A stretch of DNA of 64,000 bases, from positions 1,178,001 through 1,242,000 of the forward strand of contig NZ_CAMTTE010000001.1 of the NCBI RefSeq assembly GCF_947077775.1, read 5' to 3'. The DNA comes from Salinibacter pepae (GTDB lineage: Bacteria > Bacteroidota > Rhodothermia > Rhodothermales > Salinibacteraceae). The notes under the pieces were generated by a model. That model did not search any database and was not told where the DNA came from. It saw only the letters and a program-made list of their open reading frames with translations. Below are positions 1 to 64,000 of the stretch, piece after piece (within the stretch, counting starts at the first letter, position 1; every line of letters starts with the position of its first letter). Made by a program: the position numbers and the translations under genes.

Positions 1-77
1 CGGTCAACGAGCTGTGCCAGACCCTACGCTTCCGGACGCTCCGAGCTCGCGTTTTTCTCGCCGACGCCCTCCAGGCC

Positions 78-2045
78 GTGCCTGAATCCATTCTCCTCAA
101 CATTACCGTCGTCGTCATGCTGGGCATCGGGGCACAGTGGGCCGCGTGGCGGTTTCGGCTGCCCTCCATTCTGCTGCTGCTCCTGGTGGGCTTCCTCGCC
201 GGCCCGGTGCTGGGGGTGCTCGACCCGCAGTCCCTCCGCGGGGACTGGCTGTTCGCCTTCGTCTCCCTGTCCATCGGAATTATTTTGTTCGAGGGCGGGC
301 TGAGCCTCCGGCTCTCCGAGCTGCGGGAGGTGGGCAGTACGGTCTTCAACCTCATCACGATCGGGGTGCTGCTCACGTGGGGCCTCGGGGCGGCCGGGGC
401 CTACTACATCCTGGAGTTCGATGTGGGACTGTCCGTGCTCATCGGGGCCATCCTGACGGTAACGGGGCCGACGGTCGTCGTCCCCCTTCTGCGCCACGTC
501 CGGCCCAAAGGCCGCGTCGGCACCATTGCCAAATGGGAGGGCATCACGATCGACCCGGTGGGGGCCATTTTGGCCGTGCTGGTCCTCGAGACCCTGATCC
601 TGATGAACGACCCGGCCCGGGCGGGCGCCGGCACCTCGGCCGCCGCCGAGCACGTCGCGATCGGGCTCGGCCTCGAGATCTTCGTGGCCCTGGGCATCAG
701 CGTGGTGGCCACCATGCTGCTCGTGGTGATCCTGCGGCGGCGCATGGTGCCGGACTTTCTCCGGAACCCCGTCACCCTGATGGTGGTGGTCGTGGCCTTC
801 GTCGTCGCCAACGTGCTGCAGCACGAGTCCGGCCTGCTCGCCACGACGCTCATGGGCATCGCCCTGGCCAACCAGCCGTACGTGTCCGTGCAGCGCATCA
901 TCGAGTTTAAAGAGAACCTGCAGGTGCTGCTCATCGGGTCGCTCTTTGTGCTTCTGAGCGCCCGGTTGGAGATGAGCGCCCTGGAGTACATCGACCTGCG
1001 GGTGCTCATCTTCCTCGGCCTTCTGGTCGTGATCGTACGCCCGCTCGCCGTCTTCGTCTCCTCCTTCGGGTCGAACCTGGAGTGGGAAGAAAAGGCGTTC
1101 CTGTCGTGGCTGGCCCCGCGAGGCATCGTGGCCGCGGCCGTGGCGTCGCTCTTTGCGTATCAGCTGCGCCCTGTCTACCCGGGGGCGGTGGACGGGATGG
1201 TGCCGGTCATCTTTGCCGTGATCGTCGGCACGGTGGCCATCTACGGCCTCACGCTCGCCCCCCTCGCCCGGTGGCTCGACCTGGCCGAGCCGAACCCGAA
1301 CGGCCTCCTCTTCGTGGGGGCGGCGCCCTGGGTGCGCACGGTGGCCCGGCACGTGCAGGAGCTCGGCTACTCTGTCGCCCTGCTCGACAACAACCCGGTT
1401 CACGTCCGGTCGGCCCGCGAGGAGGGCCTCACGGCGCACCAGGGCAACGCGCTGTCGGAAAACATCGTCGACGAGATCACCCTCAGCGGGATTGGGCACC
1501 TGCTCATCACGATCCCGAACGACGAGGTCGCGTCGCTCACGGCCCTCCACTTTTCGGAGGTCTTCGAGAGCACCGACATTTACCAGCTCGCCGCGCAGCC
1601 CGACAGCCGACACGGCGGGGAGGGCGTGATGCCCGGCCACCTTCGCGGCCGCCCACTCTTCGGAGAGGACACCAGCTACCAGTTGCTGAAGGCCTGCCTG
1701 AATCGGGGCGACACCATCGAGGTGCTCACGCTGAGCGACGAGACGTCAGACGAGACGCAGGAGTACTACAGCCACGAGGACCTGTCGAACGAGTACGAGG
1801 ACGAGTCCGTCATCCCGCTCTTCATCCTGCGCGAAAACGACACGTTGGAGATCGTGTCGGAGACGAGCCAGTTTCGGCTGCGCCCCCAAGACCGGCTCCT
1901 CGCCCTCGTCGGGGCGGGCGCAGACACGCGCGACCACAAGACCCCGGAGGTCGAGCAGACGGAGGGCGACGGGATTCTGGAGGTCGAAGAGTCGTCTCCG
2001 GAACCGTCCGACGACGAAACCGCCGACGCGACGGAGACCGGCTGA
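78..2045 (+). CDS. Na+/H+ (cation/proton) antiporter, CPA1/NhaP type, with TrkA-like C-terminal domain
   Basis: A 655-aa inner-membrane antiporter expected to exchange Na+ or K+ for H+. Residues 1-400 are about 12 hydrophobic segments. TGPTVVVPLL (near residue 130) and EGITIDPVG (near 154) match the ion-binding helices of NhaP-type CPA1 exchangers. From about residue 408 a Rossmann-like stretch (GLLFVGAAPWVR, LLDNNP) resembles a TrkA-N domain. A short RCK_C-like piece follows near 580-615, then a tail rich in Asp/Glu. The GTG at 78 is chosen because the first membrane helix begins a few residues later. The same frame stays open to the left edge, so an upstream start outside the window cannot be excluded. 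It lies 58 bp ahead of the next transporter, probably in one transcript. K+ versus Na+ specificity cannot be read from sequence. Confidence 0.85.
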   Translation: MPESILLNITVVVMLGIGAQWAAWRFRLPSILLLLLVGFLAGPVLGVLDPQSLRGDWLFAFVSLSIGIILFEGGLSLRLSELREVGSTVFNLITIGVLLTWGLGAAGAYYILEFDVGLSVLIGAILTVTGPTVVVPLLRHVRPKGRVGTIAKWEGITIDPVGAILAVLVLETLILMNDPARAGAGTSAAAEHVAIGLGLEIFVALGISVVATMLLVVILRRRMVPDFLRNPVTLMVVVVAFVVANVLQHESGLLATTLMGIALANQPYVSVQRIIEFKENLQVLLIGSLFVLLSARLEMSALEYIDLRVLIFLGLLVVIVRPLAVFVSSFGSNLEWEEKAFLSWLAPRGIVAAAVASLFAYQLRPVYPGAVDGMVPVIFAVIVGTVAIYGLTLAPLARWLDLAEPNPNGLLFVGAAPWVRTVARHVQELGYSVALLDNNPVHVRSAREEGLTAHQGNALSENIVDEITLSGIGHLLITIPNDEVASLTALHFSEVFESTDIYQLAAQPDSRHGGEGVMPGHLRGRPLFGEDTSYQLLKACLNRGDTIEVLTLSDETSDETQEYYSHEDLSNEYEDESVIPLFILRENDTLEIVSETSQFRLRPQDRLLALVGAGADTRDHKTPEVEQTEGDGILEVEESSPEPSDDETADATETG

Positions 2046-2103
2046 CGGCGACCGGAGGCGGCGCCAGCCCTTCTGTGCGGCGGCCCCCGACGACACCGCC
2101 GAG

Positions 2104-4317
2104 ATGGATGCAAGCATGACGCCGGAGGAGGCGCCCATCTCGGGACGCAAGAAGTTTGGCACGTTCGGCGGCGTGTTTACCCCCACGGTGCTCACAATTC
2201 TCGGGGTGATCATGTACCTCCGGGAGGGATGGATTATTGGGAACGCAGGGCTGCTCGGGGGACTGCTAATCATCACCCTTGGGTTTGCGATCACGCTCTG
2301 CACCGCCCTCGCGATGTCGTCCATCACGACGAACATCCGCATCGGGGCGGGCGGGGCATACGCGGTCATTGCCCAGTCGCTGGGGCTAGAAGTGGGCGGC
2401 AGCGTCGGCATCCCCCGGTACCTCTCGCAGGCCCTCGCGGTGACGATGTACATCTTCGGCTTCCGCGAAGGCTGGCTCTTCGTCTTCCCGAGCCATCCGG
2501 CCCTCCTCGTTGACATCGCCACGTTTGCGGTCCTATACGGGATCGCGTATGTAAGCGCCGACTTCGCGATCCGCGTGCAGTACCTCATTTTGGCCCTCAT
2601 CGGCGCCTCGCTCGTCTCCATCGCCGCGGCGGCCGCCACCGGGTCGATGCAGTACGGCCTCGGCGCGGTCCAGCTCTGGGGCGATTTCACGGGCACGCCC
2701 GCGGACCCGACCCGGCCCAACTCATTCTGGATCGTCTTCGCCGTCTTCTTTCCCGCCACGACGGGCATCATGGCCGGGGCGAATATGAGCGGTGACCTCG
2801 AGGACCCGAAGCGCAGTATTCCGGTGGGCACCCTAGCGGCCGTCGGCGTATCGTTCGTGATTTACGTGCTGCTGGCGGTCTGGCTTGCCCTATCGGCCAC
2901 GCCCGAGGAGATGGTGAGCAGCTACACGGTGATGGTGGACAAGGCGTACTGGCCCCCGGCGGTCCTGGCGGGCCTGCTGGGCGCAACCTTCTCCTCGGCC
3001 CTCGCCTCGTTGGTGGGGGCGGGGCGCATCCTGCAGGCGATGGGCGCCCACCGGGTCGTGCCCAAAGCGGACTGGCTCGCCCACCTCGCCCCCGACGGCG
3101 AGCCGCGCCACTCGATGATGGTGACGGGGGCCATCATCTTCGCCTCGCTCCTGGTGCGCGACCTGAACGCCATTGCGCTGCTTATCACCATGTTCTTCCT
3201 CGTCACCTACGCGATGATCTGTGCGGCGGTGCTCATCGAGCAGGGCCTCGGCCTCGTGAGCTTTCGCCCCCGCCTCCGCATCCCCATCTGGGTGTCGTTC
3301 CTCGGCCTCGCCGGGTCCCTGCTGGCGATGTTCATCATCAACCCCACGATCAGCGTCGTCGCGCTCGTTGTCACGCTCGGGTTCTACGCCGTCCTGGCGC
3401 ACCGGCAGCTGGATGCCCCCTTCGAGGACGTACGCAGCGGCATGTTCGTGGCGCTCGCGGAGTGGGCGGCCAAGAAGGTAACCGAACTGCCCACGATGCA
3501 GGAGCGGGCCTGGAAGCCGAACCTGCTGGTGCCGGTGGAGCAGAGCAGCACCCTCCGCGGCTCGTTTCTCACATTACAAGACCTCACCGCCCCGCAGGGC
3601 TCGGTGAAAATCGTGGGCCTGAGCCCGGACGGACGCCCCGACGTGCTGACCGATCAGCTCGACACGCTCACCGCGGCCTTTCGCGAACGCGATATCTTTG
3701 CCGCTGCCACGATCATCGATGCCGGAGGCTTTGCCGAGGGGCTGCGGGCGGGCATGCAGGCGCTCCGCGGGGCCTTCTTCCGCCCGAACATCGTGTTTCT
3801 GCGGATGCCGACCTCGCCCGAGCGGGAGGCGGATTACCGCCACGTCATCGCGGAGGCGGACCGGGAGAACGTGGGCACACTGCTCTACGCGCCGCACCCG
3901 CGGGCCGCCTTGGGCCCGCGCCAGACCATCAACGTCTGGATCCGCGACCGGAGCCCGGACTGGCGCATCTCGATGGAGATTGGCAACCTCGACCTCGCCC
4001 TCCTCACCGGCTACAAGCTGTCGCAGAACTGGGACGCGCAGATGCGGCTCGTCACGGCCGTCGCCGCCCCCGACCAGCAGGGCAAAGCGCAGGACTTCTT
4101 GGAGAAACTGATCGACCTGGGCCGCTTTCCAGACTCCACCGCCGTGGTGGGCACGGAGCCCTTCGACGCCTACATCGAGGCCGCCCCACAGGCCGACCTA
4201 AACATCTTCGGCCTCCAGCCCGACCCGGACTTCGACACGATCCGCCGCCGGGTCGACCAGACGGACTCGACCTGCATGTTCGTGCGCGACTCGGGGCGGG
4301 AATCCGCATTGGCCTGA
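2104..4317 (+). CDS. SLC12-type cation-chloride cotransporter homologue (first copy)
   Basis: A 737-aa membrane protein of the APC superfamily, closest to the Na-K-Cl/K-Cl cotransporter (SLC12) branch. It begins with FGTFGGVFTPTVLTILGVI (residues 18-36) and carries the family hallmark GIMAGANMSGDLEDP near 222-236, followed by IPVGTL. About 12 membrane segments fill residues 25-440. The last 300 residues are a soluble cytosolic domain, as in eukaryotic SLC12 proteins. In this family Cl- is co-transported with K+ and/or Na+, which would suit a cell accumulating KCl. The ion set is inferred, not shown. An in-frame ATG 12 bp downstream is an alternative start. A second homologue lies at 7142. An interspersed repeat begins right after the stop codon. 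Confidence 0.85.
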   Translation: MDASMTPEEAPISGRKKFGTFGGVFTPTVLTILGVIMYLREGWIIGNAGLLGGLLIITLGFAITLCTALAMSSITTNIRIGAGGAYAVIAQSLGLEVGGSVGIPRYLSQALAVTMYIFGFREGWLFVFPSHPALLVDIATFAVLYGIAYVSADFAIRVQYLILALIGASLVSIAAAAATGSMQYGLGAVQLWGDFTGTPADPTRPNSFWIVFAVFFPATTGIMAGANMSGDLEDPKRSIPVGTLAAVGVSFVIYVLLAVWLALSATPEEMVSSYTVMVDKAYWPPAVLAGLLGATFSSALASLVGAGRILQAMGAHRVVPKADWLAHLAPDGEPRHSMMVTGAIIFASLLVRDLNAIALLITMFFLVTYAMICAAVLIEQGLGLVSFRPRLRIPIWVSFLGLAGSLLAMFIINPTISVVALVVTLGFYAVLAHRQLDAPFEDVRSGMFVALAEWAAKKVTELPTMQERAWKPNLLVPVEQSSTLRGSFLTLQDLTAPQGSVKIVGLSPDGRPDVLTDQLDTLTAAFRERDIFAAATIIDAGGFAEGLRAGMQALRGAFFRPNIVFLRMPTSPEREADYRHVIAEADRENVGTLLYAPHPRAALGPRQTINVWIRDRSPDWRISMEIGNLDLALLTGYKLSQNWDAQMRLVTAVAAPDQQGKAQDFLEKLIDLGRFPDSTAVVGTEPFDAYIEAAPQADLNIFGLQPDPDFDTIRRRVDQTDSTCMFVRDSGRESALA

Positions 4318-4726
4318 CTGAGTAGACACGCAAAAGAACCTTCCGGATGCGTCATTCCGAGCGTAACGAAGCGGAGCCGAGACACGAGCAAAGCGACTGA
4401 TGAACTACATCTCTTCGCAGGCCGGCAGAAGCGCCCGTCCGACCGATGAGTCCTGACATCAACATCCTCGCCGCGTCAGAGAAATTCTTCGACTCCCTCT
4501 CGACCCTGTGAGAACGGCTCCGGACTGAGCCCAGGAAACTGGCGGTTGTGCGCAAGAGGGAATTGATTGGGCTCGGTTCACCTCGTACCATGTCACTTCG
4601 TACTATGTTGAGGTGGAGTCAGACGGTCCGCCACCCGTTGCCGTCCGTCACGCCCCCTCCGCAATGAAGTCCCCCAACGGGCCCCGCTTCATCACCCTAC
4701 GTTCCTGAACCGCTCTCTACTCGCCC
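4318..4726. other. 409-bp intergenic region with repeat copy 1
   Basis: No convincing gene. The left half holds an interspersed repeat also found after 47221 (see the repeat entry). The right half, about 4520-4726, contains a loose local direct repeat (cgtaccatg, then cgtactatg near 4585-4605) and otherwise nothing recognisable. Promoter elements for the following permease presumably lie here, but no clear TTTG/TAnnTTTG pair was seen. Confidence 0.6.
4321..4516. repeat. Interspersed inverted-repeat (MITE-like) element, copy 1, degraded right end
   Basis: It opens with AGTAGACACGCAAAAGA one base after the SLC12-type gene's TGA, then GTCATTCCGAGCG at 4351. The run cgaagcggag, cgagacacgag, aagcgactgatgaa closely matches 47259-47312, including the same leader right after a stop codon. 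The right end (about 4480-4516, with TTCGACTCC) is a decayed version of the inverted left end and has lost the final GAATGAC seen in copy 2. There is no coding capacity, so any movement would be non-autonomous. Confidence 0.7.
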
Positions 4727-7069
4727 ATGGCACAAGATGATCTCCGCCGCGAGCTCGGCTTTTGGGACGCGCTCACCATCGGGGCCGGCACCATGATCGG
4801 AGCCGGCATCTTTTTGTTGGCCGGGGTGGCCCTGGAGCTCACCGGGCCGGCCGCCATCTTCTCCTACCTCGCGGCGGGCATCGTCTGCATGATTACGGCC
4901 GCCAGTGCGGCCGAGCTGGCCACGGGGATGCCGACCTCCGGCGGCGACTACTTCTTTGTCTCCCGCTCACTCGGCCCGGCGCTCGGGGCCATCTCGGGCG
5001 TCGGGATCTGGCTGAGCCTCACGTTCGCCATCTCGTTCTACCTCTTCGGGCTCGGGGAGTACCTGTCGCAGTTCCTGCCCCTCACGCCGTTCTGGGGCGC
5101 CTTCGGCGGGGGCCTTCTGCTCACGGCCCTCAACGTGTACGGGGCCAAGGAGTCGGGCCAGATGCAGGTGGTCGTGGTCCTCACCCTGATGGGGATCCTG
5201 GGGGCGTTCTGTGGCATCGGCGCCTTCTACATCGAATGGAGCAACTTCACGCCGTTTTTTCCTTTCGGCGGCGCCCCGGTGGCGTCCACGACGGCCCTCG
5301 TGTTCGTCTCCTTCCTGGGCTTCGTGAAGATTGCGGCGGTGGCCGAGGAAATTAAGGACCCGGCCAAGAACCTGCCGCGCACGCTCATCGGCTCGGTGGC
5401 GCTCGTGACGCTGCTCTACGTCGTGATCCTGCTCGTCATTGGCGGCATCTTCGAGCAGGAGACGATCGGCGAGGTGCGCGATCCACTGACGCAGGCGGCC
5501 CGGACGCTGGCGGGCCCCATCGGCGCCGGCGCCATCATCTTTGCCGGGCTGCTGGCCACCGTGTCGTCGGCCAACGCGAGCATCATGGCCTCCTCGCGCA
5601 TCAACCTGGCGATGGCGCGCGACCGCATGGTGCCCAACTGGCTGAGCGCCATCCACGAGACGCTCCTGACCCCCCACCGCGCCATCCTGCTGACGGGCGT
5701 ATTGGCCCTGGCATTCCTGTTCATCGAAAGCCTGGAGCAGCTCGCCAAGATTGCCAGCGTGCTGCAGCTCTACAGCTATGCGGCGCTGAACGTGGGGTGC
5801 GTGGCCCTGCGCGTGGCGCAGCCGGATTGGTACGAACCCTCCTACCGCACGCCCGGCTTTCCATTTGTACAAGGACTGGCCGCCCTCGCGTGTATCGGGA
5901 TCATTCTGTATTCGGGCCCCTTCGCCCAGATCGCCATCGTCGTACTCATCCTCGCGAGCCTGGGCTGGTATTCCGTCTGGGGCCGGAGCCGCGTCGAGAT
6001 CGAGCACGCGGTTCCCGAGTTTCGCGAGCAGTGGGCGGCGCAGGGCTGGAGCGCCCTCGCGGCCCCGGCGCCCGCGTTCGCCGTGGAGGTGCCGGAGGTG
6101 CTGTCGGCCGCCGAGCGTGCCATCAATGCAGAGGCTCCGCGTCGCGTGTCGGTGGCACTGGCCAACCCCGAGCACGAGCACGACCTCCTGCAACTGGGCC
6201 GGTACATCGCCACGGGGCGGGCCGAGGGCGGCCACGTGGCCGGCATCCACCTCGTGGACGTGCCCCTGCAAACCCCGCTCCGGTCCGCCCGCGCGCAGTT
6301 TACGGAGCGGCCCTCCCTGGAGCGCGCCATTGCCGACCTGGCCCAGGAGGCAGCAGCTCGCCCCTCAACAAACGACCTGGACCATCCCCCCCTTGAGGCG
6401 ACCGGCATTGAGTCCGTCATCGACGTCGCCCACGACGTGTTCGGCGGCCTGATCGACGAGACGCAGGCCCAGACGTCCGACATGCTGCTGATGGGCTGGC
6501 AGGGCGGCTTCAACGTGGGCCGCATCTACAACAGTCCCATCCAGCGCATCGTGCGGGACCTGCCGGCGGATCTCGGTGTGCTCAAGGACCGTGGGTTTGA
6601 ATCCGTCGACCAGATTCTCCTGCCCTGGGGCGGCGGCCTGCACGCGCAGCTCGGTCTCGAAATTGCCGTCCGCGTTGCCCGCATCACCGACGCCACGGTG
6701 CATCTGCTTCGGGTGGTGCGCGAGGACGTGGACGTCGAGGACGAGAAGGCAGCGCTCGACGACACGGTCCAGGGCCTCGTCGACACCGACCGTGTGGAGT
6801 ATCTCGTCCGACAGTCCGACAGCGTCACCGGCGGCATCGACGCCACGCTCACCGAGGCGGACTACGACTTCGCCATTATCGGCGCCTCGCGCGAGTGGAG
6901 CCTGCGCCAGGTGCTCTTCGGCTCCATCCCGGACGTGGTGGCCGACCGGGCCGACTGCTCGGTCCTGATGGTGCGCCGCTACGTGCCGAACACCCTCTCG
7001 GTGCGGGCCGTGGAGGGCGTGAAGCGCCTCAAAGAAACGGTCGGGCTTACCACGTCTCCGGAAGAGTAG
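4727..7069 (+). CDS. APC-family amino-acid permease fused to tandem universal stress (USP) domains
   Basis: A 780-aa protein. Residues 1-430 form an APC permease: the substrate-binding unwound helix motif IGAGTMIGAGIF is near residues 18-29, and the cytosolic loop GFVKIAAVAEEIKDPAKNLP near 200-219 is typical of the cationic amino-acid transporter (CAT) type. From about 471 to 760 there are two USP-like domains (RRVSVALANP; FESVDQILLPWGG). The second ends in IIGASREWSLRQVLFGS, which resembles the USP nucleotide-binding Gly motif but lacks the middle Gly. Such fusions are known in some bacteria and archaea, where the USP part is thought to regulate the permease. Cationic amino acids are a likely but unproven substrate. 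A 72-bp gap leads to the next transporter on the same strand. Confidence 0.85.
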   Translation: MAQDDLRRELGFWDALTIGAGTMIGAGIFLLAGVALELTGPAAIFSYLAAGIVCMITAASAAELATGMPTSGGDYFFVSRSLGPALGAISGVGIWLSLTFAISFYLFGLGEYLSQFLPLTPFWGAFGGGLLLTALNVYGAKESGQMQVVVVLTLMGILGAFCGIGAFYIEWSNFTPFFPFGGAPVASTTALVFVSFLGFVKIAAVAEEIKDPAKNLPRTLIGSVALVTLLYVVILLVIGGIFEQETIGEVRDPLTQAARTLAGPIGAGAIIFAGLLATVSSANASIMASSRINLAMARDRMVPNWLSAIHETLLTPHRAILLTGVLALAFLFIESLEQLAKIASVLQLYSYAALNVGCVALRVAQPDWYEPSYRTPGFPFVQGLAALACIGIILYSGPFAQIAIVVLILASLGWYSVWGRSRVEIEHAVPEFREQWAAQGWSALAAPAPAFAVEVPEVLSAAERAINAEAPRRVSVALANPEHEHDLLQLGRYIATGRAEGGHVAGIHLVDVPLQTPLRSARAQFTERPSLERAIADLAQEAAARPSTNDLDHPPLEATGIESVIDVAHDVFGGLIDETQAQTSDMLLMGWQGGFNVGRIYNSPIQRIVRDLPADLGVLKDRGFESVDQILLPWGGGLHAQLGLEIAVRVARITDATVHLLRVVREDVDVEDEKAALDDTVQGLVDTDRVEYLVRQSDSVTGGIDATLTEADYDFAIIGASREWSLRQVLFGSIPDVVADRADCSVLMVRRYVPNTLSVRAVEGVKRLKETVGLTTSPEE

Positions 7070-7141
7070 CGCGGAGGCGTGCGGAGCACGCTCGCGTAAG
7101 GTGAACCGACACTCATTTTTTCGCACCACTCGCTCCCGGCA

Positions 7142-9406
7142 ATGAAACCCGACCTCAATTCGCTCCAGCGCTCTGCCGAGGCCGACCAGGAGGAGGTCGT
7201 GGCGTCGGGGAAGCCCGGCGGCCTCGGAACGTTCGGCGGCGTGTTTACGCCGTCGATCCTGACGATCCTCGGCGTCATCATGTACCTCCGGTTCGGGTGG
7301 GTGGTCGGCAATGCCGGATTGCTGGGGACGCTGCTCATCGTCACCATCTCGACGGGCATTACCTTCCTCACGGCGCTCTCGATCGCGGCCATCGCCACGG
7401 ACCAGCGGGTGCGCGTCGGGGGGGCGTACTACATGATCAGCCGGTCGCTTGGGATCGAGATCGGCGGGGCCGTGGGCATTCCGCTCTACATCGCACAGGG
7501 GCTCTCCGTGGCCCTCTACACGGTTGGGTTTGCCGAAAGCGTCATCAACGCGTTTCCGGCACTGCAGACCCTGAGCGTGCTGGGCCTCTCTGGGATTCAA
7601 ATGGTGGGCCTCATCATCACGATTCTCGTGGCGGTGCTCGCCCTCGGGTCCCCAAATATCGCCATCAAGGCGCAGTACTTCATTCTCGCGGCCATTGTGG
7701 TCTCGCTGGTCTCGCTGGTGGCGGGCAGCCCGGTGGAGCAATCCGACATTCGGATGTGGGGGGCCGTAGACGCCAATCAGGCCGCGGGCTTCTGGGAGGT
7801 GTTCGCCGTATTCTTTCCGGCGGTGACCGGCATCATGGCGGGCGTCAACCTGTCCGGCGATCTTGAGAATCCCAACAAGGCCATTCCGTGGGGCACGTTC
7901 GGGGCCGTGGGCGTGGGGTACCTCGTCTACATGACGCTGCCCCTTCTGCTGGGCCTGTGGGCCAACTCCGCCACGCTGATTGAGGACACGCTCATCATGC
8001 GGCGGATGGCGTGGTGGGGCGACGCCATCTTGCTGGGCGTGTGGGGCGCCACGCTCTCCAGTGCCATCGGATCGATCCTCGGGGCCCCGCGCGTGCTGCA
8101 GGCACTGGCGCTCGACGGCGTCCTTCCCCAGTCTCTGAAGTGGCTGGGAAAGGGGGCCGGTGAGGAGAACATCCCACGGGGCGGTACGGTCCTCACGCTG
8201 GGGCTCGCCCTGGGCGCCGTCATGATGGGCAACCTCAACGCCATTGCCCCGGTCCTCACGATGTTCTTCCTCACGACGTACGCGGTGCTCAACGTCGCCG
8301 CCGGGGTGGAGACCTTCCTGGACAGTCCCTCCTTCCGGCCCGAGTTCACAGCGCACTGGTCGCTCTCGCTGCTGGGCGCGGCGGGGTGTACGGCGGTGAT
8401 GTTTCTCATCAACTGGTGGGCGACGCTCATTGCCATCGTGTTCGTGTTTGCCGTCTTCGCCTGGCTCCAGCGCCGCAGCCTGCGCGCAACGTGGGGCGAC
8501 GTGCGGCAGGGCCTCTGGATGAGCCTGACCCGAGCGGGGCTGCTCCACCTCAACGCCGACCAAGACCCCAAAAACTGGCGGCCGCACATCCTCGTGCTCT
8601 CGGGCGCGCCCCGGCGGCGCTGGCCCGTTATCGAGCTGGCGAGCGCCCTCACGCACAACCAGGCGCTCATGACGGTGGGCACGGTGCTTCCCCCGAGCGA
8701 GGCGTCGGACTTCGAGGCGCAGCGGGACGCGGAGGCCACCCTCCGTGAGTACCTTGGCGGCCGGGGGGTGCAGAGCCTCGTCCGCACCACGACGGCGGAG
8801 GATCCGTTCGCGGGCGGCGAGCGGCTCATTGAGGACTACGGGCTCGGGGTGCTCAAGCCCAACACCATCATGCTCGGGCACACCGAGGACCCGACCCACC
8901 ACGAGCAGTTCTGCACCCTCATCAAACACTTGTACGCGGCCCGGCGCAACGTCGCGGTCCTCCGCGGGGGCAATCAGGGCTTTGGGACCCGGGAACGGAT
9001 CGACGTGTGGTGGAGCGGGCTCAAGGGCAATGGGGGCCTCATGAAAATCCTTGCCTACCTGTTGCAGACAAACCTGGAGTGGCAAAACGCACAGGTGCGG
9101 GTCAACGTGGTGGCCGCCGACGATGAGGAGGCCGAAGAGCGGCGCCAAACGGTTGCTCCCATCCTGGACCAGCTGCAGACGGGCGCTGCACTCAACGTGA
9201 TTGAGGCCGACGGGCGCATCTTCGACGAGATCGTGCACGACACCTCCGCCGAGGCCGACATTGTCTTTCTGGGCATGGCGACGCCGGACGAGGAGGACGA
9301 TTACGTGACGTACTACACCCGACTGCACGAACGCACCGCAGGCCTGCCGCCGACCGTGTTCGTGCTGGCCGCCGAGGAAATTTCGTTCCGGGACGTGCTG
9401 GCCTGA
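7142..9406 (+). CDS. SLC12-type cation-chloride cotransporter homologue (second copy)
   Basis: A 754-aa paralogue of the 2104 gene. It has the same opening (GTFGGVFTPSILTILGVI near residues 30-47) and the hallmark GIMAGVNLSGDLENPNKAIP (near 231-250). About 12 membrane segments lie in residues 35-465, followed by a long cytosolic tail. The tail contains alternating beta-alpha stretches (PHILVLSGAPRRRWP; NVVAADDEEAEERR), as in the SLC12 C-terminal domain. Having two copies interleaved with two APC permeases suggests an ancestral two-gene block (SLC12-type plus APC) was duplicated: 2104/4727, then 7142/9484. Predicted role: K+ and/or Na+ with Cl- movement across the inner membrane. Ion selectivity and direction are unknown. 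Confidence 0.85.
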   Translation: MKPDLNSLQRSAEADQEEVVASGKPGGLGTFGGVFTPSILTILGVIMYLRFGWVVGNAGLLGTLLIVTISTGITFLTALSIAAIATDQRVRVGGAYYMISRSLGIEIGGAVGIPLYIAQGLSVALYTVGFAESVINAFPALQTLSVLGLSGIQMVGLIITILVAVLALGSPNIAIKAQYFILAAIVVSLVSLVAGSPVEQSDIRMWGAVDANQAAGFWEVFAVFFPAVTGIMAGVNLSGDLENPNKAIPWGTFGAVGVGYLVYMTLPLLLGLWANSATLIEDTLIMRRMAWWGDAILLGVWGATLSSAIGSILGAPRVLQALALDGVLPQSLKWLGKGAGEENIPRGGTVLTLGLALGAVMMGNLNAIAPVLTMFFLTTYAVLNVAAGVETFLDSPSFRPEFTAHWSLSLLGAAGCTAVMFLINWWATLIAIVFVFAVFAWLQRRSLRATWGDVRQGLWMSLTRAGLLHLNADQDPKNWRPHILVLSGAPRRRWPVIELASALTHNQALMTVGTVLPPSEASDFEAQRDAEATLREYLGGRGVQSLVRTTTAEDPFAGGERLIEDYGLGVLKPNTIMLGHTEDPTHHEQFCTLIKHLYAARRNVAVLRGGNQGFGTRERIDVWWSGLKGNGGLMKILAYLLQTNLEWQNAQVRVNVVAADDEEAEERRQTVAPILDQLQTGAALNVIEADGRIFDEIVHDTSAEADIVFLGMATPDEEDDYVTYYTRLHERTAGLPPTVFVLAAEEISFRDVLA

Positions 9407-9483
9407 CGATGCCGGGAACCGGCCGGGCACTGTGAACCGGATCGTCGGTCGACCTCATCCCGACAACAACCACCACGAATCGT

Positions 9484-10827
9484 ATGCCGGAGCCTCCTGC
9501 GAATCAGGACGAACTGGAGCGCACGCTCGGGCTGGTCCCCGCCCTGGCCATCGGCACCGGGACCATGGTCGGGGCCGGCATTTTCGTGTTTCCGGGGCTC
9601 GCGGCCGGCAGGGCCGGGCCGGCGGCCATGCTCTCCTTCGCCATCGGGGCCGTCATCGCCCTCCTGGTGGCCCTGCCCACGTCCGAACTCGCCACGGCCA
9701 TGCCCGAGAGCGGCGGGGGATACTTCTTCGTCTCCCGCGCCCTCGGCACCCTCCTCGGCTGCATGGTCGGCATTGGGCAGTGGCTGGGCCTGATCTTCGC
9801 CTCGGCGTTCTACCTGATCGGCTTCGGGCACTACCTGTCCGACCTGGCCCGCGAGCTGGGCGTCAACCTCCCCCTTCCCGTGGTGGGCCTGGCCTTCGGC
9901 ATGGGCGTTCTCCTGACGGGCGTCAGCGTCACGGGGACGGAGAACACGGGCGACCTGCAGAACTGGATCGTGGGCAGCCTGCTCGCCATCCTCGCGGGCT
10001 TTCTCGGCCACGGCGGGCTCGACGCGCTCGGCATCTTCGGCCGCTCCCAGACCCCGGAGGCGTTCTTCCCGTACGGCACCATGCCCGTCTTGACCACCGC
10101 GGCGCTGGTGTTTACCTCCTACCTCGGCTTCGTGCAGATTGCCACCGTGGCGGGCGAGATCAAGGCCCCAAGCCGAAACCTGCCCCGGTCGATGATTGGA
10201 AGCGTGCTGCTCGTGGGGACGCTCTACGTGCTCACGATCTTTATCAGCACCAGCCTGCTGGGCAGCGAGCCCCTCGCCGAGATGGGCGAGACGGCCGCCG
10301 TGAACGTGGGGCGCAGCATCGCCGGCACGTTCGGCGCCGCGGCCCTCCTGGGCGGCGGGCTGCTCGCCACGCTCTCGAGCGCCAACGCCTCCATCCTGAG
10401 CGCCTCCCGCTCCATCTACGCCCTGAGCCGGGACAACCTCGTGCCGAGCCAGGTCGAGCGCATCAACCGGCGGTACCGCACGCCGCACGTGGCGCTGCTC
10501 CTGACCGGCGGGATCATCGTGGCCCTCATCCTCTTCGGGCGCGTGGAGGTGCTGGCCGAGGTCGCCTCGCTGCTGCACCTCTTCATGTACGGCCTCATCT
10601 GCGTGGCCCTCCTCGTCCTCCGGCAGTCGCCCCCCGACGGGTACCAGCCCACCTTTCGGTGCCCCGGGCATCCGGTCGTGCCCGTTCTCGGCGCCCTCAC
10701 GAGCTTCGGGCTCGTGGCCTTCATGAACCTGCTGTCGATTGCAATCGGGGGCGGGATCCTGCTCGCCACGGCAGGATGGTACCTCTTCTACGCGCGTGCC
10801 GTCACCATCTCTGAGATCTCGTCATGA
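9484..10827 (+). CDS. APC-family amino-acid permease (USP partner encoded separately)
   Basis: A 447-aa APC permease with about 12 membrane segments. IGTGTMVGAGIFVFPG near residues 22-37 is the substrate-site motif. GFVQIATVAGEIKAPSRNLP near 217-236 is the conserved cytosolic loop. Unlike its neighbours at 4727 and 25727 it ends straight after the last membrane helix with no USP tail. Its stop codon overlaps the start of a free USP gene (ATGA, 10824-10827), so the two are probably translationally coupled and form a split version of the fused proteins. Substrate is not determined; cationic or neutral amino acids are likely by family. Confidence 0.85.
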   Translation: MPEPPANQDELERTLGLVPALAIGTGTMVGAGIFVFPGLAAGRAGPAAMLSFAIGAVIALLVALPTSELATAMPESGGGYFFVSRALGTLLGCMVGIGQWLGLIFASAFYLIGFGHYLSDLARELGVNLPLPVVGLAFGMGVLLTGVSVTGTENTGDLQNWIVGSLLAILAGFLGHGGLDALGIFGRSQTPEAFFPYGTMPVLTTAALVFTSYLGFVQIATVAGEIKAPSRNLPRSMIGSVLLVGTLYVLTIFISTSLLGSEPLAEMGETAAVNVGRSIAGTFGAAALLGGGLLATLSSANASILSASRSIYALSRDNLVPSQVERINRRYRTPHVALLLTGGIIVALILFGRVEVLAEVASLLHLFMYGLICVALLVLRQSPPDGYQPTFRCPGHPVVPVLGALTSFGLVAFMNLLSIAIGGGILLATAGWYLFYARAVTISEISS

Positions 10828-11606
10828 TGGACTCCCCCTCAGCCCCCTCCTCTATTCTCGTCGACCTCGAACTGCCGGAGCCGGCGCCCCTTCCCTCGGC
10901 CCTCGTCCGCGTGCTGTCCTCGCTCCGGGTGGTGCTGCTGGGCTGGTTTTCGGTGCCGGAGCAGACGAGCCCGGCCCAGGCCCGGGGCCAGTTCGGCGCC
11001 GAGGCCGAAGACATGCTCGACGCGGCGGCGCGGCGGTTCGAAGAGGCCGGGGCGGAGGTCACCACGCGCCTCGTGTTTACGGGCGACGAGCTGGACACCA
11101 TCAGTCGGGTGAGCGTGGAGGAGTCCTGCGACGCCGTGCTGATTCCCGGCCCGGTGGAGCAGTTGCGCCGCGTCCTCGTGCCACTGCGCGGGATCCAGAA
11201 CGTGCGGGAGATCGCCCCCTTCGTCGCCGACCTCTGCCAGGACGGCACCGCCCGGGTGACCCTCCTCCACGTTCTTGAAGGGGACGAACTTGACGGGGAC
11301 GAGGCGACCGCCGCCTCGCGCGAGGACGTGCTGGAGCCCGCCGCGGAGAGGATGCGGAGCGCCGGCATCGAAGCGGACCTGCTGGAGCTCAATTCCGTGG
11401 CCGCCGACAGCCCGGCCGACGCCATCGTGGAGTGGGCCGGCGGGCACGACCTTGCCGTGCTGGGCGAGACCGAGCCCTCGGTCCGGGAGGTCCTCTTCGG
11501 CACGATGCCGGAACAGATCGTAGAGGCCGTCAACGTGCCGATCATCGTGGTACGCCACGGGGAGGAGGCGGCCAAAATGGCCGAACGGACCACCCAGGCA
11601 GACTGA
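10824..11606 (+). CDS. Tandem universal stress protein, partner of upstream permease
   Basis: A 260-aa soluble protein with two USP-like alpha/beta repeats, about residues 10-115 and 118-255. The second holds RVTLLHVLEGDEL, then LAVLGETEPSVREVLFGTMPEQIV, which matches the end of a USP domain although the Gly-rich ATP site is altered (GETEP). The start overlaps the permease stop by four bases, so it is very probably made in step with the permease and acts as its regulatory subunit. The sequence similarity to the C-terminal halves of the fused permeases supports this. Whether it binds nucleotide is uncertain. It converges with the TrkA-like gene at 11705; a hairpin lies between them. Confidence 0.8.
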   Translation: MMDSPSAPSSILVDLELPEPAPLPSALVRVLSSLRVVLLGWFSVPEQTSPAQARGQFGAEAEDMLDAAARRFEEAGAEVTTRLVFTGDELDTISRVSVEESCDAVLIPGPVEQLRRVLVPLRGIQNVREIAPFVADLCQDGTARVTLLHVLEGDELDGDEATAASREDVLEPAAERMRSAGIEADLLELNSVAADSPADAIVEWAGGHDLAVLGETEPSVREVLFGTMPEQIVEAVNVPIIVVRHGEEAAKMAERTTQAD

Positions 11607-11661
11607 TGTGAAGAGAAAGCAAGGTGCGTCCCGTTGGCCGTTCTCTCTTGAGGGGCGTGCG

Positions 11662-11681
11662 GACGAGGACCAGCCCTCGTC
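11662..11681. terminator. Hairpin between convergent genes
   Basis: GACGAGG, six-base loop, CCTCGTC: a perfect 7-bp stem in the 98-bp gap between the convergent USP and RCK genes. No T-run follows on either strand, so it may act as a bidirectional stop only weakly. Confidence 0.4.
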
Positions 11682-11704
11682 ACAGGACGATTGGGGGCGG
11701 GTGG

Positions 11705-12367
11705 CTATCCTCGCAGCAGCCGCATCACCTCCTCGATGACGTCCGGCTCGGCGGCCACGATGTAGCGTTGGCCGGCCTTCATCACCGTGTCGGCCCGGGC
11801 CACGCGCGCGCCCTCCACGTCGCTCACCACGAGACTGCCCTCGGGGAGGCTAATCTCGTCCAGCACTTTCCCCACCACCGGCGCGTCCTCCCCAATGCGC
11901 ACCTCCGCGATGTCGAGCACCCCCATGGCGTGCTCCAGCGACCGCACGTCCCCGGACAAAATGGCGTTCACCGCCAGCAGCGCACTGGCCCGCCGCGGAT
12001 AGATCACCGCGTCGACGAGCTCGGCGTGGGCGTTGCCCGTCTCGGCGTCGGTCCGCATCACGGTGTGGAGGTCCGGGTTCATCCGCTGGCCAATCATGCA
12101 CACGGCGAGGTTGGTCAGCGGGTGGTCCGACATCGCCGCCAGAACGTCGGCCTGTTCCGGCCCGGCCTGCTGGAAGATGTCGGGCAGGGTCGCGTCGCCC
12201 TCGATGATCGTCGCCACGTACGCGTCGGCAATTTCCTGACACCGGTCGGGGTCGCGTTCGATGACGACCACGTCGTGCCCGCGCTCGTCGAGAAATTCCG
12301 CCGTGCGAAAGCCAACCTCGCCGCCGCCGGCGATAATGATGCGAAGGTCTTTTCCGGATACGCTCAT
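11705..12367 (-). CDS. TrkA-type RCK protein (NAD-binding K+ transport regulator)
   Basis: A 220-aa cytosolic protein with one RCK_N and one RCK_C domain. IIIAGGGEVGFRTA near residues 10-23 is the GxGxxG dinucleotide loop, and VVVIERDPDR follows with the acidic residue that binds ribose in NAD(H)-type Rossmann folds. The RCK_C part spans about 150-220. It lies 27 bp behind an APC permease on the same strand, with no K+ channel or TrkH adjacent. It may therefore regulate that permease, much as an RCK_C domain is fused to the permease at 28108, or it may serve the Ktr/Trk systems a few kb away. The context inference is mine; family assignment is firm. Confidence 0.85.
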   Translation of the reverse strand: MSVSGKDLRIIIAGGGEVGFRTAEFLDERGHDVVVIERDPDRCQEIADAYVATIIEGDATLPDIFQQAGPEQADVLAAMSDHPLTNLAVCMIGQRMNPDLHTVMRTDAETGNAHAELVDAVIYPRRASALLAVNAILSGDVRSLEHAMGVLDIAEVRIGEDAPVVGKVLDEISLPEGSLVVSDVEGARVARADTVMKAGQRYIVAAEPDVIEEVMRLLRG

Positions 12368-12394
12368 GGGGGGCAGGAATCGATGAGAGAGGGA

Positions 12395-13756
12395 TTACGC
12401 CTCGGCCGTCGCCGTTTCCGTCCGGCGCCACTGCAGGGCCGCGTACACGAGACCGCCAATGGCGATCCACCCCAGCCCCAGCACCAGCGTGTACGGGTCG
12501 TCGCGGAGCAGGAAGTAGGCGAGGACGAGGTTTAGCACGATGGCGAGGATGGGGAGGGCCGGGTAGAACGGCATCTCGAAGGGGCGGCGCATGTTGGGGC
12601 GCCGGTTGCGCAGGCGGATGACGCTCCAGTTCACCACCACGAACGAGACGAGGAAGAAGAGGCTCGACACGCGCCCCACCTGCTCGATGGGCAGGAAGAC
12701 CACGCTTCCGAGCATCACGGCGGCGCTCACGACGACGGCCGCGAGGGGGGTGCCAAACCGCGCACTGATCTGGCCGAGGGGATTCGGCAGTTGATTCTCC
12801 CGCCCCATCGCGAACACGACCCGGCTGGACGCGATGACGACGGCGTTGAGGGCACTCACCGTCGAAAAGACGGCGCCGAAGACAATGAGCGCGGCGCCCT
12901 CCCCCAGCAGCGGGATCGTCGGCATGAAGCTCGTGGCGGCCTCCGCAATGCCCGTCTCGCCGGCCCGCCCGAGCTTCTCGGCCCCGAGCGTGCCGATGGC
13001 CACCCACACCACAATCAGGTAAATGGCCACCGTCGCGACGAGGCTGATAAAGATCGCCTTCGGGATGTTCTCCCGCGGATTTTCGACCTCTTCGGTGACG
13101 GTGGCAATGAGGTCGTAGCCCTCAAAGGCAATGAACGTGAGGCCCATCGCCTTCAGTATGGCGACCGAGGAGTCGTCCCTCGCGAAGAACGGCTCGAAGT
13201 TGCTCCCCTCCACGGCAAAGGCGCCAAACCCGGCGAAGACGAGCAGGATGATGATCTTGATGATGGTGACGACGGTTTCCGCCCCCCCGCTGGCCTCGGT
13301 GGAGACGGCATTGAGGAGGGCAAAGAGGCCGACCACCGTCAGGGCGTAGAGAATATGCCACACGGGCCCTGTGGGCAGCCCCGCCCAGTACAGGTGGACG
13401 AACTCGACGAAGTTGGACGAAAACCCGAGCGCGTAAAGCGCCCCCGCAATCATGTAGGCAAACGAGAGCATCCACCCCATGAGAAACGAGGTCGGCCCCG
13501 AAAAGACCTCTCGGACAAACACGTACCCGCCGCCGCTCTTCGGAATGGCGCTCGCAAGCTCCGCGTACGAGATGCCCGTGAGCACCGTCACCACCCCGTT
13601 GAGCGCAAAGACCAGGATGGCCGCCGGCCCGGCGATCTCGGCGGCCAGTCCCGTCAGGACGAAGATGCCCGCCCCAATCATCGCCCCCATTCCCACCATG
13701 GTGGCGTCGAGAAGCCCCAGGCGTGCCGTTGGAGAGCGGTCTCCTGATTGGGCCAT
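12395..13756 (-). CDS. APC-family amino-acid permease
   Basis: A 453-aa permease of about 12 membrane segments with little extra-membrane sequence. MVGMGAMIGAGIFVLTG near residues 20-36 is the unwound-helix motif. TFIAFEGYDLIATVTEEVENP near 207-227 matches the CAT-like loop, with Glu-Glu. The start ATG at 13756 precedes a short polar stretch and the first helix. The next gene downstream, only 27 bp away, encodes an RCK protein, so the pair is likely an operon and the RCK protein a candidate gating subunit. No USP domain is present. The substrate is inferred to be an amino acid, more cannot be said. Confidence 0.85.
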   Translation of the reverse strand: MAQSGDRSPTARLGLLDATMVGMGAMIGAGIFVLTGLAAEIAGPAAILVFALNGVVTVLTGISYAELASAIPKSGGGYVFVREVFSGPTSFLMGWMLSFAYMIAGALYALGFSSNFVEFVHLYWAGLPTGPVWHILYALTVVGLFALLNAVSTEASGGAETVVTIIKIIILLVFAGFGAFAVEGSNFEPFFARDDSSVAILKAMGLTFIAFEGYDLIATVTEEVENPRENIPKAIFISLVATVAIYLIVVWVAIGTLGAEKLGRAGETGIAEAATSFMPTIPLLGEGAALIVFGAVFSTVSALNAVVIASSRVVFAMGRENQLPNPLGQISARFGTPLAAVVVSAAVMLGSVVFLPIEQVGRVSSLFFLVSFVVVNWSVIRLRNRRPNMRRPFEMPFYPALPILAIVLNLVLAYFLLRDDPYTLVLGLGWIAIGGLVYAALQWRRTETATAEA

Positions 13757-14094
13757 GGTTGGGGCGTTTCTTCAACGCAGAGTGCGAGCTTCCCAACAGC
13801 GGGAGGGGCCGGGCAGTTTGGGGCGTACGCCGCGCGTCCGTAACGGAGTCGTCATTCCGGCGGCCACTGCGGGCGAGAGCCGGGCCTGTTTGGCGATGAT
13901 CTATGAGGATCTATAACGTATCGGGGCGAGAGGCGGACCGACAACAACGATTCTTCGGATCAATCCGGCGCGTGAGTGCTGAAAGGAGGACCTTGATGGC
14001 GACCTCAATCAGGCCTCCAAGGGCCTCCGTGGAACGCAGGTCCGCACCGGCCGATGCCTCGGAGGGATTCACAAGAAGACGAGAGGTTCTCCTC
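13757..14094. other. 338-bp divergent intergenic region
   Basis: Lies between the permease (minus) and the lipoprotein gene (plus). It contains a possible plus-strand promoter near 13889-13918 and a very good Shine-Dalgarno sequence (AAGGAGG, 13983-13989) six bases before an in-frame ATG at 13996. No other gene is seen. Confidence 0.5.
13889..13918 (+). promoter_or_regulatory. Possible Bacteroidota-type promoter for the lipoprotein gene
   Basis: TTTG at 13889-13892, a 19-base spacer, then TATAACG at 13912. The -33 element and spacing match the Bacteroidota housekeeping pattern, but the -7 element lacks the TTTG half. Confidence 0.25.
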
Positions 14095-14706
14095 ATGCGG
14101 TTTCCGTCTCCGCCTCGTCGACTGACACTTCCACTGGCCTTCTTTCTGGTCGGGGCGCTCTGCGCGTGTGGGCCCTTCGACCGGGACACACACCTCGAGC
14201 CGCCTGCCTCCCACCTCGACAGTCTGCCGACGGCTTCCTCATCGTCCGACAACCGGGGAGTGGCGACGGCGCGCGTCCGGCGCCAGACGCTCTACGTGCC
14301 CGCCTACTCCCACATCTACGTCCGGAATGCCCAGCGGTCCATGAACCTGGCGACGACCCTTAGCATCCGCAACACGAGCCGGGACGTGCCCCTCACGCTC
14401 TCAGCCATCGACTACTACGACAGCCAGGGCGAGCTTGTGCGCGCCTACCTGGACACGACCCGCGCCCTCGGGCCGCTCGCCTCCACGTACGTCGTGGTGG
14501 ACACGGACGACATTCGGGGCGGCGTGGGGGCCAACTTCATCCTCCGGTGGCACGCGGAGCGCCCGATCTCCCCGCCCGTCGTGGAAACGGTCATGATTAC
14601 CGGCGCCAACACGCAGGGCATCTCGTTCCGGTCCACCGCCCGCGTGCTGCGTGAAGAGCGCGTCCCTACGGATACGAGTGGGCACCACTCCGGCCCAGAC
14701 GTGTAG
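14095..14706 (+). CDS. DUF3124-family lipoprotein
   Basis: A 203-aa exported lipoprotein of the DUF3124 type, function unknown. From the ATG at 14095 it starts with a short basic region, a hydrophobic core and the lipobox LCAC, so Cys24 would be lipidated. The body contains conserved-looking stretches such as TLSIRNTSRDVPLTLSAIDY and GPLASTYVVVDTDDI, suggesting one beta-sandwich domain. The frame is open further upstream. An ATG at 13996 has a far better Shine-Dalgarno site (AAGGAGG, six-base spacing) and would add 33 residues before the signal peptide. I prefer 14095 because it gives a standard signal sequence. It sits inside the ion-transport cluster, pointing towards the convergent K+ channel gene, and an envelope or osmotic role is only a guess. 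Confidence 0.7.
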   Translation: MRFPSPPRRLTLPLAFFLVGALCACGPFDRDTHLEPPASHLDSLPTASSSSDNRGVATARVRRQTLYVPAYSHIYVRNAQRSMNLATTLSIRNTSRDVPLTLSAIDYYDSQGELVRAYLDTTRALGPLASTYVVVDTDDIRGGVGANFILRWHAERPISPPVVETVMITGANTQGISFRSTARVLREERVPTDTSGHHSGPDV

Positions 14707-14849
14707 GTCCCGCCGGGCCGACGGAGGCCTTTGCGAGGGACCCGGTCGGGGCTCCTGCATGCGCCTCGTCGCCCCCCGCCCCCGTCCTGCCCGGCAAAGA
14801 GATGTGTTCGATCGGACAGGCTCCCTCGGTGGGACGCGAGCGGTCCTTG

Positions 14850-16484
14850 CTACCGGAGAAAACGCTCTTCGAAGCGCTGCACCCCTTCGTCCGTGCCCAC
14901 GACGACGAGCTCGTCGTCCGCCTCCACCACGAACGCCTCGGGATCGAGCGACGTGATCACGTCCCCATCGCGCACCGTCGCGACGACGGTGCAGCCCGTG
15001 CGGGCCCGCACATCTTCTCCAGCGAGCGTGCGCCCGGCCAGGCGGCCCGCCGGGAGGCGCACCATGTCAATCTTCGTCCGGAACGAGAGGACCTCTTCCT
15101 GCTCCAGGACGGTCGCGGCCATCATCCGCCCGCTGATGGACGCGAGGGACTGCACGTAGTCCGCCCCGGCCCGGTAGATCTTCCGCACGTTTTCCTCTGC
15201 GTTCGCGCGGGCAACGATGTGCGCAGCGGGATTTGCGTCCCGCGCGATGAGCGTGGCGAACAGGGTGGTCGTGTCGTCGTCGAGATCGATCATGATGGCG
15301 TCGGCCGTCCCGGCATCGGCCTCTTTGTACGCCCCGGGATCCCGGGCATCGCCCACGACGTCCACCTCCGGGCGATCCTTCGCGTCGACGATCGTCACCC
15401 GGGCCTCCGTGTCGGCCAGCACGTCGACCGCCGCCTGGCCGGACCGCCCGTACCCGACGACGATGACGCGCTGCCGCTTCCGCAGCTGAAGCGTCGAGCT
15501 GTCCTCGCGCCGCAATGCCTGGATGCGGTCGGGGCCCCCGGACACGAGGAGGCGCGCCCGGCAACTGACGGTGGTGCCCGGGCCGACGGGGCTCTCGAAC
15601 GCGCCGTCGAACCAGGCGCCAATCACATCAATGCCGAAGCGCTCGCGCAGCCGGAGCTCGCCGATCGTCTGGTCGCAGAGCGGGCTTCCCGGCTCAATGT
15701 CGAGCTCGGCCACCTCCAGGTCCTCGCCGATGCCGATCGTCGTGTCCTCCGCCATGCGGAGCAGGAACGGGATTTCTCCGGCCAGCCCCTTGCCCAGCAG
15801 CTGACGCGGGGAGAGCACGCGGTCGGTTCCCGCCATCCGGTGGTAGGGCTCGAGCGCCTCGTCCTCAATGACGGCGACGGTCTGAACCTCGTCGCTGATT
15901 TCGCGCGCGGAGAGAATCACGCTCGTGTCCACCTCGTCCCGCCCGTCGACCACCAGGGCCGAGGCGGCCTGGAGGTCAACGCCCTCGAGCACCGATACCG
16001 ACTCCGGATCCCCGTGGACGACCGGGTACCCGTCGACGTGAAGCGTCCGGGCCCGCTCGCGACGCGGCTCAAGGAGGACGTATCCTCGGCCCTGCGCCTC
16101 GAGCTCATCGATCAGCGCCTCAATGCGGGGCGTGTGGGGCGCGAGCACGACGTGGTCCGTGCCGGAAAACGTCTCCGGCGGGCGGTGCTCAAAGGCGTCC
16201 CGCAGCACCGGCACGGCGAACAGCGGGATGGCGAGAAAGACAAACAGCACCCCCGTCAGGTTCATGAAGAGCACCATCGCGTTCATCTGCGGGCTCGACC
16301 AGGGGGCGTGGCTCCCAAACCCCGCCGTCGTGATTGCCTCGATCACCACCTGCAGTGCCTGGATATACATCACCGACCGGTCTTCGTACACCGCCATGCC
16401 CCACTGATAGACGAGGGCGTACGTCAGGAGCGTCATTGCCACGACTCCCGTCGCCCCCGCAACACGTTTCTGCCAGTCATTCAT
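14850..16484 (-). CDS. RCK-gated potassium channel (TM-pore-TM plus two TrkA domains)
   Basis: A 544-aa channel. Residues 8-35 and 66-95 are the two membrane helices. Between them ITTAGFGS is the pore filter, a variant of TVGYGD with GFG and Ser in place of the final Asp. Two RCK units follow: the first (about 110-325) has a degenerate nucleotide loop (VVLAPHTPR), the second (about 340-544) keeps VIVVGYGRSGQAA. Each ends in an RCK_C-like segment. The closest known plan is the MthK-like K+ channel, gated by Ca2+, nucleotides or other ligands. The start is set at ATG 16484, next to the first helix; the frame extends further upstream without such support. It follows ktrB and ktrA on the same strand. 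Direction (uptake or release) depends on membrane potential and is not known. Confidence 0.85.
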   Translation of the reverse strand: MNDWQKRVAGATGVVAMTLLTYALVYQWGMAVYEDRSVMYIQALQVVIEAITTAGFGSHAPWSSPQMNAMVLFMNLTGVLFVFLAIPLFAVPVLRDAFEHRPPETFSGTDHVVLAPHTPRIEALIDELEAQGRGYVLLEPRRERARTLHVDGYPVVHGDPESVSVLEGVDLQAASALVVDGRDEVDTSVILSAREISDEVQTVAVIEDEALEPYHRMAGTDRVLSPRQLLGKGLAGEIPFLLRMAEDTTIGIGEDLEVAELDIEPGSPLCDQTIGELRLRERFGIDVIGAWFDGAFESPVGPGTTVSCRARLLVSGGPDRIQALRREDSSTLQLRKRQRVIVVGYGRSGQAAVDVLADTEARVTIVDAKDRPEVDVVGDARDPGAYKEADAGTADAIMIDLDDDTTTLFATLIARDANPAAHIVARANAEENVRKIYRAGADYVQSLASISGRMMAATVLEQEEVLSFRTKIDMVRLPAGRLAGRTLAGEDVRARTGCTVVATVRDGDVITSLDPEAFVVEADDELVVVGTDEGVQRFEERFLR

Positions 16485-16634
16485 GGTCTCGTCGGGTTGG
16501 CCTCGTGTCCGGCGGCGCGCCCCCAGCCGAACGGATTTGAACAGTGAAAACACCTCGCGGGGTGGAGACGAGCTACCGGCCTCGATCGCAACACGAACCC
16601 GTACGGGGCCGGCCGCCCTTGCGAGCCCGCACCC

Positions 16635-16675
16635 GGCCGGTCCCACACCGTCTCTGTGACCACAGAAGGTCGGCC
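16635..16675. terminator. Imperfect hairpin downstream of the KtrA-like gene
   Basis: GGCCGGTC at 16635 pairs imperfectly with GGTCGGCC at 16668, and inside them TCTGT pairs with ACAGA. Lies just past the stop of the minus-strand RCK gene and before the channel gene. No T-run, so termination is only suggested. Confidence 0.3.
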
Positions 16676-16682
16676 CTCTCGG

Positions 16683-17363
16683 CTACTCCGCCTCCGCCGC
16701 CGTGGCGCTGGCCAGGTCGGCGACCTTTTCAATCGCCTCGTCCGTCCCCGCCAGAATCAGGGTGTCGGTGTGCCGAAGTGTATCGTCCGGATTGGGGGGC
16801 ACGATCATGTCGTCGATCGTCGTCTCGTGGATGCCCACGACCGATACGCCGTACTCGGCCCGCACGTCGAGTTCGCGGAGCGTGTGGCCCCGCCACTCCT
16901 CCGGCACCACCAGCTCCTGCACACTGAGGTTGCGGCCCATCCGCACGTAGTTGACGACCCCCTTTTCCGAGATGCGGCTGGCCAGGTTGAAGGCCGAGTC
17001 CCGCTCCGGGAACACCGCCTCGGTTGCGCCGAGCTGCCGCATGATGCGGGCGTGGTTGTCCGAAATGACCTTCACGTAGACGACGTCCACCCCCAGGTCC
17101 TGCAGCGCCATCGTGGCCAGAATGCTCGCCGTGATGTCGTCGCCGGTGCTCACGACGGCGGCGTCCGCCGCCTCCGCGCCAATTTCCTCCAGCGTGGCGG
17201 CCTCCCGCCCGTCCCCCACCGCCGCGCGGGAGCAGTGCGGCGCGATGTCGTCGACGGCCTGCTCGTCGACGTCCACGGCGATGACGTCGTGGCCGTGGCT
17301 GTAAAGCGCCTCCGCAACGCTGGCCCCGAAGTTGCCAAGGCCGACGATGACAAACCGATGCAT
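16683..17363 (-). CDS. ktrA: KtrA/TrkA-type RCK subunit of a K+ uptake system
   Basis: A 226-aa cytosolic protein. HRFVIVGLGNFGASVAEAL at the N-terminus contains the GxGxxG loop, and VIAVDVDEQA gives the acidic residue typical of NAD(H)/ATP-binding RCK_N. RCK_C covers about 135-215. In Ktr systems an octameric KtrA ring binds ATP/ADP (and in some species c-di-AMP through RCK_C) and gates KtrB. The gene is 219 bp downstream of a KtrB-like gene on the same strand, which supports the pairing. The ATG at 17363 is chosen because the Rossmann fold begins at residue 2. Upstream in-frame codons look non-coding. Confidence 0.85.
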   Translation of the reverse strand: MHRFVIVGLGNFGASVAEALYSHGHDVIAVDVDEQAVDDIAPHCSRAAVGDGREAATLEEIGAEAADAAVVSTGDDITASILATMALQDLGVDVVYVKVISDNHARIMRQLGATEAVFPERDSAFNLASRISEKGVVNYVRMGRNLSVQELVVPEEWRGHTLRELDVRAEYGVSVVGIHETTIDDMIVPPNPDDTLRHTDTLILAGTDEAIEKVADLASATAAEAE

Positions 17364-17582
17364 AGGGTGTAGAAGTCGGTGTTGAGGTGGATCCGAGTAC
17401 GGAAGAACTGGCCGTAACGGTGGTAATACGTGCCACCTGGATGGGTGATGCGTGCGGTATGATGCGTGACTCGTAACACGTGACCGGGCGGTCATTGCTC
17501 CCTCCATTCCGCCCGGCCTGCCGTTGAGCCATGGCGGGACGGCAGGCCCACGGCAGCCCCGTCCCCTCTTCCCACACGCCCT

Positions 17583-19058
17583 CTACCCGATCGACACGTC
17601 TTCGTAGGCGTACCGGAAGCCGCCTTTGATGCGCTTCGGCTCGCGGGCCATCGCCGCCACGAAGGTGAGCGTGCCCACACGGCCAATGAACATGAGGACG
17701 ACGGTGGACAGGCGCCCCGTCGTGGTCAACGTGCCCGTCGCGCCCATCGAAAGCCCCACCGTGTTGAAGGCACTGAACGCCTCAAACATGTAGCTGAGGA
17801 AGGGCGCAGCGCCGGCCGCCACGCCGTCCCCAAACTCGGTCACACTGAAGACGAAGATGGCGACCGTCACGATCCCGAAGGCCCCGATGAAGAGGCTCAT
17901 GGCCTTCTGGAGGGTGGATTCCGGAATGGTGCGACTGGAAATGCTCGTGGTGGGCCTTCCCTGCAGGCGCGACCAGGCCAGGAGCCCGAGCAGCGCGAAG
18001 GTGGTCGTCTTGATGCCCCCGGCCGTGGAGCCGGGCGAGCCGCCAATCATCATAAAGACGATCGTCAGAAAGTTCGTCTCCGTTTCCACCTGCGCGTAGT
18101 CGATGGTGTTGAACCCGGCGGTGCGCGGGGTGATGCTGGCGAAGAGGCCATTGACGAGGCGCTCCCCGACGGACATCCCCGCCAGTGTGTTGTGCCACTC
18201 GAACGCCGTAAAGGCCGCCCAGCCGGCCACGATCAAGAAGGCCGTGGTGCCCAGCACAAGCTGGGAGTGCACGGACAGGCGGAAGCGCCCTTCGGCCCGG
18301 CGCTTTCGCCGCCACACATTTAGCTCCTCCAGGGTCAGGAAGCCGAGCCCGCCCACCACGATGAGCCCCATCACGACCATCAGGAGCGGCAGGTTGGCCT
18401 GAAAGCCCTCCAGCGACGTCGTGAACGTCGAAAACCCGGCGTTGCAGAACGCGCTCACCGTGTGGAAGACGGCGTGCCACACGGCGCCTCCCCATCCGAA
18501 GCGGGGCACCCAGGCGGCGTACAGCAGAACGCCCCCGATCAGCTCGGCGACGAACGTGAACCGAAGGATCGCCCAGGTGAGCGCCCGGTAGTCGATGTCG
18601 TCCACGAGGCGCGTCCCGCTTCCGGCCAGCTTCTCGTGTCGCAGGGACAGGCGCTGCCCGAGGGCCGCCAGGATGACGGACGTGAACGAGATGATCCCCA
18701 ACCCGCCAAGTTGAATGAGCAGCAAAACGTAGGCCTGGCCCCACGTCGTGAAGTACGTGGCGGTGTCGACCACGATGAGCCCGGTCACGCACACCGCACT
18801 CGTGGCGGTAAAGAGGGCGTCCACCCAGTGTAGCGGCGGCCCGGTGTAGAGGCCCGGCAGGGTCATAAACCCGACCGTCCCCGCAAGAATCAGCGTGAGG
18901 AAGGCCCCCACGAAGAGCTGGGGCGGGCTCAGCGACCGCCACCACGACCAGAGACGCCACAGGACGCCTCTTCGTCCAGGCGGAGGCTGTTGAGAAGACG
19001 TGCTCACAGGCGGACCCGACTTTGACGATTCGGTCTGTACTGCCAGATCGAACAACAT
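17583..19058 (-). CDS. ktrB: KtrB-like K+ uptake membrane subunit
   Basis: A 491-aa protein with four repeats of helix-pore loop-helix. The four selectivity glycines are visible in SAVCVTGLIV, SAFCNAGFST, TPRTAGFNTI and SAFNTVGLSM, the expected pattern of the Trk/Ktr/HKT superfamily. RTAGFNT in the third loop favours KtrB over TrkH. The N-terminal 40 residues are polar and Pro/Ser-rich. Followed by an RCK gene, it makes a complete Ktr-type uptake system; K+ entry in Ktr is Na+-dependent in several species. It is divergent from a second complete system, trkA-trkH at 19342, with 283 bp between the starts, so both may be controlled from that region. Confidence 0.87.
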   Translation of the reverse strand: MLFDLAVQTESSKSGPPVSTSSQQPPPGRRGVLWRLWSWWRSLSPPQLFVGAFLTLILAGTVGFMTLPGLYTGPPLHWVDALFTATSAVCVTGLIVVDTATYFTTWGQAYVLLLIQLGGLGIISFTSVILAALGQRLSLRHEKLAGSGTRLVDDIDYRALTWAILRFTFVAELIGGVLLYAAWVPRFGWGGAVWHAVFHTVSAFCNAGFSTFTTSLEGFQANLPLLMVVMGLIVVGGLGFLTLEELNVWRRKRRAEGRFRLSVHSQLVLGTTAFLIVAGWAAFTAFEWHNTLAGMSVGERLVNGLFASITPRTAGFNTIDYAQVETETNFLTIVFMMIGGSPGSTAGGIKTTTFALLGLLAWSRLQGRPTTSISSRTIPESTLQKAMSLFIGAFGIVTVAIFVFSVTEFGDGVAAGAAPFLSYMFEAFSAFNTVGLSMGATGTLTTTGRLSTVVLMFIGRVGTLTFVAAMAREPKRIKGGFRYAYEDVSIG

Positions 19059-19341
19059 TCCCCAATTGTGAGAGTTCGGAATCCCGCTGGGAAAGATGCA
19101 ACGTACACCGTTCCGGTTCTTTGCTTTTCTTTTTCTACGCCTCTATTCTCTCCTGGGAGAACGTCTGAGCCGGTTCCCACGGGGACATACCCCAGACGGT
19201 AGCGGTCGCCCTCCCCGGCAGGCCCCGTTGCCGTCGCGCGGCCCCACCGGAAACGGATCGCGGGCGCCTTGCGTCCTACCCCACTGCTCCGCGTAGTGTC
19301 CCGGCTTCGAACAGCTCTCACGAAGGCCCCCTCCTCGTTTC

Positions 19342-20682
19342 ATGAAGGTCGTCGTCATCGGCGTCGGACAGGTCGGCAGCAGCGTGGCCCACGCGCTGGC
19401 CGGGGAGCACGAGGTGATTGCGGTCGACAAGGACCCCGACCGCCTCGAAATGATCCGGGCCGAGACCGACGTGCTCACCTACGAGGGCAACGGGGCCCGG
19501 GTCGACGTGCTGAAATCGGCGGACGTGCAGGACGCCGACCTCGTGGTTGGCAGCACGAGCGACGACCGCAGCAACATCCTGATCTGCAGCACGGCGCGGG
19601 CCCTGAACGACGGTGCCTTCACCATCGCCCGCGTCACCGAGACGGAATACCTCGCCACCTGGTCCCAGCTCCGCGAGGCCTTCAACGTGGACTTTATGGT
19701 GGGGGCCGACCACCTCACGGCCCGCAACATCGTGGAGGTCGTGGGGCTGCCCACCGCCCGCAACGTCGAGCACTTCGGGCAGGGGCGGGTCGTCATGGCC
19801 GGATTCACCGTTCCCGAGGAGAGCCCGGTCGCCGGAAAGACCGTTCAGGAATTGCGGCTGGGCGACGGCGTGAACCTCGTGGCCGTGTTCGACGACGAGC
19901 ACATGGAGATTGTCCGCGGGACGACCTGCCTCCGGCCCAACATTCGGCTGCTGGTGATCGGGCGGCCAGGCCAGGTGGAGCACTTTGCGGGCACGCTTAC
20001 CCCCAGGGACCGAGTGAAGCAGGCGCGCCAGATTCTGATTCTGGGCGGGGGGGAGATCGGGTTTCAGACGGCCCGGATGCTCGAACAACGCGGCCTCCAG
20101 CCCCGCCTCGTGGAGAAGGACCCCGACCGGGCCCAGGCCCTTGCTCAGGAGCTGCCGGACACGCTGGTCCTACAGAACGACGCGACGGACCCGAAATTCC
20201 TGCGCCGGGAGGGGGTGGCGGACGCCGACCTCGTCGTCTCGGCCCTCACGCCCGACGAGCGAAACCTCCTCACGTCGACGTTGAGCCTGGACCTCGGCGC
20301 CGAGCGGGTGCTGTCGGTGGTGCACCGCGACGTGTACGAATCGGTCTTTACGAGCAGTGGCATCGAGACGACGGTCAACCCCCGCCGGGAGGTCATCGAG
20401 GAGATCCTCCGACACACCCGTGTGCGGGGCATCGAGAAAATCACCTTCGTCGAGGGCGACCGCGGGGAGGTGGTGGAGGTGGCCCTCACGGCGGAGAGTC
20501 CTCTCGTAGGACGCCCGATTGAAGAGGGCGTCGAAACAGTGCCGTACAACTTCGTCGTGGGAGCGGTGACCCGGAACGGGGAGGTGCTCATTCCCCGGGG
20601 CAAAACGGTCCTGGAGCCTCAGGACCACCTCGTCCTGTTCGTCGACGCGGAAGAAGCAGACGAGGTCCTGGAGGCACTATGA
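19342..20682 (+). CDS. trkA: TrkA, double-RCK regulatory subunit of Trk K+ uptake
   Basis: A 446-aa protein made of two tandem RCK_N/RCK_C units. The first nucleotide loop is VVIGVGQVGSSVA (residues 3-15), with IAVDKD next. The second is LILGGGEIGFQTA near 232-244, with LVEKDPDR after it. This length and double layout is classic TrkA, distinct from the single-unit KtrA encoded across the divergent promoter. Its last codons overlap trkH (ATGA at 20679-20682), so the two subunits are translationally coupled. TrkA binds NAD(H) and ATP and gates TrkH. Confidence 0.92.
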   Translation: MKVVVIGVGQVGSSVAHALAGEHEVIAVDKDPDRLEMIRAETDVLTYEGNGARVDVLKSADVQDADLVVGSTSDDRSNILICSTARALNDGAFTIARVTETEYLATWSQLREAFNVDFMVGADHLTARNIVEVVGLPTARNVEHFGQGRVVMAGFTVPEESPVAGKTVQELRLGDGVNLVAVFDDEHMEIVRGTTCLRPNIRLLVIGRPGQVEHFAGTLTPRDRVKQARQILILGGGEIGFQTARMLEQRGLQPRLVEKDPDRAQALAQELPDTLVLQNDATDPKFLRREGVADADLVVSALTPDERNLLTSTLSLDLGAERVLSVVHRDVYESVFTSSGIETTVNPRREVIEEILRHTRVRGIEKITFVEGDRGEVVEVALTAESPLVGRPIEEGVETVPYNFVVGAVTRNGEVLIPRGKTVLEPQDHLVLFVDAEEADEVLEAL

Positions 20683-22178
20683 TTGCAGCTCGTCGACTCC
20701 GCCGGGTCAGCAGTGTGCTGGGGCCGGTCCTAAAGTGGTTCTCGGCCGTCTTTTCGGTGCCGATCGCCACGGCCCTCTACCACGGCACCTCGGTGGTGCC
20801 CTTCCTCGTGCCGCTGGGCCTCTCGTTCGGGGCTGGGGCGCTCGCGGAATGGATGGGGGGCGACAGCGAGCTCACGGTGCAGGACGGATTCCTGCTCGTG
20901 ACGCTCACCTGGGTCCTGGTCTCGCTTCTCGGAAGCATCCCGTACCTGTTGAGCGGCACCGGCAGCTTTGCGACGCCCATCAACGCCGTCTTCGAGAGCT
21001 TCAGCGGCTTTTCGGCGACCGGGTCGACGATCCTGCTCGACATTTCGATCGAGAAGCACGGGGCGGCGCTCATGCTCTGGCGACAGCTTACGCAGTGGAT
21101 TGCCGGCATGGGCATCCTCGCACTGGCGGTCGCCGTGTTGCCGCGCCTGTCGGCCGGGGGCGCCCAGTTTCTGGACGCCGAGGTGCCGGGCCCGCGCCTG
21201 GAGCGGCTCACGCCCCACATCGCCGAGACGGCCCGGCGCCTCTGGCTGCTGTACATCGGGTGCTCGGTGGTGCTCCTGGCGCTGCTGCTGGGCGTGCACT
21301 ACGCCGGGCTCGCCCCCCGCATGACGCCGTACCAGGCCCTCGCGCACGTCTTTACCACCATTCCGTCCGGTGGCTTCTCGCCCCAGGCCCGGAGCATCGA
21401 GGCATTCGCCCCCACGGTGCAGTGGATCCTCATCCCCTTCATGTTCGTGGCGGCGATGAACTTTACGCTGCTCTGGCAGGCGATCGTGTCCACCCCGACG
21501 GCCCCCGCCCGCGATACGGAATTCCGGGTCTACCTTTCGGTCTTTGCCGTCGGAAGCCTCCTGGTGAGCGCCATGCTGTGGGGCAACGGGCAGTTCGGGG
21601 GCCTCGAAGAGACGTTTCGGCACGGCACGTTCCAGACGGCCACCCTGCTCACCACCACCGGCTACGCGAGCACCGACTTCGCCGTGTGGAGCGAGGAGGT
21701 TCTCGTGGTCCTATTGCTCCTCATGTTTGCCAGCGGGTGCGTGGGCAGCACGTCCGGCGGCCTCAAGCTCATGCGGTGGACCGTAGGGGTCAAGGTAATT
21801 GGGCGCGAACTCTTTCAAATGATTCACCCCTCGTCCGTGCGCCCGATGTGGCTGGGGCGCCGCACGGTGAAGGAGCCGGTGGTGCGGGGCATTCTCATCG
21901 TGATCCTCACCTATCTGCTGCTGGTGGTGGGCGGCACCGGCTTTATCGCCGTGGACGCCCACCGCGTGGGGATCGACCTTGCACTCAGCGAGGCCTTTTC
22001 CGGCACGCTGGTGGTGCTGGGCAACATCGGCCCGGGCTTCGGTGCCGTCGGGCCGATGGGCGGGTTCGAGGCCCTGCCGGTGCCGACGAAGATCTTCATG
22101 TGCCTGCTGATGGTGGCGGGCCGCCTGGAGGTGATGACGTTTCTCGTGGTTCTGAGCCCGAGCTACTGGCAGGGGTAG
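20679..22178 (+). CDS. trkH: TrkH, K+ uptake membrane subunit
   Basis: A 499-aa integral membrane K+ transporter. Selectivity-loop glycines are seen in GFSATGST, IPSGGFSPQ, TTTGYAST and GNIGPGFGAVG, one in each quarter of the protein. The fourth loop with GNIGPGFG is typical for TrkH. A cytosolic Lys/Arg-rich loop lies near LKLMRWTVGVKVIGREL (about residue 365). It overlaps trkA by four bases. With ktrAB on the other side this chromosome stretch encodes two independent high-capacity K+ uptake systems, consistent with a salt-in lifestyle. Confidence 0.92.
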   Translation: MIAARRLRRVSSVLGPVLKWFSAVFSVPIATALYHGTSVVPFLVPLGLSFGAGALAEWMGGDSELTVQDGFLLVTLTWVLVSLLGSIPYLLSGTGSFATPINAVFESFSGFSATGSTILLDISIEKHGAALMLWRQLTQWIAGMGILALAVAVLPRLSAGGAQFLDAEVPGPRLERLTPHIAETARRLWLLYIGCSVVLLALLLGVHYAGLAPRMTPYQALAHVFTTIPSGGFSPQARSIEAFAPTVQWILIPFMFVAAMNFTLLWQAIVSTPTAPARDTEFRVYLSVFAVGSLLVSAMLWGNGQFGGLEETFRHGTFQTATLLTTTGYASTDFAVWSEEVLVVLLLLMFASGCVGSTSGGLKLMRWTVGVKVIGRELFQMIHPSSVRPMWLGRRTVKEPVVRGILIVILTYLLLVVGGTGFIAVDAHRVGIDLALSEAFSGTLVVLGNIGPGFGAVGPMGGFEALPVPTKIFMCLLMVAGRLEVMTFLVVLSPSYWQG

Positions 22179-22406
22179 CGGCCTCCCGTTCGCAGGACTG
22201 CGTTCCCTCCCCACGCGGGCAGGGGGCCCGCTCCGACAATGACGCGGGCCACTGCGGGTACAGCGCCCTCCCGCTGTATCAAGAAGACGGCAACGCTCAA
22301 TTCTCCGGCTTCCGGATTGTGTCTCCTTCGCTCGCCCGTTATTCTGGGACCCGCGCCCCCCGCATGACGTTCGTCCGGTCCCTCTCTCCTCGACAGCCCC
22401 CCTCGC

Positions 22407-24035
22407 ATGGTCGAGTTCGAGCTGCTCCGCAGCCTGGGCATCATGCTGCTGGCCGCCCTCGGGGTCGTGCTCGTAGCCCGGGCCGCGCGCGTGCCCAACA
22501 TTGTGGCGTATATCGGGGCCGGGCTGTTGCTGGGGCCGACGCTTGGGGTGTTGACGGTGACCCACACCATCGAGCTCATCGCCGAGTTCGGCATCATCCT
22601 GCTCCTCTTCCTCGTGGGGCTGGAGCTGAGCCTCGACAAGATCAAAGAGGTGGGCACGACCGCCTTCGTGGCGGGGGGCGTACAGATGGGCGGCACGGCG
22701 CTCGGTGGGGGCCTGCTGGCAGGGCTCTTCGGGGTGCCGGTCGTCGAGGCCGTCGTGGTGGCCGTGGCGATTATGTTTAGCAGCACGGTCGTGGTCGTCA
22801 AGATGCTCGAAAAGCAGGGCGACCTCGACGCGCCGTACGGGCAGATTGCCGTGGGCGTGCTGTTGGTGCAGGACCTCGTGGTGGTGATGGTGCTCACGTT
22901 CGTCGCCGGCCTCGCGGGGCCCGGCGAACTCGCGTGGGCCGACGTGGCGTGGGGCCTCGGACAGGCCTTCGTGGGGATGGCGCTCCTGGGCGGTCTCATC
23001 GCGGCGGCAGCCCGGTACGTCCTGCCGCCAGCCATCCAGTGGATTTCCCGGATGACCGAGGGCTTGTTCATCTGGAGCCTCTTCTGGTGCTTCCTGGTGG
23101 TACTGGGGGCCGAGGCGCTTCACCTCTCGCCCGAACTGGGGGCCTTCCTGGCCGGGATTGCGCTCGCCCAGCTGCCGCAGTGCCACGAGTTGCGCCAGCG
23201 CGTGCACCCGCTGATGAACTTCTTCATCATCGTCTTCTTCGTGTCGCTCGGCCTGCAGATGGAACTGGGGGCGGCCCTTGCGCGGTGGCCCCTCGCCCTA
23301 GCGCTCGCGGCGTTCGTGATGGTCGTCAAGCCGCTGCTCTTCTTTGGGGTGCTGCCCCGGCTGGGCCACGGCGAAGAGACCGCGTTCCGGACGGGCCTCA
23401 GTCTCGCACAGATCAGTGAGTTTTCGCTCATCTTCGGCGCGCTGGCGCTCGCCTCGGGCCTGATCGACGAGGCGCTCCTGTCGGTCATCACGCTGGTGGG
23501 CCTCGTCACCTTCGCGCTCTCCTCGTTTCTGTTGCTCTACAGCGACCGCCTCTACGCCGCCGTGAAGCCGTACCGGCCGCTGGCCGGGCTCGGCGCGCGG
23601 CAGGAGGCCCCCGCCCCTCCGCCGGACGGGCTGCAGGGGCACGTCATCGTCGTGGGCCTGAACACACTTGGCCGCCGCCTCGTCGACCGGCTGACCGCGG
23701 CCGGCGAGACGGTCGTCGCGGTCGACACCGACCCGGAGAAGCTCGCCCGGCTCTCCGTACGCACCGTCCACGGCAACGCCATCCACGAGACGACGCGCGC
23801 GGCGGCGGACTGGGAGGACGCCAGGCTGGTTGTTTCGAGCCTCAGCATCGAAGGCACCAACAACCTGTTGGCCTACCACGCCCGGCGGGCCGGCGTGCCG
23901 TGCAGCATCCACGCGTTCGATCGCACCAGCGAGAACAGCCTCCGCAGCTTCGGGGTGGACCACCTGATTCGGTCGAAGCACGAAGGGGCCCGGCGCCTGC
24001 TCGACGAGCTCAAATCGAGAGCGGTGTTGTCATGA
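22407..24035 (+). CDS. CPA2-type cation/proton antiporter (KefB-like) with TrkA-N domain
   Basis: A 542-aa antiporter. The hydrophobic part covers residues 1-390: LLLFLVGLEL near 70, SSTVVVVKML near 130 and GVLLVQDLVVV near 150 (the QD motif of Kef proteins) are CPA2 hallmarks, and PELGAFLAGIAL lies near 245. From about 411 a TrkA-N Rossmann domain begins (GHVIVVGLNTLGRRL), with VVAVDTDPEK. No RCK_C follows. It probably exports K+ or Na+ in exchange for H+. The stop overlaps the start of a second CPA2 gene by ATGA, so they may be made in equal amounts and possibly form a heterodimer. Intergenic DNA before it (22179-22406) shows no gene. Confidence 0.87.
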   Translation: MVEFELLRSLGIMLLAALGVVLVARAARVPNIVAYIGAGLLLGPTLGVLTVTHTIELIAEFGIILLLFLVGLELSLDKIKEVGTTAFVAGGVQMGGTALGGGLLAGLFGVPVVEAVVVAVAIMFSSTVVVVKMLEKQGDLDAPYGQIAVGVLLVQDLVVVMVLTFVAGLAGPGELAWADVAWGLGQAFVGMALLGGLIAAAARYVLPPAIQWISRMTEGLFIWSLFWCFLVVLGAEALHLSPELGAFLAGIALAQLPQCHELRQRVHPLMNFFIIVFFVSLGLQMELGAALARWPLALALAAFVMVVKPLLFFGVLPRLGHGEETAFRTGLSLAQISEFSLIFGALALASGLIDEALLSVITLVGLVTFALSSFLLLYSDRLYAAVKPYRPLAGLGARQEAPAPPPDGLQGHVIVVGLNTLGRRLVDRLTAAGETVVAVDTDPEKLARLSVRTVHGNAIHETTRAAADWEDARLVVSSLSIEGTNNLLAYHARRAGVPCSIHAFDRTSENSLRSFGVDHLIRSKHEGARRLLDELKSRAVLS

Positions 24036-25612
24036 CGGAGCTTGCCATTCTTCTCGGCCTGGCGGCCGCCGGGTACGGGGTGTCGCGCTGGACGCAGCTT
24101 CCCGCCATCCCGTTCCTGCTGATGGGGGGCCTCGCCCTGAATGCCACAGGGGCCGTGGGCGACGCCGGGTTCGTGGAGGACGTTTTGTTTTTAAGCGTGT
24201 CCATCCTGCTTTTCGTGGCGGGGACGGACCTCAGCCTCACCCGCGTCGGGCCGTTCAAGAAAACGGCCTTTGGGATCGGCGTCGCGCAGTTTGTAGGCCT
24301 CGCCGCGGCGGCATTGGGGATTGCGTACGGGCTCGACTATGCCCTCACCGACGCGCTCTACCTGGGCTTGGCCCTGGCGGCCAGCTCCACGATCGTGGGC
24401 GTGCGCCTCCTCCAGCGCCGGCAGCAGATGTTTGAGCCCTACGGGCGCACGGTGCTCGGCGCACTGCTCCTGCAGGACGTGATCGTCGTCCTCCTTTTGC
24501 CGCTGCTCGTCCGGCTCCCGGACGGTCCCGCGGCCGTGCTGGGCAGCCTGGGCGGGACGGCCGTACTGCTCGCTGGGGTGGGAATTGTGATGAAGGGCGT
24601 GGTGCCGCTCCTGCTCGAGCGCGAGCTGGACGCCGAGACGCAGTTGCTCGCGGTCCTCGGCGTGCTGTTTGGGTTCATGGGGGCGGCGGCGTGGCTTGAC
24701 GTGCCGCTCTTCGCCGCGGCCTTCCTCGCCGGCGTTTCGCTTTCAGGGTTTCCCTTCAGCGGCATCGTGCACGCCGAGATGCAGCCGCTCTACGACTTCT
24801 TCTCGGCGATTTTCTTCGCGTCGCTGGGGATAGCGGCCGCCCGGCCCGACCCCACCCTGATCGGGCACGCGGTCCTCTTTGCGGGGGTGGTGCTGGTGCT
24901 GACCCCCCTGATTGTTGCCGTCGTGGGGGCGTGGACCGGGCTCGTGGCCCGGTCCGCCCTGGAGAGTGGCCTGCTGCTCGCCCAGACGAGTGAACTCTCG
25001 CTGGTCGTGGGCCTGCAGGCCCTCGTGGCCGGTCCCATTGGGGGGGAGGTTTTTTCGGTGATCGTCCTGACCACGGTCTTCACGATGATGCTCACCCCGC
25101 TGCTCACGAGCGAGACGGTGGTGTGGGAGCTCGTGCGGTGGCATCCCTCGCGTCAGTCAGACGTTCTGTCCGAGGTGCCAAGCAACCACGTGCTTGTCCT
25201 GGGGGGTGGGCGGAACGCCCGCCCCTTGCTTCGGCTGCTTCGGGAGTCCAAATACGAGGCCGTCGTGGTGGACGAGGACCCCACCGTGGTGAATCGCCTT
25301 CGCGACCGGGGCGTGCGCTGTGTGCGCGGCGACGGGAGCGATCGGTCAGTTTTGCTGAAGGCCGGGGGGGCGCAGGCCCGTATCGTGGTGTCCCTTCTCC
25401 GCAATCCAAAGGCCGTCGAGTCGTTGCTGGACTACGTCGGCGACACCGTCCCCATTCTGGTGCGCGTCTTCGAGGACCACGAGGCCGAGTGGGTCGAGGC
25501 CCGGGGCGGAACCCCCATCCGCTTCGCCCACGCCGCGAGCGACGCGTTTATGGACTGGTTTCGGCAGACGCGACCGACGGCGCAGAACGAGGCGACGTCC
25601 CCGAGCCCGTAA
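24032..25612 (+). CDS. CPA2-type cation/proton antiporter (Kef-like) with TrkA-N domain, second subunit or paralogue
   Basis: A 526-aa paralogue of the preceding protein, more divergent at its N-terminus. Landmarks are LLFVAGTDLSLTRVG near residue 66, AASSTIVGVRLLQRR near 114, and GALLLQDVIVVLL near 147 with the QD motif. A TrkA-N fold follows from about 388 (HVLVLGGGRNARPLL, VVDEDP). The ATG at 24032 is chosen because it overlaps the upstream stop in the ATGA arrangement and precedes the first helix directly. The frame is open further upstream inside the previous gene but that part is coding in another frame. Predicted to exchange K+ or Na+ for H+. Confidence 0.85.
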   Translation: MTELAILLGLAAAGYGVSRWTQLPAIPFLLMGGLALNATGAVGDAGFVEDVLFLSVSILLFVAGTDLSLTRVGPFKKTAFGIGVAQFVGLAAAALGIAYGLDYALTDALYLGLALAASSTIVGVRLLQRRQQMFEPYGRTVLGALLLQDVIVVLLLPLLVRLPDGPAAVLGSLGGTAVLLAGVGIVMKGVVPLLLERELDAETQLLAVLGVLFGFMGAAAWLDVPLFAAAFLAGVSLSGFPFSGIVHAEMQPLYDFFSAIFFASLGIAAARPDPTLIGHAVLFAGVVLVLTPLIVAVVGAWTGLVARSALESGLLLAQTSELSLVVGLQALVAGPIGGEVFSVIVLTTVFTMMLTPLLTSETVVWELVRWHPSRQSDVLSEVPSNHVLVLGGGRNARPLLRLLRESKYEAVVVDEDPTVVNRLRDRGVRCVRGDGSDRSVLLKAGGAQARIVVSLLRNPKAVESLLDYVGDTVPILVRVFEDHEAEWVEARGGTPIRFAHAASDAFMDWFRQTRPTAQNEATSPSP

Positions 25613-25726
25613 ATTCCCCGGTTTCGTGAACACGCCGCGCACGGGCCAACATGCCCGGGCCGAGTGCGTCCATCTGAACCCCACAAGTCGGGTTCTCGCT
25701 CTTCTCTCCGGACGTTTGTCGCTGCG

Positions 25727-27937
25727 ATGGCCAAGGAACTGGAACGCGATCTCGGACTGCCGTCGGTGCTGGCCATCAGCATCGGGGCCATGGTGGGCAG
25801 CGGCATCTTCATCCTCCCCGCCCTCGCCATGAAGATGGCGGGCCCGGCGGTCGTGCTGGCCTACCTGCTGGCCGGGGTGCTGGTGCTGCCGGCGGCCCTG
25901 AGCAAGGCGGAGATGGCCACGGCAATGCCGGAGGCCGGGGGCACGTACGTGTACATCGAGCGCGGGATGGGCCCCCTCCTCGGCACCATCGCCGGCATTG
26001 GCACCTGGTTCTCCCTCTCGTTCAAGGGCGCGCTCGCGCTCGTTGGCGGGGCGCCCTACATCGTGCTCCTGTTCGACGTGCCGCCCCAGGCGCTGGCCCT
26101 CGGCATTGCGGGCGTGCTGATCGTGGTGAACCTCCTGGGCGTCAAGCAGACCGGGCGCATCCAGGTGGCCCTGGTGGCGGTGATGTTGGCGGCCATGGTG
26201 TGGTTCGTGGGCGGCAGCCTCGGGGACGTGGACCCGGTGCGCTTCGAGGGGTTCTTCGACGAAGGCGTGGGGGGATTGCTGGCCGCCACGGGCTTTGTGT
26301 ACGTGTCGTACGCCGGGGTCACAAAAGTAGCGAGCGTGGCCGAAGAGATCGAGCACCCGGACCGCAACATTCCGCTCGGCCTCCTCGGCTCGCTCGCCTT
26401 CACGACGCTGCTCTACGTGCTCGTGGTGACCGTCATCGTGGGGGCGGCGCCCACGGCGGGCCTTGCCGGCTCCTCGACGCCGGTGGCCGACGTGGCGGGC
26501 AGCACCCTCATCCAGTGGGGCGTGATCGTGGTGGTCGCGGCCGCCATCCTGGCCCTCGTGAGCACCGCCAACGCGGGCCTCCTCTCCGCCTCGCGCTACC
26601 CGTTCGCCATGAGCCGCGACAAGCTGGTGCCCGACGCGCTCCAGCACGTGAGCGACCGGTTCGACACCCCGACCACCGCCATCACGGTCACGGGGGGCGT
26701 CGTGCTCGCCATGATTGCGTTCGTCCCGATCGACGACATTGCGAAGCTGGGCAGTGCCTTCAAAATCCTCGTCTTTATTCTCGTCAACCTCGCCCTCGTC
26801 GCCTTTCGCGAGAGCGACCTCGACGACTACGACCCGGCATTCCGGGACCCGCTGTACCCGTGGACGCAGGGGGTCGGCGTGCTCGGGGGCCTCGCCCTGC
26901 TCAGCCAGATGGGGCTGGTGCCGCTCGTGGGGGCCGTCCTGATCACCGGGGCCGGGGCGCTCTGGTACGGGGCCTACGCCCGGCGCCGCGTGGGGCGGGA
27001 GGGCGTGGTGCGGGACGAACTGCGGCGCCGCGTGGGGCAGCAGGCCGCCGAGCGCACCCGGGCCGCCCTCGATACCGGGCGGCGGGCGGACCGCGTGGTC
27101 GTAGGGACCACCGAGGACCTGCGGCCGGACCGGGAGACGGCGCTGGTGGAGGTCGGGGCCGCCCTCACCGGGACCCTCGACGGGGGCCTCACGGTGATGC
27201 GCTTCGACGCAGTGCCCGACCAGTTGCCGCTCGACTCCGCCGCCGAGGTGCAGTCCCCCGACGACGTGGACTTCGAGACCCGGATGGACCGCTTTGGGGC
27301 GTCGGTGGACGGGCCGTTCGAGTACGGGGAGGTCGTCAGCCACGACGTGCGCCACGCGGTGGCCAACTTCGCCCGGCACCACGCGGTGGACCTGCTGGTG
27401 CTGGAGCGGACCCTCTCCGCCGACCGCTCCTGGCTGGACGAGCGCGACCTGGACTGGATTTCGCGCCACTGCTCCGCCGACCTCCTGCTGGTGGAACCGA
27501 CGCCCCTCGCGGTGCTCGACCGCATTGCACTGGTCACCGACAACGGGCCGTTCGACCCCCGAAAGGTGGAGCTGGCCAACGGGCTCGCGGCGGCCGCCGG
27601 CGCGAGCCTCGTCCTGGGACACGCCGTCCCCGCCGACGCGACCGAGGATCAACGCGCCACCGTCCGCACCTACCACGAAGACCTGATGGGCCTGTGCACG
27701 GTGCCCGTCGAGTCGAACCTCGTGGGCACGACGACACCGGCGGCAATGGCGCAGGCCGTGTCCGCCGCCGACCTCGTCGTCGTGGAGAGCGATGCGGCCT
27801 GGTGGGCCCGCCTCCTGGGCAACCGAGACCCGCAGCGCATTGCGGGCGCCTTCGGCGGGCCCGCCATCGTGGTGCGGCCGCAGCAGGCCGAGGGCCCCGG
27901 CCCCGTGCGCCGCCTGCTCGAACGGGTTGCGTTTTAA
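25727..27937 (+). CDS. APC-family amino-acid permease fused to tandem USP domains (second copy)
   Basis: A 736-aa protein with the same plan as the 4727 gene. The permease part is residues 1-425, with ISIGAMVGSGIFILP near 16-30 and GVTKVASVAEEIEHPDRNIP near 198-217. USP-like domain one is about 455-590 (DRVVVGTTEDL to DLLLVEP). Domain two is about 598-715 (LDRIALVTDNGPF to AIVVRPQQ). Neither keeps a complete G-2x-G-9x-G(S/T) ATP motif, so nucleotide binding is doubtful. ATG 25727 is preferred because the preceding in-frame codons are not permease-like. A GC hairpin at 28035-28057 follows the gene. Confidence 0.85.
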   Translation: MAKELERDLGLPSVLAISIGAMVGSGIFILPALAMKMAGPAVVLAYLLAGVLVLPAALSKAEMATAMPEAGGTYVYIERGMGPLLGTIAGIGTWFSLSFKGALALVGGAPYIVLLFDVPPQALALGIAGVLIVVNLLGVKQTGRIQVALVAVMLAAMVWFVGGSLGDVDPVRFEGFFDEGVGGLLAATGFVYVSYAGVTKVASVAEEIEHPDRNIPLGLLGSLAFTTLLYVLVVTVIVGAAPTAGLAGSSTPVADVAGSTLIQWGVIVVVAAAILALVSTANAGLLSASRYPFAMSRDKLVPDALQHVSDRFDTPTTAITVTGGVVLAMIAFVPIDDIAKLGSAFKILVFILVNLALVAFRESDLDDYDPAFRDPLYPWTQGVGVLGGLALLSQMGLVPLVGAVLITGAGALWYGAYARRRVGREGVVRDELRRRVGQQAAERTRAALDTGRRADRVVVGTTEDLRPDRETALVEVGAALTGTLDGGLTVMRFDAVPDQLPLDSAAEVQSPDDVDFETRMDRFGASVDGPFEYGEVVSHDVRHAVANFARHHAVDLLVLERTLSADRSWLDERDLDWISRHCSADLLLVEPTPLAVLDRIALVTDNGPFDPRKVELANGLAAAAGASLVLGHAVPADATEDQRATVRTYHEDLMGLCTVPVESNLVGTTTPAAMAQAVSAADLVVVESDAAWWARLLGNRDPQRIAGAFGGPAIVVRPQQAEGPGPVRRLLERVAF

Positions 27938-28034
27938 CGTCTACGAGGGGCTGGACCGGTCGCACGGTCGACGGGGCCGCAACTGCGGGGACGCGGACCG
28001 GGGCCCTTGGGAGAGACTCGTCAAGTTTTGGGGA

Positions 28035-28057
28035 GGCGGGGAACCGTGCCCCCCGCC
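28035..28057. terminator. GC-rich hairpin after the permease-USP gene
   Basis: GGCGGGG at 28035-28041 pairs with CCCCGCC at 28051-28057 across a nine-base loop. TTGGTCCTTT follows. It probably terminates the upstream transcript, or shapes the leader of the next permease. Confidence 0.4.
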
Positions 28058-28107
28058 TTGGTCCTTTACGTCCACTCCCTTTTCTTCCTGATTTGCCCGC
28101 TACAAAT

Positions 28108-30243
28108 ATGGCTTCGGGCTCCTCGGACCTTCAGAAAACCCTCACCCTCTACGACGTCTACTCGATCAGTACGGGGGCGATGTTCAGCTCCGGGTTCTTT
28201 CTGCTGCCCGGCATCGCGGCGGCGGAGACCGGGCCCTCGGTCATCCTCGCGTACCTGGTGGCGGGCCTGCTCATCCTGCCGTCCATGTACAGCATGGCGG
28301 AGCTCTCGACGGCCATGCCCAAGGCAGGGGGCACGTATTACTTTCTCGACCGGGCCCTCGGCCCGCTCGCGGGCACCGTGGGCGGCCTGGGCACCTGGCT
28401 CGCGCTCGTCTTCAAGAGCGCGTTCGCCCTCATCGGGATGGGCGCCTACCTCGCCATCTACGCCGACGTGCCCATCAAGCCCCTGGCGGCGGCCCTCACG
28501 CTGGCCTTCGGGGTGCTCAACGTCGTTGGGGCCAAGGAGAGCAGCCTGCTGCAGCGCGTGCTGGTGACGATTCTGGTGGGTGTGCTCGGCTTCTACGCCG
28601 CCCAGGGCGTCCTGTCGGTCTGGGGCGGGCAGAGCGCCGTCGGCGGGGCCGCCGGCGAGTTCACGCCCTTCTTTACGGAGGGCGCGCGCGGCTTTCTCGC
28701 CACCATCGGGATCGTCTTCGTCTCGTACGCCGGCCTGACGAAGGTCGCCAGCGTGGCCGAGGAGGTCAAAAATCCGGACCGCAACATTCCCTTAGGGATG
28801 GGCCTGTCGCTGCTCACGGCCACGGGCATCTACGTCGTGGGCGTGGCCATCATGGTGGCCATCCTGCCGGCCACGGACCTCCACGCCGACCTGACGCCGG
28901 TGTACACCTCCGGCGAGGTGTTCTTCAACTGGCTCCCGTACACCCTGGGCCCGATCCTGATCGTCGTCGCGGCCGTCGCGGCGTTCGCCTCCACCGGCAA
29001 CGCCGGCATCATGTCGGCCTCGCGCTACCCGCTGGCGATGGCCCGCGACCGCCTGCTGCCCGACGGCTTCGCCCGGATCGGTCGCTTCAACACGCCCACC
29101 CGCTCGATCGTGGTGACGGTGGGGCTCATGCTCATCATCATCTTCGTGCTCTCCGAAGAGGGCGTGGCGAAGCTGGCCAGTGCGTTCCAGCTCCTGATCT
29201 TTGCGCTCCTCAACTTCGCGGTCGTCGTGATGCGGGAGAGCGAAATTCCGTCCTACGCGCCCGGCTACCGGTCGCCGCTGTACCCGTGGGTGCAGGTGGC
29301 GGGCATCGCCATTCCCTTCTTCCTCATCTCGGAAATGGGAACGCTGGCCATCGTCTTCACGGGCGTGGTGGTGCTGGTCGGCGTGGGCTGGTACTTCTAC
29401 TACGCCTCCGACGTCCCCCGCGAGGGCGCGATCTTTCACCTCTTTGCCCGCCTCGGCAAGCAGCGCTACGACGGCCTCGACCGGGAGCTGCAGACCATCC
29501 TCGAGGAGAAAGGGGTGGGGCACGACACCGCGTTTGATCGGCTCGTGGCCGAGTCGGACGTCATCCACCTCGACGAGCCGGTTCCCTACGCGGACGTGGT
29601 GGAGGACGTGTCGGGCCGGCTGGCGGAAGAGCTTGGCCTCTCGTCCGAAACCCTCGAACACGGGTTTCTGGAAGGGGCCCCGTACAGTGCCGTTTCCGTC
29701 TCCCACGGGGCTGCCCTTCCCTACTGTCGCCTCGACGGGATCAGCGAGTCGAAGATGGTGATGGTGCACTGCCAGTCCGGGATCTGCGTCGACCTGGAGG
29801 ACGAGATCGAAGAGCTGGACCGCTCCGAGCCGGTCTACGCCTTCTTCTTTCTCGTCAGCCCGAAGGACGACGAGGGGGAGCACCTCCGCACGCTGGCCAC
29901 CCTCGCCAACCGGACCGACGAGGAGCAATTCCTCGTCGAGTGGCGCGCGGCCGCCGACGAGCAGGAGGTCAAGGAGAGCCTGCTCCACCACGAACGCTAC
30001 CTCACGCTCAACCTCCTTTCGGGGACCAACACGGACGAGTTTATCGGCCGGACCGTGACCGACCTGAACCTGCCGGCGGGCGTGCTGGTGGCCCTCGTGC
30101 GGCGCGACGGACAGATCACCGTGCCCTCCGGGGCCACGCGCCTGGAGGAAGGGGACCGCGTAACCATCATCGGCAACCCGGCCGGCATCGACCGGCTGTA
30201 CGAGCTGTACCGCGCGGGCGAGCAGGAAGGGGTCGTCCAGTAG
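28108..30243 (+). CDS. APC-family permease fused to PtsN-like EIIA domain and RCK_C domain
   Basis: A 711-aa protein of unusual make-up. Residues 1-430 are an APC permease (SISTGAMFSSGFFLLPG near 14-30; GLTKVASVAEEVKNPDRNIP near 211-230). Residues about 470-625 align by eye with the PTS EIIA type-2/PtsN fold: a start like DVIHLDEPVPYADV, then AVSVSHGAALPYCRL in which His533 corresponds to the phosphorylated His of PtsN (normally PHG), then FFFLVSPKDDEGEHLRTLA. Residues about 645-705 are RCK_C (GRTVTDLNLPAGVLVALVRR; LEEGDRVTIIGNP). It lacks the Rossmann RCK_N half. The combination predicts transport controlled by nitrogen-PTS-type phosphorylation and by a small ligand. No PTS EI or HPr gene is present in the window. 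The start ATG 28108 is the first that gives a permease-like N-terminus. Confidence 0.83.
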   Translation: MASGSSDLQKTLTLYDVYSISTGAMFSSGFFLLPGIAAAETGPSVILAYLVAGLLILPSMYSMAELSTAMPKAGGTYYFLDRALGPLAGTVGGLGTWLALVFKSAFALIGMGAYLAIYADVPIKPLAAALTLAFGVLNVVGAKESSLLQRVLVTILVGVLGFYAAQGVLSVWGGQSAVGGAAGEFTPFFTEGARGFLATIGIVFVSYAGLTKVASVAEEVKNPDRNIPLGMGLSLLTATGIYVVGVAIMVAILPATDLHADLTPVYTSGEVFFNWLPYTLGPILIVVAAVAAFASTGNAGIMSASRYPLAMARDRLLPDGFARIGRFNTPTRSIVVTVGLMLIIIFVLSEEGVAKLASAFQLLIFALLNFAVVVMRESEIPSYAPGYRSPLYPWVQVAGIAIPFFLISEMGTLAIVFTGVVVLVGVGWYFYYASDVPREGAIFHLFARLGKQRYDGLDRELQTILEEKGVGHDTAFDRLVAESDVIHLDEPVPYADVVEDVSGRLAEELGLSSETLEHGFLEGAPYSAVSVSHGAALPYCRLDGISESKMVMVHCQSGICVDLEDEIEELDRSEPVYAFFFLVSPKDDEGEHLRTLATLANRTDEEQFLVEWRAAADEQEVKESLLHHERYLTLNLLSGTNTDEFIGRTVTDLNLPAGVLVALVRRDGQITVPSGATRLEEGDRVTIIGNPAGIDRLYELYRAGEQEGVVQ

Positions 30244-30649
30244 ACGCGCGATTCGGTCTCGTGGACGCCCGGGCGGGGCACGCCCTCCGCCCCTCTCGAA
30301 GAAACCACTTCGCAACGGGCACGTGGCAAAACCATTCCGCGTCGGTCTCATCTCATCCCTCCATTGCCAAAGAGTCCTCGTCGGAAGAAGCAGGAAGCCG
30401 TCCACTTTCCAGCTTGACGTGTTCGTCGAATTCCGACTTGACTTATCGGGCATGTTTTTTGATAGTACTGTTGCCCCAATCACACGAAAGACTTCAGGGC
30501 TCGTGTGCCCGCCCCAAGACTTGGCTCGGACTCGTCAATGCCCTTCGGCACAGCGCCTCGGGGCCGTCGGGAGGCCCTGGACGCCAAAGCCCCAACGCAA
30601 AAAGCCGGTTTCGGGTACAGACTGACCTTGCGACTTCACTCCCTCTCCC
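30244..30649. other. 406-bp intergenic region before the sensor kinase
   Basis: No gene supported. It starts with a GC hairpin (30271-30292: GGGCG, GGGC, AC, GCCC, TC, CGCCC) that may terminate the permease transcript. AT-richer DNA around 30400-30480 contains a possible promoter. Confidence 0.5.
30438..30466 (+). promoter_or_regulatory. Possible promoter upstream of sensor kinase
   Basis: TTGACT at 30438-30443, a 17-base spacer, and GATAGT at 30461-30466 resemble a sigma-70 -35/-10 pair, inside the most AT-rich part of the gap. It does not fit the usual Bacteroidota -7 consensus, so confidence is low. Confidence 0.25.
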
Positions 30650-33600
30650 GTGGATGACCTCTGGCAGCAGATCGTTTCTCCCTTTCGCCTTGAGGACGAC
30701 GCTCTTTCCCAGGAAGAGCGATCACGGGTTCAGGATTTTCGGCTGCTGACCCTCTTGGGGGCTGTTCTCATTCTCCTCTTCGGCCCCCTCTACGCGGCGA
30801 CCAACCCGGACGCCGTCGATCCACTGTGGGCCCGGCTCGGGGTGGCCGGCCTGCTCGGGGCCCTGGTCCCGGCCTCGTATCTGTCCCGCCACGTGCGCCA
30901 CCACTTCGTCTCGTGGCTGCGCGGCGCCCTTTTCATCGTGCTGGTCTGGCTGGTCGCCACCACCACGTTGAACCACTTTGCCGGGGAGTTTGCCGTCGGC
31001 CTTCTGCTGGGCTACACGATCATTGTCGCGTTCGTGGGGGTGAGCGCACAGTCCGGGCGGCCGGTCACCTGGTTTCCGGCACTCAGTTTCGCCCTGGTGG
31101 CGGGCGGGCTCGGCGTCTCCTATGCCACGGGCCCCGACCCCCAGATCAACCCGCTCATCCTGTTGGTGGGCGTCGCGGGCATCTCCTTCGCAGAGGGGGT
31201 TGCCATCCGTCGGCTGCTCTCCGCGCGACGGGCCCTGCGCGACCGGGAGGAGCAGCTCCACGTCATTACCGGCAACGTCTCGGAGGGCATCTACCGGTCC
31301 ACCCCCGAGGACGGGCTCGTCTACGCCAATCAGGCATTCGCCGAGCTGTTCGGGTACGAGAGTCCCGAGGCCATCCTGCAGGCGGACTCCGCCTCCTTCT
31401 ACGCCACCCCGTCCGACCGGCAGCGCCTGCTGAAAGAAGAGCACGAGGCCGACGGGCTCGATCAGATGGAGGTCCGCTTCCGCCGGAAGGACGGGACCCC
31501 GTTCATCGGGCTCGTCAGCAGCACCGTGGTGCGCGACGCGGACGGGAAGCCGCAGTACTACGACGGGGCCGTCACCGACATCACCGAGCGGAAGCAGCGG
31601 CAGCGGCGGCTCCGCGTGCTGTCGGAGGTGGTGGAGCAGGCCGACGACGGCATTTTGGTCACGGCCCTGCCCCGAAACGGCACCCCCACGTTTGGGGACC
31701 TCGCCTTCGCCAACGGCGAGCCCGACGCCCTCGTCTCGAAAAACGGCTCGTCGGGGGCCGGCACGAGCCCACCCATCGTGTACGCCAACCAGGCGTTCGA
31801 AGAGATGACCGGCTACCGGGAGGAGGAGCTGCTCGGGCGCACCGTTGAGGTGTTGAAGGGCCCCAAGACCGATCCGTCGGTCATCCGCGCCCTTCAGGAC
31901 GCCGACCGGGATACGCAGGGGTGGGAGGGGGAGACGATCAACTACCAGAAAGACGGCACCCCGTACGTCGCCCACTGGAACACGACCTCCGTGCAGGCCG
32001 AAGAGGCGGAGGTGGAGTACCGGGCCTCCATCCAGCGGGACGTCACCGACCGGCGCGAGATGGAAGAGCGCCTCCGCGATCAGCGGAGTCGGCTACGGGG
32101 CATGGCCAACAGCATCCCCGGCGTCACCTACCAGTTCTACGCCCGTCCGGACGGGACACGCGGGTGCCACTTCGTCAGCGAGCACGCCGAAGAGGTTCTC
32201 GGGCTTCCCACCGACCCGGACGCGTTCTACGAACAGTTCGACGACCGCATCCCTACGTCCCACCGGGCCCGTTCGCAGAACAAGATCGAGGACGCCATCG
32301 AGCGAGAGGCGCCCTGGCGCATCGAGCTGCCGTTCGACCGGCCCTCCGGCGATCGCCTCTGGCTCCTCGACACCGCCACCCCCGAACGACGGAATGGGGA
32401 GCTCGTGTTCAACGGCGTCATGATCGACATCACCGGGCGCAAGGCCGCCGAGCGCGCCCTCCGGGACGAGCGCGACCGGTTCGAGAATCTCTTTGAGAGC
32501 CTGCCCACGCCGGTTATGCGCTGCACGGTGGAGGACGGCACGAGCTACGTGTCGACCATTAATGAGGCCTTTGCGGACACCTTTGGGGTGGACCCCGAGG
32601 CGGTTGAGGGCAAAAACATCGACGCAACCATCGTGCCGGACGACGCCGAGCAGGAAGGCAGTGCCCTCAACCGCCGCGCGGTGCAGGAGGGCGCCCTGAA
32701 GACCGAGGTGCGTCGCCGCACCAAGAACGGGCCCCGCGACTTCCAGCTCCAGGCGACCGGACGAACCCGGGGGAACGCCCCGCCGGAGATCCACGCCATC
32801 TATACCGACATCACCGAACGGACCCGGCTGGAGGAGACGCTCACGTACCGCTCCGAACTCGAAAGCAAGATCGTCGACATCTCCACCCGCTTCATCAACA
32901 CACCCGTCGACGACTTGGACCGGGAGATTGAGGCCGCCCTCCAGGCCATCGGCGCCTTCGTGGACGCCGACCGGAGCTACGTCTTCCGGTTCGACGACGA
33001 GGCGGCCACCATGAGCAACACCCACGAGTGGCGGACCGGAGCGACGGCCTCCACGCAGTCGCGCCTCCAAAACATTCCGTACGCGGAGACGCCCTGGTTC
33101 ATGGCCCGCATGCGCCGTCGGGAGGGGCCGCTGCGAGTGCCGCGCCCCGCGGACCTCCCCCCCGACGCCGCCGGCCTGCGGCAGCGCCTGGAGGCCGGGA
33201 ACGTGCAGTCCCTGCTCGTACTGCCGATGCTGAACGACCAGGACCTGGTCGGCTTCGTCGGGTTCGACGCCGTGCGGCAACAGCGCGACTGGGACGCGGA
33301 CACGGTGATGCTGCTCCGCGTGCTCACCGACGCCATCTCCAACGCCCTCCAGCGAAAGACGGCGGAGAAGGAGATGCTGGCGGCCAAGGAGGAGGCCGAA
33401 GACGCAAACCGAATGAAGTCCGTCTTTCTGGCCAACATGAGTCACGAGATCCGGACGCCCCTCACCTCGATCATCGGCTTCGCGGAGGCCATCGGGGACG
33501 AACTCGGGGACGAGACGGCGGGGCCGGTCCTGCGGTTTGCGCAACTCATCGAGAAGAGCGGGAATCGGTTGCTCGAAACCCTCGACGGGGTCCTCAACCT

Positions 33601-34117
33601 CTCGAAGCTCGAGGCGGGCGAGATGGACCTCACGATCGAGCCCGTCAACCTCACCGCGCAGGCCGCAGAGACGGCCGACCAGTTTGCCCCGCAGGCCCAG
33701 GCGTCCGGAATTTCCCTCCACACGGACCTCGACGACGCCCCGGTGTGGGCGCGGGCCGACGAGGGCGCGGTGCACATCGTGCTGCGCAACCTCATCTCCA
33801 ATGCCATCAAGTACACCAACGAAGGGGGCGAGGTGGAGGTGCGGGTGCACGACGCCGGAACGGCGGCCGTGATGGCGATAGAGGACACCGGCATCGGCAT
33901 GAATCCCGAGCAGGTCACCGCCCTCTTCGAGGCGTTCCGACAGGCCTCTGAGGGACTCGGCCGCGAATACGAGGGCACGGGCCTGGGACTGGCCGTCACC
34001 AAACAGGCGGTCGACCACATGAACGGCTCCATCGACGTGGAGACAGAGGAGGGCGTCGGCACGCACTTCGTCGTCCGCCTGCCGACGGCAGCGTCCCCTT
34101 CCGGTCCGTCTCCGTGA
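30650..34117 (+). CDS. Membrane sensor histidine kinase with several PAS domains and a GAF domain
   Basis: A 1155-aa kinase. Residues 28-190 contain about six hydrophobic segments. PAS-type domains follow near 200-320, 325-470, 480-600 and 610-725, each closing with a DITER-type stretch (TDITERKQ, RDVTDRRE, IDITGRKA, TDITERTR). A GAF domain is likely at 740-905. The HisKA phosphoacceptor is His932 in SHEIRTP, with the HATPase N box NLISNAIKYT near 1048 and glycine boxes DTGIGM and EGTGLGLAV near 1078 and 1107. There is no receiver domain, so it needs a separate response regulator; none is adjacent. The PhoB-like regulator 20 kb away has no kinase beside it, but a link is speculative. GTG at 30650 is the start; the protein reads naturally from there. 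Confidence 0.88.
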   Translation: MDDLWQQIVSPFRLEDDALSQEERSRVQDFRLLTLLGAVLILLFGPLYAATNPDAVDPLWARLGVAGLLGALVPASYLSRHVRHHFVSWLRGALFIVLVWLVATTTLNHFAGEFAVGLLLGYTIIVAFVGVSAQSGRPVTWFPALSFALVAGGLGVSYATGPDPQINPLILLVGVAGISFAEGVAIRRLLSARRALRDREEQLHVITGNVSEGIYRSTPEDGLVYANQAFAELFGYESPEAILQADSASFYATPSDRQRLLKEEHEADGLDQMEVRFRRKDGTPFIGLVSSTVVRDADGKPQYYDGAVTDITERKQRQRRLRVLSEVVEQADDGILVTALPRNGTPTFGDLAFANGEPDALVSKNGSSGAGTSPPIVYANQAFEEMTGYREEELLGRTVEVLKGPKTDPSVIRALQDADRDTQGWEGETINYQKDGTPYVAHWNTTSVQAEEAEVEYRASIQRDVTDRREMEERLRDQRSRLRGMANSIPGVTYQFYARPDGTRGCHFVSEHAEEVLGLPTDPDAFYEQFDDRIPTSHRARSQNKIEDAIEREAPWRIELPFDRPSGDRLWLLDTATPERRNGELVFNGVMIDITGRKAAERALRDERDRFENLFESLPTPVMRCTVEDGTSYVSTINEAFADTFGVDPEAVEGKNIDATIVPDDAEQEGSALNRRAVQEGALKTEVRRRTKNGPRDFQLQATGRTRGNAPPEIHAIYTDITERTRLEETLTYRSELESKIVDISTRFINTPVDDLDREIEAALQAIGAFVDADRSYVFRFDDEAATMSNTHEWRTGATASTQSRLQNIPYAETPWFMARMRRREGPLRVPRPADLPPDAAGLRQRLEAGNVQSLLVLPMLNDQDLVGFVGFDAVRQQRDWDADTVMLLRVLTDAISNALQRKTAEKEMLAAKEEAEDANRMKSVFLANMSHEIRTPLTSIIGFAEAIGDELGDETAGPVLRFAQLIEKSGNRLLETLDGVLNLSKLEAGEMDLTIEPVNLTAQAAETADQFAPQAQASGISLHTDLDDAPVWARADEGAVHIVLRNLISNAIKYTNEGGEVEVRVHDAGTAAVMAIEDTGIGMNPEQVTALFEAFRQASEGLGREYEGTGLGLAVTKQAVDHMNGSIDVETEEGVGTHFVVRLPTAASPSGPSP

Positions 34118-34123
34118 TCCAAT

Positions 34124-34165
34124 CGGGGGCGCCGCCCGTTCTGAGACGGGCGCCCGCGGCCCCCG
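34124..34165. terminator. GC-rich hairpin after the sensor kinase gene
   Basis: GCCCGT, six-base loop TCTGAG, ACGGGC, extended on both sides by G-rich and C-rich arms (GGGGGC and GGCCCCC). Seven bases after the stop codon. No T-run. Confidence 0.4.
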
Positions 34166-34281
34166 CAACGACCGGACGGCCGCCGGATTGACGTTGCCGC
34201 CCAGATGTCCATTCTTCAGACCCTGCCGCTTGCTCTCGTCGCGGCCCCCTCTCTTGCGCCCTGAATTAACCGCTCCCCTCC

Positions 34282-35139
34282 GTGCCCCTCGACGCCACGA
34301 CCCAACTCGTGACCCTCCTCGGCCACCCGGTCGAGCACTCCCTGTCGCCCCGCATCCACAACACGGCCTTCCGGGCTCAGGACGTGAATGCCGCCTACGT
34401 GGCCACGCCGGTGCGGCCGGAGGCCCTCGGCGACGCCGTGGCCGGGCTCCGGGCGCTGCAGTTCCTCGGGGCCAACGTGACAACCCCCCACAAAGAGGCC
34501 GTGCTGCCTCTCCTCGACGAGGTGACGGAGCGGGCACGGGCCGTGGGGGCCGTCAACACGATCGTCCGGGACGACGGCCGCCTGCACGGCGACAACACGG
34601 ACGTTGCGGGCTTCCTGCGCCCCCTGGAGGAGCGCGGGGGCGACGCCCTTGCGGAAGCGCCGATGCTCGTGTTTGGGGCCGGCGGCGCCGCCCGGGCCGT
34701 CGTCTACGGGCTTCTGAGTCACTACCGCCCGGAGCGCCTCACGATCGTGGCCCGCCGCCCCGACCAGGCCGAGGGGCTGGCCGCCGACCTCGCCGACCAC
34801 GCCCCCGACGGGGCCCTCCGGGTCTCCTCGTTTGAGGAAGCCGCACTCTCGGTCCGGACGAGCCGGCTCGTCGTGAACGCCACGCCGCTGGGCATGGCGC
34901 CGGACCGCCGCGGCCAGACCCCCTGGCCGAATCCCGTGGACTTTACTGAAGATCACGTCGTCTACGACCTCGTGTACACCCCCGAGGAGACCCGGCTCCT
35001 GCGCGAGGCGGCCGCCGAAGGGGCAACCCCCATCGGCGGCCTCGACATGCTCGTGGAGCAGGCCGCCGCGGCCTATCGGCAGTGGACCGGTCGCGGCATG
35101 CCCCAGGCGGCGGTGTACGATGCGCTCCGTGCCGACTGA
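34282..35139 (+). CDS. aroE: Shikimate dehydrogenase (NADP+)
   Basis: A 285-aa enzyme reducing 3-dehydroshikimate to shikimate in the aromatic amino-acid pathway, acting in the cytosol. GHPVEHSLSPRIHNTAF (residues 14-30) binds the substrate through its serines. NVTTPHKE places catalytic Lys71, and DNTDVAGF places Asp107. VFGAGGAARAVVYGLL near residue 134 is the Gly-rich NADP loop, and NATPLGM lies near 206. The length is normal for AroE. Translation begins at GTG 34282. It appears transcribed alone, with a kinase upstream and a Lon-type protease 171 bp downstream. Confidence 0.95.
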   Translation: MPLDATTQLVTLLGHPVEHSLSPRIHNTAFRAQDVNAAYVATPVRPEALGDAVAGLRALQFLGANVTTPHKEAVLPLLDEVTERARAVGAVNTIVRDDGRLHGDNTDVAGFLRPLEERGGDALAEAPMLVFGAGGAARAVVYGLLSHYRPERLTIVARRPDQAEGLAADLADHAPDGALRVSSFEEAALSVRTSRLVVNATPLGMAPDRRGQTPWPNPVDFTEDHVVYDLVYTPEETRLLREAAAEGATPIGGLDMLVEQAAAAYRQWTGRGMPQAAVYDALRAD

Positions 35140-35310
35140 CGACGGGCGGCTCGTCCCCGCCGTGCGGTCTCCTCCGTCCTGTGGCCACGGGGCGCTCCCT
35201 GCCCCCCGGCCGACGAACCGCCTATCACTGAGGCCGATTGGCCGCTTCTTCTCCGGCCGATCTCGGCCTCGTGGCCCCCTCCCTTCACGCAACCGCCCCG
35301 TTTCCCCCAC

Positions 35311-37785
35311 ATGATCGACGCCCTTCCTGCGGACGCCCTGCGCACGCGCTTCGACCCGTCCGACTTCGGGTTCGAGACGACGGACGACCTGCCCGCCGAC
35401 ACGGAGGTGGTCGGGCAGGACCGGGCCGTCGAGGCCCTCGACTTCGGCATGAGCATCGACGCCGAGGGCTACAACGTCTTCGCCCTCGGCCCCCCCGGCA
35501 CCGGACGCCGCCCGCTCGTGCAGCACCTCTTGGAGGAGCAGGCCGCGGGGGAAGCGACGCCGCCGGACCTCTGCTACATCAACCACTTCGACGACGAGCG
35601 CGAGCCGCGGGCGCTGCGCCTCCCGGCGGGCCGGGGCCGCGAGCTGAAGGAGGACGTGGATGCCCTCATCGAGGAGCTGCAGACGGCCCTCCCCGGCACG
35701 TTCGAGAGCGAGGAGTACCGGTCCCGCCGCGAGATGATACAGGAGGAGGTTCAGGAGGGACAGGAGGCGGCGCTCGACGACCTGCAGGCGCGGGCCCGGG
35801 AGGACGGCATTGCGCTCATTCGCACGCCCCAAGGCTTCGTCTTCACGCCCCTCGACGACGGCGAGGTCGTGCCGCCCGAAGAGGTCGAGTCGATGCCGGA
35901 GGAGGAGCGCGAGCAGGTGCAGCAAACAATTGAGGCCTATCAGGAGGCGCTCCAGGACATCCTCCAGAAAATGCCCGAGCACCAGCGGGAGGCCCGCCAG
36001 CGCATCGAGGAACTCAACAAGGGGATGGCCACGCTGGTCGTGGACGACCTCATCGAGGACCTCCGCGACGCGTACGCGGACTTCGACGACGTGGTGGCGT
36101 TTCTCGACAGCGTGCGCGACGACCTCATCGAGAACGTCGACGTCTTCGTTCAGGCGGCCCAGCAGGGCCCCTCCCCCGAGCAGCAGGGCCCCCAGCAGAT
36201 GATGCAACAACAGGGCCAGCAGGGCGGCGCCCAACAGGGGGCCCGCGCCCCCGACGGCGCCTTCTGGCGGCGCTACCGGGTCAACCTGCTCGTCGACCAC
36301 GCGGAGACCGACGGTGCGCCGGTCGTCTACGAGGACAACCCAAACTACCAGACCCTCGTCGGCCAGGTGGAGCAGATCGCCCAGATGGGCGCGCTGGTGA
36401 CCGACTTTAATCTGATTCGGCCGGGCGCCCTCCACGAGGCGAACGGCGGCTACCTGATCGTGGAGGCGCGGCAATTGCTCACGCAGCCTTACGCCTGGGA
36501 GGGCCTGAAGCGGGCCCTCCAGAACGGGGAGATTCAGATCGAGTCGCCCGGCCAGGCGCTCGGCCTCATCCGCACCCTCACGCTGGAGCCGGAGGCCGTG
36601 CCCCTCGACGTAAAGCTCGTGGTCGTCGGGGAGCGCATGCTCTACTACCTGCTCGACGCCCTCGACCCGGACATGGACCGCCTGTTCAAGGTGATGGCCG
36701 ACTTCGACGACCAGATCGACCGGGACGCGGCGCGGGAGGACGCTTACGCCGACCTCATCGCCACGACCGTTGACGACAACGACCTGCGCCCGTTTGACCG
36801 CTCGGGCGTGGCGCGGGTGTTCGAACACAGCCTCCGCGTCGTCGGGGACACGGAAAAGCTCAGCGCCCGGGTCGAAGACATCCGGGATCTGCTGACGGAG
36901 GCCGACCACTGGGCACAGGACGGCGGGGCCGACACGGTGACCGGCGACCACGTTCAGCGCGCCATCGATGCCCAGACCCGCCGGGCCGGCCGCCTCCGCG
37001 ATCGCGTGCAGGAGACCATCGAGCGCGAGAACATTTACATCGACACCACGGGCGCCACCGTCGGGCAGATCAACGGCCTGTCGTACCTGGAGGCCGGGGG
37101 CTTCAGCTTCGGCCGGCCGCACCGCATCACCACACGGGTGCGGCTCGGCGAAGGCGAAATCGTAGACATTGAGCGGGAGGCGGCCCTCGGCGGCCCCCTC
37201 CACTCGAAGGGCGTTCTCATCCTGTCGGGCTTCCTGGAGGGGCGCTTCGCGCAGCGCTATCCCCTCTCCCTCTCGGCCCGCCTCGTGTTTGAGCAGTCGT
37301 ACGGCGGCATCGACGGGGACAGCGCCTCCTCCGCCGAGCTGTACGCCCTCCTGTCGGCCCTCGCGGAGGTTCCCCTGAAACAAAACCTAGCCGTGACCGG
37401 ATCGGTGAATCAGCGCGGCGTGGTGCAGCCGATCGGGGGGGTCAACGAGAAGGTCGAGGGCTTCTTCGACGTGTGCGAGGCGCGGGGCCTCGCCGGCGAC
37501 CAGGGGGTTCTCATTCCGGCGGCCAACACCGACAACCTCATGCTGCGCCCCGACGTGGTGGCGGCCGTTAAGGCCGGCCGGTTCCACGTCTACCCCGTGG
37601 AGACGGTCGACCAGGGCATCGCACTGCTGACGGGCATGGAGGCCGGCACGCGGGACGAACAGGGCGCTTTCCCCGACGGTACGATCAACGCACGGGTGGA
37701 GGCCCGGCTCCGCACGTTTGCCGACCGCCGGCGCCGGTTTGCCCGCACGGACGGCACCCCCCAATCGTCCACGGAGGACGCCTAA
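35311..37785 (+). CDS. Lon-related ATP-dependent protease (LonB/AAA_32 type)
   Basis: An 824-aa cytosolic protease. The N-terminal AAA-like region has GPPGTGRRP near residues 60-68; the Walker A Lys is replaced by Arg66. Residues 100-285 are largely coiled coil. A Gln-rich low-complexity insert (QQGPSPEQQGPQQMMQQQ and on) sits near 284-315. The central part includes HEANGGYLIVEA near 375, a typical signature of lon-related proteins. The Lon protease domain at about 600-800 keeps the Ser-Lys dyad: Ser671 in GDSASSAE and Lys714 in NEKVEGF. Their 43-residue spacing equals that of E. coli Lon. The stop codon abuts the ATG of a tandem USP gene (37786), implying co-expression and a stress role. Confidence 0.88.
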   Translation: MIDALPADALRTRFDPSDFGFETTDDLPADTEVVGQDRAVEALDFGMSIDAEGYNVFALGPPGTGRRPLVQHLLEEQAAGEATPPDLCYINHFDDEREPRALRLPAGRGRELKEDVDALIEELQTALPGTFESEEYRSRREMIQEEVQEGQEAALDDLQARAREDGIALIRTPQGFVFTPLDDGEVVPPEEVESMPEEEREQVQQTIEAYQEALQDILQKMPEHQREARQRIEELNKGMATLVVDDLIEDLRDAYADFDDVVAFLDSVRDDLIENVDVFVQAAQQGPSPEQQGPQQMMQQQGQQGGAQQGARAPDGAFWRRYRVNLLVDHAETDGAPVVYEDNPNYQTLVGQVEQIAQMGALVTDFNLIRPGALHEANGGYLIVEARQLLTQPYAWEGLKRALQNGEIQIESPGQALGLIRTLTLEPEAVPLDVKLVVVGERMLYYLLDALDPDMDRLFKVMADFDDQIDRDAAREDAYADLIATTVDDNDLRPFDRSGVARVFEHSLRVVGDTEKLSARVEDIRDLLTEADHWAQDGGADTVTGDHVQRAIDAQTRRAGRLRDRVQETIERENIYIDTTGATVGQINGLSYLEAGGFSFGRPHRITTRVRLGEGEIVDIEREAALGGPLHSKGVLILSGFLEGRFAQRYPLSLSARLVFEQSYGGIDGDSASSAELYALLSALAEVPLKQNLAVTGSVNQRGVVQPIGGVNEKVEGFFDVCEARGLAGDQGVLIPAANTDNLMLRPDVVAAVKAGRFHVYPVETVDQGIALLTGMEAGTRDEQGAFPDGTINARVEARLRTFADRRRRFARTDGTPQSSTEDA

Positions 37786-38655
37786 ATGTACGACATTTCT
37801 TTCACTCTCATGCCTCCATCTCCCTCGTCCGACCGATCGTTTCGCCGGATTCTGGTGGCCCTGGACGCCTCCCCACACAGCCGCGCCGCGCTCGACCTGG
37901 CGGTGCAGCTGGCCGTCGACCTGGAGGCCGACCTGGAGGGACTGTTCGTCAAGGACGAAAACCTGATGCGGGCCGCTCAGCTCCCGTTTGCCGCGGAGGT
38001 ACGTGCCCACTCGGTGTCGCCCAGGGCCCTCAACGACCGCCGCGTGCAGCGCCGGCTGCGTCGCCAGGCCGATCAGGCCGAGGCGGTCCTGCAGGCGGCG
38101 ACCGAACCGGCCCCGGTGTCGTACGACTTTCGGGTCGTCGAGGGGCAGGTCACACGGCAGTTGCTCCGGGCCGCCGAGGAGGCCGATCTTGTGGCGCTGG
38201 GCAAGACGAGCACGCAGAGCAGCCGGCGGCGCCTCGGGACCACCAGTGAGGCCCTTCTGGCAGAGTCCTCCACGCCGGTGCTCGTCCTCCGACGCGCGCC
38301 GCGACGCCGCCCCCCACCCTCAACGTACTACGACGGTTCGGAGACGGCCCGGAAGGCCCTGCGCACGGCGGCCGGGCTCGCGGATCCCGACACCCCTCTC
38401 ACGGTGTTTGCGCCCGCGGAGAACGAGACACAGACCGAACACCTGCGCGCCGAGGTGCACGAGGTCCTCGGCACGCCCCCCGCACAGACCCGGGTGCACC
38501 CCCTCACGCCGGCCGAAGTGGACCGGCTCGCCGCCCTTGCCCGCCGACGCGGCCCGGGGCTCTTCGTGATGCCCGGCACCGGCTCGCCACTGGTCGACAC
38601 GTCCATCCAGCGCTTTCTGTATGAGCTGGACCGCCCTCTGCTCCTGGTCCGGTAG
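37786..38655 (+). CDS. Tandem universal stress protein
   Basis: A 289-aa soluble protein with two USP domains. The first (about 18-165) is well kept: FRRILVALDASPHSRAAL, then VALGKTSTQSSRRRLGTTSEALLAES, a close match to the USP nucleotide-loop region with the Gly and Ser/Thr ends. It closes with VLVLRRAP. The second (about 175-289) is degenerate at its start (TYYDGSETARKALR) but ends LFVMPGTGSPLVDTSIQRFLYELDRPLLLVR. The ATG follows the protease stop with no gap. An ATG eight codons later could also serve. Likely a stress-linked regulator; partner unknown. Confidence 0.85.
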   Translation: MYDISFTLMPPSPSSDRSFRRILVALDASPHSRAALDLAVQLAVDLEADLEGLFVKDENLMRAAQLPFAAEVRAHSVSPRALNDRRVQRRLRRQADQAEAVLQAATEPAPVSYDFRVVEGQVTRQLLRAAEEADLVALGKTSTQSSRRRLGTTSEALLAESSTPVLVLRRAPRRRPPPSTYYDGSETARKALRTAAGLADPDTPLTVFAPAENETQTEHLRAEVHEVLGTPPAQTRVHPLTPAEVDRLAALARRRGPGLFVMPGTGSPLVDTSIQRFLYELDRPLLLVR

Positions 38656-38699
38656 CCCTGCCCTGTCCCTGTCTTTCCGTTCGACAACGATTCTCTCCC

Positions 38700-39086
38700 A
38701 TGAGCACCGTCATTCGACTCTCCCTCCGCCCCGCCGACGATGCGAAGGTCGTTCCCCTGGAAGTGCTCCGCGACTTCGCGGACGTGCGGGCCGGCTGGAG
38801 CTACCTGGAAGAAGACTCGCAGCACTACTCAACGCTCAAGGAGGCCCCGGGCCTCATCCTGCGCCACCGCGCCGACCGCGCCCACTACGTCGACCTGGGG
38901 TTCGTGGAGACCGCCCCCGACACGGTGCAGCTGGCCGTGCTGGACCGCCCCGACGCGGACACGCCGCTGGCCCCCGACGACCGGGCCGACCTTCTCGATG
39001 CCTTCCTCGACGCGATGCGCGACTACCTGAACGGCCGGCCCGACCACGTCCGCCTCGAAGTAAATCGCGACGCGGCCTCGTCCTGA
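38700..39086 (+). CDS. Conserved-looking small acidic protein, function unknown
   Basis: A 128-aa soluble protein not recognised. It is rich in Asp/Glu and has no signal peptide or membrane segment. Alternating strand/helix prediction by eye: IRLSLRPADDAKVVPLEV, HYVDLGFVE, VQLAVLDRP, then a helix LLDAFLDAMRDYL and a final strand VRLEVNR. It may be one alpha/beta domain. It follows the USP gene by 44 bp on the same strand, so it may belong to the protease-USP transcript. Codon use and third-position GC match the neighbours. Confidence 0.65.
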   Translation: MSTVIRLSLRPADDAKVVPLEVLRDFADVRAGWSYLEEDSQHYSTLKEAPGLILRHRADRAHYVDLGFVETAPDTVQLAVLDRPDADTPLAPDDRADLLDAFLDAMRDYLNGRPDHVRLEVNRDAASS

Positions 39087-39144
39087 TTGCTTCTTCCGCC
39101 CGGCCCTGCTCGAACCGTAGGCGGTACCGCCCGTCCGGACCGGC

Positions 39145-39567
39145 TCAGGACGCGGACATCCCGTCTGGCCAGTGGAAGGTAATCGGGACCTCAATGTCCG
39201 GGTGAATGCTCTCGTCCACCGGACAGTGACGGGCGGCGCGCTCCACACGCTCACGGGTCTGCGCGTCGAGTGCAGTCGGCATCGTCACGTCGGTCCGGAG
39301 CGACGCAATGCGACGCGGATTGGACGCTATCTTTTTCTCGACGGAAATCTCGACGCCGTCGAGGTCGAGGGCATGCTTCTCGGCCTGAATGCCGAGGATG
39401 GTCGCGATGCAGGTGCCCAGCGCCGTGGCCACCAGGTCGGTCGGCGAAAAGGAGCGCCCCTCGCCGTGGTTGTCCTCCGGCGCGTCGGTGGTGAGGGTCA
39501 CGCCGGACGGCCCGTGCTCGGCCTCGCAGCGCAGGTCCCCGACGTAGTCGGTGTCAATCTGAACCAT
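39145..39567 (-). CDS. OsmC/Ohr-family peroxiredoxin-like protein
   Basis: A 140-aa cytosolic protein of the OsmC superfamily, YhfA-like branch. The two redox cysteines are in DLVATALGTCIATI (near residue 53) and in ARHCPVDESIHP (near 114), at the spacing expected for the thiol pair that reduces organic hydroperoxides. The N-terminal DTDYVGDLRCEAEHGPSG strand pattern also fits. It stands alone on the minus strand, convergent with the small gene at 38700, with only 58 bp between. Induction by osmotic or oxidative stress is known for relatives but is not shown here. Confidence 0.88.
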   Translation of the reverse strand: MVQIDTDYVGDLRCEAEHGPSGVTLTTDAPEDNHGEGRSFSPTDLVATALGTCIATILGIQAEKHALDLDGVEISVEKKIASNPRRIASLRTDVTMPTALDAQTRERVERAARHCPVDESIHPDIEVPITFHWPDGMSAS

Positions 39568-39670
39568 CGGGTCGCGGCGGGCTGATTGAAGGAACCAACG
39601 AAGACACCTCCGAAACGGAGAGTTCCCGCGTCGGATTCATTGCGGCCCGCGGGTCCCGTTCGTGCTCCTC

Positions 39671-40132
39671 CTACTCTCTCCATCGCCGATCGGTGAGTTC
39701 GCGCACGTCTGTTTCCGAAATCACGCTCCAGTACGGACTGCTCAGGGTGTTGCTTTGCGTGCGGTTGAAGGTGGCGCGGAGGAAGAGGGCCTTGTCGGCG
39801 TCGGGGTCCGCTCCCCGAAACGAAAATCCCCCCCAGTGGAGCACCCAGTAGGCCCGAGTGGGATCCACCCCGAGCCGGCGCCCCACGAGGTCGGCCAGAT
39901 ATTGCAGGTCGTCGACCGTCGACGGCCCTTCGTTCTCCGCCAGTTCCCGGAGCACGATGGTGTGCTCCTCCTCGTCATCCGGCGGGCCGGGATAGACCCG
40001 CACCTGTACGGTTCCGGTGCGGCTGTAGCTGCGCCACGTGAGGGTCGTGTCGGTTTGCGGCTGCGCGGCGGCCGGCCGGAGCATCAGGAAGCCGAGGACC
40101 CCGAGCACGGAGATTCGGCGTAGGAACACCAT
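39671..40132 (-). CDS. Secreted or periplasmic protein of unknown function
   Basis: A 153-aa protein with a clear Sec signal peptide: MVFLRRISVLGVLGFLMLRPAAAQ, cleavage expected after AAA. The mature part is about 130 residues and acidic, with a helix-rich middle (ELAENEGPSTVDDLQYLADLVGRRL) and an aromatic stretch AYWVLHWGGFSFRG. No family recognised. The ATG at 40132 is chosen because it begins the signal peptide; upstream in-frame sequence is Arg-rich and not credible. It is 103 bp upstream of osmC on the same strand. Confidence 0.65.
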   Translation of the reverse strand: MVFLRRISVLGVLGFLMLRPAAAQPQTDTTLTWRSYSRTGTVQVRVYPGPPDDEEEHTIVLRELAENEGPSTVDDLQYLADLVGRRLGVDPTRAYWVLHWGGFSFRGADPDADKALFLRATFNRTQSNTLSSPYWSVISETDVRELTDRRWRE

Positions 40133-40229
40133 GAGGACGAAATGGCGGATGAGACAAATGGTCCTCGTCCACCAGACACGTGCCCCCTTACGATCGTAAC
40201 GTGCGGCCGCGTCCCCGCTGTGGGCGCTC

Positions 40230-40934
40230 CTACCACGGAATGCGCTCCCGGTCGCGGAAAAAGCCCCCGCTCGGGCCGTCTTCGGGGAGCGTCGCCAACC
40301 AGAGGGCCGTATCGGCCCCCTCCTCGGGCGTCCGCGGGGCCGCCTCACCCCCCATGCGGGTGTGCACCCATCCCGGCCCCATCGAGTTAACCTTCACGTC
40401 GGGCCCGTCGGGCAGCGCATCGTCGAGGGTCATCGTCAGGGCGTTTAGGCCCGCCTTCGCGGCCGAGTAGGCGGCGTGATTCGTATCAAGCCCTTCTCCG
40501 AAGGACCCCGATCCGGACGATACGTTCACGACGCGGCCGTAGCCCCGCTCAATCATGTCGGGCACGAAGGCCTTTACCAGCAGCCACGGGCCGCGCGTGT
40601 TGACCGTCCACGCCTGGTCAAGCTGGTCAATTGAAACCCCCAGCGCGTCGCCCTCCGGGTAAACGCCCGCGTTGTTGACGAGCGCGTCGACCGCCACGTC
40701 GTCCGCGTCTAGACGCTCCTTGCAGGCCTCAATCGAGGCGGTCTCAATCACGTCGAGCTGCTCCACGCGCACCGACCCGCCGCGCTCCCGAATGGACGCC
40801 GCGGCGTCCTCGCCCGTCTCCTCATCGCGGGCGCCCATGACGACGTGCACGCCCCGATCGGCAAGGCCTTCACAGATTGCAAGGCCAATGCCACGGTTGC
40901 CCCCCGTGACGAGGGCCGTTCGGTTGGTATCCAT
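40230..40934 (-). CDS. Short-chain dehydrogenase/reductase (SDR)
   Basis: A 234-aa NAD(P)H-dependent oxidoreductase, classical SDR. TALVTGGNRGIGLAI near residues 6-20 is the TGxxxGxG cofactor loop; VNNAG is near 88. The active site has Ser in VNVSSGSGSFG near 142 and Tyr156-x3-Lys160 in AAYSAAKAG. An Arg rather than Asp after beta-2 (MGARDEETG) points to NADPH. The substrate cannot be told; the closest relatives are often carbonyl reductases. The ATG at 40934 is chosen because it places the cofactor loop at the usual distance. Divergent from the CBS gene. Confidence 0.88.
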   Translation of the reverse strand: MDTNRTALVTGGNRGIGLAICEGLADRGVHVVMGARDEETGEDAAASIRERGGSVRVEQLDVIETASIEACKERLDADDVAVDALVNNAGVYPEGDALGVSIDQLDQAWTVNTRGPWLLVKAFVPDMIERGYGRVVNVSSGSGSFGEGLDTNHAAYSAAKAGLNALTMTLDDALPDGPDVKVNSMGPGWVHTRMGGEAAPRTPEEGADTALWLATLPEDGPSGGFFRDRERIPW

Positions 40935-41228
40935 CTGGTCGAAAGTGTATTGGATGGCGAAGGACACGCCCGGTACAAATGAGGCGCAAGAACCCAGGTT
41001 CGGAAGATTCTTTGCGCGCCCGGCGAAGCGATCAAAGGCTCACCGCCTTGCGTCGGGGCCTACTTCTTTTAATTTTGCATAAAGTGTTATATTTCTGACA
41101 ATCGGGGAACGGCGCCGTGGTCTTCTGCGAACTTTACGCCCGTTAAACAAAGCCTTTGTTAATCATTGATAAGAAAACGGCCGCAACGCACACCCTCCAC
41201 CGCCTCCTAACCAGCCCGCCCCGGTACC
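40935..41228. other. 294-bp divergent promoter region
   Basis: Separates SDR (minus) from the CBS-domain gene (plus). The part 41060-41180 is unusually AT-rich for this genome and contains the best Bacteroidota-type promoter of the window (next entry). No small gene is apparent. Confidence 0.5.
41047..41077 (+). promoter_or_regulatory. Bacteroidota-type promoter for the CBS-domain gene
   Basis: TAATTTTG at 41070-41077 is an exact match to the -7 consensus TAnnTTTG. Exactly 19 bases upstream, CTTG at 41047-41050 matches three of four bases of the -33 element TTTG. Transcription would begin near 41084, leaving a leader of about 145 nt before the ATG at 41229. Confidence 0.5.
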
Positions 41229-41711
41229 ATGAATCCACGAGATGGCCTTCTTGATACCCGAGTGAAAGACATCATTCGATCCAAGTCCGCCCTGGCCGAC
41301 GACGGCGCCGTCCTCACCACGAGCCCCTCGGCAACCGTGTTCGAGTGTATTGGACGGATGGTGGACCGCGACGTAGGCTCCATCGTGGTGATGGAGGGCG
41401 GTGCCATCGCCGGCCTCTTTACCGAGCGGAATTACATGCAGAGCATCGCCCTGGAGGGCCGCAGCTCGGACGAGACGGAGGTCCAGGAGGTGATGACCGA
41501 GGACGTGGCGACCGTTCGTCCCGACAAGCCGCTTGAGGAGTGCCTGCGTCTGATGACGAGGCTCCGGTGTCGTCACCTTCCGGTGGTCGACGAGGGCGGG
41601 GCGTTGATCGGCATCGTCTCAATCGGGGACGGCGTGAAGCAGATTATCCAGACGGCCCAGAGGGAGACGAGCCGGCTTCGCCGGTACGTCACCGGAACGT
41701 ACGCCGAGTAG
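41229..41711 (+). CDS. Tandem CBS-domain protein
   Basis: A 160-aa cytosolic protein consisting of a CBS pair. CBS1 is about residues 12-78 (VKDIIRSKSA; ATVFECIGRMVDRDVGSIVV; AGLFTERNY). CBS2 is about 85-145 (EVMTEDVATVRPDKPLEECLRLM; RCRHLPVVDEGGALIGIVSIGD). Such stand-alone pairs bind adenosine nucleotides (AMP, ATP, SAM, or c-di-AMP in some) and report energy or ionic state to partners. No enzyme or transporter is fused or adjacent, so the partner is unknown. It has its own well-formed promoter. Confidence 0.88.
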   Translation: MNPRDGLLDTRVKDIIRSKSALADDGAVLTTSPSATVFECIGRMVDRDVGSIVVMEGGAIAGLFTERNYMQSIALEGRSSDETEVQEVMTEDVATVRPDKPLEECLRLMTRLRCRHLPVVDEGGALIGIVSIGDGVKQIIQTAQRETSRLRRYVTGTYAE

Positions 41712-41783
41712 CGCCAACTCGGGCCGGGTCGGACTGGCCGCGGCGGTGTCGGACGTCGGAACTGGGGCCCCGCCTCGGAGGGA

Positions 41784-43625
41784 CTACGAGCGTGTCGACG
41801 ACGACCCGTCCGCCGAGGCCGGGGCCACAGCCGGTGGCTCCGCAAGGTTGGGCTGAGCGGCTCGGTCCGCGTCCCGCCGCTGCAGCGCCCAGAGCTCCGC
41901 GTAGCGACCGCCCTCGGCCAGCAGCTCGTCGTGCGGCCCCTGTTCCACCAGTCGCCCGTCCTCCAGCACGTAAATCGTGTCTGCGTTCTCGATGGTGCTG
42001 AGCCGATGGGCAATGACGATGGAGGTGAGCTGATCGCCCCGTGCGAACAGCCCGTCGAGGGCGTCCTGGATCACCGCCTCGGACTCGCTATCGAGGTCGG
42101 AGGTCGCCTCGTCGAGCAGGAGGATGCGGGCGTCGGTGAGGATGGCGCGGGCAATGGCGACACGCTGCTTCTGCCCGCCAGACAGGCGCACCCCCCGCTC
42201 TCCGATCTGCGTGTCGTAGCCGTCGACCAACTGTTGGATAAACCCGTGCGCGTTCGCCATCTCCGCGGCGCGGCGGACCGCCCCGTCGGACGCGTCGGGC
42301 TCGGCGTACCGGATGTTGTCGGCCACCGTCCCCGAGAAGAGCGTCGGGTCCTGCGGCACGAGGGCCACGTGCTCCCGCAGTGCCTGCAGCTCGAACGACC
42401 GGAGGTCGATGCCGTCGACGGTCACGCGCCCCTCCTGCGGGTCCCAGAAGCGCCCGACGAGGTTGGCCACCGTGCTCTTGCCGGCCCCGGACGACCCCAC
42501 GAGCGCCGCCGTCTCTCCCGGCTCGATGCGGAGCGAAAGGTCCCGCAGCGCCGGCTCGTCGGCGTCCGGGTACGAGAAGCGTACCTCCTCCAGCTCCACC
42601 GGCCCCACGGGCACCTCTGCCCGATCGCCCCCGGTCTCCGGATCGGTATCGACGAGTTCGGAGAGCCGCTCTAGGGCCGCCATGCCGGCTTGCAGCTTGT
42701 CATTGAAGAACATGACCGACTGCACCGGCCCCTGCAATTGGCGCTGGTACATGATGAACGCCGTAAGCTCGCCGAGCGAAAGGCTGCCGCTCGCCACCAT
42801 CCAGCCCCCGACGAGCAGAAGGGCCCCGGTCCCGTAGTTGGACGTGATATTGATGAGGCCCTCCATCTTGCCCACGTCCTTGCGGCGGTCGAGGTTGATG
42901 TCGACGTACCGCTGGTTGTGCGTGCCGAAGCGCTCACGCTCCTGCTCTTCCCCGACGAAGGCCTTCACGACCCGAATGTTGGAAATCGCCTCGGTGGACG
43001 TGGCCGTCAGGCGCGCGACCGTCTCGCGGATGCTGCGGGAGGCGGTGCGAAGGGGTTCCTGGTAGTAGTAGGTGACGAAGGCCAAGAGGGGCAGGACCAC
43101 CAGGTTCACCAGGGCCAGCTTCCAGTTCATCCACACCAGGAGGCCGGCCACCACCAGAATGGCCACGAGCTGGCCGGAGAGGCGGGACGCGGCCGCCTGG
43201 ATCATCCCCTTTAGCGCGTTCGGGTCGCTCACGACACGCGAGCTGAGGGAGCCGGACTGCTCGTTGGAGAACCGGGACACCGGAAGCGTCAGCAGGTGGT
43301 CGTAGGCCTGCATGCGCACGTCGCTCACCACCTGCTGCGTGAGGGCAAAGCTCCAGTACATGCCCCCGTACTCCACGATCGCCCGAAACAGGTAGAACCC
43401 GGCGAAGGCAAGCCCGAACCACAGAAACAGCGTGCTGCGCCCGCCGGGGATCACCACGTCGAATGCGTAGCGCACAAACTGCGGCCCCGCCGCCTCCAGC
43501 GCCGCCGAGAAGCTGATCAGCAACGCCACCCCAACCACCCGAGCCTTGTACGGGGACAGCACGCCCCAGAGTCGACTCAGGATGGCGAGGGTTGACTCGC
43601 GGTCGTCGCGGTCGGAAGCAGCCAT
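41784..43625 (-). CDS. ABC exporter, fused membrane and ATPase domains (MsbA-like)
   Basis: A 613-aa half-transporter acting as a homodimer. Residues 25-320 are a six-helix exporter membrane domain. The ATPase domain covers about 350-590: Walker A GSSGAGKST, Q-loop after FWDPQEG, signature LSGGQKQRVA, Walker B ILLLDEATSDLD, switch His in IAHRLST. Overall it fits lipid A/multidrug exporters of the MsbA type. The substrate cannot be assigned. The ATG at 43625 is preferred; upstream in-frame codons encode an unlikely Arg-rich stretch. The C-terminus has a short Pro/Ala/Ser-rich tail after residue 590. Confidence 0.9.
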   Translation of the reverse strand: MAASDRDDRESTLAILSRLWGVLSPYKARVVGVALLISFSAALEAAGPQFVRYAFDVVIPGGRSTLFLWFGLAFAGFYLFRAIVEYGGMYWSFALTQQVVSDVRMQAYDHLLTLPVSRFSNEQSGSLSSRVVSDPNALKGMIQAAASRLSGQLVAILVVAGLLVWMNWKLALVNLVVLPLLAFVTYYYQEPLRTASRSIRETVARLTATSTEAISNIRVVKAFVGEEQERERFGTHNQRYVDINLDRRKDVGKMEGLINITSNYGTGALLLVGGWMVASGSLSLGELTAFIMYQRQLQGPVQSVMFFNDKLQAGMAALERLSELVDTDPETGGDRAEVPVGPVELEEVRFSYPDADEPALRDLSLRIEPGETAALVGSSGAGKSTVANLVGRFWDPQEGRVTVDGIDLRSFELQALREHVALVPQDPTLFSGTVADNIRYAEPDASDGAVRRAAEMANAHGFIQQLVDGYDTQIGERGVRLSGGQKQRVAIARAILTDARILLLDEATSDLDSESEAVIQDALDGLFARGDQLTSIVIAHRLSTIENADTIYVLEDGRLVEQGPHDELLAEGGRYAELWALQRRDADRAAQPNLAEPPAVAPASADGSSSTRS

Positions 43626-43731
43626 AGACGTACGGCGGAAGCGAAGACAGAGGCGGAGCGGGGCGGCGGCGATCCGGCACACGACCCGAAAGGTCCTGCG
43701 CCCGTTGGCGTCGGGCCACCCTGTGGGCGAT

Positions 43732-44007
43732 TCAGTTTTTCGACAGCAGCTTTACGGGCCGCAGTTCGGTCAGGGCGGCCACCATCAGCACGTGCTTCCA
43801 GGACACCCCGGCCGTCCCCCCCGTGGCCGCACTCGACTCCTGCCGGTGCGTGGCGGCATCCAGCGCGGCACGGTGCACCGTCTGCTCCACCAGGTGGCTC
43901 ACGAGGTGATCCGTCGATACCTGCACCTCCGTTCCGAAACGGCGTCCCTGGTTGGAGGCACCGAGCTCTTGCTCAAAAAAGTCGCGAAGGGGAGACTGAA
44001 CGGTCAT
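43732..44007 (-). CDS. Small unknown protein
   Basis: A 91-aa protein not recognised. From ATG 44007 it reads MTVQSPLRDFFEQELGASNQ and then a helical region DHLVSHLVEQTVHRAALDAATHRQ, a Ser/Thr/Gly linker and a second helix VSWKHVLMVAALTEL ending in RPVKLLSKN. Two helices joined by a flexible linker could be a DNA-binding or dimerising fold, but there is no clear motif. An ATG ten codons upstream (44037) is an alternative. Same strand as, and 106 bp ahead of, the ABC exporter gene. Confidence 0.5.
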   Translation of the reverse strand: MTVQSPLRDFFEQELGASNQGRRFGTEVQVSTDHLVSHLVEQTVHRAALDAATHRQESSAATGGTAGVSWKHVLMVAALTELRPVKLLSKN

Positions 44008-44321
44008 GGACTCGAAGGTCGGTTTTGGAGACGGCATGTGTCGATTCAGCGGCCGCGGGGCTTTCTCGGGCCGTGCCGGGGTCCCATTTGGTTCGGTGGT
44101 ACGGGTTCGAGGGTACCGGTGCAGGGTACGTACGCAGTCATCAGAAGCGCAAGCGCCATCACTGGCGGAATGAGGGCGTGCGAAGAGTCTCTGGTCGCTG
44201 TGTGCGACGAAGGCCGGAACAAAACGGATCATGAAGCCGGTGTGGATTCGCTCTTTCAGGGCGTCTGGGAGCGGCAGCCCCTCGGCAAGGGGCCCCTCGC
44301 CCGGTGCGTGCGAGGGCCTGC
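44008..44321. other. 314-bp intergenic region, nothing recognised
   Basis: Lies between the 91-aa gene and the nitroreductase gene, both on the minus strand. Several GGTAC-containing short repeats occur at 44099-44132. No gene or clear promoter seen. Confidence 0.4.
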
Positions 44322-44966
44322 TCAACGGGACGACCCGTTCGCGACGACATCCGCCGAATCCTCCCACTCGTCCCCAAACACGAACTCGTCGAGGGAGCGG
44401 CGGGAGCGGGGCGCCTGCTCGGCCGTCTGCTTGTCGTCGCTCAGCATCTCGGGATCTCCCAAGTACCCCACCGCCAGCCCCGCCATCGGCTCAAAGTCGT
44501 CCGGCACGTCGTAGGTCTCGCGGGCCACGTCCGCATGGATGCCGGCCATCTGGTGGACGTAGAGGTCCATTTCTTTCGCCTGAAACGTGAGCGCGGCGGA
44601 GGCGGCCCCCACGTCGTGGGGCGCGCACCGATTGGGGCGGTCGTTCCCCGAGAACGTTTCTTTGTAGAAGGACATCAGCAGGACCGGTGCGTTTTGGGCC
44701 CAGGCTTGATTTCCCTCGATGAGGCAGTCGAGGAGCCGTTCGTACGCCTCCGGATCGTCGTGCCGGGACGCAACGACGTACCGCCACGGCTGCTCGTTGT
44801 AGGAGGACATCGTCCACCGCGCCGCTTCCAGCATGCGCCGGATCTTCTCCGGCTCCACGCGCCGGTCGGCGAACGCGCGGGGGCTCCAGCGCTCGCGGAG
44901 GAGATCGAGAATGTCGTGGTCGGGATCGGCCGTCTTCGGGTGCTGAGCGGTCGAGGGAGGTGCCAT
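44322..44966 (-). CDS. Nitroreductase-family FMN oxidoreductase
   Basis: A 214-aa flavoenzyme. RERWSPRAFADRRVEPEKI near residues 25-43 is the phosphate-binding start of the nitroreductase fold. MSSYNEQPWRYVVA near 57-70 matches the SxNxQPW motif around FMN. VGYLGDPE near 175 lies at the usual end motif. Members reduce nitro compounds or quinones with NAD(P)H. The start ATG 44966 fits the expected N-terminus. A TetR-type regulator gene lies 172 bp upstream on the same strand, and a matching palindrome precedes both genes, so the enzyme is probably under its repression and induced by an electrophile or xenobiotic. Confidence 0.88.
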   Translation of the reverse strand: MAPPSTAQHPKTADPDHDILDLLRERWSPRAFADRRVEPEKIRRMLEAARWTMSSYNEQPWRYVVASRHDDPEAYERLLDCLIEGNQAWAQNAPVLLMSFYKETFSGNDRPNRCAPHDVGAASAALTFQAKEMDLYVHQMAGIHADVARETYDVPDDFEPMAGLAVGYLGDPEMLSDDKQTAEQAPRSRRSLDEFVFGDEWEDSADVVANGSSR

Positions 44967-45067
44967 AGTAGCAAGCAGAAGGGCGCAGTGCAGTGAAAAT
45001 AGGTCCGGAAGGACTGCCCCACCGTTCTGGACCATCCGTTTCAGTTCCGTGCCGTCAAAACCTTTTT

Positions 45068-45083
45068 TGGAACGGGTGTTCCA
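45068..45083. promoter_or_regulatory. Putative TetR operator upstream of nitroreductase
   Basis: TGGAAC, GGGT, GTTCCA: a perfect 6-bp inverted repeat preceded by five T. The string TTTTTGGAACGG is shared exactly with a second palindrome at 45790-45807 upstream of the TetR gene. It lies about 100 bp before the nitroreductase start. Confidence 0.55.
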
Positions 45084-45138
45084 GATTTAGCCATCACGTT
45101 CTTGTGACGCAGTCCGGGCCGGGCCGAAACGCCGGCGG

Positions 45139-45738
45139 TTACGGAGACGCGTCGCGGGCCGAACACGTGAGCCCTCGAAGGGTCTCCTCAACGATGTCCT
45201 GCACGACCGCGTCGGGAGGATTCGTCTTGGCGGTCAGGTGAATGCCGTTGTAAACGTTCGTAAGATGGCAGCCCAGGGCCTTTGCGTCGCGGGACGGATC
45301 GACAGCACCCTCCTCTTGGGCCTGCTCCACGGCCGTCCGGAACAGAGAGCGCATTTTCTCGAAGCTCTCCCGCGCCCGTTTCTGGGTCGACGCGTCCCGC
45401 GGGGCACATTCCACCGCCGCGTTGGTCGTGAAGCACCCACAGCAGCTCTCCGTCGCCCGCTCCGCCACCGTCACAAAGGCCTGCCGGATGCCCTTCAGCG
45501 CCGTGGGGGCCTCTCGGAGCTGCCCCCGCAGCCACTCGATGTCCTGCTGGCGGTAGCGGTCGAGCGCCTCCAAGTACAGCTCATGCTTGCCCCCGAAGGC
45601 GTTGTACAGGCTGCTACGGTTGAGGCCCAGATGATCGACCAGGTCCTGCACGCTGGTCGACTCGTACCCCTTCTCCCAGAAGAGCTGCATCGCCTGCTCA
45701 ACCTTCGCGTCACGGTCAAACGTCGGGGATCGGGGCAT
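45139..45738 (-). CDS. TetR-family transcriptional regulator
   Basis: A 199-aa repressor. The N-terminal helix-turn-helix is about residues 10-55: VEQAMQLFWEKGYESTSVQDL then HLGLNRSSLYNAFGGKHEL, a typical TetR recognition helix. The rest is helical and contains CCGCF near 98, a Cys pair that might sense redox state or thiol-reactive compounds, as in some TetR sensors of electrophiles. It is co-oriented with the downstream nitroreductase. Palindromes with the same core lie before both genes, consistent with autoregulation and control of the reductase. The ligand is unknown. Confidence 0.9.
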   Translation of the reverse strand: MPRSPTFDRDAKVEQAMQLFWEKGYESTSVQDLVDHLGLNRSSLYNAFGGKHELYLEALDRYRQQDIEWLRGQLREAPTALKGIRQAFVTVAERATESCCGCFTTNAAVECAPRDASTQKRARESFEKMRSLFRTAVEQAQEEGAVDPSRDAKALGCHLTNVYNGIHLTAKTNPPDAVVQDIVEETLRGLTCSARDASP

Positions 45739-45789
45739 GGGACGGCGTGCCGCAGGGGGCGGGGCTGTGTTCGAGAGCGGCTTTTATTT

Positions 45790-45807
45790 TTGGAACGGTC
45801 GTTTCAA
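45790..45807. promoter_or_regulatory. Putative TetR operator upstream of its own gene
   Basis: TTGGAAC, GGTC, GTTTCAA: an inverted repeat with one mismatch, sharing TTTTTGGAACGG with the site at 45068. It is centred about 60 bp upstream of the tetR ATG, where it would cover the promoter. Confidence 0.55.
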
Positions 45808-46006
45808 CTGAGTGTTCGGCGGGACTTCCGAAGGCCCGGATGGCGTTTCGGGGCTCGACGCGTTTGGACGACCGGCACCCGACACCTATCTTGCCTGTTC
45901 CATCCTCGGCGAAGCGTCTGCCGTCGGTCGTGCGCTGGCCCCGAGGCTCCGGGCCGGCGACGCCCCTCGTGGGCCTCAACTCCTCTCCCATCCCCGAATT
46001 TTGCCC

Positions 46007-47221
46007 ATGTCCGTCACCATCGACGACGTTCGTGCTGCCCGTGAGCGCCTGGACGACCCGTCCGTCGTCCGCAAAACGCCGATCGATTCCTGCCACTCGC
46101 TCTCGGAGCTGTCCGGGGCGGTCGCCATCCTCAAGATGGAGCACCTGCAGCGCACGGGGTCGTTCAAGACGCGAGGGGCCTACAATAAACTCGCCCAGGT
46201 GGCGTCCGGGGCCGTCGGTCGGGTGGTGGCCGCCAGTGCGGGCAACCACGCCCAGGGGGTGGCCCTGGCGGCGACGACGGTCGACCTGCCGTCGACCATT
46301 GTCATGCCCCGCAACGCCCCCCAGGCGAAGGTGGACGCGACGCGCGGCTACGGGGCCGACGTGGAGCTGACGGGCGATACATTTCAGGAGGCGATGACTC
46401 GCGCCCGCGAACTGGCCCGGGGCGACGACGCGCTCTTCGTCCACGCGTACGACGACCCGGACATCGTCGCGGGCCAGGGCACCCTCGGGTTCGAGCTCTA
46501 CGAGCAGGTGCCCGACGTCGATACCGTCATTGCGCCGATCGGCGGCGGGGGGCTCATCGGCGGCACCAGCATGGCCCTCGCGGACATTGCCCCGAACGTC
46601 CGGGTGGTGGGCGTGCAGGCCGCGGGCGCCGCAACCGTTCCCCAGAGCCTCGCGAAGGGCGTGCCGGTGCCCGTCGACCACCCCGACACCATCGCGGACG
46701 GGATCGCCACGGGCGGCGTGTCCGAGCTCACCCTGGGGCTCATCGATGACCACGTCGACGAGGTCATCACCGTCACCGACGGCGAAATTGCGCGCGCCAT
46801 CCTGCTGCTGCTCGAACGAGCGAAGCAGCTGGTGGAAGGCGCGGGCGCGGCTCCGGTGGCCGCCCTGCTGTCCGACAAGCTCGACGTGACGGGCGAGACG
46901 GTGGTCCCCCTCCTGTGCGGCGGCAACATCGATCCGGCCCGGCTCCAAGAGGTTCTGGACCACGCCATGGCCGACCGCATCCAACTTCTTCGTCTTCGGG
47001 TTCGCATCGACGACCAGCCGGGGAAAATGGCCGATATTTCCCGGCGCATCGCCGGCCAGGGCGCAAACATCCGGCACGTGCGCCACGATCGGGCGGTGCA
47101 CGGCCTCGATGTGGGGGAGGCGTACCTCGTGTTCGAGGTCATTACCAGTGGTCGAGGCCAGGCCGAAAACACCATCGCGGCCATCGAGGATGACGGCTAC
47201 GAGGTGGAGCGGGTCAACTAA
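46007..47221 (+). CDS. ilvA: Threonine dehydratase (threonine ammonia-lyase) with ACT domain
   Basis: A 404-aa PLP enzyme converting threonine to 2-oxobutanoate and ammonia, first step of isoleucine synthesis or of threonine breakdown. PLP Lys54 is in RTGSFKTRGAYNKL. The phosphate-binding loop is IGGGGLIGG near 180. GAGAAPVAALL near 283 also fits. One ACT domain occupies about 325-404 (LRVRIDDQPGKMADISRRIAGQGANI), as in the 400-residue single-ACT form rather than the 500-residue two-ACT IlvA. Isoleucine feedback is therefore possible but not certain. ATG 46007 is chosen since the preceding in-frame codons are unlike the family. An inverted-repeat element follows the stop codon. Confidence 0.92.
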   Translation: MSVTIDDVRAARERLDDPSVVRKTPIDSCHSLSELSGAVAILKMEHLQRTGSFKTRGAYNKLAQVASGAVGRVVAASAGNHAQGVALAATTVDLPSTIVMPRNAPQAKVDATRGYGADVELTGDTFQEAMTRARELARGDDALFVHAYDDPDIVAGQGTLGFELYEQVPDVDTVIAPIGGGGLIGGTSMALADIAPNVRVVGVQAAGAATVPQSLAKGVPVPVDHPDTIADGIATGGVSELTLGLIDDHVDEVITVTDGEIARAILLLLERAKQLVEGAGAAPVAALLSDKLDVTGETVVPLLCGGNIDPARLQEVLDHAMADRIQLLRLRVRIDDQPGKMADISRRIAGQGANIRHVRHDRAVHGLDVGEAYLVFEVITSGRGQAENTIAAIEDDGYEVERVN

Positions 47222-47440
47222 GTAGACACGCAAAAGACCCTTGACAACTTGACAACAAGTCATTCCGGGCGCAGCGAAGCGGAGTCGAGACACGAGCGAA
47301 GCGACTGATGAAATCAATCCCTTCGAAGTTCAGCAGAAGCGACCTTCAGGCCGGTATATGCCCAAATCAGCGTTCGCGCTGGACCCAGTAAGATTTGTCG
47401 ACTCGCTTTTCCCTCCGGTCGTCGGTCGCTCAGAATGACC
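47221..47440. repeat. Interspersed inverted-repeat (MITE-like) element, copy 2
   Basis: It opens with AGTAGACACGCAAAAGA immediately after the ilvA stop codon. Then GTCATTCCGGGCG (47259) to GAGTCGAGA (47290) forms the left arm, and TCGACTC (47398) to GCTCAGAATGACC (47440) forms the inverted right arm, about 180 bp in all. The ends read GTCATTC inward from both sides. It is non-coding. The CATTCCGAGCG-type arm resembles repeats seen in many Bacteroidota genomes, as far as I recall. Confidence 0.72.
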
Positions 47441-47819
47441 CTCGAATAAACGTATTTCTGCGGGTTTACATAGCCGATGCTCACTTGTTTTTCCTTCGTA
47501 AAAACGTCCCGGACATAACCGAGTAGGATGGTTCCCTTGTCCGGTCTGATGAAGGTGCATATTGGGACTGCGAGGCCCCTCTGCACCGGCGACGCACTGC
47601 CGGGAAGCTCCCCACGCGCCGCCCCAGGGCGATGGCTAGATGCGACGGATTGTCGGGCCGTCTCCCCGGATGTCCCCGGATGCTGTCAGGCCCCTCTGTG
47701 CCCCCACCAGCACATGCCGAAGTGACAGCCCCCGGCCTGATTGCACACGGCTGGTGCAAATGTTGCTCGGTGTACGGACTGTCGTTTGTCACTGATTTCT
47801 GAACAACCTCCTCCACTCT
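47222..47819. other. 598-bp intergenic region with repeat copy 2
   Basis: Holds the second copy of the interspersed repeat (47221-47440), then AT-richer DNA to about 47530 and GC-rich DNA to 47819. An open frame on the minus strand at 47314-47586 overlaps the repeat and has no coding character. No promoter for the 94-aa gene was identified with confidence. Confidence 0.5.
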
Positions 47820-48104
47820 ATGCACTACTGCCTGCAGGACCCCCAGAATCAGGTGGTTGGGTTCGTGCTCGACGCCGATCAGCTCGGCCACGAGATCTAC
47901 CGCATTCTTGACTGGTCCGACGAGCACTTTGGGTCCTACTCCGTCGACCAGAACGACGGGCGCGTCTACGTCCGTTCCGACGACATTGAGGACGAGTCCT
48001 CCCTCCACACCGAGCCCCTGTCTGTCGGCGACCGCACCCCTGCCTCCGACGGCAGCCGCGACGAAGACGGCGACGGCGGAGAGGCCGAGCCTGTCGGGAT
48101 GTAG
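47820..48104 (+). CDS. Small acidic protein of unknown function upstream of the HNH-helicase gene
   Basis: A 94-aa protein not recognised. The first 60 residues could form a small alpha/beta domain (VVGFVLDADQLGHEIYRIL; GSYSVDQNDGRVYV). The last 35 residues are Asp/Glu/Ser-rich and probably disordered. It lies 112 bp before the HNH-helicase start on the same strand and may share its transcript. ATG at 47820 is the only good start. Whether it is a partner, an antitoxin-like protein or unrelated cannot be told. Confidence 0.55.
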   Translation: MHYCLQDPQNQVVGFVLDADQLGHEIYRILDWSDEHFGSYSVDQNDGRVYVRSDDIEDESSLHTEPLSVGDRTPASDGSRDEDGDGGEAEPVGM

Positions 48105-48216
48105 TCTCTCGTCGGGGGTTCGCGTGTGCCTCCGCCCCGGCCCCGAATCCATCGTCGGGCCGGTCATGTTGTTCTTGCGCGCCGCCGACGGATTCGCCGA
48201 CTCCACCGCGCCCGAC

Positions 48217-50475
48217 ATGAGCCGTTCCCGTCACATCCCCGAGGCCGTTCGGCGGCGCGTCGAGTACTTTGACGGGCAGACCTGCCGGGAGTGCGGGCGC
48301 ACGATCGACGGCGTGTCCCTGCGGAAACACCTCGATCACCGCGAGGCCTTTGCGGACGGCGGGGAGCACGCCGTCTTCAACCTTGACCCACTGTGCCACG
48401 AGTGCAACCGGGCAAAGGGGGACGCCCCAACCGAGCGGACGAGCGCCCTCCGGGCACAGCACGACCGGCAGCGCGCACAAATCCGAGAGTACTTTCGGGA
48501 CACCGACGCCCACATCGTGGGCAACGACCAACTGCGGACGCCGCAGGAGGAAGGCTACCTCGCCCTGCGCGACCATTTCAGCGCGGAACGCGCGACGCAA
48601 CGCCCGGCCATCGTCGTCCTGCCCACGGGCTGTGGAAAGTCGGGCCTCCTCGCCTGCGCCCCGTTCGGGATTGCGGAGGGTCGCGTCCTGGTCGTGGCAC
48701 CGAACCTGACGATCAAGGACGGCCTGGCAGAGGGCACCTTCAGCGGCACCGGCAACTTCTATCATTTCTGTGACGTGCTGCCGCCCGATGCGCGCCTGCC
48801 CCGCGTGGTGGCCCTGGAGCGGGGCCGCGTGAACGAGGAGGACTGCCGCCGGGCGGACGTGATCGTGGCGAACGTGCAGCAGTTGCAGGGCTGGCTGCCC
48901 CTCTTCCCGTCCGACTTCTTCGACCTCATTCTGGTGGACGAGGCGCACCACGCCCCCGCCGACTCGTGGCAGAACGTCAACCGGGCGTTCCCCGACGCGA
49001 AGAAGATCTACTGCACGGCCACGCCGTTTCGGAGCGACGAGCGCCCCATCCGCGCCGAGCCGGTCTACCGCTACGCCCTGGCCGACGCCATCAACGCCGG
49101 GTACGTGAAGAACATCGTGCGGGTCGATGCCGTGGCGTCCGAAATGACGTTCACCGTGGAGGGGGAGGAGCGGTCGTTCACCCGCGCGGAGATCATGGAC
49201 CTGCGCGAGGAAACCTGGTTCTCGCGGGGCGTCGCCCTGTCGGACGTCTGCAACGAGACGATCGTGGACCGCAGCGTACAGCTCCTGCAGGCCAAGACCC
49301 GACGCGGCACGGAGCGGCACCAGATTCTCGCCGCGGCCTGCTCCATCCGCCACGCCGAGCAGGTGGCGGCCCTCTACCGGAGCCGCGGCGTCGAGGCCGC
49401 GTTCGTGGCCAGCCGCGGCATAACGACCGAGGAGCGCGAGCGCCGCCTCCGTGCCTACGAGCACGGCGACCTCGACGCCATGGTCCACGTGGGCATCCTG
49501 GGGGAGGGCTACGACAACAAAAACATCTCCGTCGCGGCCCTCTTTCGTCCGTTCCGCTCGGTCGCCCCCTACACCCAGTTCGTGGGCCGGGCGCTCCGCG
49601 CCCTGCCCGACGGCACCGAGACCGACAACCTCGCGCACGTGGTGGCCCACGCCGGCCTCAACCAGGACGGTCACTGGCAGTACTTCAAACACGAAACCGA
49701 GGAGGCGCAGGTGCTCGCGGACCTGGACGCCTGGGCGCAGTCCCACGCCGAGGAGGACACGGGGGACACGGACACAGACGCGTCGCGGGACCGCAGCAAG
49801 AGCGACCCCGCGGAGGTCACGAGCGAAGAGATCGAGGGCTTCGACGTGGATGCGTACCTGCCGGTGGAGGGCACCGAAGCCGAGGAGGCTCAGGACGACC
49901 TTGCCGCCATGGAGGAGGCCCTCGACAGCCTGCGCGAGAAGGGCCTCGACGTGCCGGACGCCGACCACCTCAAACGGGAAATCATCGAGCGAAACCACCC
50001 GCTCGGCGACGAGGACCTGCCGCCCCCGCCCAACCGACCGGCCCGCGAGCGACAGGCCTACCGCACGATGCTAAACCATGCCGTCCGCCGCGCCGCGGGC
50101 ACCGTCCTGCACCGGCTCGACCCGCCTTCGGACGAGGCCCTCGTCGGCGCCGTGGGGCAGGGCGACGAGGCGAACAACATCGAGGTCGTGATTCGGATGC
50201 TGCACCGGCGCGTGAACGCCGCGGTGGGCCGCGACGACGAGGCAAAGGGCCGCAACGGGTGGTCGCTCGCTGCCCTAAAGGCGGCGAAGGAGCAGGTCCC
50301 CGACATCCGGGACGCCGTGCTCGCCCACATTGAGGACGCCGCCGGCAATGAGGCCCCGGAGGCCCCAGACACAGCCCCCTCCTCGGGGCTGGACCCGTCG
50401 GACACAGAGCCCCCGGAGGACGCGTGGACGGCCGACGACGTAGACTGGGGCGATCCATTTTCGTCTTCAGGCTAG
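48217..50475 (+). CDS. HNH nuclease fused to superfamily 2 helicase, putative defence protein
   Basis: A 752-aa protein. Residues 10-68 are an HNH endonuclease: Zn ligands Cys23-x2-Cys26 and Cys60-x2-Cys63, catalytic His41 in LDHRE, Asn55, and Asn64 with KG after it. Residues about 105-500 are an SF2 helicase/translocase: Walker A LPTGCGKSG with Lys141, Walker B VDEAH with Asp241-Glu242, motif III TATPFR near 268, and motif VI FVGRALRALP near 460. The C-terminal 250 residues contain an acidic linker and a helical region (RERQAYRTMLNHAVRRAAG) of unknown role. Order and content suggest ATP-driven DNA translocation coupled to cleavage, as in restriction or phage-defence proteins. An in-frame ATG at 48166 would add 17 residues; 48217 is chosen as close to the HNH fold. 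No methylase is adjacent. Confidence 0.85.
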   Translation: MSRSRHIPEAVRRRVEYFDGQTCRECGRTIDGVSLRKHLDHREAFADGGEHAVFNLDPLCHECNRAKGDAPTERTSALRAQHDRQRAQIREYFRDTDAHIVGNDQLRTPQEEGYLALRDHFSAERATQRPAIVVLPTGCGKSGLLACAPFGIAEGRVLVVAPNLTIKDGLAEGTFSGTGNFYHFCDVLPPDARLPRVVALERGRVNEEDCRRADVIVANVQQLQGWLPLFPSDFFDLILVDEAHHAPADSWQNVNRAFPDAKKIYCTATPFRSDERPIRAEPVYRYALADAINAGYVKNIVRVDAVASEMTFTVEGEERSFTRAEIMDLREETWFSRGVALSDVCNETIVDRSVQLLQAKTRRGTERHQILAAACSIRHAEQVAALYRSRGVEAAFVASRGITTEERERRLRAYEHGDLDAMVHVGILGEGYDNKNISVAALFRPFRSVAPYTQFVGRALRALPDGTETDNLAHVVAHAGLNQDGHWQYFKHETEEAQVLADLDAWAQSHAEEDTGDTDTDASRDRSKSDPAEVTSEEIEGFDVDAYLPVEGTEAEEAQDDLAAMEEALDSLREKGLDVPDADHLKREIIERNHPLGDEDLPPPPNRPARERQAYRTMLNHAVRRAAGTVLHRLDPPSDEALVGAVGQGDEANNIEVVIRMLHRRVNAAVGRDDEAKGRNGWSLAALKAAKEQVPDIRDAVLAHIEDAAGNEAPEAPDTAPSSGLDPSDTEPPEDAWTADDVDWGDPFSSSG

Positions 50476-50568
50476 AAGGTGCCGCCCCCGTCTGCAGTCG
50501 CAGCCGCCTGGCCCCGCGACCCGCCCCTTCGGAACCCGTCGCACGTTTCACACCGCCCCACAGCACGG

Positions 50569-51348
50569 ATGCTCCCTCCTGCTCCGTTTCGGTCGCCCGC
50601 ACAGGCGGCGCCCGTCGTCCTTCTTCTGATGGGGGCCTGCCTCCTCGCAGCGGGAAGCATGGCGCCCCGCGCGGCGGCACAGGATGCGCGGGTGGGCCTT
50701 CGCACGGGGCCCACCTTCGGGTTTCTGAGTGACGGCGCAATTCCCTTCACCGGGGGCCGGCGCACAACCAACGCAAACCCGCGACTCGACCTGCACGCTG
50801 GGGCCTTTCTGCTCATCCCCCTCACCGACGCCTATGCCCTCCAACCGGAGCTCTCCTATATCCAGAAGGGCGGCCACTTTTCCCAACCGCTGTCCGAGCG
50901 GTACTCCGTGGAGCGGTATCGCCTGTCGTACGTGCAGGGCCTGATGCTTGGGCGCCGCGCCCTCCCGATCCGAGGCCGTCTGTCCGCCCACGCCGTGGCG
51001 GGGCTCTCCGTGGACGTGGCGCTCGGGGGCACCGTGCAGCGCGACGCCCGCTCCGCCCGAGGAGCCTTTGCGGACCGCATCAACCTCCTGGACGACGACC
51101 ACCTTCGTCGCTGGGACGTGGGGCTCGTGGTGGGGGCGGGGCTGGAATATGGCATTGGCGCAACCGGGCGCCTGGGCCTTGCGCTCCGGTACAACCCGGG
51201 CCTCCGCTCGGTCTTTGCCGGGTCCGAGAACGCACTGGGCCCCTCGACGAACGCAGAGGTTTTTCCGCTCTCCGCCCCCCCGTCCACGCTCCGCCACGAC
51301 GTGGTGACCGCCAGCCTCACCTACACCGCGCCCCTGCCGCTCTTTTGA
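50569..51348 (+). CDS. Outer-membrane beta-barrel protein (porin-like, OMP_b-brl type)
   Basis: A 259-aa protein with a signal peptide (basic start, PVVLLLMGACLLAAGSMAPRAAAQ, cleavage after AAAQ or nearby). The mature part shows alternating strands with aromatic girdles: RVGLRTGPTFGFL, FLLIPLTDAYALQPELSYI, RYRLSYVQGLMLG, and an ending VTASLTYTAPLPLF with the C-terminal Phe typical of outer-membrane barrels. Eight to ten strands fit the length. It resembles the small barrels annotated as porin family or outer membrane protein in Bacteroidota. It follows the HNH-helicase gene by 93 bp. No ligand can be named. Confidence 0.8.
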   Translation: MLPPAPFRSPAQAAPVVLLLMGACLLAAGSMAPRAAAQDARVGLRTGPTFGFLSDGAIPFTGGRRTTNANPRLDLHAGAFLLIPLTDAYALQPELSYIQKGGHFSQPLSERYSVERYRLSYVQGLMLGRRALPIRGRLSAHAVAGLSVDVALGGTVQRDARSARGAFADRINLLDDDHLRRWDVGLVVGAGLEYGIGATGRLGLALRYNPGLRSVFAGSENALGPSTNAEVFPLSAPPSTLRHDVVTASLTYTAPLPLF

Positions 51349-51364
51349 CAGGCCCGGCGCCGCC

Positions 51365-52681
51365 CTACCCCACCCCTTGTGCGAACAAGGTCCCCCGCAC
51401 GTACGGCCCCGCCAGTGTAAGGATGCGGCCCACCATGAGCGTCGCGATGCCCCCCCACACCCCGACGAGGCCCCAGCCCATGGGGTTCACCAGGAGCAGC
51501 ACCACGGCCGCCGCCAGGGCCGTTCCAATCATCGCCTTTGCCAGGTACGGGAACGCCTCCGCCCCCATGTAGATGCCGTCCCCGACGAAGACGAGCCCGT
51601 TCAGGGGCTGGAGCACCACCACGAAAAGGTACACGTCGAGAAGCGCCGCGACCGTGTCGGGGTCGTCGGTAAAAAAGCAGGGCAGGACCGGCCGCAGGGC
51701 CCAGAACCCAAGGCCGAGCCCGACGCCCACGGCCAGGCCCCACTGCACCAACCGATGGGCCACCTCGCGGGCCGATTCCGGATCGTCCGCCCCGAGGTGC
51801 TTCGAGACGAGGGCCTGCGCCGCGACGGCCAGTGCGTCGACCAGCAGGGCGAGGAAGGTCCAGAGCTGGGCCGCGACCTGATGGGCCGCCACGGCCGTCA
51901 CGCCCACGCGGGCCGCCATGGCCGTCGCCAGCGTCATGGTGCCCACGAGCGAGGCGGTGCGCAAGAACAGGTCCCGTCCCACCTTCAGAAAGGGCACGAG
52001 CGTGTGGGGCGCCGGCCACCGCAGCCGAATCCCGAGTTCGTCCCGCTGCGCGTAGAGGAGCAGGTACAGAAACGTGAGGGCCCCGACCCACTGGCCGACG
52101 GCCGTCGCCGCCGCGGCCCCGGCAAGGCCCCAGTCGAAGACAAAAATCAGCAGCGGGTCGAGCCCCCCATTGACGACGTTGAAGCCGAGCGTCACCACCA
52201 TCGGCGTGCGGGTATCCTGGTACCCCCGAAAGGCGCCGTGACTCGCCGTGATGAGAAGCACCGCCGGGCCGGCCAGGGCGCGAATGCGCAGGTAGGACAG
52301 GGCCGGGGCCATCAGCTCCTCACTCGCCCCCATCACAATTAAGATGGGGCGGGCGAGGGCCTGCAGGGCGGCGAGGGCCACGATGCCCACCGCCATGGCG
52401 AGCACAAGCGCCCGCACGACCGCCCGGCCGGCCTCCTCACGGTCGTCGTTGCCCACGGCCCGGCCCACGCGCGGGGTGGTGCCGTACGCGAGGAAGTTGA
52501 AGACGACGAACGTCATCGAAAAGATCGAGGTGTTCACCCCGAGGGCCCCCAGCGGAATGCGGCCCAACTGTCCCACGAACGCAGTGTCGACCAGCGAGAC
52601 GAGCGGCCCGGCGGCAAGCCCCGCGAGGGCCGGCACCGCCAGGTCCAAGATGTCGCGATCGTACGGACTCGAAAGGATCAA
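51365..52681 (-). CDS. MATE-family efflux transporter
   Basis: A 438-aa membrane protein of about 12 helices. ALAGLAAGPLVSLVDTAFVGQLG near residues 18-40 is the characteristic first-helix region of MATE exporters (DinF-like branch). A second related half begins near 230 (FLRTASLVGTMTLATAMAARVG). MATE proteins export cationic drugs or metabolites using Na+ or H+. The start is TTG at 52681, since no ATG or GTG precedes it in frame before the frame turns non-coding. It converges with the barrel gene, with 16 bp between stops. Confidence 0.88.
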   Translation of the reverse strand: MILSSPYDRDILDLAVPALAGLAAGPLVSLVDTAFVGQLGRIPLGALGVNTSIFSMTFVVFNFLAYGTTPRVGRAVGNDDREEAGRAVVRALVLAMAVGIVALAALQALARPILIVMGASEELMAPALSYLRIRALAGPAVLLITASHGAFRGYQDTRTPMVVTLGFNVVNGGLDPLLIFVFDWGLAGAAAATAVGQWVGALTFLYLLLYAQRDELGIRLRWPAPHTLVPFLKVGRDLFLRTASLVGTMTLATAMAARVGVTAVAAHQVAAQLWTFLALLVDALAVAAQALVSKHLGADDPESAREVAHRLVQWGLAVGVGLGLGFWALRPVLPCFFTDDPDTVAALLDVYLFVVVLQPLNGLVFVGDGIYMGAEAFPYLAKAMIGTALAAAVVLLLVNPMGWGLVGVWGGIATLMVGRILTLAGPYVRGTLFAQGVG

Positions 52682-53261
52682 GTGAACCGACCTTGCATGC
52701 GTTCGACGGGACTGCGCAACCGCAATGCCCCACGAGTCCCACCGCCGATGGATTCCTCCGCGTCGCGGGCCCGCCGCCCGCGTCTCCAGAATTCACGGAA
52801 GGGTCCCGTTGCCTTTCGCAGTTCCCAGGTTCGCAGGCGACGGCGGTGCCTCAAAGCCCCCCGTCGCGTTCCGTCCATCGATGGACGGGCGCAGTCCTGC
52901 CCCGATCGGCACGTCCGTACAACGGACGCGTGCTTCACGGACGGGCCCCGCGTCACCGCCCGTACGGAACCGGAGTAAAATCCATCCCAGAACCGGAGTC
53001 TCACGAGTCGGGCCACGGGCCCCGTCCTGGTCCAACAGCGCTCGTTCCGGGACGTCGTGCTCGGGCCGCCTGGGCCCGGCAGACGGCATGTTGTGTATTA
53101 CGCCAGGATCTTTTCGGCGCACTGCGGGCCCTGCCGCCTGCGAAAAACCGGCAAAGGGGGACACTGAAGACGGATGATAATAGTTCGATAACAACAGCAA
53201 CGCGGATCTGAAGGTAGGACCGGATGCCCCATAGCCTTCAAGACGACTGGCTTCACACACT
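52682..53261. other. 580-bp intergenic region with palindromes
   Basis: Divergent gap between the MATE exporter (minus) and phoB (plus). No frame looks coding. It contains an 18-bp perfect palindrome at 52871-52888 and a hairpin at 52909-52933 sharing GTCCG/CGGAC arms. An AT-rich stretch at 53173-53205 (gatgataatag) may hold the phoB promoter. A structured RNA or regulator sites are possible. Confidence 0.5.
52871..52888. repeat. 18-bp perfect palindrome
   Basis: CCGTCCATCGATGGACGG reads the same on both strands. It is followed after 20 bases by CGTCCG, TACAA, CGGACG (52913-52929), and then by CACGGACGGG (52937-52946). The repeated GTCC/GGAC units suggest operator sites or a structured transcript. 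Confidence 0.55.
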
Positions 53262-53972
53262 GTGACGGAACAGCAGCTCGGAACGAAGGAGTCCGCCATT
53301 CTCGTCGTTGACGACGAGGAGGACCTGCTTAGCCTTGTGGAGTACAATCTGGAGCAGGAGGGGTTTGGCGTTTTGCTTGCCCGCGATGGCGTTGAGGCGC
53401 TTGAGCAGGCGCGCGAGCACGACCCGGACCTTATCATCCTCGACATCATGATGCCCAAGATGGACGGCATCGAGGTGTGCCAGAAGCTCCGCAAGGACGC
53501 CCACCTCCGCACCATCCCAATCATGATGCTGACCGCCCGGAACGAGGAGGACGACAAGGTGCAGGGGCTCGACGTAGGGGCCGACATCTATCTCGGCAAG
53601 CCGGTCTCCGTGTCCGTCATCGTCAGCCAGACCAAAGCCCTGCTCCGCAGCGCCCACCGCTACGAGGACCCGCCCGACCAAATCGAAGTGCACAATCTGC
53701 GGGTGGACCGGGACCGATACCTCGTCTACCAGGAGAACGGCGACGGCGAGACGGAAATGCGGTTTCCCCGCAAGGAGTTCGAACTGCTTTACTTTCTGGC
53801 CTCGCATCCCGGCCGCGTGTTCTCCCGACAAGAGATCCTCGACGAGGTATGGGGCCGCGATGTCTACGTCGTGGACCGAACCGTGGACGTGCACATCCGC
53901 AAAATCCGCGAGAAAATTGGCAGCGAATACATTGAAACGGTCAAGGGCGTCGGGTACCGGATGAAAGAATAG
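53262..53972 (+). CDS. phoB: PhoB/OmpR-family response regulator
   Basis: A 236-aa regulator. The receiver domain (residues 11-127) has the acidic pair Asp17-Asp18, phospho-acceptor Asp61 in LIILDIMMP, Thr91 and Lys113. LGKPVS replaces the usual TKPF. The winged-helix DNA-binding domain (about 138-234) has RKEFELLYFLASHPGRVFSRQ and VDRTVDVHIRKIREK, typical of PhoB. Its place just before pstS supports control of phosphate uptake. Start is GTG 53262. No PhoR kinase gene follows, unlike most phoB loci, so its kinase lies elsewhere or PhoU/Pst signals another way. Confidence 0.88.
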   Translation: MTEQQLGTKESAILVVDDEEDLLSLVEYNLEQEGFGVLLARDGVEALEQAREHDPDLIILDIMMPKMDGIEVCQKLRKDAHLRTIPIMMLTARNEEDDKVQGLDVGADIYLGKPVSVSVIVSQTKALLRSAHRYEDPPDQIEVHNLRVDRDRYLVYQENGDGETEMRFPRKEFELLYFLASHPGRVFSRQEILDEVWGRDVYVVDRTVDVHIRKIREKIGSEYIETVKGVGYRMKE

Positions 53973-54008
53973 GGGCCAAGGGCGACGAACAGGGCTTTCT
54001 CTTGGCCC
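53973..54008. terminator. Inverted repeat after phoB
   Basis: GGGCCAAG at 53973-53980 and CTTGGCCC at 54001-54008 are perfect 8-bp arms with a 20-base loop, starting right after the phoB stop. A second repeat, AGTGAG (54010-54015) and CTCACT (54028-54033), follows and may be an operator before pstS. Confidence 0.45.
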
Positions 54009-54074
54009 GAGTGAGCATTATGATTGACTCACTACGTTCACCTCCGTCATCTTCTTCATGCTTTCCCTGCTACA

Positions 54075-55142
54075 ATGCGTAGGCTCCCGTCTTTTCTCCC
54101 TCGATGTACGCCGGCATTCCCGTCGGCCCTCGCCGGACTCGTCGTACTGGCAGTCGTACTTGTCGGCTGTGGCGGCTCCTCGGTCGACTCGGTAAGCATT
54201 GACGGCTCCAGCACCGTCTTTCCCCTCACGGAGGCCGTCGCGGAGGAGTTTATGGAGGACAGCCAGGGCGCCCGGGTGAACGTGGGCGTGAGCGGCACCG
54301 GCGGAGGGTTCTCGAAGTTTCTGCGGGGGGAGACGGCCATCAACGATGCCTCCCGCCCCATTGCCCCGAACGAGATTGAAAAGGCCGAAGCCAACGGCAT
54401 CGAGTTTATCGAAATTCCGGTCGCCTACGACGGACTGGCCGTCGTGGTGCACCCCGAAAACGACTGGGCCCGCTGCCTGACCGCCGGCGAGCTCCGTGAG
54501 ATTTGGAAGCCGGACAGCTCGATTGACCGCTGGGGCCAGATTCGCGACTCTTATCCGGACCGGCCCATTAAGCTGTACGGGCCCGGCACGGCCAGTGGCA
54601 CCTACGACTACTTTACGGAGGCGATTGTGGGAGAGGCGGAGGCCAGCCGCTCCGACTTCACCGCGAGCGAGGACGACAACGTGCTCGTGCAGGGCATCAC
54701 GGGCACGGAAACGGCCCTGGGGTACTTCGGGCTCGCCTACTACGAGAACAACGCCGACAAGCTGAAGGCCCTCAGCATCGACCCGGACGAACGGGACGGC
54801 GGGGCCCCCTGCGTCACCCCCGGCGCGGAGACCGTCAAGAACGGGCGCTACCGGCCGCTCTCACGCCCGCTCTTCATCTACGTCAACCCCGCGAAAATCA
54901 CCCCCACCGTCGAAGAGTTCGTCACGTTCTACCTCCAGAATGCCGGCGAACTGGCCTCCGACGTGGGCTACGTCGCGATGCCCGACGACGCGTACGAACT
55001 GGCCCTGCAGCGCTTTCAGGACCGAACGAGCGGAACGGTCTTCGGGGTGGAGGGCGTGGACGCAACGGGCACGCAGGTGGAAGAAATGCTCCGCGAGGCA
55101 GCCGAAGGCACGGCACCGTCTGACACCGTGGCTGCCGAGTAG
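54075..55142 (+). CDS. pstS: Phosphate ABC transporter, substrate-binding lipoprotein PstS
   Basis: A 355-aa periplasmic phosphate-binding protein anchored as a lipoprotein: hydrophobic ALAGLVVLAVVLVGCG with lipobox LVGC. The mature part begins VSIDGSSTVFPLTEAVAEEF, and VGVSGTGGGF and INDASRPI are phosphate-site loops. GPGTASGTYDYFTEAI carries the second set of ligands. Length and motifs are normal for PstS of the TIGR02136-like group. ATG 54075 is chosen since it opens the signal peptide. First structural gene of the pst operon, 42 bp before pstC. Confidence 0.93.
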   Translation: MRRLPSFLPRCTPAFPSALAGLVVLAVVLVGCGGSSVDSVSIDGSSTVFPLTEAVAEEFMEDSQGARVNVGVSGTGGGFSKFLRGETAINDASRPIAPNEIEKAEANGIEFIEIPVAYDGLAVVVHPENDWARCLTAGELREIWKPDSSIDRWGQIRDSYPDRPIKLYGPGTASGTYDYFTEAIVGEAEASRSDFTASEDDNVLVQGITGTETALGYFGLAYYENNADKLKALSIDPDERDGGAPCVTPGAETVKNGRYRPLSRPLFIYVNPAKITPTVEEFVTFYLQNAGELASDVGYVAMPDDAYELALQRFQDRTSGTVFGVEGVDATGTQVEEMLREAAEGTAPSDTVAAE

Positions 55143-55184
55143 GTCCCCGCCCGGTCGCGAGCGTCTTGAACAGGCTTCCCCCTT

Positions 55185-56150
55185 ATGAGCACGCCCCCCT
55201 CTCCCCCCTCCAAACCCGCGGACGACGAGACGACGACAGCCGACCGTCCGGCCCAGGACCTTCGCCGGCAGGTCTACGACAGCCCGAAGGAAAAATTCAT
55301 TGAGTACGTGCTCGGGGCGTGTGCCCTGGTCAGTGTCCTCACGACGCTCGGGATCGCGGCCGTGTTGATCATCGAGTCGATCCCGTTTTTTCAGACGGTG
55401 GCCCTGACGGAATTCTTCGGGGACGCGCAGTGGACGCCTCAGTTTTCGGAGAAGCACTTCGGCATCTGGGCCCTGCTGGCGGGCACACTGCTCGTGACCG
55501 TTATTTCGGCGGTAGTGGCCCTTCCGGTGGGCCTGGCCAGTGCCATCTTCATTTCGGAATACGCCTCCAAGTGGGTCCGGAAGGTTCTGAAGCCGAGCCT
55601 GGAGTTGCTGGCCGGCGTTCCAACGGTGGTGTACGGCTACTTTGCCCTGACCTTCGTCACCCCACTCCTGCAGACGGTCGTCCCCGGCCTCGGCGTCTAC
55701 AACGCCCTCAGTGCAGGGATCGTCGTCGGAATCATGATCATTCCGATGGTCGCCTCCCTCAGTGAGGATGCCCTCCAGGCCGTGCCCGACAGCCTCTCGC
55801 AGGCGGCCTACGCCCTCGGGGCCACGAAGTACGAGACCGTGGTGCGCGTGAACGTGCCCGCCGCCTTCAGCGGCATCATGGCGAGCTTTATTCTGGCGGT
55901 GAGCCGCGCCATCGGGGAGACGATGATCGTGACCCTGGCGGCAGGGGCGACCCCGAAGGCGACCCTCGACCCCACGCAGTCCATCCAGACCATGACCGCC
56001 TTCATCGTGCAGGTGAGCAAAGGGGACACCCCGCAGGGCACGATCGTCTACCAGAGCATCTTTGCCGTCGGCCTGGTGCTCTTCCTGATCACCCTTGCCC
56101 TAAACATCTTCGCCAACCGCATTACCCTTCACTACCAGGAGGAATACTGA
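55185..56150 (+). CDS. pstC: Phosphate ABC transporter permease PstC
   Basis: A 321-aa inner-membrane permease with six helices. The N-terminal 45 residues are cytosolic and polar. [18 protein letters not shown] near 142-159 and the loop [20 protein letters not shown] near 205-224, the EAA-like coupling helix, identify Pst[18 protein letters not shown] follows. It pairs with PstA to form the channel for phosphate delivered by PstS, driven by PstB. Confidence 0.93.
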
Positions 56151-56235
56151 GGCCTCGCGTTCATGGACGGCACGGTCCGTCCCCGCCCTCTCTCCTCCCC
56201 GTTCGAACACCCGAGCATTCACTCCACGCACCTCG

Positions 56236-57123
56236 ATGGAGCCTTCCGAAGACGGCGCATTTCAGACCTACCGCTCTCGCCGCAAGCGCATTGGGATCGC
56301 CCTGGCCGGCATTCTCTTCCTGGCCACGATCTTCGGCGTGGTCGTGCTCGTGACGCTTCTGGTAGACGTCGTCGCCTCCGGCACGCCCTGGCTCGACGGG
56401 CGGTTCATCACAAGCTTTCCGTCCCGCAACCCGGGCGAGGCCGGCATCAAGTCCGCCCTGTTCGGCTCCCTCTGGCTAATGGGACTCACCGCACTCATTT
56501 CGGTGCCGCTGGGCGTGGCCTCCGCCGTGTACCTTGAGGAGTACGCCCGGGACGGCTGGTTCCTACGCCTGATTCAAATCAACATCGCCAACCTCGCCGG
56601 GGTGCCCTCCGTGGTGTACGGCATCCTGGGGCTTGCCCTCTTTGTGCGTTTCGCGGCACTGGGACAAAGCCTCCTGGCCGGGGCCCTCACGCTCAGCCTG
56701 CTCATCCTGCCCATCATCATTATCAGCACCCAGGAGGCCCTTCGAAGCATTCCGAGCGGCATCCGCGAGAATGCCTACGCCCTCGGTGCTACGCGCTGGC
56801 AGGTCATCTGGAGCCACGTCCTGCCAATGGCCGCGCCCGGGATCTTCACCGGCGTCATTCTTGCGCTCAGCCGGGCCATCGGGGAGACGGCGCCCCTCAT
56901 CCTGATTGGGGCACTCACCTTCGTTCCGTTTCTTCCCCGGGGGGCCCTGGATCAGTTCACCGCGCTTCCGATTCAGATTTTTAACTGGACGGCCCGCCCG
57001 CAATCCGAGTTTGAGGGCCTGGCGGCCGCCGCCATCGTGGTGCTCATGATTCTCCTGTTCACCATGAATCTGACGGCCATCCTGCTGCGCAACTACTTCG
57101 AAGAGCGCCGTGCCGGCTCCTAA
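56236..57123 (+). CDS. pstA: Phosphate ABC transporter permease PstA
   Basis: A 295-aa inner-membrane permease with six helices. NLAGVPSVVYGILGLALFV near 118-136 parallels the PstC motif. RENAYALGATRWQVIWSHVLP near 177-197 is the coupling loop to PstB. LSRAIGETAPLILIGA follows. The ATG at 56236 gives the usual short cytosolic N-terminus. It is 85 bp after pstC and 48 bp before pstB on the same strand. Confidence 0.93.
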   Translation: MEPSEDGAFQTYRSRRKRIGIALAGILFLATIFGVVVLVTLLVDVVASGTPWLDGRFITSFPSRNPGEAGIKSALFGSLWLMGLTALISVPLGVASAVYLEEYARDGWFLRLIQINIANLAGVPSVVYGILGLALFVRFAALGQSLLAGALTLSLLILPIIIISTQEALRSIPSGIRENAYALGATRWQVIWSHVLPMAAPGIFTGVILALSRAIGETAPLILIGALTFVPFLPRGALDQFTALPIQIFNWTARPQSEFEGLAAAAIVVLMILLFTMNLTAILLRNYFEERRAGS

Positions 57124-57171
57124 GCCCACCGCCCCGCTCCCGCCCTGCCCGCACGACCGACTGTGCCTCCT

Positions 57172-58053
57172 ATGCCTACCGACGAATCCACCGACGACGC
57201 GCCCACCTCGCCGGTCTCCGCCGACGCGCCCACACCCAACGGCCGTCCCGACGCCCCCGAGCCGCAGGGGGAGGCGGCCGCGCCCGAGGCCGACGCCCCG
57301 TCGGTGCGGCCGAAGCTGCGGATTGAGGACCTGCATTTCTGGTACGGGGAGAATCACGCCCTGCAGGGCATCAGCATGGACGTGCAGCCCAATCGGGTGA
57401 CGGCCCTGATCGGGCCCTCCGGCTGCGGCAAGTCCACGCTGCTGCGGTGCCTGAACCGGATGAACGAGCTCATCCAGGGCACGACGCTGGAGGGGACCAT
57501 CCTCGCGGACGGACAGGACATTTACGCGGACGACACCGACCCGGTGATGGTGCGCCGACGCATCGGGATGGTGTTTCAGAAGCCGAACCCCTTTCCCAAG
57601 AGCATCTACAAGAATGTAGCGTGGGGCGCCGAGATCAACGGCTACACCGGGGACCTCGACGCGCTCGTGGAGCGCTCGCTGCGGCAGGCCGCCCTGTGGG
57701 ACGAGGTGAAGGACCAGCTGCACAGCAGTGCGCTCGATCTGAGCGGAGGGCAACAGCAGCGCCTCTGCATTGCCCGGACGCTCGCCGTGCAGCCCGACGT
57801 GGTGCTCATGGACGAGCCGGCCAGCGCCCTCGACCCGATCGCGACCTCAAAAATTGAGGAGACGATCACGGAGCTGAAAAAGGACTACACGATCGTGATC
57901 GTTACCCACAACATGCAGCAGGCCTCCCGCATCAGCGACGAGACGGCCTTTCTCTACATGGGCCGCCTCATCGAAATGAGCCCGACCGACCAGCTCTTCA
58001 CCCGTCCCGAGAAAGACCGGACCGAGGCGTACGTGACCGGCCGCTTCGGATAG
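57172..58053 (+). CDS. pstB: Phosphate ABC transporter ATPase PstB
   Basis: A 293-aa ATPase. An unusual N-terminal extension of about 45 residues, rich in Pro, Ala and Asp/Glu, precedes the normal start of the domain ([20 protein letters not shown]). Walker A is [10 protein letters not shown]-loop [11 protein letters not shown], signature [10 protein letters not shown], Walker [14 protein letters not shown], switch [14 protein letters not shown] is diagnostic for PstB. A GTG nine bases upstream (57163) is another start. The acidic extension is probably a halophilic solubility feature. Confidence 0.93.
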
Positions 58054-58097
58054 CCCCGACGGGCTTTCGTCTTCCTGCGTTGTTCTTCTGCTCGGCC

Positions 58098-58835
58098 ATG
58101 CCCAACCGTTCGTCCCTCGACCAAGAACTGGCGTCCCTGCGCGGCCTGATCGCCGACATGGCCAACCGCGTCGACGAGCAGTTCGCGAACGCGATGAACG
58201 CCCTGCTTCAGGGCGACGTGGACCTCGCAGAGGAGGTCGTGGCCGGGGACGACGCCGTCGATGCCCTCGAGCTGCGCATCGACGAGCAGTGTGAGCGCAT
58301 CCTGGCCCTCCATTCGCCCGTCGCGGTGGACCTGCGCATGCTCATCATGGCGGTGAAGATCAACACCGACTTCGAGCGCATCGGGGACCACTGCCGCAAC
58401 CTGTCCCGCAATGCGCGCTACCTGGTCGACGCCCCCGGCCTGCTCGCCGATACACGCCTGCCCAAGATGGCCGACATGTCCCGCACGATGCTGCGGGAGG
58501 CGGAGATGGCGTTCCTGGAGAACGACCGACTGAAGGCGCGCAAGGTGATCGCCCGGGACCTACAGGTGAACCGGCTGCACGAGGAGACCTTTGCGACCCT
58601 CGTGGAGATGTGCGAGGACGGACACGAGCAGTCCGAGGTGATTGCCCACCTGCTGACGGTGAGCAAGGCGCTGGAGCGCATCTCCGACCACGCAAAAAAC
58701 ATCGCCCAGAGCATCGTCTTCATGGTGGAGGGCCAAGACCTGCGGCATCGGGGCCTCGAAAACGATCCCGACGCCCCGGACCCTCCCCCTCTCGACGGGT
58801 CGGCGGCGGGCGAATCGTTCGGCGAGGAGGTGTAG
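58098..58835 (+). CDS. phoU: Phosphate transport system regulator PhoU
   Basis: A 245-aa helical protein made of two PhoU repeats. The metal-binding E/DxxxD signatures are visible in DFERIGDHCRNLSRNARYL near 92-110 and ALERISDHAKNIAQSIVF near 194-211. PhoU restrains the Pst system and PhoR-PhoB signalling when phosphate is plentiful. ATG 58098 is preferred over TTG 58080 since the helix starts soon after. Last gene of the operon, converging with the secreted-protein gene 16 bp away. Confidence 0.92.
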   Translation: MPNRSSLDQELASLRGLIADMANRVDEQFANAMNALLQGDVDLAEEVVAGDDAVDALELRIDEQCERILALHSPVAVDLRMLIMAVKINTDFERIGDHCRNLSRNARYLVDAPGLLADTRLPKMADMSRTMLREAEMAFLENDRLKARKVIARDLQVNRLHEETFATLVEMCEDGHEQSEVIAHLLTVSKALERISDHAKNIAQSIVFMVEGQDLRHRGLENDPDAPDPPPLDGSAAGESFGEEV

Positions 58836-58851
58836 CGCCACGTCGGTTTCC

Positions 58852-60525
58852 CTACTGAACAACGGTGAGGCGCCGGGTCTGCGTCCGCCCCCCGGCTCGG
58901 AGCCGCACCACGTACACCCCGCTGGACAGCGTCCCCGTCTCCACGGTCACGCGCCTGGCCTCCTCCCCCGGCGGCGTGCCCTCGTACAAGGTCTGTACCC
59001 GCTGGCCCAGCACGTCGTACACCGCGACGTCCGCCCTCCTCCCCTCCTGCACCGCAAACGACAGGGTCGCCCGCTCGGACGACGGGTTCGGGGCCGGCGC
59101 GCTCAGGTGCAACGTCCCCTCCATGCCGACCTCCACCTGCACCGTGTCGCTGAGGGCCGTCGACCGGTCGAGGTCGACCTGCTCGAGGCGGAACCGGTGG
59201 GTGCCGGGGCCAAGCCGCCGGTCGACCACGAAGCGGTAGGACTGGGCCTCGCCGGTCGTCCCGTCGTCGGCTGTGCTCGGGACGAAGCCGAGCTCCTGCC
59301 AGCCGGCCGCCCGTTCGTGCTGGACGCGAAAGCCCGCGTTGTTGGTCTCACTGGTCGTTCGCCACGTTAGCACCACGGCGTCCTCACTCTGGACGGCCGT
59401 AAAGCCCGTCAGATCGACGGGCAGGGCGGTCGCCGGCCGGATGGGCACCAGTTGGAATCCGTCGCTCGACTCCCCGAGAACCCCTTCGTAGGTGAACGTG
59501 CCGGTCGGGATGGATTCGCCAATGAGCTCCGTCTGGTCGCTCGACTCAACACGGTAGTCGAAGCCCTGCACCGTCTCGTCCTCGACTGTGTAGGTCGTAT
59601 TTTCACTGAATGTCCCGCTCGCACCGGGAAACGAGAGGCCGTCCACACGAAGAAGTTCACTTTCGTAGTCCTCCCCACCGGACTGGAGTGTGCTCAGAGA
59701 GACCTCTTGGGGGGCAGGCAGTACGCCCTGGTCCAGAATCACGTAGTTGCCAAGGTCCGGGCCGTTGACGCGGAGAAGCCCGTTGGAGTCCGACAGCGTC
59801 CCCCGCACGTAAAGCTCTGTTCCCTGCGTGATGTTGCCATCCGTAATGTCCTGCTGTAAATCGCCACTCACGGGCCCGACGGTCAACCCACTCGCACTGG
59901 TGCGACCAGTCTCGTCCTCAAACCGCACGTACGACCCAAAGGCGCGTGTCACCGTGCCGCGCACCGTGGCCGTGCTGGTTGCACCTCCGTCGCGGGCATT
60001 CTGGACTCCAAGATCGCCGACTTTCCCCTGATTGATGCTCGATATCTCTAAGATCGTATCATCGTTCTCGAAGACGCTAGTGGATACACCAGTTGGGTCA
60101 CTGGGAGTCAGTCTGAAGAAGGTCCCAGGATTTTGAAAACCAGTAGTCAACTCAATATCAATCTGGAGGAATTCTCCATTACCCGACACCGAACCACTGG
60201 TCGTATTAGACACCCGCAGCTCACCTATACTTTCGTTCTTCGTAAGGTTGTTTGAGCCAAAACTAAGCTCACTCCCATCTCGGATGTCAACTATGTTGAG
60301 GACCTCGCTATCGAATGTAAACTCCATGTCCGAATAGGCATCCACACTGTTTCCGCTGAGATCCGCCTCGATACTCAGGGTCACGGTCTGCCCCGGCGTC
60401 GGATCGATCTCAGCAACCGTTACAGAAATGCCCGACTGCGCATGTGTCGGTGCAGGCATCCCTCCAACAAAAACCAGAACGAGGAGCAGGCTCAATGCCG
60501 CGGCTACATGTCGGTCGCTCATCAT
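58852..60525 (-). CDS. Secreted cohesin-like protein with C-terminal sorting domain
   Basis: A 557-aa exported protein. The signal peptide is HVAAALSLLLVLVFVGGMP, with cleavage near THAQ at 28-30. Residues about 33-160 look like a cohesin-type beta-sandwich (VTVAEIDPTPGQTVTLSIEA, EFTFDSEVLNIVDI). Residues 165-390 contain an OB-like segment (ATVRGTVTRAFGSYVRFED). Residues 395-475 hold the Bacteroidota fibronectin-like stretch VVLTWRTTSETNNAGFRVQ. Residues 480-557 are a C-terminal sorting-type domain (APAPNPSSERATLSFAV; SSGVYVVRLRAGGRTQTRRL) as used by type IX secretion. Start codon is one of two adjacent ATG codons. Likely a surface or released adhesin-like protein, partner of the next gene. 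Confidence 0.75.
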   Translation of the reverse strand: MMSDRHVAAALSLLLVLVFVGGMPAPTHAQSGISVTVAEIDPTPGQTVTLSIEADLSGNSVDAYSDMEFTFDSEVLNIVDIRDGSELSFGSNNLTKNESIGELRVSNTTSGSVSGNGEFLQIDIELTTGFQNPGTFFRLTPSDPTGVSTSVFENDDTILEISSINQGKVGDLGVQNARDGGATSTATVRGTVTRAFGSYVRFEDETGRTSASGLTVGPVSGDLQQDITDGNITQGTELYVRGTLSDSNGLLRVNGPDLGNYVILDQGVLPAPQEVSLSTLQSGGEDYESELLRVDGLSFPGASGTFSENTTYTVEDETVQGFDYRVESSDQTELIGESIPTGTFTYEGVLGESSDGFQLVPIRPATALPVDLTGFTAVQSEDAVVLTWRTTSETNNAGFRVQHERAAGWQELGFVPSTADDGTTGEAQSYRFVVDRRLGPGTHRFRLEQVDLDRSTALSDTVQVEVGMEGTLHLSAPAPNPSSERATLSFAVQEGRRADVAVYDVLGQRVQTLYEGTPPGEEARRVTVETGTLSSGVYVVRLRAGGRTQTRRLTVVQ

Positions 60526-60568
60526 GGAAGAAGAAATTCTGAGTGTGAAGGCTACGAGTGCCCCCAAG

Positions 60569-60612
60569 AACCAAAGGGGCCCGAGGAGCTAAGCTCCTCG
60601 AACCCCTTGGTT
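60569..60612. terminator. Long hairpin between the two surface-protein genes
   Basis: Nearly perfect inverted repeat AACCAAAGGGGCCCGAGGAG, TAA loop region, CTCCTCGAACCCCTTGGTT, with one bulged A and two mismatches. It lies 40 bp past the stop of the larger gene and 44 bp before the smaller gene, both minus strand. It probably ends or attenuates transcription between them. Confidence 0.6.
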
Positions 60613-60652
60613 GTCTTGAGGAAACCCCATCTTCGGGTAGCATCCTTCGGAA

Positions 60653-63600
60653 CTACCGGACGACTGTCATCTTCCCGGTCTCGGTCACGCGGTTCTCGTC
60701 CATTTCGACCCGGGCGCGGTAGAAGTACGTGCCCGAGGAGAGGTCGGAGCCGCTGATCTGGACCGTACGGCCCGACCCCGCGGCCATCTCACCGCGGTGT
60801 GCGGTCTGCACCTTGCGGCCCAGCAGGTCGTAGACCTCGACGGTCACGTTCGCCTTCTGGGGCAGGTCCATCTTCAGGGTTGCGGCCTGCCGGAAGGGGT
60901 TCGGGTACGCCCCCTCCAGGGCAAACTCGTCCGGGATGGAGACGATGGACTTCGTCTCGAGCTTCTGGGCAGCCCCTTCGTTGACGGTCACATTGCCGCC
61001 CATCTCCAGCGTCGCGTCGGACTCTTTGCGCTCCATGGTCAGGGTCGCAACCTTTCCGGCATTGGAGATCGGCGTGGTGCCCGCCATCGAGATCTTCAAG
61101 GTCCCATCGTCGGACACGTGGTGGACCGCCCGCCAGTCGTCCGGAAGCTGAGCCGCCATGTCGTTCACGGCCACCTTGTCCGGGTCCACCTTCGTAGTCA
61201 CGTCGATGGCCCGTACCGACTGGCCAGTCTGACTGAGAACCAGGGGCAACTGCATCTTCTCGCTCTCTGCGCTGGTGGCCTGCTTCGGCTCGGTCACCTC
61301 GCCCCAGGCAAAGGACGCGGTTGCTTTGCTAGACGACTTCGAGGTGGTGGCCAGCGCCTCCGTTCCCTGTTCACAGCCGGCTTCCACTGGGAAGCACGGA
61401 ATGCCACCGACTGTACGCTGTAGGATTAGTGAGGCATCAAGAGCGCTAACGTCACCGTCCCCTGAGACATCCGCGTGCGTCCGCTGCGCCTCAATGAGGT
61501 CGGTCAATCCGACGACGAAGTCAAGGGCATCTCCCGCGTCTCCTGCGGTGATGCTGAGATTGAGGTTCGTGTCGCCGTAGAGCGGGACGACCTCCATGGT
61601 ATCGTTCACCGGGGTCGCCGGCGGCTGCCCCTCGTTGAACACCATCTCCTGAAGGTCCATGACCATCTCGCCGTGGTCGGGCTGGCCGGTCGCCTCGATC
61701 GAGACGAGAACGCCCTCGCCCTCAATGTCGAAGAGGGCAGCTCCGTCGTCGCCGTCGCTCTCGCCGCTCCCGGTGCTGTTGCTATTCAGCCCGTCGTCGG
61801 CCGCGGCGATGGTCACGACGCCCGCCTCATTGTCGATGTTCGAGGTGAGCGTGAGGCCTTCGCTGAGCGTGCCCTCGGTTGTCACCTCCTGGACCTGCAT
61901 GCGGTCGGTGTTGAAGCCCATCTCCATCTGGTAGGAGAAGACCTCCAGGTCATCAAGGCTCTCAGCGTTCATGTCCAACGTGAACTCTTCGTTCGGGAAC
62001 ACCTCACCGTCACCCTCCGAGTGTTCAGCGGTCACGGAGAGGGCCTCGATCACATTCAGCGTGAAGGGCAGCTCCGCGGTCTCCGCCAGCGGGGCATTGG
62101 TCACGAAGCCAAGGCCCGACTGGTAGGTGTTCTCTTCGATGCCCGGCACGTTGGTGTCCACGGTCAGGTTGAGGGTGTCCGACTCGCTCGGCGCGATGGT
62201 GCCGGACGTCTGGTCGACGGCCAGCCACTCGCCACCGGCGAACACCTGCACGTCGTCGACGGCCCAGCCGTTGATGTTGAAGGAATCGCCCTCGAACGTC
62301 CAGGCCACGTGGAACTCGTCGGAGCCCACGTCTTCGTTGTCGATCGCAATCATCTCATCGATCGGGCCAACGTCCTGGGCCGGGAATTCCTCCACCGTGG
62401 TCCAGGTCTCACCACCATCGCCGGTCGTCTCGAGACGGACCGTGAATTCGCCTTCGCTGAAGGCGTCGATGATGTGAGAGAACTGGACGAACACCTGTCC
62501 GAGGTCCTCGGTGTTTAGCTGGGGCGTGATCAGGCGCTGCGTACCCTCCGTGGAGGGGGACCAGTAGAAGCACGCCTGCTCCGGGTCGTCGAAGTAGAAG
62601 GTACAATCCTCACCTACTGTCGACCAGTTTTCGCCGTCGTTCGCACCGGCGCGGAACCAGTCGCCCGGCGGGAATTCTTCTCCACCAAAGCCTTCCTCAA
62701 GGAGGAGGGACTGCGCAGGCGGACTGGTCGGCAGCACCGAGAGGTCGTACTCCAGTGGGTTGCCGCCAGTGTTGGTGACCTCAACGGTCTCTCCCTGCGT
62801 CTGGCCGACGTAGGCCTGCTTCTCGAAGCTCGTCGGAGTGAGCGAGAGCGCGGGCGCCGGGATGCCTTCGCCAACGAGCGTAACCTCGCGAGCCGAAATT
62901 TCCTCACCCTCGATGGTCATCGTCGCGGTGAACTCCCCGACGCTCTGCGGCGTGAAGGCCACGTCGAAGATCCGCGCATCGCCCGGCCCGAGCGTGAACT
63001 CGCTCTCTCCCTCGAAGGCAAAGTTTTCCGAGTCGATCGACACGTTGGTCACGTTCAGGTTGGCCGCGCCGTCGTTGCGGAGCGTTACCATCTGCGTGCT
63101 CGACGTGTCGTCCACGAAGAGGTCCTCGTACCCGAGCGAATCCTTCGAGACGAACGCCACCGGCGCCGCCTCTACCGAGAGGTTGACCGGAACCGACTCG
63201 CTGGGCTCGCCCTGCAGGTCATCGCCGACGATGCTGATCTGGGCCTCGTAGTCGCCCTCCTCGACCTGCGTGGCGTCGAACTGCGCCTCCAGCTGCAGCG
63301 TGGCGCCGGCCGGGACCGTGCCCTGCTCCAGGTTCGTCGCGAGCCACGGAATGCCCTGGCCCGGCGTGGCCATCCAGCCGAGCTCGTCGTTCCCGCCTTC
63401 CGGGAAGGATCCGATCAGCGTCGTGTTGCCGGTCTCGCGATCGACCTGGCGGAGCGTCCCGCTCCCGCAGCCGAAGATGGAGCAGTTGTGGAGCGCGGCC
63501 ATGAGCACCTGGCCCGTCTCGGCGTCGTAGGTCATGCTCTGGGCAAAGTTGGCGTCAATGCCCGTGGAGCCGATGACCTCCGATTCGGCCGTCTCAAGGT

Positions 63601-64000
63601 CGACGCTCAGGATTTCGTCGTTCAAAATCTCGTGGGCGTAGGCATCCCCTTCGCCGTCAATCGCGAGCGCCACGACGAGGTCGCCGCCACTCGCGTACTC
63701 GCCCACCAGGTCGAGCTCGGCGTTCTCCACGTCCAGCTCGTAGAGCCGGTTGGTGTTGCCTTCGCCGGCGGTCACGTAGGTCGTGCCGTCGGTCGGATCC
63801 GTCTCCATGTCCGACCAGGTGACGTCCGACCCCTCCGGATTGAGCTCGCCGACCGTCTCGACGGTCCCGTCCTCAAGGGCATATGTCTTGAGGTTGTTGT
63901 CCGTGTTGTCGATCCAGTAGATCTCGTCATTGTTGCCGAGGGTGAAGTTTCCGGCGTACGAGTCCACACCCTCATCGACAACCGTGAACTCGCCCGGCAG
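60653..64000 (-). CDS. Large secreted multidomain protein with cohesin-like, dockerin-like and sorting domains; N-terminus cut by window edge
   Basis: At least 1115 residues, with the reading frame open to base 64000, so the start and signal peptide lie outside. From the N-terminal side come propeller-like repeats (TNRLYELDVENAELDLVG; LRQVDRETGNTTLIG; 64000-63400), a beta-sandwich near 63350-63170, a choice-of-anchor D/ASH-like domain near 63160-62850 (TLRNDGAANLNVTNVSI), a choice-of-anchor J-like domain near 62700-62230 with Cys residues, a cohesin-like domain near 62050-61590, a two-repeat dockerin-like segment at 61590-61390 (GDTNLNLSITAGDAGDALDF; ADVSGDGDVSALDASLILQR), a linker, and a C-terminal sorting domain (AYPNPFRQAATLKMDL; SSGTYFYRARVEM). 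Very acidic. Probably a cell-surface or secreted structural or adhesion protein. Confidence 0.78.
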   Translation of the reverse strand: MPGEFTVVDEGVDSYAGNFTLGNNDEIYWIDNTDNNLKTYALEDGTVETVGELNPEGSDVTWSDMETDPTDGTTYVTAGEGNTNRLYELDVENAELDLVGEYASGGDLVVALAIDGEGDAYAHEILNDEILSVDLETAESEVIGSTGIDANFAQSMTYDAETGQVLMAALHNCSIFGCGSGTLRQVDRETGNTTLIGSFPEGGNDELGWMATPGQGIPWLATNLEQGTVPAGATLQLEAQFDATQVEEGDYEAQISIVGDDLQGEPSESVPVNLSVEAAPVAFVSKDSLGYEDLFVDDTSSTQMVTLRNDGAANLNVTNVSIDSENFAFEGESEFTLGPGDARIFDVAFTPQSVGEFTATMTIEGEEISAREVTLVGEGIPAPALSLTPTSFEKQAYVGQTQGETVEVTNTGGNPLEYDLSVLPTSPPAQSLLLEEGFGGEEFPPGDWFRAGANDGENWSTVGEDCTFYFDDPEQACFYWSPSTEGTQRLITPQLNTEDLGQVFVQFSHIIDAFSEGEFTVRLETTGDGGETWTTVEEFPAQDVGPIDEMIAIDNEDVGSDEFHVAWTFEGDSFNINGWAVDDVQVFAGGEWLAVDQTSGTIAPSESDTLNLTVDTNVPGIEENTYQSGLGFVTNAPLAETAELPFTLNVIEALSVTAEHSEGDGEVFPNEEFTLDMNAESLDDLEVFSYQMEMGFNTDRMQVQEVTTEGTLSEGLTLTSNIDNEAGVVTIAAADDGLNSNSTGSGESDGDDGAALFDIEGEGVLVSIEATGQPDHGEMVMDLQEMVFNEGQPPATPVNDTMEVVPLYGDTNLNLSITAGDAGDALDFVVGLTDLIEAQRTHADVSGDGDVSALDASLILQRTVGGIPCFPVEAGCEQGTEALATTSKSSSKATASFAWGEVTEPKQATSAESEKMQLPLVLSQTGQSVRAIDVTTKVDPDKVAVNDMAAQLPDDWRAVHHVSDDGTLKISMAGTTPISNAGKVATLTMERKESDATLEMGGNVTVNEGAAQKLETKSIVSIPDEFALEGAYPNPFRQAATLKMDLPQKANVTVEVYDLLGRKVQTAHRGEMAAGSGRTVQISGSDLSSGTYFYRARVEMDENRVTETGKMTVVR

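Follow-up and report, generated by a model that had tools for sequence, protein, structure and literature searches.

A short non-coding mobile element of Salinibacter pepae that inserts at TA and in part of its copies remakes a native stop codon

The repeat found downstream of two genes in the window analysed here (the whole stretch of 64,000 nt, C1:1178001-1242000 of the 3.63 Mb, three-contig genome G000) is a non-coding mobile element, a MITE, and the leader shared by its copies is its left terminal inverted repeat. Comparison with congeners showed that it inserts at TA, which is duplicated, and mostly inside CTAG; in seven of its 12 genomic copies, the TA used was that of the upstream gene's native stop codon. 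We conclude with high confidence that it is an IS630-type MITE and that its placement at stop codons reflects its TA/CTAG target and terminal A, together with purifying selection, rather than a function in RNA 3'-end formation.

The element and its target site

The copies were named by their position in kb on the genome, and the two in the window, c1225 and c1182, are laid out as follows.

47221..47470, + strand: full MITE copy c1225, 250 bp between both TA dinucleotides; empty site in two congeners
47221..47237, + strand: left terminal inverted repeat of c1225, AGTAGACACGCAAAAGA
47453..47470, + strand: right terminal inverted repeat of c1225 (reverse complement TGTAAACCCGCAGAAATA)
47219..47221, + strand: stop TAA of the gene upstream of c1225, made of the target TA and the element's first base A
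47471..47472, + strand: right-hand copy of the target TA duplicated by c1225; the G after it is the last base of the original TAG
47259..47265, + strand: inner arm GTCATTC of c1225
47433..47439, + strand: inner arm GAATGAC of c1225
45812..47221, + strand: host gene of c1225, a PLP-dependent enzyme (PF00291); its C-terminal ACT match is weak, below the Pfam cut-off
4321..4516, + strand: decayed copy c1182, left end kept and right end unrecognisable; end coordinate as given in the preliminary description
2104..4317, + strand: gene upstream of c1182, of the prokaryotic cation-chloride cotransporter type; its TGA stop ends three bases before the element's first base

The preliminary description had reported an interspersed inverted-repeat element in two copies, each starting at a stop codon with a common 17-base leader followed by CATTCCGRGCG. 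The leader is indeed common to the copies at 4321 and 47221, and corresponds to AGTAGACACGCAAAAGA; CATTCCGRGCG comes next in both. The start at a stop codon held for the copy at 47221, which shares its A with the TAA at 47219-47221, and not for that at 4321, which begins four bases past the TGA stop (4315-4317) and has TG in place of TA; the latter copy has a counterpart in the congener G005 (L154). The arms GTCATTC and GAATGAC, which had been taken for the ends, are present in the 47221 copy at 47259-47265 and 47433-47439, and the ends proper are the outer, TA-flanked repeats at 47221-47237 and 47453-47470.

A genome-wide search, as the preliminary description had proposed, yielded further copies. 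The sequence GTAGACACGCAAAAGA occurs exactly 11 times in the 3.63 Mb, and allowing up to three mismatches gave 19 matches against eight for a reversed control pattern. A DNA search with the 47221 copy as the query recovered the same 11 copies together with a decayed one at 1917 kb (c1917), so that the genome carries 12 copies and not two. Two further weak matches of this search covered interior parts only (L033 and L034). At L034 (G000:C1:1156111-1156140 and around) an inner module of the type GTCATCCTGAGCG ... CTCAGAATGAC stands alone, with the outer ends and their TA missing, which would fit an older repeat contained in the MITE.

The seven copies that were measured are 217-264 bp long, leaving no room for a transposase gene, as is the case for a MITE. 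Terminal inverted repeats, likewise a MITE feature, are present, AGTAGACACGCAAAAGA on the left and AGTAGACACGCAGAAATACG or TGTAAACACGCAGAAATACG on the right. Nine copies make up subfamily B (mean identity 94.6%, minimum 91.9%), which spans, with small variations between copies, from TA and AGTAGACACGCAAAAGA to TATTTCTGCGTGTTTACA and TA, and c1326 and c1917, mutually 81% alike, form a second group, with c1326 being 76-77% identical to subfamily B. The end bases are A at the left and T at the right in subfamily B, and A at both ends in c1326. In c2936 (L010), a 25-base interior stretch is missing relative to the other aligned copies.

For 10 of the 12 copies, the two flanks were joined and used as a query against 11 congeners, and the matching regions of G005, G002 and G001 were then aligned. 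Six of these 10 copies (c1225, c1326, c2345, c2432, c2798 and c2936) have a clean empty site, where a single TA stands in place of the two that flank the inserted element, the target being CTAG in five (seen in G005) and TTAA in c2345 (seen in G002). The gene upstream of c1225 has TAG as its stop at the empty site of G005, and TAA at that of G002. In three congeners, the gene upstream of c1841 terminates in a TAG located at the same codon; for c2308 and c3485, the element is absent from the aligned congeners and the target bases have diverged; c1662 aligned poorly and gave no clean empty site. Several copies, empty sites in relatives and TA duplication place the repeat among MITEs and among those of the IS630 type, and with its 12 copies it is indeed an interspersed inverted-repeat element.

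Placement and orientation at stop codons

The copies at native stops are the six with clean empty sites plus c1841, and the other five lie off stop codons. In all seven, a long upstream frame with coding composition has, as its in-frame stop, the TA completed by the A of the element. Judged from the empty site of the nearest aligned congener, six of these frames originally stopped with TAG and one (c2345) with TAA; all now have TAA in the same codon. Because the first base of the element makes the stop TAA, the upstream gene keeps its natural end without truncation. Pfam assigned the upstream genes to a PLP enzyme (c1225), an ABC ATPase (c1326), an AhpC/TSA-type protein (c1841), an FMN reductase (c2345), DivIVA (c2798) and MscS (c2936), and gave no match for the gene upstream of c2432. 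The copy c1326 (L003) has the ABC ATPase gene on one side and, starting 45 bp downstream, a coding frame of the same strand on the other.

A CTAG background was compiled from 424 kb of the same genome with crude ORF calls (78% marked coding), in which 21 CTAG lay at stops, 50 between genes and 56 inside genes. Seven copies have a CTAG target, namely five with clean empty sites and c2308 and c3485, whose targets were reconstructed from the flanks. Five of these seven are at stops, compared with 21 of the 71 non-genic CTAG (p 0.027, with crude gene calls) and with all CTAG (p 0.0019). Relative to other non-genic CTAG sites, stops are thus modestly overrepresented among the targets, and much of the stop placement may be explicable by selection against broken genes. 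The target preference suggested in the preliminary description was borne out by the TA duplication, the mostly CTAG targets and the seven copies exactly at native stops.

These observations suggest the following course. The element inserts at TA, mostly in CTAG, and where it has entered a native stop, as in seven of the 12 copies, its A leaves TAA at the same codon; such insertions would cost the gene little and would therefore survive. An A-starting end towards the gene would be retained in this genome because the other end, which starts with T in subfamily B, would add 36-52 residues. Purifying selection, acting on insertions of an element with a terminal A and a CTAG target, would then account for the placement at stops.

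The orientation of the copies is consistent with this course. The left end faces the gene in all seven stop-site copies. When the element was inverted computationally, the frame was extended by 52 codons at five of them and by 36 at c2936, and by none at c1326, where a stop follows immediately. Thus the uniform orientation at stops can be explained, since inversion would add 36-52 codons at six of the seven sites. In the genome G003, the right end of the copies too starts with A, and two of the six ends read there, both right ends (L157 and L160), abut long coding frames; the other four (L142, L152, L163 and L166) do not abut a long coding frame in frame. At L160, the protein ends at the identical residue in G002 and one residue further on in G011, and at L157 the ends of the congeners differ by a few residues. 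The pattern in G003, a small sample, is consistent with selection on the remade stop codon.

Orientation was also considered relative to replication. The origin was inferred from dnaA at C1:1900357 and from the GC skew, which has opposite signs in the samples taken at 1.85 and 2.05 Mb. Genes with a DnaA C-terminal domain occur twice, about half a chromosome apart, in both this genome and G005, at the following positions.

G000:C1:1900357-1900560: DnaA C-terminal domain gene
G000:C1:3580754-3580957: DnaA C-terminal domain gene
G005:C1:1289-1492: DnaA C-terminal domain gene
G005:C1:1718125-1718328: DnaA C-terminal domain gene

With the origin so placed, 11 of the 12 copies are head-on to the replication fork, c1841 being the exception, compared with 146 of 298 called genes (from 18 of the 19 stretches sampled, the stretch at 50 kb being omitted; binomial p 0.0026). 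Genes ending in a CTAG stop are head-on in nine of 20 cases. Among four copies in G005, three are head-on; the S. pepae genome shares two of these four.

The bias might mean that replication steers insertion, so that the direction of the fork sets which way round the element enters. We regard this as improbable: the pattern was noticed after the fact and has its exception in c1841, one of the two G005 copies not shared with the S. pepae genome is co-directional, the second dnaA-like gene half a chromosome away makes the origin not fully certain, and the in-frame placement at stops is left unexplained. Doubtful too is the idea of a 'stop-safe' transposon, in which the CTAG target and the terminal A would be a selected pair converting TAG into TAA, and a fork-related meeting with the target would produce the near-uniform head-on orientation on both arms.

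Mobiliser and distribution

A search confined to the IS630 transposase family (PF13358) found no such transposase in the S. pepae genome, and found it in seven of 13 genomes of the genus. An IS630 element in G010:C211 (recorded as a Salinivenus sp. MAG) is intact and encodes 363 aa, with PF13358 at 73 bits against a cut-off of 28.6. It has C-TA and TA-G at its ends and matches the MITE ends at 16 of 20 bases on the left and 13-14 of 20 on the right. A second, broken element in G008:C78 (recorded as Bacteroidetes bacterium QS_3_64_15) shares 13-15 of 20 end bases with the MITE. As controls, eight ends of other IS630 elements matched the MITE ends at 1-5 of 20 bases, and 1,592 TA sites of the window reached at most 12 of 20, both ends of the 47221 copy being set aside. 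The MITE therefore has ends in common with an autonomous IS630 element, in the sense of ends that are similar and not identical (13-16 of 20, G010 and G008).

Nothing that was searched contained a transposase with ends identical to those of the MITE. Since the genome itself also yielded no IS630 transposase, the IS630 partner was inferred from end similarity. That absence might favour a mobilising transposase from another TA-targeting family; given the closely similar ends of two IS630 elements of the genus, we see only a small chance of this. With the G010 transposase as the query, two loci were recovered from the genome contigs, including the record from which the query came, and three of 244 genomes of the class matched at E ≤ 1e-20.

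Relatives of the element itself were detected in eight of the 13 genomes of the genus by DNA search (E ≤ 0.001). The end pattern, with up to two mismatches, matched in 11 of 27 genomes of the family; on reading, the matches in G001, G006, G010, G011 and G026 and one of the seven in G003 were unlike the element and were dropped. In 14 genomes of the other genera of the family the pattern matched once, again in a sequence unlike the element. No exact match of TAAGTAGACACGCARAA was found in viral contigs, and none of the literature matches listed, judged by title and the start of the abstract, dealt with this element.

A role at 3' ends, and known systems

The preliminary description had also proposed a role in 3'-end processing or termination, which we found to be unsupported. 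A functional 3'-end element would be kept after genes for an RNA hairpin that terminates transcription or protects the message; the fixed position and orientation after genes in seven of the 12 copies, and inner and outer inverted repeats that are able to pair in the predicted fold, are what such an element would have. The predicted fold of the 47221 copy, the one copy folded, was however no better than that of its shuffles (z -0.79), 41 of 200 shuffles being at least as stable. A search for terminator-like sites found none on the gene's strand in either window copy, and one near each copy on the opposite strand. The window had no Rfam match at gathering scores, and the element was placed neither in an Rfam family nor among intrinsic terminators. 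Furthermore, a same-strand coding frame starts 0-68 bp past the element in six of the seven stop-site copies, which counts against a terminator because a terminator there would be expected to be polar, and the congeners do without the element at these places. Taken together, a 3'-end function is very unlikely. Truncation of host genes by a new premature stop has next to no probability and was rejected for the seven copies, as the congener gene ends at the same codon in sites without the element, even though the last base of TAA does come from the element's end.

Several known systems resemble this MITE; all were compared as described in excerpts of the sources cited. RUP (repeat unit of pneumococcus; 107 bp, 108 copies) is tied to IS-rich regions, with IS630-Spn1 as its proposed mover (PMC2229807). 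Like RUP, the present element is a short non-coding repeat with ends resembling those of an IS630 element and TA in its target. It differs in host, and the excerpt on RUP does not mention the rebuilding of stop codons, the comparison being one of descriptions, not sequences (PMC2229807). The BOX repeat of pneumococcus supplies the 3' stop codon in 36 of 58 overlapping genes, with strong evidence for truncation said to be absent (PMC3049150). Compared by description, both repeats contribute to a native stop; unlike this MITE, BOX is modular and linked to ISSpn2, and neither a CTAG target nor a TAG-to-TAA change is given in the excerpt (PMC3049150). IS630 of Shigella sonnei prefers TA in 5'-CTAG-3' (Tenzen and Ohtsubo 1991, cited in PMC2170065), as the present element does; it is autonomous, with a transposase gene, unlike the MITE. 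MITEs of Haloquadratum walsbyi are described as having moved although the genome lacks a functional copy of the matching transposase (PMC3119063). The situation in S. pepae is similar in that no matching transposase was found in the genome, and different in that H. walsbyi is an archaeal host with other element families (PMC3119063). As far as these excerpts go, the main features of the MITE are already covered by RUP, BOX, the CTAG preference of IS630 and the Haloquadratum MITEs; distinctive here is the unusually clear account of the element's siting at stop codons.

Comparison of filled with empty sites, and of sister species whose elements have different end bases, would allow selection on orientation to be separated from target choice. 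The element offers a clear and checkable case of how a small mobile element can spread among densely packed genes with little apparent cost, taking a stop codon as its landing site and leaving a stop codon in place.
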